Assembly: GCA_937873455.1 (NCBI GenBank)
Contig: CALMYG010000043.1
Span: 124,001 to 188,000 of the forward strand
Reading direction: 5' to 3'
From: an uncultured Verrucomicrobiota bacterium
Lineage (GTDB): Bacteria; Verrucomicrobiota; Kiritimatiellia; CAIVKH01
DNA: 64,000 nucleotides
Under the pieces are notes generated by a model, which was not told the origin of the DNA, ran no database searches, and saw only the letters and a list, made by a program, of their open reading frames with translations. Within the stretch, counting starts at the first letter, position 1. The number at the start of each line of letters is the position of its first letter. Both the position numbers and the translations under genes were made by a program. This document shows, piece after piece, positions 1 through 64,000 of this stretch.

Positions 1-431
1 CGTCCCACTTGCTGGCTGATGTCGAAGATGTATGCGACCGCGTGGCGATTCTATACAACGGACGGGTTCAGGCTTTGGGCGCGATGGATACGTTGCTGGA
101 GGAAACGACCCGTTACCGTATGACGTTGCCGGTATCGACCACGCGGGGCCATGTGGATACGCTGGCGTCTCACGCGCACGACTTGACCGGTGAAGCCCCG
201 CTCGTCGATCACCCGCGCCGCGACCTGGAACAATTTTTCCTTGATGTCGTCGACAAGGCCCGCCGGGAATCAACCGAAGCTTCCGGGGTCGGTCAGGATC
301 AAGGTCCGGCCCGCTACCTGGCCGGACCTGATTCAGAACCCCCGCCCTCCCCCGCCGGCTCCGCGGAAGAGCGTAAACAGGCCATCCGCCAAGCCCTCAA
401 CGAGCTGCTTCCTCCCGACCGGAAACCCTAA
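1..431 (+). CDS. ABC transporter ATP-binding protein, C-terminal part
   Basis: The gene enters from beyond the left edge; the first complete codon is at position 3. The visible protein opens with SHLLADVEDVCDRVAIL, the H-loop (switch) histidine and following helix of an ABC ATPase, then a GRV strand typical of exporter-type subunits that regulate a DrrA/CcmA-like permease. The roughly 130 residues after this form a variable C-terminal extension rich in Pro and charged residues. Walker A, signature and Walker B motifs lie outside the window. It ends 14 bases before the permease gene, so the two very likely form one ABC-2 exporter. Substrate cannot be inferred. Confidence 0.85.
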   Translation, partial: SHLLADVEDVCDRVAILYNGRVQALGAMDTLLEETTRYRMTLPVSTTRGHVDTLASHAHDLTGEAPLVDHPRRDLEQFFLDVVDKARRESTEASGVGQDQGPARYLAGPDSEPPPSPAGSAEERKQAIRQALNELLPPDRKP

Positions 432-445
432 GCAACCGCGTCGCC

Positions 446-1822
446 ATGCATGTGATTTTCGCCATCGCCCTGCTCGCCATCCGGAACGCCGTGCGCTCGA
501 AAATTGTGCTGATTCTTCTGGTCGCCCTGATTGCCGCCATCACCTTGATACCCCTTACCGTGCGGGGAGACGGGACATTGTCCGGGTTGTTTCAGATCGT
601 CCTTTCCTACACGCTGGGGTTTTCCGCATTCATACTAACCTTAAATGCGTTGTGGGCGGGCAACGCCTCGGTGGCGTCGGAAATCAGCGATAAAACCATG
701 CAATTGGTCGTGACCAAGCCGGTTTCCCGCTGGCAGGTATGGATGGGCAAATGGTTGGGTCTCACGGTTATGAATGCCGCGCTGTGGGCGGTGTGCGGCG
801 CGGTAACCTTTGGCATGTTGCACGCGCATCTTCATCTCTCCCGGTTGACTGATCCGGCGCATGCACAAGAAGCGCAACGCTTATTGACCGCGCGGGAGAC
901 CCGCTTGGCGGCATCGCCGGACTTCGCGACCTTGGCGCAACAACGTTTGGAGCAGGAGGTGTCGCGCGCGCCGTTGCCCGAAGGCGTCACCCCGGGACAA
1001 CGCCTCATGGAAATCGAGCAGCGTATGCGCATTGATGCGCTTACGGTGAATCCGGGCGGTTCACGGCGATGGGAATTTCCCAAGGTAACCGCCGCGGAAT
1101 TGGCGGAACCGTTCACGCTTCGTTACCGTTTCGCCTCATCCATTCTGGGCCAGGGACTGGTTCGGGGGCGTTGGCTGATCGGCACTCCCGGTCGAACGGA
1201 TCTACTCGATGTCACGCGCGACAGTGTCCCCCGGGCGTTAAACGAGATCGTATTCCGTCTGGATCAGCGATGGGAAAATCAACCGTTGGTCATTACCTAT
1301 GTCGATATGGACAGCGAGGGCGCGTCGATCCTATTTGACGTCGACGGCGGAATCGCGTTGTTGGTTCCGCGGGGCGGGTTTACCGCCAATTTTATCCGGG
1401 GCTGGCTGATCATGTTCGGTCGCCTGGCATTTTTTACCGCCCTGGGCGTTACCGCAGGTTGCTTGTTTTCCCTGCCGGTGGCCACCGTGGTTTCGCTATT
1501 TCTGATGACCATGGTTCAGATGGGCGGATACATTCAAGACGTGGCGCAAACGCCGATATTGTTGCCGGGCCATGCGGCATCCCCCGAAGAGGCCATGAGC
1601 CTTGCCGCCATCCTCGTGACCTTGATCTTCAAAGGAATGGCCTTCCTGGTCAGCCCCCTGGTTCAGGAAAGCATTTTAACTCATTTGGCCGGCGGCAAAC
1701 TGGTTGATAACCTTGCCGTGGTTCGCGGACTCCTGATTCAGGGATTGATCTTTTCCTTGCTGATGAGTGGCATGGCGGCCTACGCCATGAACCGACGCCA
1801 ATTGGCGCTGCCTGCATCATGA
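446..1822 (+). CDS. ABC-2 family transporter permease
   Basis: Integral membrane subunit, 458 residues. The N-terminus carries two hydrophobic helices (about residues 20-37 and 48-72), followed by an EISDKTMQLVVTKPVSRW segment typical of ABC-2 permeases (coupling region with K-P-V-S-R). A soluble region of about 200 residues (about 125-320) then precedes four more C-terminal helices. The large extracytoplasmic domain between TM segments resembles permeases of the YhaP/Nos type rather than the compact DrrB type. Its stop overlaps the next start (ATGA), so it is translationally coupled to the downstream gene and partners with the upstream ATPase. Substrate unknown. Confidence 0.85.
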   Translation: MHVIFAIALLAIRNAVRSKIVLILLVALIAAITLIPLTVRGDGTLSGLFQIVLSYTLGFSAFILTLNALWAGNASVASEISDKTMQLVVTKPVSRWQVWMGKWLGLTVMNAALWAVCGAVTFGMLHAHLHLSRLTDPAHAQEAQRLLTARETRLAASPDFATLAQQRLEQEVSRAPLPEGVTPGQRLMEIEQRMRIDALTVNPGGSRRWEFPKVTAAELAEPFTLRYRFASSILGQGLVRGRWLIGTPGRTDLLDVTRDSVPRALNEIVFRLDQRWENQPLVITYVDMDSEGASILFDVDGGIALLVPRGGFTANFIRGWLIMFGRLAFFTALGVTAGCLFSLPVATVVSLFLMTMVQMGGYIQDVAQTPILLPGHAASPEEAMSLAAILVTLIFKGMAFLVSPLVQESILTHLAGGKLVDNLAVVRGLLIQGLIFSLLMSGMAAYAMNRRQLALPAS

Positions 1823-3144
1823 AACGCATAACGCACATGCTGCTGATTGTCGCGATCCTCGGCGGGCTGTTTGCCGTCGGCGAACTCAATCGCCGCCTGG
1901 TCGAGGACCGGCGGCAGCATGGTATCACGCAGGCCGACCCGCTGATCAATGCACCTCCCCTCGTCGTGTTTACTACGGTTGCCCTCGGAGGATTTCGCGG
2001 GATGATCGCCGATATCCTTTGGATGCGGGCTTCGCGTTTGCAGCATGAAGGAAAGTATTTTGAGCTGGTGCAACTGGCTGATTGGATCACCAAACTGGAA
2101 CCGCGCTTTACCGAGGTATGGGCCTACCATGCGTGGAACCTCACCTACAACATCAGCGTATTGTTCAGCGATCCTTCCGATCGTTGGCGCTGGGTTCGGC
2201 ACGGCATCACGCTCTTGCGCGACGAGGGCCTTCGCTACAACCCGGATGAACCCCGTTTGCTGTTTGAGCTTGGTTGGTTTTTCCAACACAAGATCGGCGC
2301 CAACTTTGATGATGCCCACCTGTATTACAAACAGGCTTGGGCGCGTGAAATGCAACCCCTCTTTCCGGGAGGTCGCCCGGATTTTGAAGGTTGGTCCCTG
2401 GACGCGGAACGCATGGCCGCGCTGCGCAGTACGTACCACCTGAATCCCGAACGGATACGCGCCATCGAAATCCGTCACGGACCGCTGGACTGGCGACTCC
2501 CGCAGGCACATGCCATCTACTGGGCCACCCGGAGCCGCGACGTGGGCGGCGATGCCGACGTGCTGGCCGCTGACCGTATGATCTATCAATCCATGGCCGA
2601 TGCGTTCCGGCGAGGTCGCCTTTTTTCCGGCGCCGATGGCCATCAGTTCATACCTTCGCCGCACCTTGAACTGCTTTCTTACGTCATGGCCGCCTACGAT
2701 GCCGCGCTGGCCGACGCTCGCATGGAAGGCACGGTGTTGGCCGCCTATCAATTCTTCCTCCGTGAAACCGTATTATTAATGTACCTGTATCAACGCATGC
2801 CGGATGCCCGGCGCGCCTTCGCCCGGTTGAAAGAAATCGATCCGGAATTGGGCGCCCAGACCGACATCATGGACTTTATCTTCCAGACCTACACCGCCCG
2901 CGGACTGGACATGAATCAGGATGAAGCCTTCGCCGCGGTTGAGTCGGCGCTTTACCAGAGCTTATTCTGGCGTCAACTGGGCGATGCCGAACGGGCGGTG
3001 GGGTTTGAACAATTGGCCCGCTTGGTATGGAATCGTTACATGGCCCCTCGCCTGGATCGTCCGGATTTTCGGGAGCGCACCGGTTTGCCGCCCCTGGAAA
3101 CCATTCGCGACCGTGCGCGTCAGCGGCTGTTGCAGGGCGAGTGA
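1819..3144 (+). CDS. Membrane-anchored TPR-like protein of unknown function
   Basis: 441 residues, start codon overlapping the permease stop by four bases, so it belongs to the ABC operon. A hydrophobic N-terminal helix (about residues 5-22) is followed by a region dominated by paired amphipathic helices with aromatic and alanine positions resembling degenerate tetratricopeptide repeats (for example around residues 70-190). No catalytic motif is visible. The protein is probably anchored with its helical domain outside the cytoplasmic membrane, possibly helping the exporter recognise or hand over its substrate; that role is inferred from operon position alone. I do not recognise a named family. 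Confidence 0.75.
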   Translation: MKRITHMLLIVAILGGLFAVGELNRRLVEDRRQHGITQADPLINAPPLVVFTTVALGGFRGMIADILWMRASRLQHEGKYFELVQLADWITKLEPRFTEVWAYHAWNLTYNISVLFSDPSDRWRWVRHGITLLRDEGLRYNPDEPRLLFELGWFFQHKIGANFDDAHLYYKQAWAREMQPLFPGGRPDFEGWSLDAERMAALRSTYHLNPERIRAIEIRHGPLDWRLPQAHAIYWATRSRDVGGDADVLAADRMIYQSMADAFRRGRLFSGADGHQFIPSPHLELLSYVMAAYDAALADARMEGTVLAAYQFFLRETVLLMYLYQRMPDARRAFARLKEIDPELGAQTDIMDFIFQTYTARGLDMNQDEAFAAVESALYQSLFWRQLGDAERAVGFEQLARLVWNRYMAPRLDRPDFRERTGLPPLETIRDRARQRLLQGE

Positions 3145-3192
3145 CCCGGAAAACTTCTTTTCCGCGCATGGGGTTCGGATTAAGCTCACGTC

Positions 3193-3681
3193 ATGAAAAA
3201 TATTTACGTCGGCATCGTCATGGGCAGCGATTCGGATTTACCGGTTATGCGCGCGGCCGCGGACGTCTGCGAGGAATTCGGTATAGCCTACGAAATCCGG
3301 GTGGTTTCAGCGCATCGCACGCCGGATGACATGGCACGCTACGGGCGAACCGCGGTCAAGCGCGGTTTACGCGTGATCATTGCCGGAGCCGGCGGAGCGG
3401 CCCACCTCCCGGGCATGTTGGCCAGCCATACCGTCCTGCCGGTTATCGGGGTTCCCGTGGAAACCAAGGCGCTGAAAGGAATGGATTCGCTGCTTTCCAT
3501 AGTTCAAATGCCGGCCGGTATTCCCGTCGCCACCGTGGCGATTAACAACGGACGCAACGCCGGTCTTCTCGCCATGGAGATTCTGGCGATATCCGACCGC
3601 CCGTTACGGGAAAAACTTCTTCGTTTCCGGAAGCAACAGGCCGCGGCGTCCCGGGCCAAAAACAAGAAGTTGATTTCCTAA
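3193..3681 (+). CDS. purE: N5-carboxyaminoimidazole ribonucleotide mutase
   Basis: 162 residues, the usual length of class I PurE, which rearranges N5-CAIR to CAIR in de novo purine synthesis. Diagnostic segments are GSDSDLPVM near the N-terminus (phosphate binding), SAHRTPDDM (catalytic histidine loop), [12 protein letters not shown], and the [20 protein letters not shown] stretch followed by [11 protein letters not shown]. The C-terminus ends in a short basic tail. No purK partner is nearby. It ends in a four-base tail-to-tail overlap with the convergent peptidase gene, leaving no room for a terminator between them. Confidence 0.96.
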
Positions 3682-4910
3682 GCGCCCAGCCTGACCGCTT
3701 GGTCCAGGCGCGGATGATTATCCCGCAGGTCTTTCCGGGAAAGCCCCTTTCCGCCATTCATCTGGTCAAGCAGCATGAGCGCTTCTTTCATGCCATGCAG
3801 ACAGGCCAGGACATCGCCGGTATGGGCGACTTCGGAAATGGTATGCATATTCCGGGTGGGAATTCCCACGGAAACCGCGGCGGCGTCGATGCTGGCCAGC
3901 ACGGCCGCCATGGCGTCGGTGCCGGTATCCCGACCAGTCGGACTGCGCTGCAACGGAATGTCCTGCTTGCGGCAAGCCTTCTCGATCAAGCTGTTCACGT
4001 ACTCGCTGGTTACCGCGCCGGTTGCCATGGAAAACCCCTGGCCAATGGCAATGGGCGTGTAGCGCTGGTCGCCGACGCCCGGGGCCGCCTTGTAATCATG
4101 ATCCACATCCACGCCGATCAGTACGTCCGGCTTGAACTCCCCGGCCAGCACCCGGCTTCCGAACCGGCCGATTTCTTCATAGGTGGCGATGGCAAACAGC
4201 ACCCGCAGGTTATTCAGCTTTCCCGCTTCGGCAATTAACCGCGCCAATTCGGTCACGATAAAACAACCCAAACCATTGTCCAGATAAGCGCCGTAAAAGG
4301 TATCCGGTGAAAAGCCGCGCCGAATCGGACGGTTGAGGATAATGGTGTCGCCTTGTTTGATCCCGGATTTCAGCAGTTCTTTTTTGGCGTTTTCGCCGTG
4401 CGCTTGAAGCTCGACATACAACATCTCCGGCTTGATTCCCTTGGCGCCGCTTCGCAGATCCGGCGGCGCGAAGTGAATGGCCCCGATCGCCTCAACCGTT
4501 CCACCTTCCAGCACGTTATAACGACCATGATGCTTGGGGTCCTCGCTGAAAATCAGCACGTCATGCCCGATCAGCGTGCAGGGCAAAAACGAATCGCTGT
4601 TGATCCAGACTTTTCCGTCTTCCCCAATGCTTCTGACCTGCATGCGAATTTTATCGGCATGCCCGATCAGCATGACCGACGTCCGCTTATCGTCGCCCGG
4701 ATGGGTGTCCACAACCAGTCCGGCATTGCCTTTGAATTGGTGGATGGCCCAGGATTTGGGCATAAACCGCTCGATGGCCGGCTTAATCACCCCGTAAGAC
4801 ATGGCCGCTTCAATGCCGATGGGACTGGGCGCGGCAAGGATTTCACGCATCCAGTTAAATTGGCGATCCGACATGGGGTGCATCCACGGGGCGTTCTTTT
4901 TCTTTTTCAT
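3678..4910 (-). CDS. M42-family metallo-aminopeptidase
   Basis: Predicted cytosolic dinuclear zinc peptidase of the M42 (glutamyl aminopeptidase / FrvX / CelM-like) group. Visible metal-site segments are LIGHADK (first His-x-Asp), AYLDNGLGC (bridging Asp), TYEEIGRFG (Glu pair), DVDHDY and the late MHTISEVAH. The start is taken at the ATG giving [10 protein letters not shown], which has a CGGAG ribosome site about nine bases upstream; a longer reading frame would run into the bioA start region. At about 410 residues it is longer than most M42 enzymes (about 350), with an N-terminal extension. The first site reads HADK where HxDE is commoner. Divergent from bioA. Confidence 0.85.
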
Positions 4911-4945
4911 GGCGAAAAACTCCGGTTGGCGATAAAGATTTTGGC

Positions 4946-6280
4946 ATGTGTAACACGCCTCACCCCACGCTTCAACCGGCAAATAGCCGGGCCGCCGACT
5001 ACGCGCACGTTTGGCATCCCTACACCCGGCGCTCCACCCTGCGCGATGAAGCCCTCCCGATCATCGTTCGCGGCGAGGGCTGCCACCTGATCGATGCGGA
5101 GGGTCGCCGGTATCTCGACGCCATTGCTTCATGGTGGTGCGTGAATCTCGGTCACGGTCGCCCGGAAATCATCACCGCCATTACCCGGCAAGCGGAGCGG
5201 TTACAGCACAGTATTCTCGGCAACTTAACCCATCCCGGAGCGATCGATCTGGCCGGACGTCTTGCCCGGCTGATGCCCACTCCCGATCGTCATGTATTAT
5301 TCGCCTCGGACGGCTCCAGCGCGGTGGAGCAAGCGGTAAAAATCGCCATACAATACCGGGCCAACATCGGACAACTCCAACGCACCCGCCTGGCCTGCCT
5401 CGAGGGCGCGTATCACGGCGATACCCTCGGGGCGATGGCGCTGGGTTATCTCGAATCGTTTCATAAGCCCTACCGCTCCCACCTTTTTCCGGCGATCACG
5501 CTGCCCTTTCCCGATTGCCGGCCGGATTGCGGCAACGCATGCGGCGCCGACTGCTTTACCCCGGCCCGAAACATTCTGGATGAACATGCCGATTCGCTGA
5601 CTGCGGTTATAGTGGAGCCTCTTCTTCAAGGCGCATCCGGCATGCGCATCTACGGTGAAGCCTGGCTGCGCGCATTGGCGAGATGGTGCCGCGAACACGA
5701 TGTCATGCTCATCCTTGACGAAATTGCCACCGGTATGGGGCGAACCGGGGAATGGTTCGCCTTTAACCGGGCCGGGATCGATCCCGACATCGTCTGCGTG
5801 GGCAAAGGGCTATCAGGCGGTTACCTGCCGATCAGCGCCACGATTGTGCGGGACGCAATGTACGACACCTTCTCGGACCTTCCCGTGGATCATACCCTTC
5901 AACATGGACATACGTTTTGCGGAAATCCTCTTGCCGTCGCAGCCTCCTGCGCCGCGCTCGAACTTTATGAGAACGGTGTTATCGCCGGCGTTTCCGCAAA
6001 AGGGGATCGGTTGGCCAAAGCCCTGGAGCCGGCGCGTAATCACCCTCGGGTCGCGAATGTCCGTTCCCTGGGGCTGATGACCGCCTTAACCCTCAAGGCG
6101 GAAACCACAAACTCCACCGGCACGACCTTGCCGCACCGCATTCGACGCAGGTTGGTAGCGTCGGGCGTCCTGCTTCGACCGCTTGGTTCCGTAGTGTATG
6201 TCATGCCGCCTCTGGTGATCGCCGACGATGACATGCAGCAACTCGCCGACGGTATCATCTCAGCCCTGGATACGCCATAA
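4946..6280 (+). CDS. bioA: Adenosylmethionine-8-amino-7-oxononanoate aminotransferase
   Basis: Class III PLP aminotransferase of biotin synthesis, converting KAPA to DAPA with SAM as amino donor. The 444-residue protein has the BioA-type N-terminus HVWHPYT, the SWWCVNLGHG block, the ASDGSSAVEQAVK cofactor loop, a DEIATGMGRTG segment with the PLP-ring aspartate, and the Schiff-base lysine in VGKGLSGGYLP. The HVWHPYT and SWWCVNLGHG blocks separate BioA from ornithine and GABA aminotransferases. No other bio genes lie in the window. The start lies 35 bases from the divergent peptidase gene, so the two promoters must share a very short region. Confidence 0.93.
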   Translation: MCNTPHPTLQPANSRAADYAHVWHPYTRRSTLRDEALPIIVRGEGCHLIDAEGRRYLDAIASWWCVNLGHGRPEIITAITRQAERLQHSILGNLTHPGAIDLAGRLARLMPTPDRHVLFASDGSSAVEQAVKIAIQYRANIGQLQRTRLACLEGAYHGDTLGAMALGYLESFHKPYRSHLFPAITLPFPDCRPDCGNACGADCFTPARNILDEHADSLTAVIVEPLLQGASGMRIYGEAWLRALARWCREHDVMLILDEIATGMGRTGEWFAFNRAGIDPDIVCVGKGLSGGYLPISATIVRDAMYDTFSDLPVDHTLQHGHTFCGNPLAVAASCAALELYENGVIAGVSAKGDRLAKALEPARNHPRVANVRSLGLMTALTLKAETTNSTGTTLPHRIRRRLVASGVLLRPLGSVVYVMPPLVIADDDMQQLADGIISALDTP

Positions 6281-6360
6281 ATCACTCGCGAGGTAAACGA
6301 AACAGGTTGAACTAGAGCGGGTGTGGATTATCGTATCCGGCAGGTAAGAAGGAGAAACGC

Positions 6361-6792
6361 ATGATTCCAGAACATTGGTTATCGGCACTGATTGGCGGCA
6401 TCTGCATTGGCGCCAGTGCAACCGTCTTGTTGTTAATGAACGGGCGAATCGCAGGTATTAGCGGAATCAGCGGCCGGGTTCTGGCTGGTCGCGGCGCGGA
6501 ACCGTGGGCGCTGCTGTTTCTGGCCGGTCTGCTGATTGGCGGAGCCATCTACGAATACGGATTGGCGCCCACCCCCACCCCCGTGGCCGCCGCCGCGCCG
6601 TGGCTCATGCTGGGCGGCGGGCTGCTCGTCGGCATCGGTTCCCGGATGGGACATGGCTGTACCAGCGGTCACGGCGTATGCGGCTTGGGGCGTTTTTCCC
6701 GGCGTTCGCTCATCGCCGTGCTGGTCTTCATGACCACTGCCTTTATCACGGTATATCTCGTCCGGCACACCGGCATCGTGGGAGGTGGATGA
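6361..6792 (+). CDS. YeeE/YedE family transporter, first half
   Basis: 143 residues, about four membrane helices, with the hallmark motif GHGCTSGHGVCGLGRFSRRS near the middle (DUF395, sulphur-transport family). A strong AAGGAG ribosome site sits just upstream. The family includes thiosulfate importers such as TsuA, in which conserved cysteines pass the anion through the membrane. Here the usual single long protein is split into two short ones, this half carrying the CTSGHGVCG signature. The next gene overlaps its stop codon, so the halves should assemble as a heteromer. Substrate (thiosulfate or another sulfur or selenium compound) is not established by sequence. Confidence 0.85.
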   Translation: MIPEHWLSALIGGICIGASATVLLLMNGRIAGISGISGRVLAGRGAEPWALLFLAGLLIGGAIYEYGLAPTPTPVAAAAPWLMLGGGLLVGIGSRMGHGCTSGHGVCGLGRFSRRSLIAVLVFMTTAFITVYLVRHTGIVGGG

Positions 6793-7235
6793 TGCGCGCC
6801 TTGGTATCATCGCTGGCGGCGGGAGTGCTGTTTGGTTTTGGCTTGGGTCTTTCGCAAATGATTGATCCGGCGCGCATCACCGGTTTTTTGGATGTATTTG
6901 GGGCATGGGATCCGACCCTGATGTTCGTTTTGGGCGGCGCCGTCGGCACCACGGCGCTTACCTTCCGGCTGGTTCTTCGCCGGGCCAAGCCGGTGTGCGA
7001 GCCGGAATTTTTGGTACCGAAGCGTACCTCGGTCGACCGCCGCCTGGTGACCGGTTCGGCCCTATTCGGGATCGGCTGGGGGCTTACCGGTTACTGCCCT
7101 GGCCCGGGAATCACCGGCTTGGTGTTGGGTTCCACCAACGCGTTATTCTTTGTCGCCGCTTTTGCCATCGGCTTGATCGTCAGCGATAAATTCATTGGCG
7201 AACCGGCGGCGGAAAAGAAAAGCGAGGACGGTTAA
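6789..7235 (+). CDS. YeeE/YedE family transporter, second half
   Basis: About 148 residues; translation may start at either of two adjacent ATG codons (6789 or 6792), both overlapping the stop of the first half. It has four hydrophobic segments, the GLGLSQMIDPARITGFLDV block and GWGLTGYCPGPG, the second conserved cysteine motif of the split YeeE/YedE family. It presumably forms one transport unit with the upstream protein. The split into two in-order genes is a known natural arrangement, so it is not treated as a frameshift. The gene ends just before an inverted repeat that separates it from the convergent glycosyltransferase. Confidence 0.85.
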   Translation: MMRALVSSLAAGVLFGFGLGLSQMIDPARITGFLDVFGAWDPTLMFVLGGAVGTTALTFRLVLRRAKPVCEPEFLVPKRTSVDRRLVTGSALFGIGWGLTGYCPGPGITGLVLGSTNALFFVAAFAIGLIVSDKFIGEPAAEKKSEDG

Positions 7236-7275
7236 ACGTCGCGTTTTTGGCGTCCACACCATTACGCTCAAAAAG

Positions 7276-7322
7276 TTCCAAGGTTTGGAAAAACTGCATC
7301 AAAAAAGTTCCAAACCTTGGAA
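7276..7322. repeat. Pair of palindromic 15-mers forming a perfect inverted repeat
   Basis: TTCCAAGGTTTGGAA (7276-7290) and its exact reverse complement TTCCAAACCTTGGAA (7308-7322) are separated by 17 bases. Each copy is itself a near palindrome (TTCCAA, three bases, TTGGAA). The structure can fold as one 15-bp stem or as two small hairpins. It lies between convergent genes, so a bidirectional terminator is possible, but a U-rich tail is lacking, and a protein-binding or repeat-family element is equally plausible. Confidence 0.7.
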
Positions 7323-7324
7323 GT

Positions 7325-8371
7325 TCAGGTGGTCGGCTTGCCAACGGCGTCGCCAAGGTCCTTGTCGGGCCGGAAGCATTCCATCCATATTCCGACACCG
7401 TAGCTGAGATGCATGAAGGGCTGGATGAAGAACAATAAGGCATCGGACCAGCGCTTCGTTTCCCACACCACACCGGCGGCGATCCAGGCCGCTACCAAGC
7501 CATACAAGCCAATATCCAGCCATAACAGCCAGAGGAACCAGGGGTGAAAAATCGCCCCGATCCCCAACGCGACCAGGGAAAAGACCCAAACCGCGGGCAC
7601 CAAGGGCGTCCACTCCACATCCAGACCGGCGCGAATCAGCCGAATACGCGTCGCGCCGTACCGGTAGATCTGCCGCCAAAATCCGCGAAACGTCTGCTTG
7701 GGATAATGATAAACATACGCCTCCGGATGAAATACCAGGGCGAAGCCGCTCTGCGTCACGCCATGCGCGGCGATCATTTCTTCGCCGGGGTAAAAGTCGG
7801 GATCGAACTTGACGATTTTCTCGAAAGCCGCCCGGGAGAAGATCATGTTACATCCGATGGTACGCGACCACTTCACGCGCCGCGCCTCGGCGTTGCCCTT
7901 GATATAACGGTGCGCCACATACCCGGCGGCCTTGGACGACAAGGCGAGTCCGGCCAGGCGTGCCAGCAAGGTGATATCGGTCGGCACCAGCGACGGCCCG
8001 CTGACCATGCCGACATCCGGTTCACGAAAACAATCGCTCACGGTTTGCGGCCAATGAGGTGGGACATAGACGTCGTCGTCAATAAACGCAATGATCGCCG
8101 CCTTGCTTTCCCGGTAGCCCGCGTTGCGCTTTTCACTGGCGTCGCCTTTGGCAAACGATACCGGAAGGTGCCGGATATTCGCATGGCGCTCCCGCATGCC
8201 GACGAGGTAGTCCAAGGTCGGGCCTTGGGGAATCGGACCGACCACAATAATGTCCAGATCGGCGGCCCAATCGGTTTCCATCAGCGAGTCGAGGGTTTTT
8301 CGCAGGATGGGACGCCCCATGGTCGGAATAACCACGGAAAGCCGGAACGAAGTAGAATCATGTGGTTGCAT
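7325..8371 (-). CDS. Family 2 glycosyltransferase with C-terminal membrane segments
   Basis: 348 residues. A GT-A fold domain begins with RLSVVIPTMGRPILRKTL, continues with the sugar-nucleotide loop KGDASEKRNAG and carries the metal-binding acidic motif IAFIDDDVYVPP. After about residue 245 there are two or three hydrophobic helices (around VFSLVALGIGAIF and LWLLWLDIGLYGLVAAW), so the enzyme is anchored in the cytoplasmic membrane. It probably elongates a cell-surface or lipid-linked glycan. It follows truA in the minus-strand run and shares the neighbourhood with manC, which makes GDP-mannose, so a mannosyl donor is possible but unproven. No good ribosome site precedes the start. Confidence 0.85.
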   Translation of the reverse strand: MQPHDSTSFRLSVVIPTMGRPILRKTLDSLMETDWAADLDIIVVGPIPQGPTLDYLVGMRERHANIRHLPVSFAKGDASEKRNAGYRESKAAIIAFIDDDVYVPPHWPQTVSDCFREPDVGMVSGPSLVPTDITLLARLAGLALSSKAAGYVAHRYIKGNAEARRVKWSRTIGCNMIFSRAAFEKIVKFDPDFYPGEEMIAAHGVTQSGFALVFHPEAYVYHYPKQTFRGFWRQIYRYGATRIRLIRAGLDVEWTPLVPAVWVFSLVALGIGAIFHPWFLWLLWLDIGLYGLVAAWIAAGVVWETKRWSDALLFFIQPFMHLSYGVGIWMECFRPDKDLGDAVGKPTT

Positions 8372-8417
8372 GGTGTTTCAAGATGCCCGTACCGGAAAAA
8401 ATGACAAGTCCGAAGCG

Positions 8418-9224
8418 CTAGTGCTTACGCGATTGTGGTGCGCGATGCGACGGTTGCATAATACTGACGGGGCGGTAGTAAACCCGCCACAAGAAAAGTC
8501 CCTGGGGATCCGCGGTGGGTACGCGAGCGGTTCGCGTTTTGCTCTGCAAAATGCTATCGGCGTTTTCCGGGGCCAGATCCCCCACCCCAACCCGGATCAA
8601 AAAACCGGCCAGGCTGCGAACCATTTTAAACAAGAAGCCGTCACCGATCGCGCGGATCATTACCTGCGCGCCGCTTTTGGAAACCCGCAAGGCGAACAGG
8701 GTGCGCACGGTGCCTTCACGCTCGTGGCCGGGATTCGCGGAAAACGCCGCGAAGTCATGCCGCCCCTCCAGCCGCCGGGCCGCTTCCTGCATCGCGCTCA
8801 GCGATAGCGGGCGGTAAACATGCGCATGGTACAGGCGAAGATGCGGCGGCAACACCGGTTCGTTGCAAATAAAATAACGGTATTCCTTGCCGACCGCGCT
8901 CATCCGGGCGTCAAACGCGGAGGTCGCCCGATGCGCGGTCAATACGCGGATGTCCTCGGGCAAAAAACGATTGAGACCCAGCCGCAGCTTTTCCGGAGCC
9001 ATCGGGCGCAACACATCCACATGAATCACCTGGCCCCGGGCATGAACGCCCGCGTCGGTGCGACCGCTGCAAAAGACCCGGGTTGTTTCGCCGCTCAACT
9101 GGAGAATCGCCTCTTCAAGGCAACCTTGCACCGTGCGCTTTCCGGGTTGAACCTGCCAGCCCGAGTAGGCGGTGCCGTCATAGCCAATGATCAATTTAAA
9201 GCGGCGCGACACCCCGGCATTCAT
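8418..9224 (-). CDS. truA: tRNA pseudouridine(38-40) synthase
   Basis: 268 residues, standard TruA length. The N-terminus has FKLIIGYDGTAYSGWQVQ, and the catalytic aspartate sits in SGRTDAGVHARGQVIH. Further family landmarks are FDARMSAVGKEYRY and GDGFLFKMVRSLAGFLI near the C-terminus. The enzyme isomerises uridines at positions 38-40 of the tRNA anticodon arm. Its start overlaps the ruvX stop by four bases, so the two are translationally coupled. Beyond about residue 250 there is a short basic tail with no recognised role. Confidence 0.95.
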   Translation of the reverse strand: MNAGVSRRFKLIIGYDGTAYSGWQVQPGKRTVQGCLEEAILQLSGETTRVFCSGRTDAGVHARGQVIHVDVLRPMAPEKLRLGLNRFLPEDIRVLTAHRATSAFDARMSAVGKEYRYFICNEPVLPPHLRLYHAHVYRPLSLSAMQEAARRLEGRHDFAAFSANPGHEREGTVRTLFALRVSKSGAQVMIRAIGDGFLFKMVRSLAGFLIRVGVGDLAPENADSILQSKTRTARVPTADPQGLFLWRVYYRPVSIMQPSHRAPQSRKH

Positions 9225-9637
9225 GAACCGTGCGCATCCAAATAATGTTGCAGCATGATCTGCGCGGCGATTTTATCGACCAGCCCTTTTCGTTTTTCGC
9301 AGCGGGTACCCGCCTCAATGAGCACGTCATGGGCGCTTTTGGTGGTCAGGCGTTCATCCCACAATACCAACGGGACCGGCGTACGCAACTGTAAGGCCGC
9401 GCGGATTTTTTCGGCGCGCTCCGCGGCGGGTCCGCGGGTGCCGTTCATGTTGATCGGATGGCCGATTACACAGAGATCGGCGCCGGTTTCCGCCAGCACG
9501 GCGAGGATCGCCGCCTCCAACTCCCGGTCATGCCGGCACTCAACCATGCGGAACGCGGAGGCGATAATGCGATCGGGATCGCTCAACGCGAACCCAACGC
9601 GCTTGGAGCCCAAGTCCACCCCGACCACCCGTCCCAC
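9221..9637 (-). CDS. ruvX: Putative pre-16S rRNA nuclease (YqgF/RuvX)
   Basis: 138 residues with the RNase H-like fold landmarks of YqgF: VVGVDLGSKRVGFALSD (first catalytic Asp), ICVIGHPINMNG in slightly varied form, WDERLTTKSAHDVL (catalytic Glu region) and VDKIAAQIMLQHYLD at the C-terminus. Family members mature the 16S rRNA 5' end; the Holliday-junction name is historical. It abuts manC without a gap and overlaps truA, so it is part of one dense transcript. Confidence 0.93.
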   Translation of the reverse strand: MGRVVGVDLGSKRVGFALSDPDRIIASAFRMVECRHDRELEAAILAVLAETGADLCVIGHPINMNGTRGPAAERAEKIRAALQLRTPVPLVLWDERLTTKSAHDVLIEAGTRCEKRKGLVDKIAAQIMLQHYLDAHGS

Positions 9638-10723
9638 TTACAGCAACTCCGGATAACCGCCGGATTGACGCAACCGGGCGACCAACTGCTTGATTTCCTG
9701 GTCGCGCTCGCGGGGGCATACCAGGGTGACGCCTTCGCTTTGCACCACGATGAGATCCTGAACACCAATCAAGGCGGTCAGCCGCCCGCGTGAAAACACA
9801 ATATTGCGTTCGGCGTTGAGCATTTCACACGTGCCGATGACCGTATTGCCAACAGTGTCCTGGTCAAAATGATTTTCCAGGGCCGTCCAGGAACCGACAT
9901 CATCCCAGGCAAAGGTTCCGGTGGCGGCCACGATATTACCGGCTTTTTCCATGACCGCGTAATCGATGGATATTTTTTCCGCCTGGGGAAAATACGTGGC
10001 TAATGCCTCGGCGAGGCGTCCGGTCCGGATCTCGCCGGCAAGAGTTTCCACCAGGGCCCCGATTCCCGGGCGATGCGATAACAGGGCCTTTTCAATGGAA
10101 GCCACCGACCATATGAACATCCCGGAATTCCAGGCATAATCGCCGCCGGCGACATAACGCTCGGCGGTTGCGCGGTCAGGTTTTTCCACGAACTTCACCG
10201 CCTTGCGGTACGCGGTTGCCGTGCCAAACGACAACGTTTCGCCCGTTTGGATGTAGCCATAGCCGGTGGCCGGTTCAACCGGACGCATACCGATGGTTAC
10301 AAGCACGTCTTCGCGGGCGGCCACCTCGAGCGACTCACGCAAGGTCGCTTGAAAAACATCCAAATTGCCGATGACATGATCGGCGGTCAGAATGCAAAAC
10401 ACGCCTTCCGGATCGCGGGCCTTGACCAGGGCGGTCGCCAGCGCGACGGCGGGCGCGGTATCCCGGCCGACCGGTTCGCCGATCACATTCTCCTTGGGAA
10501 GTTGCGGCGCGGCTTCCCGGCTTGCCTCAACCAGGTCCTGATTGGTCACCACCATGATTCTTTCGGGAGGGATCAAGCCATGAAGCCGGTCCACTGCCTG
10601 GGCAAGCATGGCCTTTTCGCTCACCAAGGCCAGCAATTGCTTGGGCCGTCGGCTGGTGCTTAACGGCCAAAAGCGCTCACCGCGCCCTCCGGCCAGGATG
10701 ACGGCATAAAAATGAGGATTCAT
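9638..10723 (-). CDS. manC: Mannose-1-phosphate guanylyltransferase
   Basis: 361 residues; the single-domain form without a fused phosphomannose isomerase. It forms GDP-mannose from mannose-1-phosphate and GTP. Signature segments: VILAGGRGERFWPLSTS followed by PKQLL (nucleotide-binding loop), LTADHVIGN, GYGYIQTGE, AVKFVEKPDRATAERY and FAWDDVGSWTALE. The product feeds mannosylated glycans or GDP-fucose. It sits five bases after trpA and directly before ruvX; the nearby family 2 glycosyltransferase could use the nucleotide sugar. Confidence 0.94.
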   Translation of the reverse strand: MNPHFYAVILAGGRGERFWPLSTSRRPKQLLALVSEKAMLAQAVDRLHGLIPPERIMVVTNQDLVEASREAAPQLPKENVIGEPVGRDTAPAVALATALVKARDPEGVFCILTADHVIGNLDVFQATLRESLEVAAREDVLVTIGMRPVEPATGYGYIQTGETLSFGTATAYRKAVKFVEKPDRATAERYVAGGDYAWNSGMFIWSVASIEKALLSHRPGIGALVETLAGEIRTGRLAEALATYFPQAEKISIDYAVMEKAGNIVAATGTFAWDDVGSWTALENHFDQDTVGNTVIGTCEMLNAERNIVFSRGRLTALIGVQDLIVVQSEGVTLVCPRERDQEIKQLVARLRQSGGYPELL

Positions 10724-10728
10724 CGCGC

Positions 10729-11529
10729 TTACAGCTCCTTAACGGCGTTGACCATGCTGCCCACCCAAGCCGCCGCACGGCGACGTCCCGCCGCGCTGGT
10801 TCCGGCGGCGTGAAATCGCTGAACAATGGCGCTGCCCACCACGACGGCATCCGCCGCTTTGGCCGATTGGGCGGCCAATTCCGGGGTGGATACCCCGAAG
10901 CCCAACGCAACCGGCAAGCGGGAATGTTTTTTGGTGACCCGGACCAGCGCCTCCGCGCCCGCCGCGAGTTCAGATTGCGCACCGGTCACCCCGATGCGGG
11001 AAACGCAATAAATAAAACCGCTCGCCGTTTGAACGATTTTTTTAATGCGTGCCGGCGGAGTGGTCGGGGTTACCAGGGAAATATTGTTCAAATGGTAACG
11101 CCGCATCAGATCAACCAATTCGTCGGACTCCTCCACCGGCATATCCAGAAAGAGCAAGCCATCCACGCCCGCCTTGGCGGAACGGCGCATCATGGATTCG
11201 AAACCGGCCGCATGGTAAGGATTCAAATAGGTATAACACATGATCGGAATCTGGGTGCGTTCGCGCAACGCGGCGATGGTATCCAGCACCCCCGCCGGGG
11301 TCGTCCCGGCGTCCAGAGCGCGATTGGCGGATTCTTGATTCACCCGGCCATCGGCAAGCGGGTCGGAAAAGGGTATGCCCAGCTCCACGATATCCACCCC
11401 GGCCTCCTCCAGCCGCAAAACAATATCCACCGTATCGGCCAGCGAGGGATCTCCGGCGGTGATATAGGCGATGAATCCTTTTTTTCCCTGTTTAGCAAGT
11501 TGGGCAAACGTCGAGTCGATACGTGTCAT
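10729..11529 (-). CDS. trpA: Tryptophan synthase alpha chain
   Basis: 266 residues, the normal size. It cleaves indole-3-glycerol phosphate to indole and glyceraldehyde-3-phosphate. Landmarks: FIAYITAGDPS, the catalytic glutamate in VDIVELGIPFSDP, the second catalytic aspartate in DPLADG, and the phosphate-binding SRIGVTGAQ and ALGFGVSTPELA segments. After the catalytic aspartate the chain reads ADGRVNQ where the best known enzymes have ADGPxIQ. No trpB or other trp genes are in the window. It lies 18 bases downstream of the serpin gene and just ahead of manC, so its expression may be tied to both. Confidence 0.95.
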   Translation of the reverse strand: MTRIDSTFAQLAKQGKKGFIAYITAGDPSLADTVDIVLRLEEAGVDIVELGIPFSDPLADGRVNQESANRALDAGTTPAGVLDTIAALRERTQIPIMCYTYLNPYHAAGFESMMRRSAKAGVDGLLFLDMPVEESDELVDLMRRYHLNNISLVTPTTPPARIKKIVQTASGFIYCVSRIGVTGAQSELAAGAEALVRVTKKHSRLPVALGFGVSTPELAAQSAKAADAVVVGSAIVQRFHAAGTSAAGRRRAAAWVGSMVNAVKEL

Positions 11530-11547
11530 GATACGGTCCTGGCGCTC

Positions 11548-12747
11548 CTAAACGGACGGCTCGTTCAACCGCCCCATGAATAAAACACTGCCGGTCGTCT
11601 TATCCTTGATGAAAAACAGGAAGGGACGATCCGCGCGAAACACTGGTTTTTCCTGAGGAACCATGGCACGCGTGGTCATGATGATGCCGGTTGCGGCGGC
11701 AGCCTCGGTTCCCTCTTCGTTGACTTCGATAAACGCCTTGTGGATAGCATCGCTGATGAACAGGTTGTTGACCAATCCGTCCATGCCGGAAAAGTTGGCC
11801 ACCCCTTCTTCAAAGGCATCTGACATGCCGAGGGCGCGAAGCGCGTCGGCGAGACTGAATTGCGAGGTCATCGCGAAACGCGGTAAAAAGACTTCGACTT
11901 CTTGCGTCGTCGCCAGCGCCTCCCACGTCGCCAGCATTTTCGGTGACAGGCTTTTTTCAATCGCCGGTAATGTCTTATCCGCCGCAGGCAGCACCAGCAA
12001 CATGGTTACCTGGTCGCCCTCGTAATCCAGGGACAACACCTGGAAACCGGCCATTTCGCCGTAACCGGCCGACAAGGAAACGTGCATGGTGGGGATATCG
12101 ACCGGCGTTCCCGTTGCCGGATAAAAGGGACGATCCATGGTAGAGGCCTCGGGAAATGGCGTTCGCCACATGCCTTTAAAGTAAACGGCATTGATCAACA
12201 CCATACGGGTCAGAGGAGACAACACGCCCGGCGGAATTAGCTGCGCGATCTTTTCCCGGGTTTTTTCCTCGACCCAGCCATTGATCTGCAGGCGAACCGC
12301 ATCCCCATCCTGATAATCGACCGGGAACACGTCGGCGCGGTAAAACCGGCGGACCAGCTCCAGAAAGTCGGATTCAAACTCGTATCGCTGCTGAGGCCAC
12401 AACGAGTTCGCGGCAATCCACGAAACCCCTTCGTTTTGAAGCCCGGCTAGCCGGGTTTCAAGTTCCCCGAAAATGGGATGCAACACAGCCTGACCAAAAG
12501 GAAAACGCAACGCCTCGGCCATTTGCACTTCCGTTTCGTCCCGGGCCCCGGCGAATGTCATGGCCAGCGCCGAAGAAATGCTGTACGGCGAGAAAAAAAG
12601 ATTGCCGTCCTCTTTTGCCAGTTGGCGGTAGAGATCACAGGCAAAAGCCCGGTTGCCATCCACCAACTCCCGGATGGACTCGTCGTCCGCCCGCAGTCCT
12701 GAAACCGCCGTTATCACGGCGAGAAAAACAAAGGTTGCTGTCCTCAT
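11548..12747 (-). CDS. Secreted serpin with inhibitory-type hinge
   Basis: 399 residues from the ATG preceded by a GGAAGGGG ribosome site. An N-terminal signal peptide (hydrophobic core TATFVFLAVITAVSG, likely cut near LRA/DD) is followed by a full serpin fold: NLFFSPYSISSALAMTFAGA, the MVLINAVYFKGMW shutter region, and the C-terminal RPFLFFIKDKTTGSVLFMGRL. The reactive-centre hinge reads EEGTEAAAATG, the small-residue pattern of inhibitory serpins. Counting 17 residues from the first Glu, as in antitrypsin, puts Arg at P1 (TTR/AM), suggesting trypsin-like proteases as targets. It is first in a run that continues into trpA. Serpins are patchy in bacteria, so acquisition by transfer is possible. 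Confidence 0.94.
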   Translation of the reverse strand: MRTATFVFLAVITAVSGLRADDESIRELVDGNRAFACDLYRQLAKEDGNLFFSPYSISSALAMTFAGARDETEVQMAEALRFPFGQAVLHPIFGELETRLAGLQNEGVSWIAANSLWPQQRYEFESDFLELVRRFYRADVFPVDYQDGDAVRLQINGWVEEKTREKIAQLIPPGVLSPLTRMVLINAVYFKGMWRTPFPEASTMDRPFYPATGTPVDIPTMHVSLSAGYGEMAGFQVLSLDYEGDQVTMLLVLPAADKTLPAIEKSLSPKMLATWEALATTQEVEVFLPRFAMTSQFSLADALRALGMSDAFEEGVANFSGMDGLVNNLFISDAIHKAFIEVNEEGTEAAAATGIIMTTRAMVPQEKPVFRADRPFLFFIKDKTTGSVLFMGRLNEPSV

Positions 12748-12834
12748 ACGTGCCCCTTCCAATAAGAAAGACGGAAGATGCCACAAAATCCGGGGAACGC
12801 CTAGCCTGAATTCTCGATGTTTTCCGCAACGTGC

Positions 12835-12840
12835 TACAAT
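12835..12840 (+). promoter_or_regulatory. Possible -10 element for the TPR gene
   Basis: TACAAT matches the sigma-70 -10 consensus at five of six positions. TTCTCG at 12811-12816 is an 18-base-spaced but weak -35. It reads toward the TPR gene at 12915, which has GGGAG eight or nine bases before its ATG. The upstream serpin is divergent. Confidence 0.3.
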
Positions 12841-12914
12841 TTTTACGTGTCAAGACGGCTCAAGACGGGTATACATGAACCGAAACGTTTTTCTGGATCA
12901 TAGGGAGTACCATC

Positions 12915-14294
12915 ATGGCCGAAATTGAAATTGAAAATGCACCGCGGAAAGCTCGCGAGCATTATGAAAAGGGATTTGCCTCCATGGAGCGGGGTAATTT
13001 GGAATACGCCATGGAAATGTTCATGCTTTCCCTGGACGTTTGCCCGCAACTTTTAAAAACCCGGAAATTCCTCCGTGCCGCTCAGATCAGAAAATATAAG
13101 ACCACCCCCCCGAATGTTTTCGCTAAAGCCTTGATCCCGATCAAGGCCGCCGGAAAAACCATGAAGGCCCAAGCATCCATAAAAAAGGACCCGCTGGCCG
13201 CCTTGAAGGTTACCGAAGAGCTCCTTACCCTCGACCCCTTTAATCCGCAATTCGTCCACCTGAATGTTCAAGCCGCCACCGGGGCGGGAATGCCGGAAGC
13301 CGCCATCCTGACCCTGGAAGCGGCCAAGGAGAACTCACCATCCGACGTCAAGCTGCTCCGCCAACTGGCCGCCCTCTACACCGAAGTGGACCGGATGCAC
13401 GACGCCCGCCTGCTTTACGAAGACATCGTGCGGCTAAGCCCCAACGATCCGCAAGCGGTCAAGCAGCTCAAAGATGCCACCGCCCTGGACAGTATGCAAC
13501 GCGGCCGCTGGAATGAAGAAGGTGACTTCCGCGGGAAAATCAAGGACAGCAAAGAAGCCATCCTCCTTGAACAGCAAGGCAAGGCAGTCAAGACCGCCAA
13601 GGATGCCGATGCGCTTATCGAGGAAAATCTCAAGAAAATCGAAGCCGAGCCGCAAAACATCAATTACCGGAGAGCCCTGGCCGAACTTTACCTTAAAAAG
13701 GATCAATACGACCAGGCCATCGAAGTGCTCAAGCAAGCACAGGAAATGACCGGCGGCGCCGATCCGCAAATCGATCGCGCGCTCAGCGGCGCCTACCTCA
13801 AAAAACTGGATCATGAAATCGCCCAGTTTGAGGCCGCCGGCGATACGGAACACGCCGAGGCATGGAAAAAGGAAAAAGAATCCTTCATGCTCGATGACGC
13901 CCGCGACAAAGTGGAGCGTTATCCCAATGATCTATTGTTCCGCTTTGACTTGGCCGTCCTGTTATTCGAACGCGGGGATCTGAATGAGGCGATTCAGCAT
14001 TTGCAGTTGGCGCAACGTAACCCGCAGAAACGAATCCGTTCCCTGTATTATCTCGGACTCTGCTTTAAGGCCAAAAACCAGAACGACATCGCGCTGGAGC
14101 AGCTCCAAAAGGCCGCCTCGGAACTGCTCGTCATGGACGACACCAAAAAGGATATCCTGTACGAGCTGGGTAAATTAAGCGAAGCCATGGGCAACCGCGA
14201 AAAGGCGCTCAGCTACTTCAAGGAAATCTACGGCGTTGATATCTCCTACCGTGATGTATCCGCCAAGATCGAAGCCTTCTACAAAAAGGACTGA
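12915..14294 (+). CDS. Cytosolic tetratricopeptide-repeat protein
   Basis: 459 residues, no signal peptide. Helical repeats run through the whole chain: residues about 10-45 (KAREHYEKGFASMERGNLEY), 115-180, 240-275 (RALAELYLKKDQYDQAIEVL), 335-370 (FDLAVLLFERGDLNEAIQHL) and 380-445. Between the second and third blocks (about 185-240) is a Lys/Glu-rich segment likely to form a coiled coil. TPRs mediate protein-protein contacts; nothing indicates the partner. Ribosome site GGGAG precedes the start. The following EEP-family gene starts 14 bases after the stop, so both are probably on one mRNA. Confidence 0.85.
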   Translation: MAEIEIENAPRKAREHYEKGFASMERGNLEYAMEMFMLSLDVCPQLLKTRKFLRAAQIRKYKTTPPNVFAKALIPIKAAGKTMKAQASIKKDPLAALKVTEELLTLDPFNPQFVHLNVQAATGAGMPEAAILTLEAAKENSPSDVKLLRQLAALYTEVDRMHDARLLYEDIVRLSPNDPQAVKQLKDATALDSMQRGRWNEEGDFRGKIKDSKEAILLEQQGKAVKTAKDADALIEENLKKIEAEPQNINYRRALAELYLKKDQYDQAIEVLKQAQEMTGGADPQIDRALSGAYLKKLDHEIAQFEAAGDTEHAEAWKKEKESFMLDDARDKVERYPNDLLFRFDLAVLLFERGDLNEAIQHLQLAQRNPQKRIRSLYYLGLCFKAKNQNDIALEQLQKAASELLVMDDTKKDILYELGKLSEAMGNREKALSYFKEIYGVDISYRDVSAKIEAFYKKD

Positions 14295-14308
14295 AGCGGA
14301 CGGACGGC

Positions 14309-15238
14309 ATGAACGCCGCTCGCATCATGTTTCGCGCCGGAATGGCGGCTTGGCTACTGGCTTTCGCATCCGGTTGCCGCCGCCCGGAACAGGTCGCTCT
14401 GTATCCCCCGCCCGCCGGGTCGGGCGAATTCGCGATGATGTTCTTCAACCTCGATCACTTCGCCTTGGCCGACCGTGACGGTGACGGCCAGGCGGACGAC
14501 TTCAAGCCCGACGGGGAAGTCGATGCGTTGGTTGCCGTCATCGCCCGGGCCCGACCCGCCATTCTGGCCGTTCAGGAAGTCGGCGACGATGAAGCGCTGC
14601 GCCACCTGCAAACGCGATTACATGAAGCCGGACACCGGCTGGATTACCGGAGTTTTCTGCCGCCAAAGGACGCCCCAACCGGGCTTGGATTGTTGAGCCG
14701 GTTCCCGTTGGTGGATCATTCCCCGGCCTCCCCCTTCACCTACAGCATTCGCGAACGCGCCCTCGCGGTGCAGCGGGGATTTCAACACGTGGAGGTAAAC
14801 CTGCCCGAGGGCCGATCGTTACGCATCGTTCACGCCCATCTCAAATCAAAGGATTTCCACGAAGCCGGACAAACGGAAATGCGCCGGAACGAAGCCCGCC
14901 TGCTCGCCACCTATGTGAGGCGTATTCAACGTGAATTTCCCGACGCGCCTTTGTTGGTATGCGGTGATTTCGGAGACCACCCCGGCTCCGGGACACTTAG
15001 GGATATTTTCACGTGGTCGCCGAAAACCATGATGGAACTAAGCGTGGCCGATGCGCACGGGGATCGATGGACGTATTTTTCAAGACGCGAACATGCCTAT
15101 TTTCATACCTCAACGATACTGGCCAACCCGGCCTTGGCCTCGCGCCATCTCAAGGAAAAATCGATGATCATCCGTGATCCGCGCGTCGCCGGGGCAAGTG
15201 ACCATCGACCGGTTGTTGCCGCCTTTCGGATCTGGTGA
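14309..15238 (+). CDS. Endonuclease/exonuclease/phosphatase-family protein, probable lipoprotein
   Basis: 309 residues. The N-terminus has a hydrophobic stretch ending FASGC, an acceptable lipobox, so the protein is probably envelope-anchored. The EEP fold is visible in FFNLDHF (usual Asn), AVQEVGDDEAL (metal-binding Glu), HAHLKSK, LLVCGDFGDHPG and ASDHRPVVAAF (catalytic Asp-His). Two oddities: the fourth motif reads GDFG where most relatives have GDxN, and residues about 54-64 (DRDGDGQADDF) match an EF-hand-like calcium-binding loop seen in secreted proteins. Substrate (nucleic acid, phospholipid or sugar phosphate) cannot be assigned. Confidence 0.82.
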   Translation: MNAARIMFRAGMAAWLLAFASGCRRPEQVALYPPPAGSGEFAMMFFNLDHFALADRDGDGQADDFKPDGEVDALVAVIARARPAILAVQEVGDDEALRHLQTRLHEAGHRLDYRSFLPPKDAPTGLGLLSRFPLVDHSPASPFTYSIRERALAVQRGFQHVEVNLPEGRSLRIVHAHLKSKDFHEAGQTEMRRNEARLLATYVRRIQREFPDAPLLVCGDFGDHPGSGTLRDIFTWSPKTMMELSVADAHGDRWTYFSRREHAYFHTSTILANPALASRHLKEKSMIIRDPRVAGASDHRPVVAAFRIW

Positions 15239-15239
15239 C

Positions 15240-15596
15240 TTAACGGTTCAGGCTGACCGCCGGTTCAGCATGCAACCGGTAAAAGCGGGTCTCATTAAGG
15301 GGTACCCGATCCGTGTAGACGAGCGTTCGACCGGTGCCGCGGATGTAATCAAATCCCGGCAACACCTTCCAGGGTGACCGTGCGCTTCGGGTGGAATTGT
15401 AATAGATGGTATAGGCCATATTTGGGCGGGAATCCCAGGACAACGTAACCGCTTCCGCCGAACGGGTCACAAAGAGCCGTGTTTCGCTGAGGGGGCGGTC
15501 CGGTTTGATCTCCCGCTGGGTGGCGCAGCCGACATTGACCATCAGCAACGCGGCCAACGCGCCCGGCCAACCAAACCGTTTGAATCGTCCGAACAC
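15240..15596 (-). CDS. Small lipoprotein with a fibronectin-III-like strand pattern
   Basis: 118 residues. A signal peptide ends at VNVGC, a lipobox, giving a lipoprotein of about 95 residues. The mature part has LFVTRSAEAVTLSWDS and YTIYYNSTR followed by a final FYRLH strand, spacing reminiscent of a single fibronectin type III domain (the xVTLSWD and YxIYYN strands). Enzymatic residues are not apparent. It is tail-to-tail with the EEP gene with one base between the stops and in line with the upstream proline-rich protein gene. Confidence 0.65.
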   Translation of the reverse strand: MFGRFKRFGWPGALAALLMVNVGCATQREIKPDRPLSETRLFVTRSAEAVTLSWDSRPNMAYTIYYNSTRSARSPWKVLPGFDYIRGTGRTLVYTDRVPLNETRFYRLHAEPAVSLNR

Positions 15597-15620
15597 GAGA
15601 AATCTTACCGGATCACTATG

Positions 15621-16397
15621 TTACTTGATCGGGAAGGATTCTTGGGCGCCCACCGCCGACGCGGCTTCAGGAGCTGGCGCACGTGCACGTTCAAGGGTCT
15701 GTATCAATTCATCCAAATCACCCGAAGAAGCGGGCGGAGGAGGAGGTGGCGGCGCGGGCAAGTCGCTGGGACGAGAGGGCGGCGGAGGCGCCATGACCGG
15801 GGCGGGCGGCGGTTCAAAGGACTGAACCGGAGCCGAGGGAGCTGCCGGGGACGGGACAAAGGTTTCCGTGCGGGGAATGGGTCCGGTTTGATCGTACCAG
15901 CTCGATCGGCGCAAAGGAGCGGCTTCATCTTCCAAGTCCAAATTGTAGCGACGGGCAAACCAGCGCCACTCCCGGTTCGACCAATTAAACACCCGGCCAA
16001 ATTCGTTCAATAGAGCGGCGTTCTCCAATTGGCGAATGTAGACAACTTCGGGCATCCAGGACAGACCATCGCGAATCGCCACGGGCAGCAGGGCGTCATC
16101 CCCGACCAGAATGGCGCGTTTGGGCGTCTGTTGCAGGAAACTCAGCTCCCGCAAGTCATGCAGACCGATCGGATTCCAGTTCACGCCATTCCAGACATGC
16201 AAGCTGGGATTGGGGGTGGAAGCTTCACCCTGATAGGACACCAGCACCGCTGGTCGCTGGTCAATGATATCAAACAACACCTGAATGACATTAAAGCGCG
16301 ATGGCGCCACAATCAGGCTGAAATCGCGCGCAACAGCAACCCCGCCTGACCCGCCCAGGACGAGTACAAGCACTATGTAAGCTAATAACTTTTTCAT
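15621..16397 (-). CDS. Exported protein with proline-rich linker, unknown function
   Basis: 258 residues. The first 24 residues form a Sec signal peptide (KKLLAYIVLVLVLGGSGG, cut near VAVA/RD). Residues about 25-150 look like a small globular alpha/beta domain (LIVAPSRFNVIQVLFDIID and AILVGDDALLPVAI). From about 165 the chain is low-complexity Pro/Ala with a run of eight prolines, ending in a short amphipathic helix (DLDELIQTLERA). A linker of this kind often spans the periplasm or the cell wall. I recognise no family. Confidence 0.65.
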   Translation of the reverse strand: MKKLLAYIVLVLVLGGSGGVAVARDFSLIVAPSRFNVIQVLFDIIDQRPAVLVSYQGEASTPNPSLHVWNGVNWNPIGLHDLRELSFLQQTPKRAILVGDDALLPVAIRDGLSWMPEVVYIRQLENAALLNEFGRVFNWSNREWRWFARRYNLDLEDEAAPLRRSSWYDQTGPIPRTETFVPSPAAPSAPVQSFEPPPAPVMAPPPPSRPSDLPAPPPPPPPASSGDLDELIQTLERARAPAPEAASAVGAQESFPIK

Positions 16398-16579
16398 ATT
16401 AAATTCCTTATAAACGGCACACTACCACATCCCCGCCATTTTTTTCAAGCGGTGTTCGCAGATTTCAGCTGGTGAAGGATCGCCGCACGGCTACGGGGAT
16501 TCGGCCTTGGGGGGTGGACTCCGGTTCCAGTATTTTCGGGAAAAGTCGAGGCAAAGGTATGCTTTTGAGACTTGCAAGG

Positions 16580-16607
16580 TTGATGTATTTCAAAAGCGCT
16601 CTATAGT
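16580..16607 (+). promoter_or_regulatory. Candidate sigma-70 promoter of tpx
   Basis: TTGATG and TATAGT, 16 bases apart, lie 28 bases ahead of the thiol peroxidase start, which has its own AAGGAG ribosome site. The -10 differs from the consensus at one position. The rest of the 237-base divergent region shows no further signal I can support. Confidence 0.45.
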
Positions 16608-16634
16608 AGGGCGAACCAATTAAGGAGAAATAAA

Positions 16635-17141
16635 ATGGCTACCATTACATTCAAAGGAAATCCGATTCAAACGTGCGGTTCGCTGCCGGCCGTTGGAGGG
16701 CAAGCGCCGGCTTTTTCATTAACCGGAGCCGACCTGCAGGATGTCGGTTTAGCGGCTTTCCCGGGCAAAAAGAAGATTCTCAGCATTGTTCCCAGTCTCG
16801 ACACCGGCATTTGCGCGATGTCCGCCGTTCGCTTCAATAAAGAAGTGGGCGCGCATGGCGAGACGGTTATTCTGAATATTTCCGCTGACTTGCCCTTTGC
16901 CGCGAAGCGCTTCTGCGATGCGGAAAAACTGGAACACATCACCATCCTGTCATCCTTCCGGCATCCGGAATTTGGTCAAACGTACGGTGTCACCATATCC
17001 GAAGGACCTTTGGCCGGCTTGTTGAGCCGGGCCGTCCTCGTCCTTAACGCCGACAACACGATCGTTTACGCCGAGCAGGTTCCCGAAATCGCCCAGGAAC
17101 CGAATTACGAAGCGGTGTTGGCCGCCCTGAAAAACGCCTGA
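16635..17141 (+). CDS. tpx: Thiol peroxidase (atypical 2-Cys peroxiredoxin)
   Basis: 168 residues, the usual length for Tpx. It reduces hydrogen peroxide and alkyl hydroperoxides with thioredoxin as reductant. The peroxidatic site is PSLDTGICAMS (Cys about residue 60) and the resolving cysteine is in AAKRFCDAE (about residue 94), the spacing of the Tpx subgroup. Other landmarks are the N-terminal TFKGNPIQTCGSLPAVG and the C-terminal AVLVLNADNTIVYAEQV. It has its own promoter and is followed by a strong hairpin, so it is probably monocistronic. Confidence 0.95.
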   Translation: MATITFKGNPIQTCGSLPAVGGQAPAFSLTGADLQDVGLAAFPGKKKILSIVPSLDTGICAMSAVRFNKEVGAHGETVILNISADLPFAAKRFCDAEKLEHITILSSFRHPEFGQTYGVTISEGPLAGLLSRAVLVLNADNTIVYAEQVPEIAQEPNYEAVLAALKNA

Positions 17142-17152
17142 CCGGCTGCGCA

Positions 17153-17192
17153 CCGTCTCGCGGTCGGGTCATCACATCCGGCCGCGGGACGG
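17153..17192 (+). terminator. Stem-loop downstream of tpx
   Basis: A 15-bp stem (17153-17167 with 17178-17192) contains only two G-U pairs and has a 10-base loop. It begins 12 bases past the tpx stop. There is no U-run afterwards, so it may be a non-canonical terminator or a stabilising 3' structure. The rest of the 17193-17398 gap holds a 24-codon frame without Trp codons (17323-17397) that I do not consider a gene. Confidence 0.45.
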
Positions 17193-17398
17193 CCCGTTAA
17201 AACTCCATCATCCGGCGTGGAGCCGAGCATCTCCCTATCCGCTAATCGGGGTTTCCCTGTTTTGTGCTCACGCGCACGTGCTGCGCTTGTCAATCCGCCG
17301 GCATAACGCCACCCTACCCTCCATGAAACGGAGTGCAGCGGGTGGCGCGTCGTCGTTGGATTCCTCGATGAAATCGATCGCGCATCGGGAGTCATGAC

Positions 17399-18856
17399 AT
17401 GCACAAATCGCCGACCATCAAATTTTTTGGCGGAGAACAAATCCCCATCGAACTGCACAAAGTCCGCATGGTGCAGAAACTGCATTTGAAGCCGATTGAG
17501 GAGCGCCTCGAAGCGATCAAGGCCGCCGGTTACAATTCCTTCCTGATGAGCACCCGGGATATCTTCCTGGATATGCTGACCGACAGCGGCTGCAATGCCA
17601 TGAGTGACAACCAGATTTCCTCGATGTTGCAGGCGGACGATGCCTATGCGGGATCGCAAAGTTTTGACCGGGCCAAGGCGGCGGTGGAAGAGGTCTTCGG
17701 GGTAAAGTATTTTCTACCCGTGCATCAGGGTCGGGCGGCTGAACACATCATCTTTCAGGCTTTTGTGAAGCCCGGCCATGTTGTTCCCATGAACTACCAT
17801 TTCACCACCACCAAGGCGCATATTGAATTGCCGGGTGGCGTGATCGACGAAATTTTCACCGATGAAGGCCTGAAAATCAAAAGTACATGTCCCTTCAAGG
17901 GCAACATTGACCTGCAAAAACTCAAAAACCTGATCAAGAAACATGGCGCGGACAAGATTCCCTTTGTTCGCATGGAAGCCTCCACCAACCTGATCGGTGG
18001 ACAGCCCTTTTCGGTGGAAAACATGCGGGCGGTGAAGAAAATCTGCCGGCAACACGGCATTATGTTGGTATTGGACGCGAGCTTGATCGGGGAAAATGCT
18101 TACTTCGTCAAGCAACGTGAACCGGCGTTCAAGAACAAATCCATCGCGGAGATTCTGCGTGCCTTGTGCGACCTGGCCGACCTGATCTATTTTTCCAGCC
18201 GCAAAGTAAGTTCCACCCGGGGCGGCGGTATCTGCACCAACGATGTAAAATTGTATGACAAACTCAAAGACTTGGTGATCCTTTATGAAGGGTTCCTGAC
18301 CTACGGCGGTATGTCGGTGCGGGAAATTGAAGCGATGGCGGTGGGCTTGCGGGAAACCCTGGACGAGACGGTCATTGCTCAATCCCCTTCCTTTATCAAA
18401 TACCTGGTGGATACCCTGGATGCAGCAGGCGTTCCGGTGGTAACTCCGCCCGGCGGATTGGGCTGTCACGTCGATGCCGGCGGATTCCTGTCCCATGTGC
18501 CGCAACGCGAATACCCGGCCGGCGCCCTGGTAGCCGCCTTTTACATTGCTTCCGGCGTGCGTGGGATGGAACGCGGCACCATTTCCAGCGTGCGCGACGA
18601 CAGCGGGAAAGACGTGCTGGCCGATGTGGAACTCATGCGTCTGGCCATGCCCCGACGGGTCTTCACCCTCTCGCAAGTCAAATACGTCGGCGACCGTTTA
18701 CAGTGGCTGTACAAGAACCGCAAGCTGATCGGGGGACTCAAGTTTGAATACGAGCCGACCGTACTCCGCTTTTTCCTCGGGCGCCTCGTCCCGACCAGCA
18801 ACTGGCCGCAAAAACTGGCGGCCAAGTTCAAAAAAGACTTTGGCGACAGCTTGTAG
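17399..18856 (+). CDS. Tryptophanase/tyrosine phenol-lyase family PLP lyase
   Basis: 485 residues, close to tryptophanase length. Family landmarks: LMSTRDIFLDMLTDSGCNAM, ADDAYAGSQSF (active-site Tyr loop), LPVHQGRAAEH, the cofactor-binding DASLIGENAYF, the likely Schiff-base lysine in FSSRKVSSTRGGGI, and ISSVRDDSG. The lysine loop SSRKVSSTRGGG differs from the E. coli TnaA and TPL loops, placing the enzyme in a divergent subgroup, so whether it cleaves Trp, Tyr or another beta-substituted amino acid is open. Ribosome site GGGAG lies seven bases ahead of the ATG. No aromatic permease gene is adjacent. Confidence 0.82.
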   Translation: MHKSPTIKFFGGEQIPIELHKVRMVQKLHLKPIEERLEAIKAAGYNSFLMSTRDIFLDMLTDSGCNAMSDNQISSMLQADDAYAGSQSFDRAKAAVEEVFGVKYFLPVHQGRAAEHIIFQAFVKPGHVVPMNYHFTTTKAHIELPGGVIDEIFTDEGLKIKSTCPFKGNIDLQKLKNLIKKHGADKIPFVRMEASTNLIGGQPFSVENMRAVKKICRQHGIMLVLDASLIGENAYFVKQREPAFKNKSIAEILRALCDLADLIYFSSRKVSSTRGGGICTNDVKLYDKLKDLVILYEGFLTYGGMSVREIEAMAVGLRETLDETVIAQSPSFIKYLVDTLDAAGVPVVTPPGGLGCHVDAGGFLSHVPQREYPAGALVAAFYIASGVRGMERGTISSVRDDSGKDVLADVELMRLAMPRRVFTLSQVKYVGDRLQWLYKNRKLIGGLKFEYEPTVLRFFLGRLVPTSNWPQKLAAKFKKDFGDSL

Positions 18857-18933
18857 ACGCTCGCGGCGGCCGCATAGGTGTATTCCCTTCCTTGATGTAC
18901 AAGATCGCAAGGCCGGGGTACTGTAAAAAGATC

Positions 18934-19872
18934 ATGAAGATGACGCGCCGCCATTTTGTAAAGTGGGGCACGGCTGCGATGGCCGGCCTTGGTCTCTCGC
19001 GCTCGCACGCAAAGACCGAGAAGAACATCGAAACCATGCCCACGCGACCGCTGGGTAAAACCGGCCATGAGGTCAGCCTGTTCAGCTTGGGCGGCCAAGG
19101 GATGATCGAACGGCCTGGCCAGGAAGACGAGCCCATCGCCATGATCCACCGAGCCCTTGACCTCGGCGTCAATTACGTGGATACCGCGCCATCCTACGGC
19201 GGAGGACAGAGCGAGACACTTATTGGCCGGGTCATGAAAGATCGCCGCAATGAGACCTTTCTTGCCTCCAAAACCCACCACCGGACATACGATGGCACCA
19301 TGATGCTGATCGAGTCGTCGCTTCGCCGGTTGCAAACGGATCGTCTGGATTTGTATCAATTGCACAGTGTGCGGACCCAAAATGATCTTGAAGCATGTTT
19401 CCAGTCCGATGGCGCGATCAAGGCGTTGGAAAAACTTCGCCATGAAAACGTCATACGCTTTATTGGCATCACCGGCCATCGTGCCCCGGAGGTTTTGCGC
19501 CAAGGTATCCAGCGGTATCCGTTCGACTGCATTTTAATGTCGCTCAATGCGGCGGACTCCCACGCAGTCTCATTCCAGGATGAACTCTTGCCCTATGCCG
19601 TCGAAAAGGGCATGGGCATTATTGCGATGAAGGTACCGGCCCATGGCCGCCTGTTGCGCCCGGACGGCATCACCATCGAGCAGGCCCTCCATTACGTATG
19701 GACATTCCCGGTGAGCACATCGATTGTCGGGATATCTTCCATGGCGCAACTGGAGGAAAACGTGGAGTTGGCCAAGAACTTCCGGCCTTACCCGGACCCG
19801 GTATTACGGCGAGTCGCCGACGCCACCGCCCATTTCCATGAGGAGGCGAGCTGGTTCAAATATCACTGGTAA
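18934..19872 (+). CDS. Tat-exported aldo/keto reductase
   Basis: The ATG at 18934 gives MKMTRRHFVKWG, a twin-arginine signal (RRxFxK) followed by a hydrophobic stretch (TAAMAGLGLSRS). An upstream start would only add a nonstandard leader. The rest is a complete AKR barrel: RPLGKTGHEVSLFSLGGQG, catalytic Asp and Tyr in VDTAPSYGGGQSE, catalytic Lys in FLASKTHH and His in YQLHSV. STSIVGISSMAQLEENV is the NADPH-binding C-terminal segment. Tat export implies folding in the cytoplasm with the cofactor, as in other Tat-signal oxidoreductases. Substrate unknown. It follows the tryptophanase-like gene by 77 bases. Confidence 0.85.
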   Translation: MKMTRRHFVKWGTAAMAGLGLSRSHAKTEKNIETMPTRPLGKTGHEVSLFSLGGQGMIERPGQEDEPIAMIHRALDLGVNYVDTAPSYGGGQSETLIGRVMKDRRNETFLASKTHHRTYDGTMMLIESSLRRLQTDRLDLYQLHSVRTQNDLEACFQSDGAIKALEKLRHENVIRFIGITGHRAPEVLRQGIQRYPFDCILMSLNAADSHAVSFQDELLPYAVEKGMGIIAMKVPAHGRLLRPDGITIEQALHYVWTFPVSTSIVGISSMAQLEENVELAKNFRPYPDPVLRRVADATAHFHEEASWFKYHW

Positions 19873-20025
19873 GGGTAAAGCCGCACTCGTCAGGTAACGT
19901 CCGGAGCTTGGCGCTTATCAAGTAATCCGCCAACTAACGTCAGCGGCTACGATCTTGTAATAATTTTCTAGCGGTTAACACCCACGCCTACAGAAGTCTG
20001 CAGGCACAGGTATGCCGAGCAGGCT

Positions 20026-20742
20026 TTAATCGATGCTGTTGACTTTGGTATAATCACCCCAAGCCAAATTGCCTTCCGGGAAAATGAGTTCGTTGGCAAC
20101 GCCCTCGCCTTCAATGGAAACCACACTGCCATCGAAGTAAAGTACGTTACGGAAAGCAGCACCGTGATTATCGAGGTCATCAATATTCGGCATGTTTCCA
20201 GGCGTGCGGTCACCGCGTTCCCGTTGCCAGGATTCGTCAAGCAGTACAACAGCCCGGGAGGGACTTGAAATCCACAAGCGATCATTTAAGCCCGCTACGT
20301 ACATGTAACTGGCATTGCCGAAGCTGTTGAAGGTTTCGATGGTGTCGGCAATCGTAACTTTGGTCCCGTTGTTGGCGCCTTCACCACGATCGCTGGGACA
20401 AACCCATATACGAAGTTCGCGCAAGGCGTTTTTGTTGTACATTTCATTAACCGTGCGGGTCATGGGCCATTGACCACCGAGCGTACCCGCGCCCGTATAT
20501 GGATTTTCATAATTGGTACCCTCGGCAAGCGGGAACCAACCCCGGTTATCCCCGGCAAACACCATCATCGCCAGTCCGGTCTGCTTGAGGTTATTGCGAC
20601 AAGCCGCACGTCGCCCCCGTTCAAGAGCATTGCTCATGGCCGGAAACAAGAGTGCCGCCAGAATCGCAATGATGGCGATCACCACCAACAACTCGATCAG
20701 GGTGAAGCCACCCTTATGGATTTTACGGATTGAGGTAATCAT
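20026..20742 (-). CDS. Type II secretion-like pseudopilin with H-x-DG domain
   Basis: 238 residues. The N-terminus has a prepilin leader with cleavage expected in [27 protein letters not shown], the methylated-Phe signature followed by the assembly helix and conserved Glu5. The globular part carries [29 protein letters not shown], common in the large prepilin-like families of PVC bacteria, and a terminal [16 protein letters not shown] resembling the H-X9-DG tag. It starts three bases after the large secreted protein gene, so both should be cotranscribed. No type II secretion machinery is in the window. The 153-base gap before it (19873-20025) shows one weak hairpin near 19984-20003 and nothing else. 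Confidence 0.85.
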
Positions 20743-20745
20743 GAA

Positions 20746-23700
20746 TTACAGCTCCCCGGGGAAGACCACCCAGTGCAGGGGGTCGTATTCACTATCCCAC
20801 GTCACTTCATCACCGTTGTTACGGAACAACATATTGAAGGTCTTGAAACCATTGGTATTCATCTGGACCGTGGTAGTCCATACTTCGCCGCCAATGTTGG
20901 TCATGGGCGAGTTCTCAAACGCTGGCGACCAATCCGTTCCTTCAAACTTATTGTATCCGGAATGCAGGTGAACATTGGTGCCGCCGAAAAGTACTCCGCC
21001 GGTAGCATCATAGGTAATCGTAAGCAACTCACCCGCCATCGGTCGCTCCGGCGTCCAAGAGGCTCGGCTGCCCACGATGATTGCGTAGTTGTCCACACCC
21101 CACGGTCCGAAGTTTTGATCCCACGTGGTATCCGGCTCATTCTTGAAGCCATAGTTGATCCGGGCTTTAGTCAGGTCATTCGACAACGGAGCAACCGTAA
21201 GCTCAACCCGCCACAGCCCATTTCCCTGGAAGGTCATGGGGTGATCCACCCACTCGCCGAATTCAAAGACATTGCCGTCCTGATCGATGTTGCCGCGCAG
21301 CAGAACTTGCGGCCAACCGCGGGAGTTTCGGCCGATCTGGGAGAACCAGACCGTCACCGTCCCGCCGGTGGCGGGTATGGGATTGGGCGTCCACCACGTT
21401 GTCTTGTTGGCGGGCGCGGGGCCGGAGTAAGCGCGGTACGAAAGTACATCCGGCATGACACCGGGGAAGGTCGCTTCCCATAAGCCCTGCGTAGCAATTC
21501 CGCGCAGGCCATGATCACGGAAGCCTGCGATAAGATCAAAGGCATATTCGACGCCGTGTTGCGCCTCGCCGGGAGCGTTGGTGAATACAACGGTCGTTTG
21601 CCCGTTTGCGAATTCAATATCAACCAGCGTGGGTGCATTGGTCGGGGGCGGCAAGGGCAAACCATCGTTGGCCCACACATGGGTAGCCAGTACGACGTTC
21701 GTGTTGTTAGGTCCCAAGTACTGGGTCAGGTTTGCTCCCGTCGGGCTTAAAAGGACTTCATCTGTTCCTTGTTTATAAACGGCGAATTTGTAATCAAAGC
21801 TACGAGGACTGCGACGGTTTTCCCAATCGCCAAAATAAGGCGGCGTGGCCGGGCCACCGGCAACCAAGGATACACCACCAGACAATCCGTTGGTGGTAAA
21901 AGGCCGACGTAAGGAATAAATACCATCCCCAGCGACCATATCGCCATTGGTCCCATCATCAAACATTTGCAGTCCGCCTTGCATCCAGTTCACATCGGCA
22001 TCAATGGCGCTGCTGGGGAAATCGCTATAGCCGTTGAAATACCCGGCGACATTGAACCCGCGAAGGGGATCTGTACCCAGCAGGATGACCCGGGTCACAC
22101 CAGCCATGTTGCGTCCCGAGAGATTCACGGTAAACAAGACCTGGGAGTTTTGGCGAACGCCGGCATCTCCACGGCGAGGGTCTTCATAAAGCGACTGGTA
22201 ATCGGCGAACACATTCTGATCACGGTAAGGACCGGCAGCCGAACCCAGCCAGTCGGTAACGACCAGCGAGGAACCATCAAATGGAAGCGTCAACTGGCGG
22301 GAGGTATTTCCAAACTGGTCGAGCCGAATTGCTTCATAGTTATTATTGCTCGTGGCATTCGAACCGCCACTGAGTATACCGGAATATTTGTAATTGATGA
22401 TCTGCGCGCTTCCGGGCGGGAAAACGACATCGCGGAAATGCTGGGTGGCGCTAAGAACGGCCAAGGGGGAGGTCGTTTCCGGCGGGTAACCCCAATCCAT
22501 AGGGAAGTCCCCGTTAATAAAGAAATTTGTGGCCCGGGGATTGGCCGCCGCCGCGCCAAAGCCGCTGTTGACCGCGAGAACGAAGCGAACGGTTACGGCG
22601 GTCTCGATTCCCGAGACGACCGGATTCAGAAAATTGAAGGTGGTGCGGGTATTTCCCGAAAGATCCTCGACGCCCGTCGCTTCCACGCGTACGAAGGTTC
22701 CGTTGGCGGGCAGCGGGCTGGCCAAATTAAGCAAAACGGAATCGGGGGGAACAAAACTAACACTGGTGGGGGCGGCACCGGCCACCAGCCAATTGGCCGC
22801 ATTCACGGCGGTATTGGATTGCAACGGTTCATTAAAGCGGGCATAGACCTGGCTCTTATTCTGAACGCCCTGAAGGGTCCGCAGGTAAGGGGCGTTGACA
22901 TCGCCTACGGCCATGTCGGGTATGCCGTTGCTGGTAGAATCGATGACGACTTCCGTATAGGTGTCGGTAACCAAACGGCCATTGTTCCAGGTGGCGTTTC
23001 CGCCCTGGGTGGGGATAACCATAGGCGAGCTGTAAACATCCGCATTGTTGTTATTATGGATGTTGACGAAAACCGCGATTTTGGCGCCGCGCGGGACAAT
23101 TTCGCCCGGCTCCACCACGCCGAAGCGATTGGTGTTTTGGCCGTAGAGGGTGGACCAGGGAATACGCCCTTCCACCGCGTTCAACTGATAGGTCGCATCC
23201 ACGCGGCGAATGTTCGCATTTACCAGTGAACCCGGCGAACTGATGTTGGCAAAGGTGTCGACCAGGTTTTCCACGTTGTTGGTCGTCGGGTTGGCAAAAC
23301 CATTGTAAAGCACCCGGACCAGGTTATGCGAAGAACCTTCGGAGGCCACCATGTAATCCAAGCCGAAATTACTTTCACCCCCGAATGCCGTCCAACCGAC
23401 ATCGTTGTATCCGATGTAACCCGGCCGAGTAGGACCCACCCAGTTCGTCGTGGTTCGTGCGCCCGTGCCGGCGCCGGGATCGACATCGATCATAATCGCA
23501 ATCTTGTTGGGAATGCCGTCCGGGGCGATCCAAGCATTGGCGGCAACATACAGGTAATTGGAGTCCCACGTGACATACAAGTTGGTCAGCATGTTGTTAT
23601 CGCCCCAAGGAGCAACCCCCTGACCACTGACGGACGTCGTATACACCGCGCGGAGATCACCACCGTCGTATTCCAAGGCTCGCCCATCGATACTGGCGGT

Positions 23701-23784
23701 GTTGGGCGGAGCGGCGTTTACGGCTACGGCGACGCAACAGGCCATCAGGGTGAAAAACAACGGTTTTAACGATTTACTATTCAT
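20746..23784 (-). CDS. Large secreted multidomain protein with starch-binding-like modules
   Basis: 1012 residues from the ATG giving MNSKSLKPLFF, behind a GAGGG ribosome site; signal peptide cut near VNA/APP. Residues about 25-230 resemble a DOMON/CBM9-like sandwich (LYVTWDSNYLYVAANAW). About 265-370 is an Ig-like segment (VYARFNEPLQ). About 375-480 follows a CBM20-like pattern (FFINGDFPMDWG, VVFPPGSAQIINYKYSG). About 530-640 has the DDGTNGDMVAGDGIYSL motif of choice-of-anchor/secreted glycan proteins, and the C-terminus ends in a CBM25-like strand series (NVHLHSGYNKFEG). No catalytic site was seen, so it may bind glycans rather than hydrolyse them. Domain names are by pattern only. Confidence 0.8.
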   Translation of the reverse strand: MNSKSLKPLFFTLMACCVAVAVNAAPPNTASIDGRALEYDGGDLRAVYTTSVSGQGVAPWGDNNMLTNLYVTWDSNYLYVAANAWIAPDGIPNKIAIMIDVDPGAGTGARTTTNWVGPTRPGYIGYNDVGWTAFGGESNFGLDYMVASEGSSHNLVRVLYNGFANPTTNNVENLVDTFANISSPGSLVNANIRRVDATYQLNAVEGRIPWSTLYGQNTNRFGVVEPGEIVPRGAKIAVFVNIHNNNNADVYSSPMVIPTQGGNATWNNGRLVTDTYTEVVIDSTSNGIPDMAVGDVNAPYLRTLQGVQNKSQVYARFNEPLQSNTAVNAANWLVAGAAPTSVSFVPPDSVLLNLASPLPANGTFVRVEATGVEDLSGNTRTTFNFLNPVVSGIETAVTVRFVLAVNSGFGAAAANPRATNFFINGDFPMDWGYPPETTSPLAVLSATQHFRDVVFPPGSAQIINYKYSGILSGGSNATSNNNYEAIRLDQFGNTSRQLTLPFDGSSLVVTDWLGSAAGPYRDQNVFADYQSLYEDPRRGDAGVRQNSQVLFTVNLSGRNMAGVTRVILLGTDPLRGFNVAGYFNGYSDFPSSAIDADVNWMQGGLQMFDDGTNGDMVAGDGIYSLRRPFTTNGLSGGVSLVAGGPATPPYFGDWENRRSPRSFDYKFAVYKQGTDEVLLSPTGANLTQYLGPNNTNVVLATHVWANDGLPLPPPTNAPTLVDIEFANGQTTVVFTNAPGEAQHGVEYAFDLIAGFRDHGLRGIATQGLWEATFPGVMPDVLSYRAYSGPAPANKTTWWTPNPIPATGGTVTVWFSQIGRNSRGWPQVLLRGNIDQDGNVFEFGEWVDHPMTFQGNGLWRVELTVAPLSNDLTKARINYGFKNEPDTTWDQNFGPWGVDNYAIIVGSRASWTPERPMAGELLTITYDATGGVLFGGTNVHLHSGYNKFEGTDWSPAFENSPMTNIGGEVWTTTVQMNTNGFKTFNMLFRNNGDEVTWDSEYDPLHWVVFPGEL

Positions 23785-23951
23785 AGTGAAGCCCTCTACT
23801 AATTGGACGACCATCATACACGGACGAAAATGGCAAGGCACGCATATTTTTAATATTTTTCAAGCAGCGGCCCAATACCTTCTGAATCATACGAAAAAAA
23901 GGGCTCCCTGTTAAATCGTTTCATGAATCATGAGGGACGCGCGATTCCCCC

Positions 23952-23980
23952 TTGACCGGTTATCCGGGCAATCCTATCGT
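23952..23980 (+). promoter_or_regulatory. Candidate promoter of the BamD-like gene
   Basis: TTGACC (23952-23957) and TATCGT (23975-23980) with 17 bases between them. Transcription would begin only one to three bases before the ATG at 23989, and no ribosome site is visible there, so the message could be nearly leaderless. The rest of the 204-base divergent gap holds an A/T-rich stretch (about 23845-23870) that may drive the minus-strand secreted protein. Confidence 0.35.
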
Positions 23981-23988
23981 ACGGGCTC

Positions 23989-24993
23989 ATGTCTCACCAC
24001 GTTCGATATGCATTAGCCGCGTTTTACCTATCCCTATTTCTTTTCGGATACGGCGCGCCGGTCCGCGCCCAGATATACGAGGAAGCCGGGAAAAAACATT
24101 CATGGTTCAGCTTTTCGCGGCCAGCCAAAGACAATCCCACGGATCAGATGATTCATGCCGAGGCGTTGCTAAAGGAGCGCCAGCTCCGGCGCGCCGAACG
24201 GGCCTTCCGCTCGCTGGTGTTGACCTGGCCGAGTTCGCCTGAAGCGCCCATGGCGCAATGGGCACTGGCGCGCATCCTGGATCAACGGGGCAAATACGAA
24301 GATGCCTTTGACGCCTACCAGAAACTGATGGAGAAATACCCCGCCCGCTTTCCGGATCACGACCGGGTACTGACTCGGCAGTTTGAAATCGCCACGCAGA
24401 TCATGAACAAGCGGCGGGGCGGTTTTTTCTTCGGCGGCTTCGAAGCCCCGGAACGGGCGATTCCCTTTTTCGAAAAAATTGTCAGAAACGCCCCCCGTTC
24501 CCCCATCGCCCCCGAGGCGCAATTCCTGATCGGGGAGGCGCACGAAAAAAATTACGAATACGAGCTGGCCGTGGTCGCCTACAGCGCGGTATTGCACCGG
24601 TATCCGCTCAGCGATTTTGCCGAACCGGCGGCCTTCGCACGGGCGAGAAGCTTGAACACCTTGTCGGAAAATTATCCGAATGATCGTCAGGCCATCGAAG
24701 AGGCTTGGGCGGGCATCATGGTGTTCCTCCGGAGTTTTCCCCAGTCGGAATTCAGCGACGAAGCGGTGACCATCCGCGACCGCCTACTCAAGCGCAAGGC
24801 GCAGGCAACCTACGAAATCGCCCGTTATTATGACCGGATCGCCAAACGCCCCCAAGCGGCCAAAGTCAGTTACCAACAATTTCTGGAGCAATTTCCCCAA
24901 TCTCCGTGGTCGGATAGCGCGCGTGAGCGCGTTGCCGCCCTCGCCACGACCTCCTCACCCGACAAGGAACTACCCGATGAACAAGCAGAATAA
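23989..24993 (+). CDS. BamD-like TPR outer-membrane assembly protein
   Basis: 334 residues. A Sec signal peptide (ALAAFYLSLFLFGYGAP, cut near VRA/QI) has no lipobox cysteine, unlike E. coli BamD. The mature protein is a string of helical repeats of the YfiO/BamD type: AERAFRSLVLTWPSSPEAPMAQ, FDAYQKLMEKYP, AVVAYSAVLHRYPLSDFAEPA and a final VSYQQFLEQFPQSPWSDSA. Each repeat ends in the YP-x-S pattern of this family. It overlaps lptE by 17 bases, so the operon couples a BAM-like accessory with LPS insertion. Assignment to the BAM complex is inference. Confidence 0.78.
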   Translation: MSHHVRYALAAFYLSLFLFGYGAPVRAQIYEEAGKKHSWFSFSRPAKDNPTDQMIHAEALLKERQLRRAERAFRSLVLTWPSSPEAPMAQWALARILDQRGKYEDAFDAYQKLMEKYPARFPDHDRVLTRQFEIATQIMNKRRGGFFFGGFEAPERAIPFFEKIVRNAPRSPIAPEAQFLIGEAHEKNYEYELAVVAYSAVLHRYPLSDFAEPAAFARARSLNTLSENYPNDRQAIEEAWAGIMVFLRSFPQSEFSDEAVTIRDRLLKRKAQATYEIARYYDRIAKRPQAAKVSYQQFLEQFPQSPWSDSARERVAALATTSSPDKELPDEQAE

Positions 24994-25507
24994 AATAATG
25001 TTTCAAGGTTTTGTGCTCACCGCCACGGCGCTGTTGATGACCCTGGGAACGGGTTGTGCAGGGTATCGGCTCGGCAACATGTTGCCGGGCGACGTGAAAA
25101 CCGTATTTGTTCCCAGTGTGGAGAATCGCTCATCGGAACCGCTGATCGAAGTCGAGCTGACCCGGGCGATTATCAGGCAAATTCAGCAGGATGGCTCACT
25201 GCGAATCGCCGCGGAAGAAGAGGCCGATGCGATATTGACCGTGGTCCTGAATGAGTACCGCCTCGAAGCGGTGGCGTTCCGCTCCGATGACCGGGCGGCC
25301 GCCAATCAATACCGGATTAACCTGGAGGCCAGCATGGTCATGCGCCGCACCCGGGATCAATCCGTGGTGGCGCAGGCTCCGCGAATTCTTGGCAGCGCGG
25401 TTTTTGATGTTGCCGGGGATTTGACGACGTCCAAACAGACCGGAAACCCGCAAGCCGCCAATCAATTGGCGGACCGGATTGTACAGCGGGTTGTCGAGTA
25501 TTGGTGA
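24977..25507 (+). CDS. lptE: LPS-assembly lipoprotein LptE-like
   Basis: 176 residues from the ATG giving MNKQNKIMF, overlapping the upstream gene by 17 bases; longer in-frame starts would precede the signal peptide. The leader ends LGTGC, a lipobox. The mature domain follows the LptE/RlpB pattern: AGYRLGN near the lipidated Cys, KTVFVPSVENRSSEPLIEVEL, TRAIIRQIQQDGSLRI and EADAILTVVLNEYRLEA. LptE plugs the LptD barrel and helps export lipopolysaccharide to the outer leaflet, which supports a diderm LPS-bearing cell. The C-terminus has NQLADRIVQRVVEYW, the usual closing helix. Confidence 0.85.
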   Translation: MNKQNKIMFQGFVLTATALLMTLGTGCAGYRLGNMLPGDVKTVFVPSVENRSSEPLIEVELTRAIIRQIQQDGSLRIAAEEEADAILTVVLNEYRLEAVAFRSDDRAAANQYRINLEASMVMRRTRDQSVVAQAPRILGSAVFDVAGDLTTSKQTGNPQAANQLADRIVQRVVEYW

Positions 25508-25510
25508 GGA

Positions 25511-25780
25511 TCAGGCGGCCGTCGTGGCGCGGAGGCGGGTCGCGGCCCGGGCTTTGCGGCGGATCGCGGTCTGCTTCTTGATGCTGCCTTTTTTCGCGGC
25601 CTTATCCAGCGCGGAACACAGGGCCTTGTAGGCATCCTGGGCATTGGCGCTTTCCTTGGCGTCCAGCGACTTGGTCAACTTGCGGCCGCTGCTCTTGATC
25701 AACGACTTCGCCGCGCTGTTACGGCGTTTCTGTTCCTGATAAATACGGACCTTCTTTTTTGCGCTACTGGTATGGGCCAT
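25511..25780 (-). CDS. rpsT: 30S ribosomal protein S20
   Basis: 89 residues, standard S20 size and composition (Lys, Arg, Ala-rich). MAHTSSAKKKVRIYQEQKRR is the usual basic N-terminus, followed by long helices (SAAKSLIKSSGRKLTKSLDA, ALCSALDKAAKKG) and a final KQTAIRRKARAATRL block. S20 binds 16S rRNA early in 30S assembly. The gene is convergent with lptE with only three bases between stops and has its own promoter and leader at 25820-25910. Confidence 0.95.
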   Translation of the reverse strand: MAHTSSAKKKVRIYQEQKRRNSAAKSLIKSSGRKLTKSLDAKESANAQDAYKALCSALDKAAKKGSIKKQTAIRRKARAATRLRATTAA

Positions 25781-25819
25781 TCTTTACTCCAATCCTACTT
25801 CCGTTGAACTTTGCCCTTT

Positions 25820-25868
25820 CGTTCCCTTCGGGGAACGCGTGTGGCGGGATCCGGGCACCCTTCCCGCC
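25820..25868 (-). promoter_or_regulatory. rpsT: rpsT leader with two hairpins
   Basis: Between the putative promoter and the rpsT start the minus-strand leader can form CGTTCCC-CGAA-GGGAACG (25820-25837) and a GGCGGGA/TCCCGCC stem (25843-25868) with an inner GGG/CCC. S20 mRNAs in some bacteria are autoregulated through their leaders; any such role here is inference. Confidence 0.35.
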
Positions 25869-25882
25869 GTAAAAGTTGGTGA

Positions 25883-25910
25883 ATAGTAAGCATGATGCCC
25901 GCCAAGTCAA
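25883..25910 (-). promoter_or_regulatory. rpsT: Candidate sigma-70 promoter of rpsT
   Basis: Minus strand TTGACT (25905-25910) and TACTAT (25883-25888) are 16 bases apart. The -35 matches five of six consensus positions and the -10 four of six. The implied transcript has a leader of roughly 95 bases containing the hairpins noted at 25820-25868. Confidence 0.45.
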
Positions 25911-25980
25911 CGCCGATTGTTGACCCGTCAGCCGAATTTTAGCATCGTGCGCATAAATGCCATGAATCGCGAATCCGGTT

Positions 25981-26682
25981 ATGATGACCCGTTGGCTTAA
26001 ATTTTTGTTGGGGGTGGCCCTGCTGCCGCTGGCTTATGCCTTGACCCGGGTTTTTGGGGATGCCTTGCTGGGGCAAACCCTTGCCAAAGGGGTCAATCAA
26101 ATGACCGCGTGGTTTCTGGGCGGCTTTGGCGTTTGGCTGGCGCTTTCGTTCCTGTTTCCCCGACCCGTACGGACGTATGTCCTTGGCCATGAGCTGACCC
26201 ATGCCCTGTGGGGTATCTTCATGGGGGCCAAGGTTTCCAAACTCCGTGTCTCCGCAAAAGGCGGCAGCGTGACCCTGGACAAAACCAACATGTGGATCAC
26301 CTTGGCGCCGTACTTTTTCCCGTTTTATACAATCCTTGCCCTGGCCATCTACGTTGCACTCGGATGGTGGATCGACGTATCAACCTATACGCCCTTCTTT
26401 TATGCGGTTTATGGCGCCACCTGGTGTTTTCACCTGGTTTTCACCATCCAGATGCTGGGCATTCGCCAGCCGGACATTCAGGAACACGGCCGCCTATTTT
26501 CCTATGTGGTGATTTATTGCATCAACCTCGCGGTGGCCGCCCTGCTTCTGTTGGTACTTACCGAACAAGCGCCCCTTGCCATGGCCCGGGAAACCTGGGA
26601 ACAAACCCGCCACGCTTACGCGGCCAGCCTGGCCGGATTGCGGTACCTGAACAGCCAAATGGCCGGGGGCGCATTTTGGTAA
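25981..26682 (+). CDS. Polytopic membrane protein with HExxH motif, M50-like
   Basis: 233 residues with about six hydrophobic segments. VLGHELTHALWG at residues 68-79 is an HExxH zinc-protease motif placed just after the second membrane helix, and TLAPYFFPFYTILAL follows about 25 residues later, the order seen in site-2-protease-like (M50) peptidases. A typical third-ligand NPDG motif is not evident, so catalytic ability is uncertain. It ends 50 bases ahead of the ECF sigma gene on the same strand. M50 proteases commonly release sigma factors by cutting anti-sigma proteins in the membrane; that link here is inference. The start may be either of two adjacent ATGs. Confidence 0.75.
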   Translation: MMTRWLKFLLGVALLPLAYALTRVFGDALLGQTLAKGVNQMTAWFLGGFGVWLALSFLFPRPVRTYVLGHELTHALWGIFMGAKVSKLRVSAKGGSVTLDKTNMWITLAPYFFPFYTILALAIYVALGWWIDVSTYTPFFYAVYGATWCFHLVFTIQMLGIRQPDIQEHGRLFSYVVIYCINLAVAALLLLVLTEQAPLAMARETWEQTRHAYAASLAGLRYLNSQMAGGAFW

Positions 26683-26732
26683 CACTATTTTTTACGCCAA
26701 TACGTTGTATAGACAGAACGTGAAACGTTTCC

Positions 26733-27320
26733 ATGCAAAACGACCACCCGGAACAGCAATGGATCAAGGACTACCAACGTGGCGACCTCGGTGCGCTGGA
26801 GCGGTTGGTGGAGCATTTCCGCCGTCCGCTGTTTGCGTATATTCTCAACCTGCAACAAGGGCGAGGCGACCCCGAGGAGATTTTTCAGGAAGTATGGCTG
26901 CGGGCCATTCAGCATCTGCCGGCTTATCGGGATCGGAACTTTGCCGGCTGGTTGTTTCGAATCGCCCGGAATTTATTTATCGACCGCGTCCGCATGGAGC
27001 AGCGGCGCGCCGAACCGCCCCCGGGACCGGACACCGGGGGGCAAGGCGATTGGATCGAACGCTGGCCCGATTCCCGGCCAAGTCCGGATGGTATTGTCGC
27101 CGACCGGGATCTTGGCCGCCGAATTCAGGACGCGCTCCAGGAACTACCGCCGGATCAACGGGAAATCTTCCTGCTGCGCTCCGAGGCGGATATGCCGTTC
27201 AAGGAGATTGCCCGTTTGTTGAACATCAGCATCAATACCGCACTGGCCCGGATGCGCTACGCGCTGAACAAACTTCGCCCCCTTTTAATCGAGGATTATC
27301 GACTGCTTCACCGGGACTAA
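26733..27320 (+). CDS. ECF-family RNA polymerase sigma factor
   Basis: 195 residues. Region 2 is visible in DLGALERLVEHFRRPLFAYIL and EEIFQEVWLRAIQHLPAY, with NFAGWLFRIARNLFIDRVR as region 2.4 plus linker. Region 4 is LPPDQREIFLLRSEADMP followed by FKEIARLLNISINTALARMR, the helix-turn-helix that reads -35 elements. There is no region 1 or 3, as expected for group 4 sigma factors. The 10-base palindrome GAAACGTTTC lies immediately before the ATG and there is no clear Shine-Dalgarno. Two small genes follow at once, probably its regulator and an exported partner. Confidence 0.92.
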   Translation: MQNDHPEQQWIKDYQRGDLGALERLVEHFRRPLFAYILNLQQGRGDPEEIFQEVWLRAIQHLPAYRDRNFAGWLFRIARNLFIDRVRMEQRRAEPPPGPDTGGQGDWIERWPDSRPSPDGIVADRDLGRRIQDALQELPPDQREIFLLRSEADMPFKEIARLLNISINTALARMRYALNKLRPLLIEDYRLLHRD

Positions 27321-27324
27321 CATC

Positions 27325-27723
27325 ATGAATACGTTTGAACCGCCAAGCGATGAACAACTGGTTAATGACACGCGTCGGGCGCTGTCCCGCCGAATGGATA
27401 TCCCCCCCACCCCGCGCGATACCCTGGCCGTGCTCCGACAGGCCGCGGAACAGCGGCGGCAAACCACCGCGGCGACCGGATGGTGGCGGGCCATCGCGTT
27501 GCGACCTCTTTGGGTGGCCGCATGCGTTCTTTTTATCGGCCTGGCCGGTTGGTGGAGCTGGCTCGAACCATCCCGTGATGCCACCTCGGTGATGACGCCA
27601 GAGGCCATTGATCCAGGATTTGATCTGGCCGACTGGACGCTGGAGTTTGCCGCCTTGCACGACGAAATTGAACAATCCATCCTGCTCGGTGAAGAGATCG
27701 ATTGGTTAGAAACCTGGAACTAA
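27325..27723 (+). CDS. Single-pass membrane protein, possible anti-sigma factor
   Basis: 132 residues, starting four bases after the sigma gene. A cytosolic N-terminal segment of about 60 residues (EQLVNDTRRALSRR, DTLAVLRQAAEQRR) is followed by one transmembrane helix (LWVAACVLFIGLAGWWSW, about 63-80) and a short acidic outer part. Topology and position match small anti-sigma proteins, but there is no zinc-binding HxxxCxxC motif, so the assignment rests on context. The acidic tail after the helix could be the exposed signal-receiving part. Confidence 0.55.
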   Translation: MNTFEPPSDEQLVNDTRRALSRRMDIPPTPRDTLAVLRQAAEQRRQTTAATGWWRAIALRPLWVAACVLFIGLAGWWSWLEPSRDATSVMTPEAIDPGFDLADWTLEFAALHDEIEQSILLGEEIDWLETWN

Positions 27724-27736
27724 AAGGAATAATAAC

Positions 27737-28432
27737 ATGAAAATCCTTCCTCTCGCCCTGATGGCGTGCTGGGTGATCGCGGTCGAAACCGGTTATGGCC
27801 AACCCGAACGCAACCGACCTCAAGACAACGGAAACCGCGAGCGGCCCGGACGTTTGGAGCGTGGCGATCAGCGAGCAAGTCCCCCGCTCTACCGATGGAT
27901 GCAGGATCTCCGCACTTCGGACCCGGAGTTATTTGCGCGGCTCCAAGCCCTGCGGAGGGAAAACCCGCCGGCCTTTCGTGAAGAAGCCCGACGGATGGCC
28001 TATGAGAAAATTCAGGATACCTTACGCCGGGAACGCCCGGCTGTTTTTAATGCCTTGGCGGGCCTTTCCGAGGATGACCGGAACTGGATGGTGGAGCGGT
28101 TGGTCGCCTGGTCGGGCGGCATGCGCCCCAAACCGGCGCACCACGCACCGGATGTTGTACCCCGCGATGACAAACGACCGGAGCGCGCGCCCGACTTGGT
28201 GCGTCGTCACCGGTTGGCTTCGGATATGGAAGAACGTGCCCGTATTCGCGAACAATTGCGGGACATGCTCGCCCAACAGTATGATGAACACTGGCAGACT
28301 CGCCGGGAGCAGCTCGCCGAGATGGAAGAAAAACTCGCGGCCATGCGGCGCGCCTTGGAGGAGGGTCAGGAAGGGCGCGACCGGATGATCGAAGACGCCT
28401 TGTCAACGCTGCTGGATGGCGCCATCCCGTAA
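27737..28432 (+). CDS. Exported Arg/Glu-rich helical protein, possible sensor partner
   Basis: 231 residues. A signal peptide (KILPLALMACWVIAVETGYG) is followed by a charged, Pro-Arg-rich stretch and then long amphipathic helices (EEARRMAYEKIQDTLRRERP, EERARIREQLRDML, REQLAEMEEKLAAMRRALEE) resembling Spy/CpxP-like or heavy-metal-resistance periplasmic chaperones in composition, though without their LTxxQ motif. Third gene of the sigma module, 13 bases after the second, with AAAGGAA as ribosome site. Its tail overlaps the convergent queG gene by 30 bases. Function unknown. Confidence 0.6.
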   Translation: MKILPLALMACWVIAVETGYGQPERNRPQDNGNRERPGRLERGDQRASPPLYRWMQDLRTSDPELFARLQALRRENPPAFREEARRMAYEKIQDTLRRERPAVFNALAGLSEDDRNWMVERLVAWSGGMRPKPAHHAPDVVPRDDKRPERAPDLVRRHRLASDMEERARIREQLRDMLAQQYDEHWQTRREQLAEMEEKLAAMRRALEEGQEGRDRMIEDALSTLLDGAIP

Positions 28433-29485
28433 ACGCGTCAACGCCCAACGGGCATGCTCGGCGATGAGGGGTTCGGGATCACGGCACGCATTTTCCAACA
28501 TGGGAATCGCTTCTTCCCGTCCGCTGTTGCCCAAGGCGATGGCGGCGTTGCGCAACACCCGGCGCCGTCGTGAACGGATCATCGGGTACCCTTTGAATTT
28601 CGCATTGAACGCCCGGGCATCCAGTTGTAACAGCTCCTCCAGCGGCGGCGCGGCGATCTCCGGGTCAAGGCGGGCATACGCTCCGGCCCGTGGCGGACGT
28701 GAAAACTTCTTTACCCAGGGACAAATCGATTGGCATTCATCGCAGCCGTAAATCCAATTTCCCATCAGGGGCCGCAGCTCTTCAGGTATCACGTCTTTGT
28801 GTTCGATGGTCAGGTAAGAAATGCAACGGTTGCTGTCCAGGATATAGGGAGCGGGAAACGCATGGGTGGGACATATATCCTGGCAGCGCCGACACGACCC
28901 ACACGTCCCGGCGGAACTTTCCGGGGGTTCTTCGTTATAGGGCGGTAAAAACCGGTCGAGAAGAATTTCGCCCAACAAGAGATAGGAACCATAACGCGGG
29001 GCAATCAGCAGCGTATGCTTACCGATAAATCCCAATCCGGCGCGCTCGGCGTGTTCACGTTCCAAGACCGGTCCGGTATCGACATACCAGCGCATGCCCA
29101 ACGGACCGCCGCACCGGGCCTGAATGGCCTCGCCAAGGGAACGCAGCATGGGAATCATCCGATCGTGGTAATCGGGAGCCCAGGCATACCGGGCGATGCG
29201 CCCGCGCATGGGGTCATTCCACCAGGAAGGATCGGGCTCCTCCATGAAATACGAAAGTGCGACCACCACCATGGACGCGGCGTTCGGCAACACCCGGGAG
29301 GGATCAGCGCGCCGTTCCGGTTCGCGCGCCATCCACTCCATGCCGGCATGATAACCGGCATCGAGCCACCGATAATACGCCTCGGCTCGCGGGGCGCGCC
29401 GGGCCGCCACCACCGCGCATTGGTCAAATCCCATCGACCGAGCCGTCTCGACCACCCAGGCGCTAATCCCCGGGTCAGGGTTCAT
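28403..29485 (-). CDS. queG: Epoxyqueuosine reductase
   Basis: 360 residues. Cobalamin-dependent Fe-S enzyme that converts epoxyqueuosine to queuosine in tRNA. The catalytic-Asp region is WYVDTGPVLEREHAERAGLGFIGKHT in shortened form (VDTGPVLEREHAERAGLG). The two 4Fe-4S clusters are carried by TCGSCRRCQDICPTHAF and YGCDECQSICPW. The C-terminus (RVLRNAAIALGNSG and EHARWALTRL) is the HEAT-repeat-like domain usual for QueG. The start overlaps the hybrid kinase stop by four bases, an unusual neighbour for a tRNA-modification gene. Confidence 0.95.
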   Translation of the reverse strand: MNPDPGISAWVVETARSMGFDQCAVVAARRAPRAEAYYRWLDAGYHAGMEWMAREPERRADPSRVLPNAASMVVVALSYFMEEPDPSWWNDPMRGRIARYAWAPDYHDRMIPMLRSLGEAIQARCGGPLGMRWYVDTGPVLEREHAERAGLGFIGKHTLLIAPRYGSYLLLGEILLDRFLPPYNEEPPESSAGTCGSCRRCQDICPTHAFPAPYILDSNRCISYLTIEHKDVIPEELRPLMGNWIYGCDECQSICPWVKKFSRPPRAGAYARLDPEIAAPPLEELLQLDARAFNAKFKGYPMIRSRRRRVLRNAAIALGNSGREEAIPMLENACRDPEPLIAEHARWALTRLRDGAIQQR

Positions 29486-32400
29486 GACACTCCGTCGAGC
29501 ACCTGTCGAACTTTGGCCGCAAGATCGGGAAGACTAAACGGCTTTTGGATAAAATGGACGGTCGGGTCCAAGACACCACGATCGGCAATCACATCCGCCG
29601 TATAGCCGGACATAAACAAGCAACGAATCTCCGGCTTCAAACTGGAAATTTTCAGCGCCATTTCCGGCCCGTTTATTTCCGGCAAAATAACGTCGGAGAT
29701 TAAGAGGTCGATTGGGCCGGGGAACTCCCGGGCGATGGCGAGGGCCTCCCGCGGCGAGGAAGCCACCAGCATGGTATATCCCAATTGTTGAAGCGCGATC
29801 ATCCCCATGCGGAGAATGGCCGGTTCATCCTCCACCATCAGGATCGTTTCCCGGCCCTCGCGTGGCGGTTGAGTAACGGGTTTGTTGACGTCATCAACCG
29901 GCCCTTCGGCTCGCGGCAACAGGATACGAATCGTCGTGCCGACACCGGGGGCGGATTCCAGATCCAAGGCCCCGCCATTTTGATGCACAATACCAAACAC
30001 CATGGCCAATCCCAACCCGGTACCCTTCCCCTCGCCCTTCGTCGTGTAAAAAGGCTCGAACAAGTGTTGCTTAACCTCATCCGACATCCCGACGCCGTTA
30101 TCCGTAATCGCGATCATCACGTAATCACACGGGTGGCATTGCGTGCAGGTAAACGTGCAATCCTCCTGGTTGCAGGTATGATTACGGGTTTGAATGGTGA
30201 TCACGCCTGCGCCCTGTATGGCATCGCGGGCGTTCACGGTCAGGTTGGCCAGAATTTGATCCAACTGTCCGGGATCCATCTTGACCGGCCAGAGATTCGG
30301 GCCGGGATTCCAGGACAATTGAATATCCTCGCCAATCAAGCGCCGGAGCATCTTGAGCATCCGGGAAATTGAATCGTTAATATCAAGTATCCGGGGCTGG
30401 ACGACTTGCTTGCTGGCGAACGCAAGCAACTGGCCGGTCAGGCGAGCGGATCGTTGGGCGGACTGCTCGATTTCATCCAGGTAGTCGGTCACCGGACTGC
30501 CGGGTGGAAGCAAGGGCCGGGCCAACGCCGTATTGCCCAGTATGGCCTGTAGCATGTTGTTAAAATCATGGGCGACGCCACCAGCCAAGCGACCCACGGA
30601 TTCCATTTTCTGCGCTTGCATTAATTGACTTTGCAAGCGCAACCGGTCTTCTTCGGCCTGCTTGCGCTCGGAGATATCCGTCGCCACGGCGATGACCACA
30701 TCGCGCCCCATGTAGGTTCCCTTGTATAACCAGACTTCCTTGGGGAAGACCTCGCCAGAACGAGTCTGCCCCCACACCTCAAAATGCGGACACTCCGCCT
30801 GCCACGCGCGACGGTAATAGTCGGTCACCATCGCCATATCGTTTTTATCGGGTGCGGACAAAAATTCCGGGGTTTTGCCGATAAATGTTTCCCGGTCGTA
30901 ACCGTAACGCTCGACTACACCCTCGTTGACGTCAAGAAACCGGCCTTCTTCATCTTGAATATAGATCAACTGACGGATGGCATTGAATAGTCCCCGGTAA
31001 CTGACTTCGCTTTGCAGTAAATCGGAGGTTCGTGACCGTACTTCCGCTTCCAACTCCGCCCGGTGATAGAGCAGCACACCGATCAGCGCCGTGACCAATA
31101 CGGTCACCATGAACCCGAGGACCGCAGCGATCCATCCCTCCCAGGGCGGATACGCCTGATCAAATCCCAAGCCCGGCTTGGAGGTAAGCATAAAAACCTC
31201 GCCATAACAAAAAATGGGAGACTGAAAGACCCGATCTCGCGTGGAATACCAAATGGCGGTTGTCAAAATGGGGTCTGCGGTAGTAAGCGTCGCCAAGTGT
31301 TTCAATTCCCCGTCCGCCAATACCGCATTCAATTGGACATGCATCATGGACAATTCGTGCGTGGAGTCCCGACTTGCGCTGCGAAAAAGCAGGGCATTCA
31401 GGTCCAAGATCACGGCAACCACTCCGGATAGAATATCCGGAGTTCCTTGATTCACGACAGGGCGGAAAATTGTAAGCAGCGCAGCTTCGTCCGAATCCAA
31501 CAAAGAAGCATGCGGCTGTGACGCGGCACTTACCCGATACCTGGAAACGGCATCGAGCGCTTCGCGTAAATGGGCATGGCTGCCGAAATCGTACCCTAGC
31601 AATTCGGCATTCAACAGGCGGGGTTCGATGTAACATACGGGGAAATAACCTGCGGGATTGGAGGCCGCCTCTCGTTCGCCGTTCTCGTTCCTAGACCAAA
31701 TTTGATAATTACTCTCCCCGGCTTCCTTTAATAATCGTTCAAATTCCGACCGGTCCTGGTCGGCGACCGCCGGGAGCCAAATCCAGGCCCGCGCATAGGG
31801 ACGGTTCAACAAATGGTCAACATAGTGCGCGAATTCGCGCTGATCGACGAAATCACTCCCATCAAAAAACCGGGCTATTCCTTCCAAATAATTTTCTCCG
31901 ACACGGAAAAGCAACTGTTGCAGCGCGCTGGCCTGTACCACCGCCATGCGTCGGAAATCTTCAAACCGGTTCCATCGTTCGTTATCCCGGACCGCGAGTA
32001 CAAAGAAAACCGTAAGCAGGACGCCGGCCGTGCCCAAAAAGGTTATATCCCAATGGTGATGATAGGAGCGGGAATTGCCGCGCAACAATCGGCCGCCAAA
32101 GTATACGGCAATCAGTATCGAGAAGACGAGCGCGGTTACTGCCGGCATGAGGGATTCACGCCATACCTCTTGTCGCCATACCGAGGCATCGACATCCCAC
32201 CCCAGGACGGCCACCACCTCATCCGTGTAGGGATGATGAAGCGGTACGAATGCGCTGATCCATGTGCCCCACCGGTCGCGCTCCGGCCCTTCGGTCGCGG
32301 ACTGCCGCTGGAGAAAAACGGACCTCAAGAGATCGGAGGCCTCGGCATATTCTTGCCCGGGGGGGGAATAATCCTCGGAATCCTCCCGCTCCGAATCCAC

Positions 32401-32778
32401 CAGAAAAATCACCCTTCCATCGGGATTTTTCCGCATGATGTATATGAACCGCACCGGTTCATAACGTTCGCGCGTGAGTTGTAACTGGCGCTTCAGGCGT
32501 TGGTACTCGACCGTTTCGCGGTCTGAATCATTCCCTTGCCACTGGGCGATATGATCAGCGCGAATGGCCCAAGCCGTAAGCGTCACCTGTTCACGCAGCA
32601 ATTCACGCATGCGTTGATCCACCTGCCGGTACCGCCAGGCGGTCAAGACGCTTCCGAGCAGTATGACGGCAACAACACCCGTTACCGCCCGACACATCAA
32701 TCGTCGCCGCCACGAGCACGTGCGGTTTCCGGACGTACGCGATTCGCTAACGCTTTCGTCGTATGTGTTTACCGCCAT
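29482..32778 (-). CDS. Hybrid sensor histidine kinase with two sensory modules
   Basis: 1098 residues. Predicted order: TM about 28-47; a first extracytoplasmic domain about 48-205 (FIYIMRKNPDGRVIFLVDS, dCache-like); two TM helices near 210-230 and 247-262; a CHASE-like domain about 270-540; TM about 553-575; PAS about 600-720; HisKA with phospho-His in GGVAHDFNNML; HATPase (NLTVNARDAI, DNGVGM, GTGLGLAMVFGIV); C-terminal receiver (MVEDEP, phospho-Asp in LLISDVILPE, Lys in FIQKPFS). A Cys-rich insert, TCNQEDCTFTCTQCHPCDYV, sits within the ATPase domain just before DNGVGM. Stop overlaps queG; an ilvD terminator lies just upstream, so the kinase needs its own promoter. Confidence 0.93.
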   Translation of the reverse strand: MAVNTYDESVSESRTSGNRTCSWRRRLMCRAVTGVVAVILLGSVLTAWRYRQVDQRMRELLREQVTLTAWAIRADHIAQWQGNDSDRETVEYQRLKRQLQLTRERYEPVRFIYIMRKNPDGRVIFLVDSEREDSEDYSPPGQEYAEASDLLRSVFLQRQSATEGPERDRWGTWISAFVPLHHPYTDEVVAVLGWDVDASVWRQEVWRESLMPAVTALVFSILIAVYFGGRLLRGNSRSYHHHWDITFLGTAGVLLTVFFVLAVRDNERWNRFEDFRRMAVVQASALQQLLFRVGENYLEGIARFFDGSDFVDQREFAHYVDHLLNRPYARAWIWLPAVADQDRSEFERLLKEAGESNYQIWSRNENGEREAASNPAGYFPVCYIEPRLLNAELLGYDFGSHAHLREALDAVSRYRVSAASQPHASLLDSDEAALLTIFRPVVNQGTPDILSGVVAVILDLNALLFRSASRDSTHELSMMHVQLNAVLADGELKHLATLTTADPILTTAIWYSTRDRVFQSPIFCYGEVFMLTSKPGLGFDQAYPPWEGWIAAVLGFMVTVLVTALIGVLLYHRAELEAEVRSRTSDLLQSEVSYRGLFNAIRQLIYIQDEEGRFLDVNEGVVERYGYDRETFIGKTPEFLSAPDKNDMAMVTDYYRRAWQAECPHFEVWGQTRSGEVFPKEVWLYKGTYMGRDVVIAVATDISERKQAEEDRLRLQSQLMQAQKMESVGRLAGGVAHDFNNMLQAILGNTALARPLLPPGSPVTDYLDEIEQSAQRSARLTGQLLAFASKQVVQPRILDINDSISRMLKMLRRLIGEDIQLSWNPGPNLWPVKMDPGQLDQILANLTVNARDAIQGAGVITIQTRNHTCNQEDCTFTCTQCHPCDYVMIAITDNGVGMSDEVKQHLFEPFYTTKGEGKGTGLGLAMVFGIVHQNGGALDLESAPGVGTTIRILLPRAEGPVDDVNKPVTQPPREGRETILMVEDEPAILRMGMIALQQLGYTMLVASSPREALAIAREFPGPIDLLISDVILPEINGPEMALKISSLKPEIRCLFMSGYTADVIADRGVLDPTVHFIQKPFSLPDLAAKVRQVLDGVS

Positions 32779-32801
32779 TGAGATGAAGGCGTAACACGAA
32801 A

Positions 32802-32825
32802 AACCCCGGCTGTAAAGCCGGGGTT
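32802..32825 (-). terminator. Rho-independent terminator of ilvD
   Basis: A perfect 10-bp stem (AACCCCGGCT and AGCCGGGGTT) with loop GTAA is followed on the minus strand by a short T-run. It lies 28 bases after the ilvD stop. On the plus strand there is no T-run, so it acts for minus-strand transcripts and separates ilvD from the hybrid kinase gene. Confidence 0.85.
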
Positions 32826-32852
32826 AGCGTCGTGCATGCACAGAAGCGACGT

Positions 32853-34577
32853 TTAAAGCGGCAGGTTGTGATCGGTCACCGCGCCGGTGCACGCCGGCGT
32901 TACATGCGCCGCGTATTTGGCGAGCACGCCCGTGGTGTAACGCGGGGCCGGTCGCTTCCAGGCTTTCAGCCGCTTTTTGATTTCCGCCGAGGAAACTTCG
33001 AGGTTCAATTCGCGTTTTTCCGCGTCGATGGTGATAGTATCGCCATTCTTCACAATGGCCAGCGGGCCGCCTTCATACGCTTCCGGCGTAATGTGCCCCA
33101 CGACGAATCCGTGGCTGCCCCCGGAAAACCGGCCGTCGGTAATGAGAGCGACATCTTTCCCCAGGCCCTTGCCCATGACCGCCGATGTGGGTGCCAGCAT
33201 TTCGCGCATGCCGGGACCGCCGCGAGGTCCTTCGTAGCGAATGACGATGACATCGCCTTTTTTAATCGTGCCGTCGAGAATGGCCGCCAATGCGGTTTCT
33301 TCCGAATGAAATACCTTGGCTTTTCCGGTAAAGCGAAGACCTTCCTTGCCGGTGATTTTCGCCATGGCGCTGGTCGGCGCCAGGTTGCCGTACAGCACGA
33401 CCAGATGTCCGTCCTTCTTGATTGGATTGCTCAGCGGACGAATCACATCCTGATTTTTGGGATACGGTTTCGCGTCCTTGAGGTTTTGCTTCATGGTTTT
33501 GCCGGTTACGGTCAGGCAATCGCCGTGCATCAAGCCTTCCTCCACCATCATTTTCATCAGGGGCACGGTGCCGCCGATTTTAACCAGCTCGGCCATGACG
33601 TATTTTCCGCTCGGCTTCAAATCGGCCAGGACCGGCGTGCGCCGTCCAATGCGGGTAAAATCGTCGATGGTGAGCTTCACGTTGGCGGCGCGGGCCATGC
33701 CCAGGAGGTGCAAGACGGCATTGGTGGAGCCGCCCAAGGCCATTACCAGGGCAATGGCATTTTCAAACGCTTCCCGGGTCATGATATCGCTCGGGCGGAT
33801 GCCGCGCTTGATCAAATTCAGAACCGCCTGTCCGGCGTTCCGGCAATCATCCCGCTTGGCTTTGGATATGGCCGCCTGGGCCGAACTGTTCGGCAGACTC
33901 ATGCCCAGCGCTTCAATCGCGGACGCCATGGTGTTCGCCGTATACATGCCGCCGCACGATCCGGCGCCTGGAATCGCGCGTTCTTCAATTTCTTTCAACT
34001 CGCGATCATCCATGTCGCCCCGGGCATGAGCGCCCACCGCCTCGAACACCGAGACAATATCGACATGCCGACCGCGGTGCACGCCGGGCAGGATGGTGCC
34101 GCCATAAACGAAAACGGAAGGACGATTCAAGCGGGCCAGGGCAATCAGGCAACCCGGCATGTTTTTATCGCATCCCCCGATGGCCACCAAGCCATCAAAC
34201 GCTTCGCAACCGGCTACGGTCTCAATCGAATCGGCAATCACTTCCCGCGAAACCAACGAATACTTCATGCCTTCGGTACCCATGGAGATGCCGTCAGAAA
34301 TGGTGATGGTGTTGAAAATAACCGCCTTGCCGCCGGCGCCGTCCACCCCCTTGGCCGCTTCGCGGGCCAGCTTGTCGATATGCATGTTGCAGGGCGTTAC
34401 CATGCTCCAGGTCGACGCAACACCAATCTGGTTTTTCTTGAAATCCGCGTCGGTAAAGCCGACGGCGTGCAGCATGGCCCGGCTGGGTGCGCGCTCCACC
34501 CCCTCGGTAATCTGGCAGGATTGGCAGCGGTGCAGGGAACATGAACTATCTTTTTTTGTCTTTTTCATTGTCTTCAC
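32853..34577 (-). CDS. ilvD: Dihydroxy-acid dehydratase
   Basis: 574 residues, usual length. Fe-S dehydratase of valine, leucine and isoleucine synthesis. Cluster cysteines are in [23 protein letters not shown] and [33 protein letters not shown] is present with the catalytic Ser. A GTG start is preferred because GGGAG lies seven bases ahead of it; an ATG three codons later is possible. The N-terminus has three extra cysteines (CSLHRCQSC) where relatives have RSxxxTxG. No other ilv genes are adjacent. A good terminator follows. Confidence 0.95.
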
Positions 34578-34659
34578 GGAAAAACTCCCAATATGATCCG
34601 TACATCCTTGTAATTTTAACCGAGACCGTCAAGCCAGCAAACAGCAAAAGAGGATGCTC

Positions 34660-35679
34660 ATGATCAATTCAACCACCACTGCGGTGTCCATCCCGCGTAC
34701 TATCATGCGAAGGTTGCCCGGTGCATGCGTTCTCTGCCTGCTGATCACAATCCCCGGATGCGGAAAAAAAGATAAAACGGAAGAAGCAAAACCGGAGGCA
34801 GCAACTCAGGTCCAGGAAACAACCGATGTGTCCGCCCCCGTTCTTCCCCCGAAACTCTATACGGATCCGTCACAGCAGAATCGCTTTGAATCATTTTTCA
34901 CACGCGCGCAAGCCTCGTTTATCGCCCCGACTCCCGGTATGCTCATCCGGGCGGAAACCAAGTCCGGCGGACGGATCGACGGCGAATTCATCCGTTATAC
35001 CGCCGACGGGCTGGTAATGGATTCAGCCGATGGCTACGTCACATTGACCCAGGCTGAATTAACCGAGAAATCGCAGCAGGAATTGTTTGTGGGGGCTTTC
35101 AGCCGTCAATTGGCGGAGCGCCAGATGGTATTCGAGGCCGCTGATGGAAAAATAGAGGATGAAATTGCCGCCTTTTTCCTGCCTACCGGCACCCGGACCC
35201 TGGCGACCCGACGCTTTACCGCTGACCGCATGGTTCCCCGGGTTGGACCCGGCCGCCAGTATGCCGCAGTGGAAGGCGTGGAACTGTTCCGCGGCCAGAA
35301 TGTTTTTGTTGTCGATGAGGTGGATGGCTGGATCGCGGTGAAAAACGAGGATGCCGCCACCCGGGCGATCGGCTGGATTCCCAAATTTTCCTCCTTTCTG
35401 GTAAACCCGGAAAACGCCGAGGCGGTGGCTGCCGAGGTCGATACCCTAAAGGAAAGCGGCTTCATCGTCAGCGTCGATCCCCGGCGCAACGAGGCGCTGG
35501 TCGATCTTTACCAGTGGCGCATTTCGGACAGCGCCAGCGTGGAGGGGAAAAGCCGCCTGCTGGCCTTCTATTGCGGCCAGCAAAAAGGGGTACGGCTGTT
35601 CTGGGTGGATATCAAAGATTCCGCATCGGGACGCCGCTTGGCCGAATACAGCGAAAGCAAAGGCTTCAAGGTATTCTGA
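34660..35679 (+). CDS. Lipoprotein with SH3-like domain
   Basis: About 339 residues starting at the ATG with AGAGG six bases upstream; an in-frame ATG two codons earlier overlaps the ribosome site. The signal peptide ends ITIPGC, a lipobox, followed by a Lys/Glu/Ala/Thr-rich linker. Residues about 90-130 (GMLIRAETKSGGRIDGEFIRY) look like a small barrel, and residues about 180-255 (MVPRVGPGRQYAAVEGVEL, VFVVDEVDGWIAVKN, IGWIPKFSSF) follow a bacterial SH3 (SH3b) pattern. Bacterial SH3 domains often bind peptidoglycan or other surface polymers. Function unknown; divergent from ilvD. Confidence 0.7.
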   Translation: MINSTTTAVSIPRTIMRRLPGACVLCLLITIPGCGKKDKTEEAKPEAATQVQETTDVSAPVLPPKLYTDPSQQNRFESFFTRAQASFIAPTPGMLIRAETKSGGRIDGEFIRYTADGLVMDSADGYVTLTQAELTEKSQQELFVGAFSRQLAERQMVFEAADGKIEDEIAAFFLPTGTRTLATRRFTADRMVPRVGPGRQYAAVEGVELFRGQNVFVVDEVDGWIAVKNEDAATRAIGWIPKFSSFLVNPENAEAVAAEVDTLKESGFIVSVDPRRNEALVDLYQWRISDSASVEGKSRLLAFYCGQQKGVRLFWVDIKDSASGRRLAEYSESKGFKVF

Positions 35680-35682
35680 CCG

Positions 35683-36606
35683 TTACAGAATGCGGCCCAT
35701 TTTCCGGAACAGCTGGGCCCGCTCTTCGATTTCCAAGAGTTGCAGATCGGCCAGGCGATCGAGACTGAACTTTTCGACGCCAAACGATGCGGTTACCGCA
35801 CCGTAGGTCATGGCCTTGCGAATCGCCGTTTCGGTTATCGCCCCGTTACGGGCGAGCGCTCCCATAAAACCGCCGGCAAAGGTATCACCGGCTCCGGTCG
35901 GATCCTGAACATCGTCCAAGGGAAATGCCGGCATCATGGCGATGCTTTTCCGTGAGAAAAGGACGCTACCGTGTTCACCTTTTTTAATGCAGACGTAGCG
36001 CGGACCCCAATCCAAAAGCACCCGGGCGGCGCGCAGCAGGCTGTGTTCTCCCGTTAGATGACGCGCCTCCGATTCGTTCAGGGTCAGCATGGTTACGTTG
36101 CCAATCACCTTGACCAAGGCATCGCGGGCCACATTGATCCATAGGTCCATGGTATCCAACAACACAAACCGTGGCTTTTTCACTTGGTCAAGAACATGCA
36201 ATTGGAGATCCGGTGAAATGTTGGCCAAAAAAAGGAACGGTGCGCCTCGGTAGGTTTCCGGCAATTCCGGGCTGAAGGAGGCAAATACATTGAGTTCGGT
36301 CGACAAGGTGCGCCGGTTATCCATGTTATTTTCATAAACCCCGGACCACCGGAACGTCGCACCTTCCTTGACCTGCAACCCATCGGTATTGATGCCGAAT
36401 TGCCGGTATAACGACGAGAAGGCAGGCGGAAAATCCGTGCCGACCACGCCAACCATGCCGGTACGGACAAAGAAAGACGCCGCCGCACAGGCATAACTGG
36501 CGGAGCCGCCCAGAATGCTCTCGCGCTTTTCCCGTGGTGTTTCGATGGTATCGATACCGACCGAACCGACAATGACCAAATCAACCGCTGGCGAGGAAGG
36601 ACGCAT
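35683..36606 (-). CDS. PfkB-family carbohydrate kinase
   Basis: About 307 residues. Ribokinase-fold landmarks: VIVGSVGIDTIETP, the ILGGSASYACAAASFF Gly-Gly motif, and the DPTGAGDTFAGGFMGALA signature with the catalytic Asp. No HldE-type N-terminal signature is seen, so the sugar substrate is open; adenosine kinase-like members also share this architecture. ATG at 36606 is chosen with a weak GAAAG; an upstream TTG (36621) could add five residues. It directly follows gmhA in a six-gene operon, raising the possibility of a heptose-related kinase. Confidence 0.82.
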   Translation of the reverse strand: MRPSSPAVDLVIVGSVGIDTIETPREKRESILGGSASYACAAASFFVRTGMVGVVGTDFPPAFSSLYRQFGINTDGLQVKEGATFRWSGVYENNMDNRRTLSTELNVFASFSPELPETYRGAPFLFLANISPDLQLHVLDQVKKPRFVLLDTMDLWINVARDALVKVIGNVTMLTLNESEARHLTGEHSLLRAARVLLDWGPRYVCIKKGEHGSVLFSRKSIAMMPAFPLDDVQDPTGAGDTFAGGFMGALARNGAITETAIRKAMTYGAVTASFGVEKFSLDRLADLQLLEIEERAQLFRKMGRIL

Positions 36607-36622
36607 AGGAAAATCTTTCAAT

Positions 36623-37204
36623 TTAGGCGGAAGCTTCGCTTGCCACCATGATTTCCTCCAGGCGCTCGCAGATCAGGTGAAAAAGCAACTGATGGCCTTC
36701 CTGAATACGCGGCGTACTGGAGGTGGATTGTAGGCAAAACAGGATATCGGAGGCGGGCGCCAGTCGTCCACCCGCGCCGCCGGTCATGCCGATCACGGCA
36801 AGCCCGTTTGCCCGGGCCGCCGCCACGGCGCGCATGACGTTTTCGGCATTGCCGCTGGTGGAGATCGCCCACAACACATCGCCCGGGCGGCCCAGGGCCT
36901 GAACTTGTTTTTCAAACACCTGGGCGAAATCGTAATCGTTGCCGATGGCGGTCATGGTTGACGTGTCAGTCGACAAGGCAATCGCCGCGTAGGGCCGACG
37001 CTCTTTCAGAAAGCGATTGAGAAACTCACCGGCAATATGCTGGGCATCGGCGGCGCTGCCGCCATTGCCGCACAACAACACTTTGCCACCGGCTTGCAGA
37101 CAGGCGGCAATCCGCTGCGCGGTCGTTTCCACCTGCTCCAGCATGGAGCCAAAAACTTCATCAGCCACGGCAAGGTATTGTTCGGCAATCTGATTGGCGT
37201 CCAT
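36623..37204 (-). CDS. gmhA: Phosphoheptose isomerase-like SIS-domain protein
   Basis: 193 residues. GmhA isomerises sedoheptulose-7-phosphate to glycero-manno-heptose-7-phosphate, the first step of LPS-core ADP-heptose. Typical segments: LCGNGGSAADAQHIAGEF followed by LNRF, AIALSTDTSTMTAIGNDY, the SIS motif AISTSGNAENVMRA, and a late zinc-site-like segment TPRIQEGHQLLFH. Adjacent to a PfkB kinase but the usual gmhB and hldE are not seen. DiaA-like proteins share the fold; the ALSTDTSTMTAIGNDY block favours GmhA. Confidence 0.88.
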   Translation of the reverse strand: MDANQIAEQYLAVADEVFGSMLEQVETTAQRIAACLQAGGKVLLCGNGGSAADAQHIAGEFLNRFLKERRPYAAIALSTDTSTMTAIGNDYDFAQVFEKQVQALGRPGDVLWAISTSGNAENVMRAVAAARANGLAVIGMTGGAGGRLAPASDILFCLQSTSSTPRIQEGHQLLFHLICERLEEIMVASEASA

Positions 37205-37206
37205 GA

Positions 37207-37779
37207 TCAGGGTGTGTCTCCGGTCGGCGGGGGCATGGGGGTTATTTCCTGCGCTTTCGGTTCTTTCTCCTTCACAATCTCCTCGATTTTAATTTCGATC
37301 CCCCGGATATCCGCGATGCCGATCTTGTCGTGAATGATTTGCCTGGCCCGCTCCTGCAACATCCGGCTGATATCCGGCACCGGCGCACCGGAACGGATTT
37401 TTACCTCCATGACCACGTCCAAACTTTCATCCAAGGCCGTTACCCGCGGCGTCAAAGCGAGAATCGTGGGAAATTCCGTCCGGATGTGGCTGAGAAAATC
37501 CTGCAGGGCCTTGAGGCTGATGCTGATGGCGCCGAATTCCGTTTCGTACGCCAGGTAGGAACTTCCGGGACGGGATGAAAGCCCGGTTAATACGTAGGCA
37601 AACAAGGCGATCAGCAAGGCCAAGCCGACCAGAATGACGGCATGACGCTGCTGGATCAGCGACTCCATGAAGCCGACCCAGATGTCGCCGCCTTGAAACG
37701 CGGGCAGCAACACGCGAAACAGCAGGCCGATCAAGGTCGCGCCGATCAGCAAACCGAGCAGGCGATGCGCCCATTTCAT
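37207..37779 (-). CDS. amaP: AmaP-like membrane anchor of the Asp23 system
   Basis: 190 residues. Two hydrophobic helices (LLGLLIGATLIGLLFRVLL and AVILVGLALLIALFAYVL) are followed by a soluble domain related to Asp23 (LAYETEFGAISISLKALQDF, LDVVMEVKIRSGAP). In Firmicutes AmaP tethers Asp23 to the membrane as part of envelope-stress homeostasis. Its start overlaps the asp23 stop by four bases, so the pair is translationally coupled. C-terminus is Pro-rich. Confidence 0.78.
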   Translation of the reverse strand: MKWAHRLLGLLIGATLIGLLFRVLLPAFQGGDIWVGFMESLIQQRHAVILVGLALLIALFAYVLTGLSSRPGSSYLAYETEFGAISISLKALQDFLSHIRTEFPTILALTPRVTALDESLDVVMEVKIRSGAPVPDISRMLQERARQIIHDKIGIADIRGIEIKIEEIVKEKEPKAQEITPMPPPTGDTP

Positions 37780-38237
37780 CCCGCGGATTCCCGTAATTCA
37801 CCGCGTTCGGCATCAGTCGGAAGTTTGACGCCCTGTACGACCACTTGAACCGCCTTGACGTGTTTTCCGGTCATTTGCTCCACCGCTTGACGCACTTCGG
37901 TTTGCAATTGCCAGGCTACATGCGGGATGCGCACGCCGTAATCGAGAATCACATGGATTTCGATGACCACGCCCGAATCCTCGAAGGTTACGCGAATACC
38001 ACGGTCGCCGGATTTTTTGCTGCGGATGATACCGGCCAGGTCGTCGACAATACCGCCGCTCATTTCACTGACGCCGGGCACTTTGATGGCGGCCAGGCGG
38101 GCAATGGTGGCGATCACATTGTTATGAATATGAACCGACCCAAGCTCGGTGTCGTTTTCGATATGATCCCCGTTGATTTCGTGTTGATCCAAGGCGACCC
38201 CGAGGGAATCGCCGGCCACTGTATCCGATTTCGCCAT
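37776..38237 (-). CDS. Asp23/Gls24-family envelope stress protein
   Basis: 153 residues. The Asp23 domain is visible in GSVHIHNNVIATIARLAAIKVPGVSEM, shortened here to HIHNNVIATIARLAA, and VEIHVILDYGVRIPHVAWQLQ plus VRQAVEQMTGKHVKAVQVVV. Family members form membrane-associated oligomers through AmaP. It lies four bases after accC and overlaps amaP. The N-terminal 25 residues are variable. Confidence 0.88.
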   Translation of the reverse strand: MAKSDTVAGDSLGVALDQHEINGDHIENDTELGSVHIHNNVIATIARLAAIKVPGVSEMSGGIVDDLAGIIRSKKSGDRGIRVTFEDSGVVIEIHVILDYGVRIPHVAWQLQTEVRQAVEQMTGKHVKAVQVVVQGVKLPTDAERGELRESAG

Positions 38238-38240
38238 AAT

Positions 38241-39623
38241 TTACCTCGCTTCTTTGCTGGATTCATTCGACAGGAAGCCTTCGTTCAGGAAGCCCTCCAG
38301 GAACGTCGTAGTGTACTCGCCTTTTTGGAACCGGGCATCCGCCATCAACGCCAGCCCCAAGGGCGTGGTGGTATGAACACCCTCAATCATGAATTCGCCA
38401 AGCGCACGGTTCATGCGGGCGATCGCCTGGTCGCGATTTTCAGCATGCACAATGATCTTGCCGATCATGCTATCGTAATAAGGCGGGATGTCATAGCCGT
38501 TGTAGACATGGGAATCCACCCGAACCCCGAGGCCTCCGGGTTGTTTCAGGAAGGAAATATGACCCGGCGAGGGAATAAAATCGCGGTAGGGATTTTCCGC
38601 ATTCACCCGGAACTCAATCGCATGGCCTTTGATTTCCAGGTTTTTCTGGGAGAAGGAAAGCTTTTCCCCCGACGCCACCCGGATTTGTTCCCGCACCAGA
38701 TCCACACCGGTAATTTCCTCGGTAATCGGATGTTCGACTTGAATGCGGGTGTTCATTTCCATGAAATAAAAATCGCCCGATTGTCGGTCGTACAAAAATT
38801 CTATGGTTCCGGCATTCCGGTAGCCAACCGCCTCCACCGCCTTCAAGGCCGCGCGCCCCAGACGTTTCCGGGTGTCCTCGTTGATCACCGGCGAGGGCGC
38901 TTCTTCCACCAGCTTCTGGTGTCGCCGCTGGATGCTGCAATCCCGTTCAAACAAATGGCAGGCGTTGCCGTGGTGATCCGCAATAACTTGCACTTCGATA
39001 TGGCGGGCCTGATCGATGAATTTTTCGATGTACACTTCGGCGTTGGAAAAAGCCCGTTCCGCTTCATTGCTTGCGGTCATGAAGCCCTGAACCAAACTGA
39101 CGTCGTTACGGGCAACCCGCATGCCTTTTCCGCCGCCGCCGGCAACCGCCTTGATGAGTACCGGGTAGCCGATCTTGTGGGCGATCTTTAATGCTTCCTC
39201 CTGCGTTCGCACGACGCCTTCGCTGCCGGGCGCAATCGGCACCCCGGCTTTTTTCATCGTGTCCCGCGCCACCGATTTATTGCCCATCATCCGGATGTTG
39301 TCGGGAGTCGGGCCAATGAAGGCGATGTTGCAGTTTTTGCAGATTTCCGCGAAATGGGCGTTTTCCGAGAGAAAGCCGTACCCCGGGTGAATCGCGTCCA
39401 CATCGGCTACTTCCGCCGCGCTGATGATGTTGGCGATTTTCAGGTAGCTGTCCTTGCCGGCGGGCGGTCCGATACAAACCGCTTCGTCCGCCATTTGTAC
39501 GTGCAGCGACTTTTGATCGGCCGTGGAATAGACGGCAATCGACTTGATGCCCATTTCACGACAGGCCCGAATGACCCGGAGGGCAATTTCGCCCCGGTTG
39601 GCGATGAGAATGCGTTCAAACAT
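38241..39623 (-). CDS. accC: Biotin carboxylase subunit of acetyl-CoA carboxylase
   Basis: 460 residues, normal AccC size. ATP-grasp enzyme carboxylating the biotin on AccB. Landmarks: [52 protein letters not shown] (glycine-rich ATP loop), [33 protein letters not shown] and [20 protein letters not shown]. Directly after accB and before asp23. AccA and AccD are not nearby. Confidence 0.97.
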
Positions 39624-39628
39624 GGCGT

Positions 39629-40111
39629 TTACTTGGGTTCAACCAGGAAAAGCGGCTGGCCATATTCCACCGCCGTGGCGTTTTCGACCAGAATCTTGCG
39701 AATGGTTCCGCAGACCTCCGCCTTGATTTCATTCATTACCTTCATGGCTTCAATAATGCAGACCACGGATTCCGCCTCGACGGTTCCGCCGACCGCGGCG
39801 TACGGTTCGGCCTCGGGAGAAGCGGAGCGGTAGAACGTGCCGACCATGGGCGATTTGATTTCGATTAAATTGGAGGGCAATTCCTCTTTTGCCGGAGCGG
39901 CTGGCGCGGAGGGCGCTCCGCCGGCAACCGCCGGGGCCGGGGCAAACGAAGGATAATATGGCCCTGGGGCTTGCCCCATCATGACCTGTGGCGCCGCTCC
40001 AGCATAGGGACGCCGAACGGTGATGCGGAAGCCTTCCTCGGCCAACTCGAACTCGGAGAGTTCGTTTTCTTTCATCAACTCGATGATTTTCTTGATCTCT
40101 TTGATATCCAT
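39629..40111 (-). CDS. accB: Biotin carboxyl carrier protein of acetyl-CoA carboxylase
   Basis: 160 residues. N-terminal [14 protein letters not shown], a Pro/Ala-rich linker and the biotinyl domain [18 protein letters not shown] with the thumb, then [14 protein letters not shown], whose Lys in EAMKM-type sequence (here EAMKV) accepts biotin. First gene of the acc-asp23-amaP-gmhA-pfkB operon, five bases ahead of accC. bioA earlier in the window supplies its cofactor. The 107-base gap upstream shows no clear promoter. Confidence 0.95.
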
Positions 40112-40218
40112 AAGGTTTTACTCCCCATGTCCTCTTTCGCCGCCGGACCTGAAGACCTTTCACGTCCGTTGGTGATTATTTTTAACAGGATGATGTCGAT
40201 TTGTCCATGAGACATCCG

Positions 40219-41193
40219 TTACAAAGGCACAACCGCCTCCCAAACCGAGGATTCCGGCACATTGCCTTCGAGGTAGCGGCGGGCGTCTTCAACCCGGCGC
40301 AGGCGCTGCAGCGCCCCGCTCACCCCATAGGCCGCGGCTTGCTGCGTCGCCTGTTCCTGGTGTTCCGGGTAAAACAGACAGGCGGGATCAGCCCCGCCAG
40401 CCAACGCCAAGACATCCCGCTCCCACTGGTAGAGGGTTCGCAATACTTCCTGACGGGCCCCAACCACCCGGGCTTGGGCTCGTGCCTCAATGACTTCTTT
40501 GTCGACTTCATCGGTCGCCCGCTCTTTTTCCTCATGTTCCGCCCGGTCGCGAACCTCCCGCAACAAAGCGCCAATCCAGGCGCTTTGCTCCAGGGGCGAT
40601 TCCTGTCCGGTGCGGCGGCGCAACCAATCCAGCATGACCCGCTCCACCGGAGAATCGATCTCTTTCACGCCGGCGCTTCCGACCGGAAGCAACTGGCAAC
40701 GGGAGCGAATGGTCGGCAGCAGGGTTTGCGGGCTGTCGGTGACCAGCAGCAACAGGCAGCGCGACGGAGGCTCCTCCAAGGTCTTGAGAAACGCGTTCGC
40801 CGAATTTTCGTTGAGCCGGTGTGCATCCTGGATAACCGCCACTTTCCATCCGCCCTCGAAGGAGGTCTGGCGCAGAACATGATTGAGCTCCCGCATCTGA
40901 TCGATACTGATCACCCGGCTTTTCATTTCGGGTTCCACCCAGGCCATATCCGGATGGGTCCGGTTTTGAACGAGGCGACATCCCCGGCATTGTCCGCACG
41001 GACGCAAAGGACCCTCCGCCTCGCAATACAACCATTGACCCGCGAGTTCAGCCAGGGCCACTCCCCAAGCGGTTCGCGGCGCGGATACGACATACCCGTG
41101 CGCCAGTCGCCCGCGCTCGCCTGTCGCCTTGAACAGGTCGAACGCCGCGCAAACCGGCTCAGGCAAGGACGCGCTGGACCCAATGCCAGACAT
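40219..41193 (-). CDS. holB: DNA polymerase III delta prime subunit
   Basis: About 324 residues from the ATG within the end of tmk (overlap about 35 bases). The clamp-loader AAA+ pattern: GYVVSAPRTAWGVAL in place of an intact P-loop, a zinc-binding cysteine set (YCEAEGPLRPCGQCRGC), ISIDQMRELNHVLRQTSFEGG and VAVIQDAHRLNENSANAF, and LKTLEEPP followed by TIRSRCQLLP (the SRC motif). Delta prime does not hydrolyse ATP, so the degenerate P-loop is normal. It helps load the sliding clamp. A longer in-frame start would lie well inside tmk. Confidence 0.88.
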   Translation of the reverse strand: MSGIGSSASLPEPVCAAFDLFKATGERGRLAHGYVVSAPRTAWGVALAELAGQWLYCEAEGPLRPCGQCRGCRLVQNRTHPDMAWVEPEMKSRVISIDQMRELNHVLRQTSFEGGWKVAVIQDAHRLNENSANAFLKTLEEPPSRCLLLLVTDSPQTLLPTIRSRCQLLPVGSAGVKEIDSPVERVMLDWLRRRTGQESPLEQSAWIGALLREVRDRAEHEEKERATDEVDKEVIEARAQARVVGARQEVLRTLYQWERDVLALAGGADPACLFYPEHQEQATQQAAAYGVSGALQRLRRVEDARRYLEGNVPESSVWEAVVPL

Positions 41194-41806
41194 CAGCCTC
41201 CACCTCGGCGGGATCGCGCGCCGCATCGATTTTCCGGAACCGTTCCGGATAACGCCCGGCCAATTCCAGGTATCCGCGACGCACCCGCTCATGAAATTCG
41301 CGCGCTTCGTTTTCAATCCGGTCGGACTTTTGAAACAACTCCCGTTGACGGCTGGCGATCCGTTCGAACCCGGTGGCCACTTCGACATCCATCAACAGGG
41401 TCAGGTCAGGCGTGGCGCCGTTGATCGCGAATTGATTGATGGCGATCATTTGCTCCACCTCAAAACCGCGCCCATACCCCTGATAGACCGTCGTCGAGTC
41501 GGCAAAACGATCACAGATGACATGGGTTCCGCGCTCGAGGGCGGGAATGATGACGTTGCGCACCAACTGGGCCCGGCTGGCCGCGAATAAAAATACTTCG
41601 GTTTCGTCACAGAGCGGTTCGCCGGCCTTGTCGTACTGGAGAATTTCCCGAATGGCTTCTCCGGTGGGCGTGCCGCCGGGTTCCCGGGTGTAGATCACTT
41701 CATGACCTTCCGCGGTCAGGCGGGCAAGTAGCCGTTTGGCCTGGGTGGTTTTCCCGCCGCCCTCCGGTCCCTCAAACGTAATAAACTTTCCGGCGCGTCG
41801 GCTCAT
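41159..41806 (-). CDS. tmk: Thymidylate kinase
   Basis: About 215 residues from the ATG that overlaps the cysS stop (ATGA). P-loop EGPEGGGKTTQA, YTREPGGTPTGEAIR, the DR motif in VICDRFADSTTVYQGYGRG, and FQKSDRIENE late. It phosphorylates dTMP to dTDP. The Arg after the P-loop region is replaced by other residues, so the lid class is not clear. Runs straight into holB, a frequent tmk-holB order in bacteria. Confidence 0.95.
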   Translation of the reverse strand: MSRRAGKFITFEGPEGGGKTTQAKRLLARLTAEGHEVIYTREPGGTPTGEAIREILQYDKAGEPLCDETEVFLFAASRAQLVRNVIIPALERGTHVICDRFADSTTVYQGYGRGFEVEQMIAINQFAINGATPDLTLLMDVEVATGFERIASRQRELFQKSDRIENEAREFHERVRRGYLELAGRYPERFRKIDAARDPAEVEADVWHWVQRVLA

Positions 41807-43206
41807 GCCTTCCGCCTCACTTTCACGCCCTGCGGCGTATCTTTCACGGTATAACCGGCGGCTTCGATTTCCGCGCGCAGGCGGTCGGATTCCGCCCAAT
41901 TCCTGGCGGTTCGCGCATCCGTTCGGGCCGTCACCAGCGCAAGTACCCCGGGAGGAATCGCTTCTTCCACCGGCTGCAGGAATCCCAGTACACGGTCGAA
42001 ATCATCCCAGACCGCCAAAGCCGCCGCCGCGCCGGCGGCATCCAACGCACCGGCATCCAACGCCCGGTTACCGCTGCGCAACATTTCGAAAACCGCCGCC
42101 ATCGCGCCGGAGATGTTCAGATCATCACCGAGGGAGGAACGAAAACCCGCATCGGCATCCGCCGCCCAAACAGGTCGTGTTCCGGCGATGGCCCCGCCCG
42201 CGTGCTCCTGTAGCCGGGCGCGAAATTCATCCAAACGGGAAAGCGCCGCCTTGGCCGCATCCAGTCCGGCCAGGGTAAAATTCAACGACTGCCGGTAGTG
42301 CGTGGAAATAAGTTCATACCGGATTTCCCGTCCGCTGTACCCCCGGGCCAGCAAATCGCGCAACGTGAAAAAGTTGCCCGCCGACTTGGACATTTTTTTG
42401 CCTTCGACAATCAGGTGCGCGTTATGCAACCAGTAGTGGACAAATTTATGACCGGTCGCCGCCTCGCTCTGGGCAATTTCATCGTCGTGGTGCGGGAAAA
42501 TATTATCCATGCCGCCGCAATGGATATCGAATGTGCTGCCCAGATACTTCATGCTCATCGCCGAACATTCAATATGCCAGCCGGGCCGGCCTCGTCCCCA
42601 TGGCGATTCCCAATAGACATCGCCATCTTTTTCGTCCCAGGCCTTCCACAAGGCGAAGTCGCCGATGTGCTCCTTTTCGTACTCGTCCTGAGCCACCCGC
42701 GCCCCCGGACGCAAACCCGATAGGTCGAGGCGACACAAGCACCCGTAGTGCGGAAACTTGGAAATGCTGAAATAGACCGATCGGTCGTCCGATTGATACG
42801 CATACCCCTTTTCGATCAGGGTTTCGATCAGTGCAATCATTTCCGGCACGTGATCCGTGGCCGCGGGATAGTGCTCGGCCCGCTCAATATTCAGCGTAGC
42901 CAGATCTTCAAAAAACGCATCGATAAAAGGCCGGGTATAGTCCCGCAGCGGCACTCCCTTTTCCCGGCTGGACCGGATGGTCTTATCATCTACATCGGTC
43001 AGGTTCATGACGTGAAACACCTCATAGCCGAAGTATTTCAGCGTGCGCCGGAGCAGGTCCTCGAAGGTATAACACCGCAAATTTCCGATGTGGGCGTAGT
43101 TATACACCGTGGGACCGCAGGTATACATGCGGACCCGACCGGCATCGATTGGCGTAAAAACATCCAGATTCCGGGTTAAGGTATTGTAAAAACTCAAATT
43201 CGTCAT
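41803..43206 (-). CDS. cysS: Cysteinyl-tRNA synthetase
   Basis: 467 residues. The HIGH-like motif is [19 protein letters not shown], with CGPTVYN ahead. Zinc site residues are in [11 protein letters not shown] and [20 protein letters not shown]. The KMSKS motif is [11 protein letters not shown]. The C-terminal anticodon part is helical ([17 protein letters not shown]). First gene of the cysS-tmk-holB run. Upstream of it, 43207-43365, I see no T-box or other leader signal. Confidence 0.97.
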
Positions 43207-43365
43207 GGGCGGGCAGCATATACCGCACCCGCCTCCCGAGGCAACGAGGGAATTTCGGTTATCCGGATTGAACGTGGCCGACGCCTTGGCGTACCTTGTA
43301 GCAGGTAACTACCGGTGTATCGGCCGTGCTGACCGGTTGCCTTTAATGAAACCCGCGAGGATAAC

Positions 43366-44304
43366 ATGAGTTGGAATCCAACCTTGGAACCGGCGTGCCC
43401 GGAGGACGGCGCCCTTGATGCCATTGAAACCTTGATCATTCCGCGTTCCCGCGATCTGGGCGGGTTTGAAGTCCGGCGGGCCCTGCCCGCTCCGGCCCGT
43501 CAGATGGTCGGTCCCTTCATCTTCTTTGATCAGGTGGGCCCGGCGGAATTTATTACCGGAAAAGGCGTCGATATTCGTCCGCACCCGCATATCGGACTCT
43601 CCACCGTAACGTACCTTTATCGGGGGGAGTTCCAGCACCGCGACTCGCTGGGCACCAATCAGATGATCCTTCCGGGCGAAGTGAACTGGATGACCGCCGG
43701 TCGCGGCGTCACCCATTCCGAACGCACCAGCGCGCTGACCCGACAACGCCCTCACGACCTATTCGGCATTCAAACCTGGGTGGCCCTGCCCGAAGCCATG
43801 GAAGACGCCACGCCGGCTTTTGAACATCGCGAGCGGGGCGCCCTGCCCTTCCTGGAAGCCGAAGGCAAACAGGTCCGGGTAATTCTCGGATCGGCCTACG
43901 GGGCGCGTTCACCCGTCGAAATATTTTCCGACATGTTTTATGTGGATGCCATTCTCGAACCCGGCGCAACCATACCCCTGCCCGACAACCATGAAGACCG
44001 GGGCGTCTACGTGGTGCAAGGTTCGGTTACGATTGCCGGTCAATCCTTTGCCTCCGGTCGCATGATGGTTTTTCGTCCCGGCGACCGCGTCGCCCTGAAG
44101 GCCGGACCCGAAGGCGCCCGCCTGATGTTGCTCGGCGGTGAAACTTTAAACGGCCCCCGTTATATTTGGTGGAATTTTGTCGCGTCCTCCCGGGAAAAAA
44201 TCGAGGAGGCCAAAGCCGCCTGGCGTCGGCAAGACTGGGGTACCGGCCCGTTTCACCTTCCTCCCGGCGACGATAATGAGTTCGCCATCGCCCCGGAAAA
44301 TTAA
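43366..44304 (+). CDS. Pirin-family cupin protein
   Basis: 312 residues, standard pirin length. Bicupin with metal ligands in RPHPHIGLSTVTYLY (two His), EFQHRDSLG (His) and GRGVTHSER (His/Glu). The C-terminal cupin domain has DNHEDRGVYVVQGSVTIAG. Bacterial pirins include quercetinase-like dioxygenases and regulators, so no substrate is assigned. Ribosome site GAGG precedes the ATG. The amylase gene follows 14 bases later. Confidence 0.92.
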   Translation: MSWNPTLEPACPEDGALDAIETLIIPRSRDLGGFEVRRALPAPARQMVGPFIFFDQVGPAEFITGKGVDIRPHPHIGLSTVTYLYRGEFQHRDSLGTNQMILPGEVNWMTAGRGVTHSERTSALTRQRPHDLFGIQTWVALPEAMEDATPAFEHRERGALPFLEAEGKQVRVILGSAYGARSPVEIFSDMFYVDAILEPGATIPLPDNHEDRGVYVVQGSVTIAGQSFASGRMMVFRPGDRVALKAGPEGARLMLLGGETLNGPRYIWWNFVASSREKIEEAKAAWRRQDWGTGPFHLPPGDDNEFAIAPEN

Positions 44305-44318
44305 CGCATCGAACCGCC

Positions 44319-46445
44319 ATGATCATCCCTTATCTTCGCCATCGGTTCGCCATCGCCGTACTCGGCGCTTTCACTTCGTTTGGCCAGGCAAGACTCGAGG
44401 CATCGTCTTCTCCGTTTTTATGGACGGGGTGGCCATCCCGGATCGAGAACCAACCCGGATTCCGCCATCATCCCTCTCCCGCGGATTGGCGGGTTATCGC
44501 GATATACCAGGTAATCACGGATCGATTTTATGATGGCGACCCGGCCAACAACACCGCACACCCGGACGGCGCCCATAACCCGTTTATCCTCGACGGCATT
44601 CACGGCGGGGATTTTGCCGGGCTTGCCCTCAAGCTCGATTACATTCGTGACCTCGGCTTCAATGCCCTGTGGATTTCCCCGGTTCACTTCAACCATCGCG
44701 GCGCCTATCACGGCTACCATATCACCGACTTCAACCGCATCGACCCCAACTGGGGCGATCTCGACGACTTGCGCGCCTTGATCGATCAGGCGCATAGCCG
44801 AGGAATGTACGTTTTTATTGATGTGGTCTTTAATCACATGGCGCGGCTGCTGACATCCCGCGATCCGGGTTTCCCCAAATTTTCCGAAACCCCTTACCGC
44901 ATGGAATGGCTTTATCCCGAGCATCGTTTTGCGCCCCCCTTTGATCGCTTGGATCTTTTCCATGCCCACGGATCCATTCAAAACTGGGAGGACGATCGGC
45001 AAAATGTTGTCGGTGATCTCCAGGGATTGGCCGATCTTCGCACCGAAGACCCCGATGTACGACGTTGGCTCATCGACAGTCACCTCGCCCTGATCGCCGC
45101 CACGGACTGCGATGGCTTTCGCATCGATACCGCGCATCATGTCGAACGCGAATTCTGGCTGGAAGCGTTGCCCGCCCTTCGTGAAGGTGCGGCCGCGCTC
45201 GGAAAAACCAACTTCTTCATCTTTGGCGAGGCCTTGCGACACCGCGATGAGGATGTGGCCATTCTCTCCCGCGAAGCCGGTTTCCCCTCCATGTTATATT
45301 ATCCTTACTGGTTCACCCTCCACGAGGTATGGTCGGCGCGAGGCCCGACCCGACTGCTCCGTGAACGCTGGAATCACCTCGCGGATTACGGCCCGACCGC
45401 GCACCGACAACTGGTGGCGTTTGGTGACAATCATGACCGGGCCCGGCTTCTCAACGATGCGCACCTCGGTGGCGATCTTCGGCGGGCCCAAGCGTTGCTG
45501 ACGCTGTTATATGCCACTCCGGCCATCCCTTGTGTTTATTACGGAACGGAACAGGGATTCAGCGGCAGCAAGGGCCATCAAGCCCGCGAACCCATGTTTT
45601 CCCCGCATGCGCCCGATGCCTTTGATCCGGGCCATCCCCTCGCCAATCACATCCGTCGCCTGAATTTCCTGCGCCACGCCCATCCCGCCCTCGCTTTCGG
45701 CGATTATCGGGTTGATCACGACGAAGACCGTGCCGGATTGTTTGTGTTTCAACGGTTCACCCCGGAGCAAATCGTGGTGGTCGCGTTAAATAACAGCACC
45801 ACACCGCGAAAAAGCACAGTGATCGGAGAATGGGTCGATGCGATGACCGGCGAACCCTGGCCCGATGAAATCCCGCCGGATACCACCATGGTCGGGGTAG
45901 CCCCGCGTGATTTTATACCGCCTCCGCCCGATCAAACACCCCGCCCTCAAAGCGCCCGGGAAGAATCCATGAACGGCTTCCAACCCGACGGATGGTTGGA
46001 CGCCAATGTCACCCTGATCGCATCGAACGGCCATTCGCGGCTTTACGGCGCTTTCGACACGGAATCCCGAATGGCCTACCTCGCCGTCACCGCCGCCGAG
46101 CCGGGTTGGGATCGCTTCTTATTCGTCGGCATGGAACCGCATGAACGTATGGTGGATGCACCTTGGATGAAAGATGGCCGGACCCCCGCGTATGATGTAC
46201 TCGTCAGCGACGAGGCCGACTCGGACTACACCAGCGTGCGGGGACTTGATCATTTCTACTGGAGCCGCGGTCGGTCGGGCCATGTACTCGAAGCGGCTTT
46301 TCGGGTGCCGGACGGCCGCGAGGTGTTGTGGGTGCGGACAGCAACGTATCAGACCCATGATCGAGGTGTTCTTAATCCCGATACCGTGCTGCCCGAAAAC
46401 GGCTCCTGGCTGCAGCTTGATTTGGAAGCACTGCGCCGACCGTAA
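44319..46445 (+). CDS. Secreted alpha-amylase-family (GH13) glycoside hydrolase
   Basis: 708 residues. N-terminal signal peptide (AIAVLGAFTSFGQARLEA). Catalytic barrel: region I MYVFIDVVFNHMA, region II DGFRIDTAHH (nucleophile Asp), region III FFIFGEALRH (acid/base Glu) and region IV VAFGDNHDRARLL (stabilising Asp). It also has the calcium-type GDFAGLALKLDYIRDLGFNA entry. A C-terminal beta domain follows from about residue 470, and the last 150 residues are an extra beta-rich domain with no recognised name. Probably degrades starch or glycogen outside the cell. It shares a transcript with pirin. Confidence 0.9.
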   Translation: MIIPYLRHRFAIAVLGAFTSFGQARLEASSSPFLWTGWPSRIENQPGFRHHPSPADWRVIAIYQVITDRFYDGDPANNTAHPDGAHNPFILDGIHGGDFAGLALKLDYIRDLGFNALWISPVHFNHRGAYHGYHITDFNRIDPNWGDLDDLRALIDQAHSRGMYVFIDVVFNHMARLLTSRDPGFPKFSETPYRMEWLYPEHRFAPPFDRLDLFHAHGSIQNWEDDRQNVVGDLQGLADLRTEDPDVRRWLIDSHLALIAATDCDGFRIDTAHHVEREFWLEALPALREGAAALGKTNFFIFGEALRHRDEDVAILSREAGFPSMLYYPYWFTLHEVWSARGPTRLLRERWNHLADYGPTAHRQLVAFGDNHDRARLLNDAHLGGDLRRAQALLTLLYATPAIPCVYYGTEQGFSGSKGHQAREPMFSPHAPDAFDPGHPLANHIRRLNFLRHAHPALAFGDYRVDHDEDRAGLFVFQRFTPEQIVVVALNNSTTPRKSTVIGEWVDAMTGEPWPDEIPPDTTMVGVAPRDFIPPPPDQTPRPQSAREESMNGFQPDGWLDANVTLIASNGHSRLYGAFDTESRMAYLAVTAAEPGWDRFLFVGMEPHERMVDAPWMKDGRTPAYDVLVSDEADSDYTSVRGLDHFYWSRGRSGHVLEAAFRVPDGREVLWVRTATYQTHDRGVLNPDTVLPENGSWLQLDLEALRRP

Positions 46446-46461
46446 CAACCTGCACCACGCG

Positions 46462-47115
46462 CTAGGGGTGCTTGGCGTTGGCATTTTCCGGGGTCGTCAT
46501 ACGATACCGAGCCACCCCGAAACACATAAAACCTCCGGTCACCACCTCCAGGGTTTCTTCGAAAACATGAAAAGCGTACCCGGCGAAATCGAAAGCGATC
46601 GACATCTGGATTTGGTCGATATACAGCAAAAGAAAAGCAAATACCGCTGATTGCCGCGCCGCCCGCGGCATGCGCTCGAAAGCGTGTATGATGAAGAATC
46701 CGAAGGCGATGACCACCATCACCTTGCTCATCCAGCTTGAAAAGGAGACATGATGTTCAGCCGCCTGGATTTTTTTGGGTAGAAACCAATGAATATCCGT
46801 GGTGTCCCCCAGCGCAAACGCCAGACAGCAGAGGCCCAATCCCATGACCGGCCATTGCTCCATACGAAGTTTCGATTGACCCAGCAGAAGCCAGCCCGCG
46901 ACAAAAAAGAATGAAGGGCCAATAATGTCGTCCAGATACCAAACCGGATCGAGGTAAAACGCCACCGCGGGCGGAACCAGAGATACCGCATCCTCAAACG
47001 GCTGGGTGAACCAGTTGAAAACAAAAAGCCCGACCAGAACAAGCAACCAAACCCGCCAGGGAAACGACAGGGTTGGCGATAAACCATCAGCTCGAAGCAT
47101 CGACGAACGTTGCAT
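46462..47115 (-). CDS. Polytopic membrane protein, unknown
   Basis: 217 residues with about five hydrophobic helices: VWLLVLVGLFVFNWF (about 23-38), SFFFVAGWLLLG, VMGLGLCCLAFAL, VMVVIAFGFFIIHAF and AVFAFLLLYIDQIQM. No catalytic motif is evident. Either the first Met or the one five codons later could start it. It is convergent with the amylase gene, 16 bases away, and ends upstream of ssrA on the opposite strand. I recognise no family. Confidence 0.6.
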   Translation of the reverse strand: MQRSSMLRADGLSPTLSFPWRVWLLVLVGLFVFNWFTQPFEDAVSLVPPAVAFYLDPVWYLDDIIGPSFFFVAGWLLLGQSKLRMEQWPVMGLGLCCLAFALGDTTDIHWFLPKKIQAAEHHVSFSSWMSKVMVVIAFGFFIIHAFERMPRAARQSAVFAFLLLYIDQIQMSIAFDFAGYAFHVFEETLEVVTGGFMCFGVARYRMTTPENANAKHP

Positions 47116-47232
47116 GGACGTAAGAAAGCCATCACCGGGAAAAAAAGCAATGCGATAATGCGGAAGAAGGGCAAACTAATTCGAATTAACACTTGCCGTT
47201 TCCACAAAAACATTGGAGGATAAATATATTCA

Positions 47233-47584
47233 GGGGGCGACTGGTTTCGACGGACATGTTGAAGCTCCAGTGGCGCGCCGAGGACTCCGGTTGGCCTCGT
47301 AAATCATCCGGAAAAAACATAAACGCTAACCAAGAATTAGCTCTCGCGGCCTAATTTCGCCGCGACGTTTTGCCTGTGATATCTGCTAATGGGACAAAAC
47401 GACGACAGCAGGTCCGAGCGCAAGGTGAGCCACCGACCCGGCGACCGGTATCAATGTGGAGGCTGGCGCTGTTCATGGCCTGTCGGTCGGCAGTGAACAG
47501 GGCGAGACTTAATAACCGAACACGCGCGTAGAAGCTGAAGTGACTCATGCTCGGACGGGGGTTCGATTCCCCCCGCCTCCACCA
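47233..47584 (+). ncRNA. ssrA: Transfer-messenger RNA
   Basis: The 5' end starts GGGGGCGACTGGTTTCGACG and pairs with the 3' end CGCCTCC-ACCA (7 bp with one G-U), which encodes CCA. The tag frame ends at 47325-47354, reading ANQELALAA then TAA; the upstream codons could add AsnI-type residues, so the exact resume codon is uncertain. The internal T-arm is GGGGGTTCGATTCCCCC. A TAAATA at 47221-47226 is a possible -10. The last 29 transcribed bases before the terminal A are repeated at 48851-48879. Confidence 0.95.
47555..47583 (+). repeat. Left attachment-site repeat (ssrA 3' end)
   Basis: 29 bases covering the T-arm and acceptor-stem 3' strand of tmRNA, starting ACGGGGGTTCG. An identical copy lies at 48851-48879, in direct orientation. 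This is the usual target shape for tyrosine integrases, and the left copy is the one that completes ssrA. Confidence 0.9.
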
Positions 47585-47641
47585 GCTTGCAGGGCAACGA
47601 GTTAAGGAAGATCGGAAGGCCGGTTTACAACACGGCTTACA

Positions 47642-47806
47642 TCATAGGCGGCGTAATCCCGCACTGTGCGCCGATGCAAGCATGCGGTCAAGATCGCAAC
47701 AGAGAAGCAGGGGCGGACGTTCTTGGGCGTCGCGATAGCGCAAGAGCTGGTCGTAGGCTTCGGTCAAGTCCTTGTGCCGCTTCGGTATGAACGCTGCTAT
47801 TGTCAT
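47642..47806 (-). pseudogene. Fragment of MmeI-type (YeeA-like) DNA methyltransferase
   Basis: A 54-codon frame reads KRHKDLTEAYDQLLRYRDAQ then ERPPLLLCCDLDRM, closely matching from memory the N-terminal region of large single-chain methyltransferase/restriction proteins (KGKHKDLxxAYxQLLxYxxALENPPLLVVCDxxR). The match stops after DLDRM and a stop follows soon. It is therefore a remnant of a type IIG/BREX-like methyltransferase gene. It lies 12 bases after the PIN toxin gene. Confidence 0.55.
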
Positions 47807-47818
47807 GGGGGCGGGTTC

Positions 47819-48253
47819 CTACGGCTTGACTTTCATGCCCGCCTTGACGGCAAGGGTTTTCTGCCGGGTATCGAAGGTGTAGAACTCCCGCGCGCCCAGG
47901 GCGATGGCCGCCGCGACATGCAGAACGTCGGAAGCGCGGACGCCAAGCTTCGCGGTGTGTGCCGCGCTCAGGGCTTCGGCTTCGGTATAGACCTCCGCCC
48001 AGGAAACGGGCGTTTCCACGAGCGAACCGGCTTTCACGTCCGCTTCGAGCGCGGCAAGCACGGATTGACATTCTGCGGGGGTGATTTCCTTGCGAAAGAC
48101 CGCCAGTCGCAGTGCGTTCCGGGACTCGTGTCGCAAGAAAGGCGTGAACGCCAAGGGAGCGGAAAGTCCGCTTGCCATTTTCTGGGCGGGGCCGCTGTTG
48201 GCATCCCGGCTGTAGAGGGAAACAAGAAAGCTCGTGTCGGCGTAGACTACCAT
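47819..48253 (-). CDS. PIN-domain toxin (VapC-like)
   Basis: 144 residues from the ATG that overlaps the antitoxin stop by seven bases. PIN-domain acidic residues: MVVYADTSFLVSLY (Asp), FLRHESRNALRL (Glu), GVRASDVLHVAAAIA (Asp) and FYTFDTRQKTLA (Asp). PIN toxins of this kind are magnesium-dependent ribonucleases, often cutting tRNA or rRNA. The reading frame upstream of this Met is not used. It is one of only two intact genes in the ssrA island. Confidence 0.88.
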   Translation of the reverse strand: MVVYADTSFLVSLYSRDANSGPAQKMASGLSAPLAFTPFLRHESRNALRLAVFRKEITPAECQSVLAALEADVKAGSLVETPVSWAEVYTEAEALSAAHTAKLGVRASDVLHVAAAIALGAREFYTFDTRQKTLAVKAGMKVKP

Positions 48254-48495
48254 CGGCTTTGCTCCCGCTCCTCCAACACGATGTTGGTAATGTGGGTTTG
48301 GCGGTCGCCGAAGATTGCCTTCGCGCGGGCCGCAAAGTCCGGCATCGTGAACTTGGCCGGGGCCTGGGCACGCGGCGGGCAAATGCGGGCAACGGGCCGG
48401 GTCCGGTTCAAGACCGTGACTTCCTCGCCTTCGGCGACCCATGCAAGCACGGTGCTAAAGTCGTGACGAACTTGCCTGATGGTTGCTGTTTTCAT
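48247..48495 (-). CDS. Phd/YefM-type antitoxin
   Basis: 82 residues. MKTATIRQVRHDFSTVLAWV then AEGEEVTVLNRTRPVARICP is the prevent-host-death N-terminal fold; the C-terminal part (FAARAKAIFGD) would wrap the toxin. It is translated just ahead of the PIN toxin with a seven-base overlap. Two 9-bp direct repeats overlap its start, likely for autoregulation. Confidence 0.88.
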   Translation of the reverse strand: MKTATIRQVRHDFSTVLAWVAEGEEVTVLNRTRPVARICPPRAQAPAKFTMPDFAARAKAIFGDRQTHITNIVLEEREQSRW

Positions 48496-48532
48496 GTGAC
48501 ACAGTATGTGACACCTCGCCCGGTAAAGTCAA
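48494..48532 (-). promoter_or_regulatory. Antitoxin promoter with direct-repeat operator
   Basis: Minus strand TTGACT (48527-48532) and CATACT (48503-48508), 18 bases apart, are a fair promoter. The -10 sits between and partly over two 9-bp direct repeats ATGTGACAC (plus-strand reading 48494-48502 and 48506-48514), 12 bases apart centre to centre, and the first repeat includes the antitoxin start codon. A related TGTGACAT occurs at 48600-48607. This fits autorepression by the Phd-type antitoxin, and the message would be almost leaderless. Inference. Confidence 0.5.
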
Positions 48533-48652
48533 GCGGACGTTTCGGCGTTGATGCACTTGGGGCAGGAAGCTTGATTCGCTTTGATTTGGTTGGATGTGGT
48601 GTGACATAGCCTTGAATCCCGTGGGTGCGGCGCAGCCGCACACGCGCAAGAA

Positions 48653-48769
48653 AGAGTCGGCCAGCCAGTTCGTGAAATAGTCCCGCACCGTGGACGTGGG
48701 CAAGCTGTCCCCGGCGATCTGGGTATAGATGCCGGAAACGACGCAGTGAAACTGGCGGGCCGTCCGCAT
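48653..48769 (-). pseudogene. N-terminal fragment of a tyrosine-type integrase
   Basis: MRTARQFHCVVSGIYTQIAG then DSLPTSTVRDYFTNWLAD follows the SAM-like N-terminal domain of phage-type integrases (G-x-S-L-P-T-x-T-V-R-x-Y-F-x-x-W-L). After about 39 residues the frame runs into unrelated sequence, and no catalytic domain (R-H-R-Y) is present. It starts about 80 bases from the right repeat, the expected place for an integrase gene beside its attachment site. Confidence 0.5.
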
Positions 48770-48850
48770 TTATATCATTCGGGACCGTTCGGCAACGTAA
48801 TACATGGAGATTCTTTAGGAAATCCGCGTATTTAGGAGCCTATTTCCCGC

Positions 48851-48879
48851 ACGGGGGTTCGATTCCCCCCGCCTCCACC
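48851..48879 (+). repeat. Right attachment-site repeat
   Basis: Identical 29-bp copy of the ssrA 3' end, followed by CTATTGGG rather than the A that completes CCA. It resembles a tRNA T-arm only because it derives from tmRNA, and no tRNA is encoded here. The 48770-48850 stretch before it shows no gene. Confidence 0.9.
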
Positions 48880-48889
48880 CTATTGGGCC

Positions 48890-50254
48890 TTACATAAGAA
48901 AATGGGTGGCCAGCGAGAAGTAAACGATCACCCCGCTGATATCACAGATCGATGTGATCAGCGGGACACTGGCCGCCGCCGGATCGAATTTTAGCCGGTT
49001 GAGTATAAACGGCATGGCAAAACCGATCAGGCAGCCCATCAACACCACCAGCATCATGGAGGCGCCGACCACCAGCGCCACCGCCAGGCTCGTGCGCAAA
49101 ATACCGATCGCCCAAATCCCGATCGCCATGGTTACACCCAACAAAAGCGCGACGCCCAGTTCTTTCATCAGCATGCGCCACCAATCCTCCATGGTTACAT
49201 CACCGGTAGCCAGGCCGCGAATGATCAGGGTGGCCGATTGCGAACCGGCATTTCCCGCGCTTCCGATCAATACCGGAAGAAAAAAGACCAGCGCCACCAC
49301 GGCGGCAATCGTGTCTTCGAAATGCGCGATGGCCGCACCGGATACGATGTTGACCACCACCAGGGTCATGAGCCAGCCGATGCGCCTGCGGTATAACAAA
49401 TTTACCGGGGCCTCCCGCAGGCTCCCGGTTATCGCCCCGACCGATCCGAGTTTCTGGAAGTCCTCGGTCGCCTCTTTTCGGGCGACATCGAGGATGTCAT
49501 CCACGGTGACAATCCCCAGCAAGGTGCCGTCCACGCCGACGACCGGCAGCACAATCAGGTCGTAACGATCAAACAACTGAACCGCCTGTTCGCGATCGGC
49601 GGTCGGTGGAATCTGCACGACATTTAGCGACATCAGGGAGTCGACCCGCTTGGACAGATCAGCGGTGACCAAATGACGCAGCAGCACCCGCCCAAGCAAG
49701 CGATTGGTTTCGCTGACCACATAAACGGCATGAAGGGACTCGCTCTCCTCCCCGGTTGCCCGGATATGCTCCAGCGCCCGGGCGACCGTCCAGCCGGGGT
49801 GAATCGTCGTATAATCCGGAGTCATCAAACGGCCGACGCTTTCCTCCGGATATCCCAGCAACATGCGCGCCTCACGCAAATCGTCCGGGCTCATGTTCGC
49901 CAGCAGCCGCCGGGTGATTTCCTCGGGCATTTCCTCGAGCAATTGCGTCCGGTCGTCCGGCTCCAACTCATCCAGTAACCGGCGGGTTTCCTCGTCGGTC
50001 AGTGCGGCGAGCAAATCATCCTGAGCGGAAGCCGGCAAATACGAAAACACCACCGCCGAAGGCTCTTTGGCCAAGGCTCGGAACAGGAGGACCCGCTGTG
50101 GTTTCTCCAGGTCGGTCAACAAATCCGCCACTTCCGGCGGCGGCCAGGTGGCCAAGGCTTCACGAAGTCCGAGCCAATCGCGCTCCTCGATCATGTCCAC
50201 GATGTCGGGGAGCAACAACTCCTTCAAATGATATGTTTCATGAACATGTTCCAT
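48890..50254 (-). CDS. mgtE: MgtE-family magnesium transporter
   Basis: 454 residues. Cytosolic N domain (helical repeats, ALATWPPPEVADLLTDLEKPQ), two CBS domains (MTPDYTTIHPGWTVAR and DRYDLIVLPVVGVDGTLLGIVTV), and a five-helix pore with GSAGNAGSQSATLIIRGLATG, the Mg-binding core motif. Imports Mg; the CBS/N domains gate on cytosolic Mg. No Mg riboswitch is seen in the short 67-base gap upstream, which is shared with the divergent transporter gene. Confidence 0.95.
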   Translation of the reverse strand: MEHVHETYHLKELLLPDIVDMIEERDWLGLREALATWPPPEVADLLTDLEKPQRVLLFRALAKEPSAVVFSYLPASAQDDLLAALTDEETRRLLDELEPDDRTQLLEEMPEEITRRLLANMSPDDLREARMLLGYPEESVGRLMTPDYTTIHPGWTVARALEHIRATGEESESLHAVYVVSETNRLLGRVLLRHLVTADLSKRVDSLMSLNVVQIPPTADREQAVQLFDRYDLIVLPVVGVDGTLLGIVTVDDILDVARKEATEDFQKLGSVGAITGSLREAPVNLLYRRRIGWLMTLVVVNIVSGAAIAHFEDTIAAVVALVFFLPVLIGSAGNAGSQSATLIIRGLATGDVTMEDWWRMLMKELGVALLLGVTMAIGIWAIGILRTSLAVALVVGASMMLVVLMGCLIGFAMPFILNRLKFDPAAASVPLITSICDISGVIVYFSLATHFLM

Positions 50255-50321
50255 AGCCGTTGTCTAATCTCTTGCCATATCGCGTTCGACAGTACCATCT
50301 AAACATGAGACTATTTTCACC

Positions 50322-51941
50322 ATGATTGCCATGATCTTCAAGTTGACCGGAGGCATCGGCCTTTTTTTGTTGGGCATGGTGCTGCTGACCGATGGACTTA
50401 AAACATTCGCCGGCGATGCGTTGCGTCGCGCCCTGATCCGTTTTACCGGAACGCCGGCGAAGGCTTTTCTTTCCGGAGCGCTGGTGACCGCCCTGGTGCA
50501 ATCATCGAGCGCCACCACCGTGACGGTCATCGGATTTGTCAGCGCAGGATTGCTGACCTTCCCGCAGGCCATCGGCGTGGTATTCGGGGCCAGCCTGGGT
50601 ACTACCGGAACCGGCTGGATTATTGCCGGCCTGGGCTTGAAGATCAGCGTGGGATTTTACGCCCTTCCGCTCGTTGGCATCGGCGCCTTTCTCCGCCTCT
50701 TGACGACGGGTAGAAGCCGTTCGTTGGGGCTGGCCCTGGCCGGCTTCGGCCTGATCTTTGTCGGCATCGAAACCTTGCAGGACGGCATGCGCGGTTTGAC
50801 CGCGGCATTTGACTTCACCCGGCTTCCGTCCGAAAGCCTGCTTGGGCATCTGATCGCCATGGTGATCGGCATCCTGCTGACCGTCGTTATGCAATCCTCC
50901 AGCGCGGCCGTGGCCACCACCTTGACCGCGCTGCATACCGGCGTGATCTCCTTTGACCAGGCCGCCTCGCTGGTGATTGGCGCGGCCGTGGGCACCACCA
51001 TCACCGGAGCGCTGGCCGCCATTGGCGGCACGGTTTCCGCCAAACGCACCGCCTTGGCCCATGTATCGTTCAATCTGGCCACCGGGATCATCGCGATTGC
51101 CCTGCTCCCGGTGTTTCTGGGCGCCCTGCATTTCGCGCAGGAGCGGGATTGGCTGGAGCCGGGGGCGATGAGTTTGGCGGCATTTCATTCCCTGTTTGTG
51201 GCGGTCGGGGTGGCGATTTTTCTTCCGCTCGTGCACAAGTATGCCCGTTTGATTGAACGGATATTGCCTGATCGCGATCCGCCGCTTACCCGTCACCTCG
51301 ACCAGACGCTCCTCCAGGCGCCGGCCGTTGCGCTGGAAGCAACCCGGCGCGCATTGGCCGAAACCGCGGCCGATACCCTGCGACTGCTTCGCGAAACCCT
51401 TCAGCATCCCGACGCGATCGCCAACGACCTTCGCGCGGAAAAACCACGGCGAGCCATGGAGGAAATCGAGCATTTCTTCCATCGCATCCCCCCGATCAAC
51501 GAAGATCAGCCCCTTTCGCGCCTTCGCGTGAACCAGATGCACGCCATCGACCATCTCGTTCGCATTCAGACCCATCAACGATCGCCGTCCGGATTGCCGG
51601 GCCTTGCTCGTCACGAGCCCTTGCAGCCCGCCCTGATCCTGACCCAGGAGGTGTTGGCCGTCGCCGAAGCCGGATTGCGCGGCGCCGGCGCCGGCGACTG
51701 GGTGGAACGCGTGGCGCAACAAGCGGCGACCCTGGCCGAATTACGGCGACAAAACCGTCCAATGATTCTGCAGGAAACCGCCGGAGGCATGGCTTCTCCC
51801 TCCGAGGCGCTGGCCCTTCTGGATGCCATGCGATGGCTTGACCGCCTAAGCTACCACGCCTGGCGCATCAGCCATTATGTGGCCGGTAACGGCGTCGAAG
51901 AAAATGGCAATCAGGAACCGGCGGAGGAACGGGATATCTGA
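50322..51941 (+). CDS. Na/Pi-cotransporter family protein
   Basis: 539 residues. Two inverted repeats, each with a QSSS motif: ALVQSSSATTVTVIGFVSAG and TVVMQSSSAAVATTLTAL, typical of NptA/YjbB-like phosphate transporters; GVVFGASLGTTGTGW and GAAVGTTITGALAAIGG are the paired GxxxG partners. The C-terminal part (about 320-539) is a helical PhoU-like domain. Probably Na-coupled phosphate or a related anion; direction not known. The last 31 bases overlap the convergent ribE gene. Confidence 0.9.
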   Translation: MIAMIFKLTGGIGLFLLGMVLLTDGLKTFAGDALRRALIRFTGTPAKAFLSGALVTALVQSSSATTVTVIGFVSAGLLTFPQAIGVVFGASLGTTGTGWIIAGLGLKISVGFYALPLVGIGAFLRLLTTGRSRSLGLALAGFGLIFVGIETLQDGMRGLTAAFDFTRLPSESLLGHLIAMVIGILLTVVMQSSSAAVATTLTALHTGVISFDQAASLVIGAAVGTTITGALAAIGGTVSAKRTALAHVSFNLATGIIAIALLPVFLGALHFAQERDWLEPGAMSLAAFHSLFVAVGVAIFLPLVHKYARLIERILPDRDPPLTRHLDQTLLQAPAVALEATRRALAETAADTLRLLRETLQHPDAIANDLRAEKPRRAMEEIEHFFHRIPPINEDQPLSRLRVNQMHAIDHLVRIQTHQRSPSGLPGLARHEPLQPALILTQEVLAVAEAGLRGAGAGDWVERVAQQAATLAELRRQNRPMILQETAGGMASPSEALALLDAMRWLDRLSYHAWRISHYVAGNGVEENGNQEPAEERDI

Positions 51942-52522
51942 ACCAGACGGGCCACGTATTTACCCAGCATGTCCGCCTCCAAATTAACCCGAAACCCGAC
52001 CTGAACGCGCTGGAGATTGGTGCCGGCCACGGTGTGCGGAATGATGTGAACGGAAAACTCGCCGTCGGTTAAGTCGACGATGGTCAAACTGATGCCATCG
52101 CATGCGATCGAGCCTTTGGGTACCATGCCGTTTGTCAGCTCCACCGGACAGCGGATGCGCCAGATGAAATCCCGGCCGTGCGGCTCCCACGCTGAGGTTT
52201 CGCCGACCCCGTCGACATGTCCGGTAACAAAATGGCCGCCGATCACATCGCCCACGCGCAACGCGCGTTCCAGGTTGATCAGGTCACCGGGTCGCAAGCT
52301 GCCGAGATTGGTCTTGTTAAAGGTCTCATCCAGCAGATCAAACGAAAAAGAATGACCGGATACCCCGGTCACGGTCAGGCATACCCCGTTGTTGGCGATG
52401 CTCTCCCCGATTGCCACCGGTTCCGGCCAGGGATCGCAGCACATGACCAACCGCCCCGATCCGTCCGCATGGCGAATGACTTCCTGAAGCGTGCCGACTT
52501 TTTGAATAATTCCACTGAACAT
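51911..52522 (-). CDS. ribE: Riboflavin synthase, alpha chain
   Basis: 203 residues, two tandem lumazine-binding domains. Domain 1: MFSGIIQKVGTLQEV, SIANNGVCLTVTG, FVTGHVDGVGE. Domain 2: SIACDGISLTIVDL, VHIIPHT, VNLEADMLGKYV. It dismutates two 6,7-dimethyl-8-ribityllumazine molecules into riboflavin. Last gene of the rib operon, separated from ribD by 117 bases with a weak possible promoter (TTGTTG, 17 bases, TACGTT) that might give it extra expression. Confidence 0.96.
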   Translation of the reverse strand: MFSGIIQKVGTLQEVIRHADGSGRLVMCCDPWPEPVAIGESIANNGVCLTVTGVSGHSFSFDLLDETFNKTNLGSLRPGDLINLERALRVGDVIGGHFVTGHVDGVGETSAWEPHGRDFIWRIRCPVELTNGMVPKGSIACDGISLTIVDLTDGEFSVHIIPHTVAGTNLQRVQVGFRVNLEADMLGKYVARLVQISRSSAGS

Positions 52523-52639
52523 CGTTGATACCTTTATCCGAATTTTTGCGATAACGTACCCGCAGTTTACAGGTCCAACAAGTACCGTTTCGAACGAAGA
52601 GGCAGCCGGAGGCGCACGAGACGTTCGCGCCTTGCCGCG

Positions 52640-53716
52640 TCAGCGTCGTCGCGCCTTGATCAAGACATCATTCCCGGTCTGCAGAACGCCGGTGATGGTG
52701 AATGCCGGTGCCTCCCCGAGCTTCCATCCGCGCCCGGCCACCGACGCACGTGCATCCCCGCCCAGCATCAGCGGCGCATAAAACATCCACAGTTCATCAA
52801 CCAGGCCTGCTTTCAGCAAGGACTGGGCGAGTACGCCACCACCTTCACACACGACATGCAAGCAATCGAGTTCGGACAGGGCGCGCAACACCGCAGGCAT
52901 AGCGACACGACCCCGCGAACCAGCAACCCGCAGACAGCGAACCCCCGGAATACGAAGGTGGCGATCCGCGACCACCAACGTCCGCTCTTCATGGCCGTCC
53001 GTAAATACCCGGGCCTGTTTCGGAAGCGGGCGACGGCCCGCCACAATAACCCGCCAAGGCTTCCGGCCCCGGGCCGGACGAGGCAGTAACGAAGGATCAT
53101 CTTCGCGCAACGTTTCCGCACCGACTAGAATCGCATCGGCGGTGCGCCGCAACTCCTGCACAGCCTGGCGGGCGGCATCGCCGGTAATCCACTTGGAGGT
53201 TCCCGCCGCATCGGCGATTCTTCCGTCCAATGAGCAGGCCAATTTCAACGTCACATACGGCCGGCCCTCCCGTATGCGCGTAGCAAATGGAAGGATCAGC
53301 TCGCGACATGGTTCTTCAAGCACGCCCGCGGCAACCTGAATTCCAGCCTTGGTCAGCAGGCGATCCGCGCGCCCCGCATGCGCGGGATTGGGATCTACAC
53401 ATCCGTAAACCACCCTCCGTATGCCGGAACGGATAATGGCCTCCGTGCAGGGTGGCGTGCGACCCTGGGTGCAGCACGGCTCCAAGGTCACATACAGGGT
53501 GGCGCCTTGGGCGGCCGCACCGGCTTCCCGCAAGGCCAAGATTTCGGCATGCGGCTTACCGGCTTTCGGGTGGAATCCCCGACCGATGATTTTCCCATTG
53601 CGGACCAGTACCGCACCGACCGGAGGATTGGGACGGGTGAGACCGACGCCTCGCGCCGCCTCTTCCAGCGCGACCTCCATCCAGCGGGCATCCTGTGTTT
53701 TCAGGTCACGCGTCAT
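52640..53716 (-). CDS. ribD: Bifunctional riboflavin deaminase/reductase
   Basis: About 358 residues from the ATG giving MTRDLKTQD, overlapping ftsY by 11 bases; longer in-frame starts are in the ftsY sequence. N-terminal cytidine-deaminase-like domain: KPHAEILAL (zinc His/Glu) and LEPCCTQGRTPPC (zinc Cys). C-terminal reductase domain: VTLKLACSLDGRIADAAGTS, WITGDAARQAVQELRR, AILVGAETLREDDPSL. It catalyses the second and third steps of riboflavin synthesis. Confidence 0.95.
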   Translation of the reverse strand: MTRDLKTQDARWMEVALEEAARGVGLTRPNPPVGAVLVRNGKIIGRGFHPKAGKPHAEILALREAGAAAQGATLYVTLEPCCTQGRTPPCTEAIIRSGIRRVVYGCVDPNPAHAGRADRLLTKAGIQVAAGVLEEPCRELILPFATRIREGRPYVTLKLACSLDGRIADAAGTSKWITGDAARQAVQELRRTADAILVGAETLREDDPSLLPRPARGRKPWRVIVAGRRPLPKQARVFTDGHEERTLVVADRHLRIPGVRCLRVAGSRGRVAMPAVLRALSELDCLHVVCEGGGVLAQSLLKAGLVDELWMFYAPLMLGGDARASVAGRGWKLGEAPAFTITGVLQTGNDVLIKARRR

Positions 53717-54629
53717 GCTCCACCCCGAGCAGCGCATCGACAAAAGCTTCAGGATCGAACGGCGCCAAATCGTCCTGCCCTTCACCCAAGCCGACATAGC
53801 GGATCGGAATGCCCAATTCCTGACGGATGGAAAAAACAAAGCCGGCCTTGGAAGATCCGTCGAGTTTCGAAATGATCGCCCCGGTTAAGGGCACCCGGAG
53901 ATGAAAACTCCGCGCCTGGTTGATGGCGTTTTGCCCCATGGACGCGTCCAAAACAATCCAGGCATGGTGCGGGGCGCCGGGTAGTCGTTTGGCCACCGAA
54001 CGCACGGTTTTTTCCAACTCCTCCATCAACGGCGTTTTGGTGTGCATGCGTCCGGCAGTGTCGACAATGACGACATCCGATCCGCGGGCCAATGCGGCAT
54101 CCAGCGTGTCGTAAGCCACTGCGGCGGCATCGGCGCCCATGGCCCCGGTGATGGCTTCACAACCAATCCGGTCCGCCCAGACCTTCAATTGGCTGGAACC
54201 CGCAGCCCGGAAGGTATCAGCCGCCCCAAGCATGGGCGTCAAGCCGCCCTGCTTGATCCGCGCAGCCAATTTGGCTGACGAGGTGGTTTTGCCCGATCCG
54301 TTGATGCCGATCATCAACACAACAAGAGGCTTTATCTCGCCGGTAAATACGGAGGGTTCCGCCGCTCCCAGCACCTCCAACAAACGCCTCCGTACGGCAA
54401 CGATTCCGTCTTCTCCCCGGGCCACCCCTTGCTCGCGCAGCGACTCAACGATCTCCTGGGTCAACCGTACCGGCAAGTCGGCCTGCAACAGACGCGCCTC
54501 CAGCTCTTCCAGGGTTTCGGCGTCCAAGGCCGCGGTGCGACCAAGCAACCGGCCCAGGGAGGCGGCAAACTGTTGCCGGGTGCGGCCCAAGGCGCGAAAC
54601 CAACGGTTCACGCCTCCCGTTCTCCCCAC
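53706..54629 (-). CDS. ftsY: Signal recognition particle receptor FtsY
   Basis: 307 residues. The NG domain only, without the long acidic A domain of E. coli. N domain about 1-95; G1 LMIGINGSGKTTSSAKLAA; the insertion-box ADTFRAAGSSQLKVWADR; G3 VDTAGRMHTKTPLMEEL; G4 SKLDGSSKAGFVFS; closing GLGEGQDDLAPFDPEAF. It binds Ffh-bound ribosomes at the membrane. G1 reads GSGKTT where many relatives have GVGKTT. Embedded in the riboflavin operon between nusB (22-base overlap) and ribD. Confidence 0.93.
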   Translation of the reverse strand: MGRTGGVNRWFRALGRTRQQFAASLGRLLGRTAALDAETLEELEARLLQADLPVRLTQEIVESLREQGVARGEDGIVAVRRRLLEVLGAAEPSVFTGEIKPLVVLMIGINGSGKTTSSAKLAARIKQGGLTPMLGAADTFRAAGSSQLKVWADRIGCEAITGAMGADAAAVAYDTLDAALARGSDVVIVDTAGRMHTKTPLMEELEKTVRSVAKRLPGAPHHAWIVLDASMGQNAINQARSFHLRVPLTGAIISKLDGSSKAGFVFSIRQELGIPIRYVGLGEGQDDLAPFDPEAFVDALLGVEHDA

Positions 54630-55075
54630 GTCGATGGCGCATTGCCCGGTCGGCCGGTCCGGGCCGGACGCTTCACATCCTTGCTCGCCCGGTCCAGGAT
54701 GCCATTGACAAACTTGCCCGATTCATCGCCGCTGAATTCCTTCGCCAACTCCACCGCTTCGTTGATGGAAACCACCGGCGGAATATCCGGACGATGCAGC
54801 ATTTCATACAGCGCCACCCGCATCACATTCCGATCGACCGCGCCCATGCGCGCGACATTCCAGTGTTCGGCATAGCGTTGAATGTCCGCGTCCAGTTCCG
54901 TTTTGTGCGCCTCAACGCCGTGAATTAATTCTTCGGCAAATTGGCGCAATGCGGGACCGGATTTGCGTTCCAGCCAAAACTCCTCCAAGGCTTCGCCAAC
55001 GTCTCCCCGGTTGAAGTCGCGCTGAAAAAGAAATTGGACCGCCCACATGCGGCTTTCATGACGGCCGGCGTTCAT
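54608..55075 (-). CDS. nusB: Transcription antitermination protein NusB
   Basis: 155 residues from the ATG that overlaps the ribH stop. Helical NusB fold: SRMWAVQFLFQRDFNRGD, FAEELIHGVEAHKTELDADI, VDRNVMRVALYEMLHR, PVVSINEAVELAKEFSGDESGKFVNGILD (shortened motif SGDESGKFVNGILD). NusB binds boxA RNA with NusE for rRNA transcription. ribH-nusB is a common gene pair; C-terminal tail is extended and basic. Confidence 0.93.
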   Translation of the reverse strand: MNAGRHESRMWAVQFLFQRDFNRGDVGEALEEFWLERKSGPALRQFAEELIHGVEAHKTELDADIQRYAEHWNVARMGAVDRNVMRVALYEMLHRPDIPPVVSINEAVELAKEFSGDESGKFVNGILDRASKDVKRPARTGRPGNAPSTWGEREA

Positions 55076-55533
55076 AATTTTTTCAGCAGTCGCGCCATTT
55101 CGATCGCAACCAGCGCACATTGCCATCCCCGGTTGCCGTGCTTGCCGCCGCAGCGCTCCATCGCCTGTTCCATGGTGCGGACCCCTACCACGCCATCGAC
55201 CACCGGAATCCCGTGCGCGGCGGACAGCGCGGTGCACTGCGCGGCCACGTTGGACGTGATCAGTTCCGCATGATTGGTCGCCCCCTCGATCACGACGCCC
55301 AGGCCAATCAACGCGTCGTAGTGCCCGGATGCCGCCATCTTTCCCAACGCCTGGGGAATTTCAAAGGACCCGGGAACCCACACCGTATCGATCGACCCCG
55401 CGCTGCCCCCATGCTGACGAACCGCATCCTTCGCCCCCTCCAGCAGATTGCGCGTAAACAAATCATTGAACCGGCTCACCACCAGGCCGAACCGAAGACC
55501 CGCCGCGTTCATTTCACCTGAAATATCACTCAT
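55072..55533 (-). CDS. ribH: 6,7-dimethyl-8-ribityllumazine synthase
   Basis: 153 residues, standard size. LRFGLVVSRFNDLFTRNLLEGA, VWVPGSFEIPQALGKMA, LGVVIEGATNHAELITSNVA and a late GNRGWQCALVAIEMARLL. The proton-transfer His lies in ATNHAEL (usually STTHFD). It condenses the ribityl-aminouracil with dihydroxybutanone phosphate. Nine bases after ribBA; start of nusB overlaps. Confidence 0.95.
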   Translation of the reverse strand: MSDISGEMNAAGLRFGLVVSRFNDLFTRNLLEGAKDAVRQHGGSAGSIDTVWVPGSFEIPQALGKMAASGHYDALIGLGVVIEGATNHAELITSNVAAQCTALSAAHGIPVVDGVVGVRTMEQAMERCGGKHGNRGWQCALVAIEMARLLKKL

Positions 55534-55542
55534 AATCGTTCC

Positions 55543-56778
55543 TCACAGCAAATGACCGAGTTTCTTTTTTTTGGTATCGAGATAATGCTCACTGAACGTC
55601 GTGCCCGGCAAAATTAACGGAACCCGTTCGGCCACGCCGATTCCGAAGGCCTCCAGCCCGTCGATTTTGCGTGGGTTGTTGGTGATCAGCCGCACGCGTT
55701 TTACCCCCAAATCCAACAGCATTTGCGACGCAATGGTATAATCACGCTCATCGGCCTCAAAGCCGAGTTGCTCATTCGCTTCGACGGTATCCAGTCCTTG
55801 TTCCTGCAAGGCGTAGGCGCGGATTTTAAACTCCAGGCCGATGCCGCGCCCCTCCTGCCGCATATACAGCAACACGCCATGGCCTTCCCGCCCGATCATC
55901 TGCATCGCCTCATGCAACTGGGATCCGCAATCGCAGCGCAGGGAACCGAAGGCATCGCCGGTCAGGCACTCGCTGTGAATTCTGACCAGCGGCGCTTCGT
56001 GCTCCGCGGGATTACCCAGCACCAGCGCCAGGTGTGTTTTCTGATCAATCAAGGACCGGTACATTGAGAGCTTGAACAACCCGAACTCGGTAGGAAGATT
56101 GATCTGGGTGTCCAACTCAATCAGCTTCTCCCGCAGGGAGCGGTATTGAATCAAATCCTGAATGGTCAGCATGGGGATATCGTGCTGCCCGGCCAACACC
56201 TGAAGATCGGGCATGCGGGCCATCGTACCGTCGGCATTCAGCACTTCACAAATCACCCCGCCCGGCTTCAAGCCGGCCAGGTGGCACAAATCCACCGCCG
56301 CCTCGGTGTGGCCGGGGCGACGCAAGACGCCGCCGGATACCGCCTCCAGCGGAAACATGTGGCCCGGCCGAATCAAATCCGCGGCGGTCGACCGGTCGTC
56401 CATCAACACCTCAACGGTTCGGGCCCGATCAAACGCGCTGATGCCCGTGGTGATGCCGTCGCGGGCATCAACCGATTCCATGAAAGCGGTGCGGTAATGA
56501 TCGCCATCGCCATGCGACATCATGCGGGAAAGACCCAGCCGGCAGAGGCGGTGGGAATCCATGGCGATGCAAATCAATCCCCGGCCATGCAGGGTCATGA
56601 AGTTGATCGCTTCCGGGGTGATCTTCTCGGCGGCAACGATCAGGTCGCCTTCGTTTTCACGGCGGGCGTCATCGGTCACGATCACGATTCGGCCTTGCCG
56701 AAACGCCTCGATGGCCTTCTCCAACCGCTCGAAACCCTTGAATTCCGCCCGCTTATTTAATGGTTGTGTCGCTTGCAT
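55543..56778 (-). CDS. ribBA: Bifunctional DHBP synthase/GTP cyclohydrolase II
   Basis: About 411 residues from the ATG giving MQATQPLNKR; frames further upstream belong to the riboswitch region. N-terminal RibB: IVTDDARRENEGDLIVAAE, MTLHGRGLICIAM and RPGHTEAAVDLCHLAGL. C-terminal RibA: zinc site in HSECLTGDAFGSLRCDCG, MRQEGRGIGL, and NNPRKIDGLEAFGI. It supplies both precursors of riboflavin. First gene of the operon, directly under the FMN riboswitch; a CCTCC/GGAGG hairpin near 56812-56825 lies between riboswitch and start. Confidence 0.96.
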   Translation of the reverse strand: MQATQPLNKRAEFKGFERLEKAIEAFRQGRIVIVTDDARRENEGDLIVAAEKITPEAINFMTLHGRGLICIAMDSHRLCRLGLSRMMSHGDGDHYRTAFMESVDARDGITTGISAFDRARTVEVLMDDRSTAADLIRPGHMFPLEAVSGGVLRRPGHTEAAVDLCHLAGLKPGGVICEVLNADGTMARMPDLQVLAGQHDIPMLTIQDLIQYRSLREKLIELDTQINLPTEFGLFKLSMYRSLIDQKTHLALVLGNPAEHEAPLVRIHSECLTGDAFGSLRCDCGSQLHEAMQMIGREGHGVLLYMRQEGRGIGLEFKIRAYALQEQGLDTVEANEQLGFEADERDYTIASQMLLDLGVKRVRLITNNPRKIDGLEAFGIGVAERVPLILPGTTFSEHYLDTKKKKLGHLL

Positions 56779-56826
56779 AAATTCAAACGACCTATCCAGG
56801 GCAGAATACACCTCCGGCAGGGAGGA

Positions 56827-56974
56827 CCTTCCTATTATCCAGACTATACTGTCGGCGCCGGATGGGTGGTCAAACCACCTGGCCGGCTCAGTCCCAGTCA
56901 CTCGGACCGGAAGTCGCGGGCTGCACCGCCGATCGGGAATTTCCCGGTTTCCCGGAATCACCCTGCCCTGAAGG
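56827..56974 (-). promoter_or_regulatory. FMN riboswitch (RFN element)
   Basis: Minus-strand sequence matches the RFN core: closing stem CCTTC/GAAGG, AGGGCAGGGTGA, ATCGGCGGTGCAGCCCGCGA, then GCCGACAGTATAGTCTGGAT before the closing strand. The junction hairpin GGTGGTTTGACCACC is the variable arm. L2 carries an extra GC-rich insert compared with the usual GGGTGAAATTCCC. It precedes ribBA, so the whole operon should be repressed by FMN. Rest of 56779-57113: a short CCTCC-loop-GGAGG hairpin and nothing else clear. Confidence 0.92.
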
Positions 56975-57113
56975 TCAGAAGCACTATGCGCCACCCCGTG
57001 GGGTTTAGCAAGTAAAACCTTGGGAATTAGCGGACTTACGGAGACGATTAACATCGCCAACCGCGGGGTATCGTCCTAAGATATTAGGTGAGAACCAAAG
57101 CGGAGGAACGATC

Positions 57114-57572
57114 ATGATAGCGCGAACCACTCGTGAGATTCTCGATCAGGCTCGATATTTTCACCGGCAGCTTCATGCCTTTTACGAAGCGCTGAAAGAA
57201 AAAATCGAGCAGCCGAAGTTGCATATGATACTCGACTATCTCGGCCAGCACGAACAACGCATGGAAACTGCGCTCAAACGGTACGAGGAGGATATCAGCC
57301 GTAAAATGGCCGACACCTGGTTCAAGTTCACGCCGGCGCAAACCGTTGATGAGGCGCTTCGGGAAATCACGGTAGCCCCGGATGCCTCCCTTGATGACCT
57401 CATGGCCATCGCCATCCGGCTTGAAAATTATTTCGTCGCGCTCTACCGCAGCGCCGCCGACCAGGCCGTCTCCGCGGAAGTCAAAGAAGTGTTTGATCAA
57501 TTGCTCAAGGAAACCATCCGCGAACGTCTCAAACTGACCCGCGATCTGGTCGATATGCATGATTTTATGTAG
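57114..57572 (+). CDS. Small all-helical protein, unknown
   Basis: 152 residues, no signal peptide or membrane segment. Predicted long amphipathic helices (TREILDQARYFHRQLHAFYE, LHMILDYLGQHEQRMETALK, LRLENYFVALYRSAADQ and LLKETIRERLKLTRDLVDM) with scattered Glu, His and Tyr. The pattern is ferritin/rubrerythrin-like but the conserved ExxH pairs are not convincingly present. It is divergent from the rib operon and convergent with the MBL hydrolase. Ribosome site GGAGG before ATG. Confidence 0.7.
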   Translation: MIARTTREILDQARYFHRQLHAFYEALKEKIEQPKLHMILDYLGQHEQRMETALKRYEEDISRKMADTWFKFTPAQTVDEALREITVAPDASLDDLMAIAIRLENYFVALYRSAADQAVSAEVKEVFDQLLKETIRERLKLTRDLVDMHDFM

Positions 57573-57590
57573 CGGATTGACGGCTATAAC

Positions 57591-58463
57591 CTACTGGCCG
57601 CCGCCGCCCCGGCTTACCGGAAGGTCAAGGGACATGCCGGCTCGGGCCAGACTGGCCGTGCCGTAGCGAACTTGGACAAGGGCGTTGATACGGTCGAGCT
57701 GGGCATCGTCGGCGCCGGGATCATGGTGGGTGATGAGCAACCGCCCGGCTTTCATCCGAGCGGCCAAATCGCCAGCCTCCTGCCAGGTACTGTGCCCCCA
57801 CCCCCGGAACCGGGCGATGGTTTCGTCCTCGTACTGACCGTCCATGATCAGCAATTCCGCCGGTCGGGGATGCGCAATCAACGATTCCAGCCAGGCACGC
57901 TCAGCCGGGCTGGCCAGTCCCCATTCGACATCGGTAGCGATAACCACGGACGCTCCGGTGGCCGGTTCATCAAAACGGTACGCAGTGCAATCGCCCTGAT
58001 GCCGGACCGGACACCACCGCACTTCAATACCGCCGCAAAGAAACGGATGTAGCGACGCCGGACCCTCCAGCGCGTGATAGGTATTGCCCGATTTAAGGTC
58101 CTCCACCTGAAGCGGCCAGAACGGTCGATCCAGGATACGCTGCATCATTTCCTGAAGGGATATGCTGTTGTGATCGGGGGCAGCCATGTGCAAGGCCCAG
58201 TCCGTGCTGTAGATCATGGGTAGCATGGGAAGCCCGACAACATGGTCCAAGTGATAATGGGTCATAAACAACCAGGCGGTTTTTTCTCCCGGCGTTTCCA
58301 TCAGGCGTCGCCCCAACAGGCGGATGCCGGTGCCGGCATCAATCAGGATGCGTTCACCCGCCACGCCTTCAATCAGAAACGCGGTGGTTTCCCCGCCATA
58401 TCCCATGAAATCCGGTTGGGCCACCGGACACGAACCACGCACGCCGCCGAAGGTAAGTTTCAT
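57591..58463 (-). CDS. Metallo-beta-lactamase-fold hydrolase
   Basis: 290 residues. Metal motif FMTHYHLDHVVGLPM (HxHxDH), a further metal region SVVIATDVEWG, and late histidines in FRGWGHSTWQEAG and LLITHHDPG. The opening KLTFGGVRGSCPV is the hallmark of the cyclic-phosphodiesterase-like/PhnP-like MBL group. It starts three bases after the cyclase gene in the same operon, suggesting it may degrade the cyclic nucleotide the cyclase makes; that is inference from linkage and fold. Confidence 0.85.
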   Translation of the reverse strand: MKLTFGGVRGSCPVAQPDFMGYGGETTAFLIEGVAGERILIDAGTGIRLLGRRLMETPGEKTAWLFMTHYHLDHVVGLPMLPMIYSTDWALHMAAPDHNSISLQEMMQRILDRPFWPLQVEDLKSGNTYHALEGPASLHPFLCGGIEVRWCPVRHQGDCTAYRFDEPATGASVVIATDVEWGLASPAERAWLESLIAHPRPAELLIMDGQYEDETIARFRGWGHSTWQEAGDLAARMKAGRLLITHHDPGADDAQLDRINALVQVRYGTASLARAGMSLDLPVSRGGGGQ

Positions 58464-58466
58464 CGC

Positions 58467-60608
58467 CTACTTCTCCGTCAGTTTCCAGATTCCATCCCAG
58501 TCCGCGAGTTCACCGCGGACCAACGCCTCGCATTGCCGTCGGTATTTCCCGGCCAACGGGTCACCCGTCCAGGTTTCGAGGAGGGCGAGCGCCTCGGCCC
58601 ACTGCCGGGAACGGCAATGAATCAGGACCTGCCGCCATTCCTCCATGCGCGGCGGCGGCGGCTCGGCGGCAAAACCAAGCACATCGAAAACCCGGACCGG
58701 GGTTTGGCGTCCCACCACCTGGATGGCGCCGATTTCCCGCACGTGAAAACCTTCCGACTGCGCTTGTTCCCAGGTCGCCTCGGAAACCATCAGGTAGGTG
58801 CCGAACGGCTTGTTGGCGCCTTCCAACCGTGAGGCGAGATTTGCCGCGTCGCCCAACACGGTGTAGTTGAAACGGTTGTGGGATCCCATATTGCCGACCA
58901 CCACCTCGCCGGTATGGATGCCGATACGCATGAACAAGGAAGCGCCGGTGCGTTCCAGAAACTCCTGGCGCCGCTCGCCCAATTTGCGTTGGCAACGCAA
59001 CGCCGCCCGACAAGCCCGCGCGGCATGATCCGGCTGGGGCAGCGGGGCATTCCAAAAGGCGATGATGGCGTCGCCCTCGTACTTATCCACCGTACCCCCC
59101 TCCTCCATGATGATGTCGCTCATGTCGGTGAGGTAATCGTTCAGCAAGGCGGTCAACCCGACGGGACCCAGCTTTTCGGAAATCGCGGAAAACCCCTGGA
59201 GGTCGGAAAAGAAAATCGACAACTCCCGTTTTTCCCCGCCCAACTTCAACTGCCCGGGATCTTGAAGAATTTGCTCAATCACATCGCCGCTCAAGTATTG
59301 CTTGAAGGCATTTTTGATGAAGCGCTTCTGTCGGCCTTCGGTGGCGTAATTGACCACTTCGCCCAAGCCAACGGCGCACAAGGCCGCCACCGCCGGGGTC
59401 ATGATGGGCCACCACCAGCCGCCCGCATACATGACGAAACCCGCGGCAAACGGCAACCCGATCATGCTGATGGCCGTCAAGAGACTGCCGGTGATGGTTC
59501 GGCTTGCGATCAACGACCAACCGGCCGCGATGGCCAACAGGATCGTCGCGATGATCACCCACCAAGCCGGCGGTTCGCGCATGAAATCCTGCTCGAAAAG
59601 ATTATCCAAAAACGTGGCGTGTATTTCCACGCCCGGATAATCACCACTGATCGGCGTGGGTTTCAAATCCTTCAAACCCGGCGCGCTGACTCCGAACAAC
59701 ACATAGGCATCCCGCAATTCTTCGGGATCGATCACCGGCACGCCGCCTTCAAGCAACCGGAGTTCCGACTGAATAATCGCCGCCGCGCTCAAACTTTCGT
59801 GGGTTCCTGATGGTCCACGATACCGCAAAATCACCCGGCCATCACGATTGAGCGGGATGAAACGGCGACCCGTCGATAAACCGTCGCGTCCCAGCGTCAA
59901 GGGGTAAGGCGGTGATTCTTCGCCCAGCAGATAAGCCCCAAGTGCAAGCAACGGAACCGGCACGTCGTCAAACATCCGGAATGGCGTAATCCGCCGGAAC
60001 ACGCCATCGGCATCGGGGGTTTCCCGTACATTGGTCAGCATCGCCGCCGCCATCGCGAGCTCGGGAACGGGGAAGGTTGCTCGCGGCTCGGGTTGGAATG
60101 CTCCGGGAAACCGGGTCTGCCATTCATCCAACCCTTTGAGGACGACCGGGGGACGCGGAAATTCTTCCGGCCAGCGATCGGTTTGCCCGGCCTGACTGCC
60201 CAGGAAAAATGCTCCTACAAAATTCGAAGCCCGCGCGATGGCCTCCCCGAACAGCACGTCATCGGCAACCATGTACACCGAGGGTTCGGAGTACAACATA
60301 TCGAACGCGACGACCTTGGCTCCGCCCCGCCGGCAGAAATCCAACACCGGCGCGTAAAGCTCGCGCGGCCAGGGCCATGACAAACCCATTTCCCGCGCGC
60401 CCCAATCCAGACTCGCCTGGTCGATCAGGATCACCTTGATGCGCTCGGTCGTAGGCGCGGGTTGGGCGAACGCACGGACCCGCCAGCCCCAGGTAATCTG
60501 TTCCCATCCGGTCAGCACACCGGTTCCCCACAGCACCAGCGCCAGCGAAGCGGAAACCGCCCCGACCAGCAGGCCTTGAACGGCTTTACGCTGGAGCCAT
60601 GACGTCAT
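58467..60608 (-). CDS. CHASE2-domain adenylate/guanylate cyclase
   Basis: 713 residues. N-terminal TM, a large extracytoplasmic CHASE2 domain about 40-350 (KVILIDQASLDWG, SWPWPRELYAPVLDF, VVAFDMLYSEPS), three further TM helices about 355-430, then a class III cyclase about 465-660: first metal Asp FFSDLQGFS, second YEGDAIIAFWN, adenine-specificity Lys in VDKYEGD, and VLGDAANLASRLE with the Asp, Asn and Arg. The Lys/Asp pair favours ATP over GTP. It probably signals by cAMP to an unseen effector. An envelope-sensor input is likely. Confidence 0.9.
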   Translation of the reverse strand: MTSWLQRKAVQGLLVGAVSASLALVLWGTGVLTGWEQITWGWRVRAFAQPAPTTERIKVILIDQASLDWGAREMGLSWPWPRELYAPVLDFCRRGGAKVVAFDMLYSEPSVYMVADDVLFGEAIARASNFVGAFFLGSQAGQTDRWPEEFPRPPVVLKGLDEWQTRFPGAFQPEPRATFPVPELAMAAAMLTNVRETPDADGVFRRITPFRMFDDVPVPLLALGAYLLGEESPPYPLTLGRDGLSTGRRFIPLNRDGRVILRYRGPSGTHESLSAAAIIQSELRLLEGGVPVIDPEELRDAYVLFGVSAPGLKDLKPTPISGDYPGVEIHATFLDNLFEQDFMREPPAWWVIIATILLAIAAGWSLIASRTITGSLLTAISMIGLPFAAGFVMYAGGWWWPIMTPAVAALCAVGLGEVVNYATEGRQKRFIKNAFKQYLSGDVIEQILQDPGQLKLGGEKRELSIFFSDLQGFSAISEKLGPVGLTALLNDYLTDMSDIIMEEGGTVDKYEGDAIIAFWNAPLPQPDHAARACRAALRCQRKLGERRQEFLERTGASLFMRIGIHTGEVVVGNMGSHNRFNYTVLGDAANLASRLEGANKPFGTYLMVSEATWEQAQSEGFHVREIGAIQVVGRQTPVRVFDVLGFAAEPPPPRMEEWRQVLIHCRSRQWAEALALLETWTGDPLAGKYRRQCEALVRGELADWDGIWKLTEK

Positions 60609-60628
60609 ACCGGTCTCGTGGCGAGGCC

Positions 60629-61558
60629 TTAGAGCGAGGCGGTGAACCGGTCAAAGCGCTTCTGCCGGGCCGAGGTGGGTACCGGAGTGTTCACGTCATT
60701 CACCAAGGGCCGCAGTTCGGCAATGCGCGCCGAGGCGGGCGGATGGGTGGAACCGAAACCGCGCTTGTCGGTTTGCAAGACCTGGCCCATGCGTTCCAGG
60801 ACATCCACCAGAGAGCCCTGACGGTAGCCCATGCGCCGGAGAATTTCCACGGCAGCGCGATCGGCTTCACGCTCCTGGCCCCGCGCGTAACCGCCCTTCA
60901 TCATGGTTGAGGTAATGTCGGAAATACTGCCTTCAAACGCCTCGGTGACCTGGGCGAGATCCGATCCGCCCAGATTCTTGGCGCTTTCCAGGGCCAGAAT
61001 GGTGAGCGCGGAGGTCAACCGGCTGGATTTGATCGCGCGCACGGCATGCCGGTGCTGCACATGCCCGACCTCGTGCGCAATGACCGCGGCAAGATCATCC
61101 TCGGTCCGGCAAAGGCCGATCATCCCCCGGGAGATGAAAATGAACCCTCCCGGAGCAGCGAAAGCGTTGATTTCGTCAGTGTCCAGAATCAGGAAGCGGT
61201 AACCACGAAAGGTTTCCGGCATGTCGGAAAAACGAGCCACCGCCTGCCCCAAGACATTGAGGTAACGCGTGGCTTCTTCCCGGTCGTACACATTATAGGT
61301 GTTGACGATGGTCGCTCCGACCGCACGACCAATGAAGTATTCCTGCTCGGGGGTGATATCGGCGAAGGTTTTCTCCGCCGCCTCGCCGACCCGGCGGATT
61401 GATTCACCTTGCTGGGGCGTGATGACGCCGGCGGCTTCGCCGATGGTGGAGCCAACATTGGTTACCGTCGCGCATCCGGTCGAAAACCCTGCCCAAACCA
61501 GGCCAACCATAGCCATCGCGATCAACCGTATAACAGATTTCCCTTCGAAACGGCTCAT
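60629..61558 (-). CDS. M48-family lipoprotein metallopeptidase
   Basis: About 309 residues from the ATG overlapping the upstream gene stop by four bases. The leader ends FSTGC, a lipobox. VIAHEVGHVQHRHAVRA carries the HExxH zinc site, with EREADRAAVEILRRMGY giving the third ligand Glu. DITPEQEYFIGRAVGA is an N-terminal block of BepA/LoiP-like enzymes and GSTHPPASARIAEL their conserved C-terminal segment. These peptidases degrade misfolded outer-membrane precursors. Last gene of the envelope operon beginning with mlaD. Confidence 0.9.
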   Translation of the reverse strand: MSRFEGKSVIRLIAMAMVGLVWAGFSTGCATVTNVGSTIGEAAGVITPQQGESIRRVGEAAEKTFADITPEQEYFIGRAVGATIVNTYNVYDREEATRYLNVLGQAVARFSDMPETFRGYRFLILDTDEINAFAAPGGFIFISRGMIGLCRTEDDLAAVIAHEVGHVQHRHAVRAIKSSRLTSALTILALESAKNLGGSDLAQVTEAFEGSISDITSTMMKGGYARGQEREADRAAVEILRRMGYRQGSLVDVLERMGQVLQTDKRGFGSTHPPASARIAELRPLVNDVNTPVPTSARQKRFDRFTASL

Positions 61559-62025
61559 TGCGGCAATCCTCCTTCGCGTAGAAACTTCATAATTTCGGAC
61601 TCTGCCACGCTGATCGCTTCCATCCGGTCGATCCACGTGAAATCCACTTCACGATTTTTGTCCCGGAATTCCGCTTCCACCTGGGAATTGAATCCTTTGC
61701 CGGCCATCGCCAGCTCTTCACCGGACGCGGTACGGTGGACATCCTGCGCGCCGGCGCGCAGGACGATCCGCTCCCGGGTCAGAGCGGACTCATGAATCCA
61801 ACCGGTCTGTCCGTTGGGATGACGCACCTGCGACCATACGCCCTGTTTGGCGATCACGGTGACCCGGTCAGCGTAGTTTGCGGTGGCCACGACCCGGCCG
61901 AGGAACGAAGGTGTTTCCCGCAATTGCCCGGTTTGCACCTGAATGCTCATCTGGTTGGCCAACGCTGACGTGGTCGCCCACACCAGCCAGCCGGCAAGTA
62001 TCCATCCTCGTTTAGCCATGTCCAT
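61555..62025 (-). CDS. Exported SH3-domain protein
   Basis: 156 residues. Signal peptide (GWILAGWLVWATTSALA) then one bacterial SH3 domain: VQTGQLRETPSFLGRVVATAN, RVTVIAKQGVWSQVRHPNGQ, TGWIHESAL. The C-terminal 55 residues are helical and charged. SH3b domains often bind cell-wall peptides. Overlaps the M48 peptidase start, so the two are coupled and may act together in the periplasm. Confidence 0.8.
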   Translation of the reverse strand: MDMAKRGWILAGWLVWATTSALANQMSIQVQTGQLRETPSFLGRVVATANYADRVTVIAKQGVWSQVRHPNGQTGWIHESALTRERIVLRAGAQDVHRTASGEELAMAGKGFNSQVEAEFRDKNREVDFTWIDRMEAISVAESEIMKFLREGGLPQ

Positions 62026-62073
62026 CCTCCCGTTTCATGTCGGTTTGACGCCAAGGGCGTCGTTTCATTCAAA

Positions 62074-63030
62074 TTACGGCGCGGTATTCCCGGCGCGGCT
62101 TTGCTGCTCAACGGAACGTCGAATATCGTCGAACAACGTCATGATGGCGGTCAACGTTTCCTCATCGTACGCCTCCGACGAATTTTCCGGCGGGGCGGCC
62201 AGTTCGATGACCCGGAGCGCATCCACATAATGCCCTTGAGCCATCCAACTTCTGGCCGACCGGTAAAAGCGGTCGGCGGCGGCATCGACTTGTCCGGCCA
62301 GCAGGAACTGTTGGCCGGCGCGTTCAAGCGCATCGGCCATTTCCGGCAACCGCCGGGCCCGCTGCAGCCAACCGGCCTCCAGATCAAACGCGGCCGCTGC
62401 ATCCGCCGAGCGGTCTTTCATAATGGCAATTCGTCCCGCGGCATGCGCCATCCCGGCGGCCAAGCCGGGATCCTGATCGTGCCGGAGATACCCGCGCGCC
62501 CGTTGGAGAAATCCTTCAGCGCGCGAGGCGTCGCCGCGGTCACAGGCCAGATTCGCGCGCAGCACATAGGCCTGGCCGCGCATCGTATCGCTTACCGAGC
62601 CCCGTTCCAGGCGATCCAGCGCGGCTTCGGCGGCTTTCGGGTCCTGGCGCAGGCGGGCCAGTTCGGCGGCCAGCAATAGAATAGGCGCGGCATCGTCGCC
62701 GGCCCGCAAGGTTTCACGCTCCGCTTCCATTAAAAGCCGGGCGGCGCCGTCCCAATCTTCCAGCGCCATCAGGCTGATCGCGAGGTTATAGGCGTTTCGT
62801 CCAATTTCGCGGCTGTTATCCATCGCGCGGGACCGGTCAAGGGCGCGGCGATACAACACCACCGCCTTGGATACCTCACCGGCATCAAACGCCTGGCGGG
62901 CCGTGGAGGAAAGCTGGGCGATCATCGGATCGGTGTCGCGAAAATCAGGAACCTCGTTTTTCGGTCCTCCGGTGGCGCAACCAACAAGCAGCAGGGTGGC
63001 CGCCATCGCAGTCAGGCAGGATAGTTTCAC
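62074..63030 (-). CDS. TPR-rich lipoprotein
   Basis: 318 residues. Leader ends LLVGC, a clear lipobox. The mature part is TPR-like throughout (AVVLYRRALDRSRAMDNSRE, AYNLAISLMALEDWDGAARL, AEAALDRLERGSVSD, AAGRIAIMKDRSADAA). Likely faces the periplasm and binds proteins. Starts in overlap with mlaD by four bases and ends 48 bases before the SH3 gene. The role of such a lipoprotein in MCE systems is not established for this gene. Confidence 0.8.
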   Translation of the reverse strand: MKLSCLTAMAATLLLVGCATGGPKNEVPDFRDTDPMIAQLSSTARQAFDAGEVSKAVVLYRRALDRSRAMDNSREIGRNAYNLAISLMALEDWDGAARLLMEAERETLRAGDDAAPILLLAAELARLRQDPKAAEAALDRLERGSVSDTMRGQAYVLRANLACDRGDASRAEGFLQRARGYLRHDQDPGLAAGMAHAAGRIAIMKDRSADAAAAFDLEAGWLQRARRLPEMADALERAGQQFLLAGQVDAAADRFYRSARSWMAQGHYVDALRVIELAAPPENSSEAYDEETLTAIMTLFDDIRRSVEQQSRAGNTAP

Positions 63031-63998
63031 GGGTTGTTCTCCTGGGTTTCTCCAACCGCCGCTCCAACCGGGCGGCGGAGTTCAAAAACTGAAATCAACG
63101 GAGTCGGCTCGGTGCGCGGTATATACTTTCGCAACAACCAATGGCGCTGGATGCCCTCGATCAGGCGTTCAGTTTCACGCAAGGTTTCCTGGGTCATCAG
63201 CACGGTTCCCGGGATGTCCTGCACTTCGCGGTTGACGGTCCTGGCCATCGGCGGCAGTTCGATGGTGACTTCGCGGAGGTCGGTCAGCATGACGTTGACC
63301 TGCGCCATGGCTGCCTGGACCTGGGCGATGATATCACGGAGGGTTTCGGCCAGCGCCTCATCGGCAAGTAATTTTCCGGCCGGGCCTTCGCCCTGATCCA
63401 GTTTCCGGGTAATTCCCTCGAGGTTGGCCAGCATCATCTGCAGCGGGCCGGCGTCGGCGCGCAGGTCCGCGGCAAGACCGGCGTACTGATCGGCGGCCAG
63501 CTTGACGCTATCCAGCAACGGCACGATGGCCTCCCGCACCTGGCTCAACAGATCTTCGAGCAGCTCGTTCAAATCCGTATCCTTGCTCGCCACCAGGCCG
63601 GCCCCTGACGGTAACGCGGGCCCAATGCCCTTGGTGATCTCGATGTACGCATCCCCGGCGATGCCGAACTTCTTCTTCACGATGGCCCGGGAGTCGGACC
63701 GCACGAATTGGTAAAAATCGCCTTTGACCGTGATGACCCCGGTCATAAAGCCTTCGTCATCAACTTCAATCATTTCCACCCGGCCGACCGTCGTGCCGAG
63801 AATTTGCACGGGTGAACCGATCTGCAAATCCAGGGAACCTTGCGGCGGAAAATCGATGTGAATCTTGTGAACCGGCTCGAACCAACCCTGGGCGCGGCCG
63901 GCCACAAAAACCGCGGCAATCAGCAACACGACAACCAGCAACACGAAACCGCCGACGATTTCGTTCACGTACCGGAATTGGAAGGGTTTTGTTTTCAT
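63027..63998 (-). CDS. mlaD: MlaD/MCE-family substrate-binding protein
   Basis: 323 residues. One N-terminal TM helix (VGGFVLLVVVLLIAAVFVAG) anchors an MCE domain (KIHIDFPPQGSLDLQIGSPVQ, TTVGRVEMIEVDDEG, KFGIAGDAYIEI). A helical extension of about 170 residues follows (VREAIVPLLDSVKLAADQYAG, LRDIIAQVQAAMAQVNVMLTDL) as in MlaD and LetB-like tethers. It moves lipid between membranes with an ABC transporter, here not in view; the gene begins two bases from the right edge, so mlaE and mlaF may lie just beyond. Confidence 0.88.
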   Translation of the reverse strand: MKTKPFQFRYVNEIVGGFVLLVVVLLIAAVFVAGRAQGWFEPVHKIHIDFPPQGSLDLQIGSPVQILGTTVGRVEMIEVDDEGFMTGVITVKGDFYQFVRSDSRAIVKKKFGIAGDAYIEITKGIGPALPSGAGLVASKDTDLNELLEDLLSQVREAIVPLLDSVKLAADQYAGLAADLRADAGPLQMMLANLEGITRKLDQGEGPAGKLLADEALAETLRDIIAQVQAAMAQVNVMLTDLREVTIELPPMARTVNREVQDIPGTVLMTQETLRETERLIEGIQRHWLLRKYIPRTEPTPLISVFELRRPVGAAVGETQENNP

Positions 63999-64000
63999 GC

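Follow-up and report, generated by a model that had tools for sequence, protein, structure and literature searches.

Four genes that follow one another on one strand at positions 25981-28432 of the window (the whole 64,000-nt stretch of DNA analysed here) raise the question of whether a membrane metalloprotease-like protein, an ECF sigma factor, a one-TM protein and an exported protein act as a single unit. The sequence-only reading had seen in them a self-contained module in which the protease controls the release of the sigma factor. The row of four plus-strand ORFs was confirmed, and the genes, their upstream neighbours and a predicted promoter are as follows.

23989-24993, + strand: BamD/YfiO-like TPR protein (Pfam YfiO, 3.3e-15; synteny)
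24830-25507, + strand: LptE-like protein (Pfam LptE, 5e-12 on 24953-25504; synteny)
25511-25780, - strand: S20 gene, a frame that we take from its sequence to encode ribosomal protein S20; part of a BamD-LptE-S20-A block whose order recurs in many relatives
25981-26682, + strand: gene A, 233 aa, HELTH at residues 70-74; membrane metalloprotease-like (M50B-like)
26683-26706, + strand: predicted sigma-dependent promoter, CACTA-N15-CGTT (from the sequence, a whole-genome pattern match, a PWM and a class-wide motif)
26733-27320, + strand: gene B, ECF sigma factor, 195 aa, Pfam regions 2 and 4
27325-27723, + strand: gene C, predicted anti-sigma with one TM, 132 aa; the hydrophobic segment starts at residue 56 and HxxxCxxC is absent
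27737-28432, + strand: gene D, third in the sigma operon, 231 aa; charged, exported helical protein with a signal-peptide-like start

Homologues were collected from 97 genomes, comprising the window genome and its relatives, with thresholds of E ≤ 1e-20 for sigma and E ≤ 0.001 for A. Among the relatives, the genomes given G numbers are drafts, and many of the named ones are metagenome-assembled. The 80 sigma loci referred to below are the best locus of each of 78 other genomes, the window locus and L194, which was found beside A; most A loci away from sigma were also included in the locus comparison. The contigs carrying A homologues (80 contigs listed) came mainly from Kiritimatiellia/Kiritimatiellales, Lentisphaerae and Verrucomicrobia. 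In the Pfam search, none of the window proteins A, C and D individually exceeded a curated cut-off.

Gene B certainly encodes a standard ECF sigma factor, in agreement with the sequence-only reading. The matches to region 2 (PF04542, 56.4 bits) and region 4 (PF08281, 55.0 bits) were both above cut-off, and the region 3 family was absent among the Pfam matches up to E 1. The best NCBIfam model was PRK12513, which at 156.7 bits did not reach its cut-off of 206. Sigma homologues were present in 79 of the 97 genomes.

As a lone query, C gave a confident match in only 2 of the 97 genomes, and its family was therefore followed by position instead. A one-TM protein directly follows sigma in most relatives, and 73 such proteins were extracted. 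Pfam zf-HC2 matched 35 of these 73, and the HxxxCxxC motif was found in 39 of 74 members, a survey that included the window as well as the over-long frame of L084, which had been omitted from the alignment of 73. When the family profile was compared with the PDB, it matched RsiW over the anti-sigma domain (E 3e-6), ChrR (6e-4) and the membrane protein of entry 3hug (0.0039). These matches place a family that the sequence-only reading had not recognised, and C is likely an anti-sigma encoded beside its sigma factor. The description of window C itself as a one-TM protein lacking the usual zinc motif held. Window C and its same-genus relative (132 and 143 aa) are shorter than the family, with hydrophobic segments starting at residues 56 and 65, respectively, compared to a family median of 89.5. 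Aligned with 30 zinc-motif members using hhalign, this pair matched with E 4.5e-7, across the TM segment and C-terminal tail only. The N-terminus of window C could not be clearly identified as an anti-sigma domain: the score of a helix-4 model was reached by 54 of 1000 shuffles and that of a helices 1-3 model by 100 of 1000, and the idea that window C retains helix 4 only was set aside as not significant. The same helix-4 test performed better, if not uniformly, on short anti-sigmas of another class, where at most 12 of 1000 shuffles reached the score for three of five proteins.

On the sigma tree, the zinc motif required 11 changes (73 rows, with 33 of 76 inner branches open). Short versions of C also occur elsewhere in the class, in the genomes of L129 and L141, and at five loci of another class. 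Window C looks like a shortened, zinc-less descendant of a zinc-finger class I anti-sigma, and both the zinc motif and part of the N-terminal domain appear to have been lost in the window genus. Proteobacterial sigma operons with a DUF3619-DUF3106 pair exist, and these identities were considered for C and D, respectively; neither family was among the Pfam matches of the window proteins or of the C and D families. DUF3379 matched 3 of 73 C members weakly (best 1.3e-4), and our literature search found no paper linking DUF3379 to a sigma factor. The zinc motif is described as optional in class I anti-sigmas (ASDI/ZAS), with mixed zinc and zinc-less groups known, in the excerpted text of PMC7406223.

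The third gene of the predicted operon was followed with an iterated HMM. At 48 of the 80 sigma loci, a D homologue was the third gene, in every case downstream of sigma; none was found at the other 32, several of which stop soon after C. The D consensus starts like a signal peptide, contains a dPeEyeRL..LR..dP.aFR block and has a long helix at the C-terminus, and the structure model (mean pLDDT 80.8, pTM 0.44) combines a helical region with a single long helix. That D is exported and charged, as proposed from the window sequence, agrees with its signal-peptide-like start and its charged, helical character. Any given Pfam family matched at most 2 of the 47 D members, and convincing fold or sequence relatives were absent in the Pfam, Foldseek and PDB profile searches. 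A relationship to Metal_resist/Spy proteins was rejected: of the 17 families that had a match to at least one of the 47 D members at E ≤ 0.01, none was Metal_resist or LTXXQ, and hhalign alignments with Metal_resist-like targets covered the signal peptide only. D is thus best described as a predicted exported helical protein outside known families.

New in this analysis is a promoter-like element, (G/A)CAATAA-N15/16-CGTTAT, found upstream of the sigma gene across the class. In an unsupervised count of dyads, CAATA-N15-CGTT was present in 48 of the 80 sigma upstream regions, compared to 3 for the commonest dyad in shuffled sequences. Exact CAATA-N14..17-CGTT was found at 66 of the 80 loci, with a spacer that was always 15 or 16. 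A PWM score of at least 12 was obtained at 70 of the 80 loci and for 0.25% of shuffles. When start codons were chosen by a second rule, 79 of 80 loci, the window not being one of these 79, scored at least 10 upstream of sigma; the training set of the PWM consisted of sigma upstream regions, such that scores there are partly by construction. The window is among the 10 loci below 12 because a filter was applied to the -35 half, and rescans gave 12.0 and 11.0. Its variant, CACTA-N15-CGTT, begins immediately downstream of the A stop codon, with the CGTT 30 nt before the sigma start. Independent support for the element comes from the unsupervised dyads, from control genes and from the target genes described below. 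At the threshold of 10, the element was found before none of the controls (BamD 0/34, LptE 0/35, S20 0/50, A 0/85 and HK 0/2). Among 17 sigma-region-2 loci of two genomes, it preceded both members of this sigma group and none of the 15 other sigma genes. Sigma loci from Verrucomicrobiota outside the class all scored at least 9.3 (20/20, chosen from 56 same-phylum genomes with a match). A second site in the window, at 11006 (+) with a pattern score of 21.2, lies antisense inside a minus-strand frame (10729-11529) and was taken as chance. ECF promoters are described as having an AAC -35 and a CGT -10 in the excerpted text of PMC8103513. Compared to this autoregulated type, the CGTT -10 is present here, whereas the -35 is CAATAA (CACTA in the window) and not AAC. 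We infer that the element is the promoter used by this sigma factor and that the sigma gene is probably autoregulated.

Across the 97 genomes, a strict version of the pattern gave 80 sites, compared to 27 for the reversed pattern. Sigma genes follow 17 of the 80, and 61 of the 63 non-sigma sites were examined, two G018 sites having been left out. An ORF of at least 80 aa started within ~110 bp of 53 of these 61. Among the 25 of 57 families listed for these ORFs, the most frequent Pfam families were EF-hand_1 (11), Metal_resist (10), LTXXQ (7) and sulfatase (4), with the others being single unrelated ones, such as integrase-family and IspD-family proteins. Some of the 53 frames look like shadows, and not every target is exported. 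For the reversed pattern, 12 of the 27 sites had an ORF, none of which matched EF-hand_1, Metal_resist or LTXXQ; at least two of these control ORFs (L362 and L373) look exported too. The element is therefore associated with exported Metal_resist/LTXXQ (Spy/CpxP-like) and EF-hand genes. In the window genome, a relaxed pattern gave three sites, compared to seven for the reversed pattern. Since this is not an enrichment, the case there rests on where the sites lie: one before sigma, one 38 bp before the only Metal_resist match found and one without an ORF. When 30 Metal_resist loci (out of 76 matches listed) were scanned, a motif scoring at least 10 was found upstream of 16 of 24 from genomes with sigma and 1 of 6 from genomes scored as lacking it, with shuffles at 0.4%. 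The lone motif-bearing locus of the latter set is that of G066, which has a contig-cut sigma gene beside A; the remaining five genomes (0/5) all belong to one family and are thus not independent.

The motif before both sigma and the exported Metal_resist/LTXXQ and EF-hand genes suggests that B-C-D probably forms an operon under its own control, accompanied by a small regulon. We consider it quite likely that these three genes are an ECF sigma/anti-sigma/exported-protein operon controlling a small envelope-stress regulon, from which A is separate. As we picture the switch, C would hold sigma at the inner membrane, and an envelope signal, perhaps sensed by D and/or the periplasmic tail of C, would free it. 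Freed sigma would then use promoters of the (G/A)CAATAA-N15/16-CGTTAT type (the CACTA-N15-CGTT variant in the window) to transcribe B-C-D itself together with the genes for the small set of exported Metal_resist/LTXXQ (Spy/CpxP-like) and EF-hand proteins. The binding of C to sigma, sensing by D and this order of events are predictions made from sequence. The element could instead be the site of another regulator or another sigma factor, as might be suggested by the Metal_resist gene of G066, a genome scored as lacking sigma in which the element is nevertheless present, though with the contig-cut sigma gene noted above. This is very unlikely given that the CGTT -10 fits ECF promoters as they are described in the excerpts of PMC8103513, that the element precedes this sigma group and is absent before the 15 other sigma genes, and that no site was found at the five Metal_resist loci of the remaining sigma-lacking genomes, all one family.

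What, then, is the position of A? A homologues were detected in 87 of the 97 genomes. HExxH, H151, Q163 and G170 were invariant in all 86 aligned homologues and D165 was conserved in 85, and we suggest D165 as a putative third, acidic ligand. With the HExxH lying beside a predicted membrane helix, the earlier description of A as a putative membrane protease with HELTH is plausible, and we refer to A as a conserved membrane metalloprotease-like protein. Window A scored 15.7 bits against Pfam M50B (PF13398), below the cut-off of 26, and M50B matched 59 of the 86 homologues at E ≤ 0.01 (best 9.3e-8). With a structure model of A (mean pLDDT 95.2), the two best Foldseek matches were SpoIVFB complexes (E 0.011 and 0.030), with MjS2P at rank 6. 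In VIA-align, the model reached a Z of 5.3, tied with transporters, which are unrelated membrane proteins, and site-2 protease chains did not rank above unrelated chains. The A profile matched no PDB sequence up to E 1. The window genome also encodes a separate strong M50 protein.

If A were an intramembrane (site-2) protease devoted to this switch, cleaving C and thereby releasing sigma, the four genes would be one module; A and sigma would then be expected to stay together, and to some extent they do. A and sigma adjoin on one strand in 28 of the 69 genomes that have both, in 17 of 28 families; this recurrent synteny, along with the invariant HExxH, the near-invariant D165 and the SpoIVFB and MjS2P matches, speaks for such a role. 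Co-conservation of the two genes held less well. A was present in all 18 genomes that had no sigma match at E ≤ 1e-20 (two of which, G066 and G093, have a contig-cut sigma gene beside A), and sigma occurred without a detected A in 10. On the sigma tree, adjacency takes 14 changes, which is more clustered than the shuffled mean of 22 (0/500 shuffles as low) and still counts against a fixed partnership. The predicted sigma promoter is located downstream of A, in the interval before the sigma gene, and A as a sigma target was rejected on the basis of the dyads and of the absence of a sigma-type promoter before A (0/85). Together with the separate M50 protein, the structural Z that is tied with unrelated transporters and the usual neighbours of A, which are BamD, LptE and S20 also in genomes whose sigma gene lies apart, these observations make a dedicated protease unlikely, and the four-gene module with protease-controlled release was not supported in the form proposed.

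The alternative that the adjacency is inherited gene order, with A acting in envelope/outer-membrane biogenesis and having no role in sigma control, has in our view about an even chance of being correct. The broader home of A is the BamD-LptE-S20 neighbourhood, and A follows these genes in many genomes, even where sigma is elsewhere. The separate predicted promoter and the existence of A-only genomes also fit, as do L120, L128 and L138 (one genus), where sigma directly follows S20 and A was not detected. The spread of adjacency over 17 families and its clustering on the tree (14 vs 22) weigh on the other side, and could be explained by selection or by descent. A is probably a neighbour rather than an established part of the sigma switch, a separate, widely kept and probably proteolytic protein that often adjoins sigma, and there may be a functional link between the two given that the adjacency is recurrent.

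Returning to the predicted B-C-D operon, a broader reading, which we regard as possible if somewhat doubtful, is that it represents an ECF group spread throughout the Verrucomicrobiota, not described before and marked by a CAATAA -35 of its own. In this group, the membrane anti-sigma would have been reduced on several occasions from a class I, zinc-binding domain to something approaching the minimal CnrY type, which would illustrate an origin of minimal anti-sigmas, and D would be a novel type of periplasmic sensor, or of partner, serving an envelope regulon of Spy-like and EF-hand proteins. If the predictions made here are true, they provide a natural series of anti-sigmas in which the zinc domain disappears but the switch persists. 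They would also define, for a phylum that has received little study, a predicted regulon for envelope stress, with promoter and targets named, and a -35 element unlike the AAC of canonical ECF sigma factors. Our literature search found no paper joining Kiritimatiell-/Lentisphaerae with an ECF sigma and anti-sigma, nor one combining ECF, EF-hand, Spy and anti-sigma.

The predicted autoregulated envelope-stress operon of sigma, C and D thus follows a known logic with unusual parts. CnrY is a class II anti-sigma with one TM segment, and CnrX is of the Metal_resist kind. The CnrYXH system of Cupriavidus metallidurans comprises an ECF sigma factor, the short anti-sigma CnrY with a two-helix cytoplasmic part and the periplasmic sensor CnrX, as described in the excerpted texts of PMC4598750 and PMC7406223. 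The window operon resembles it in having an ECF sigma factor, a short predicted membrane anti-sigma and a predicted exported protein. It differs in that D has no Metal_resist match, its alignment with Metal_resist-like targets being confined to the signal peptide, in that the relatives of C are class I and not class II, and in that the Metal_resist gene here is an unlinked predicted target. The SigW-RsiW and SigE-ChrR pairs are similar with respect to the C family, given the profile matches (3e-6 and 6e-4, respectively) and HxxxCxxC in 39 of 74 members, whereas window C is short, without the zinc motif and with its hydrophobic segment at residue 56 (median 89.5). A resembles the M50 proteases SpoIVFB and RseP in its HExxH by a predicted membrane helix, its downstream conserved Asp and its best Foldseek match (SpoIVFB), but the E value is only 0.011, the VIA Z of 5.3 is tied and the PDB profile search gave no match up to E 1. 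Finally, in CaBP-SigV of Caulobacter vibrioides, an EF-hand gene adjoins the sigma gene and the -35 is GGAA-like, according to the excerpted text of PMC13171946. In both cases, an exported EF-hand protein is tied to an ECF sigma factor, here by prediction; compared to the system as given in those excerpts, the EF-hand genes found here are predicted targets that lie apart from sigma, and the -35 reads CAATAA.

Gene order in the window placed A, the HELTH-containing membrane metalloprotease-like protein, in a block with BamD-like, LptE-like and S20 genes; the element scan gave a second strong match to the predicted sigma promoter element and a further ORF was read from the sequence:

23989-26682, S20 on the opposite strand: BamD-like, LptE-like, S20 and A block
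11006-11029, + strand: second strong promoter-element match
11548-12786, - strand: exported-looking 412-aa ORF, putatively serpin-like

The block order is conserved across many Kiritimatiellia (relatives' loci, e.g. L082, L146, L151 and L166), and synteny of these loci showed that it is also retained in Kiritimatiellia with the sigma cassette at another place. The second match is antisense, within a - strand frame (10729-11529) presumed to resemble tryptophan synthase alpha, and is probably due to chance. Sulfatase-like genes, which may or may not be real targets, were detected downstream of four motif sites (L315, L324, L333 and L334).

Anti-sigma candidates from another Verrucomicrobiota class (L423, L425, L431, L432 and L434) are 102-136 aa long, with a cytoplasmic part of only ~40 residues (VPxxLDxxILxxA). 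We also noted a similar TTTCTAAGAA-N15-CGTT-like element upstream of a different ECF sigma gene in two families (L455, G000:C34; L449, G081), where the sigma gene perhaps belongs to another self-regulated ECF group.
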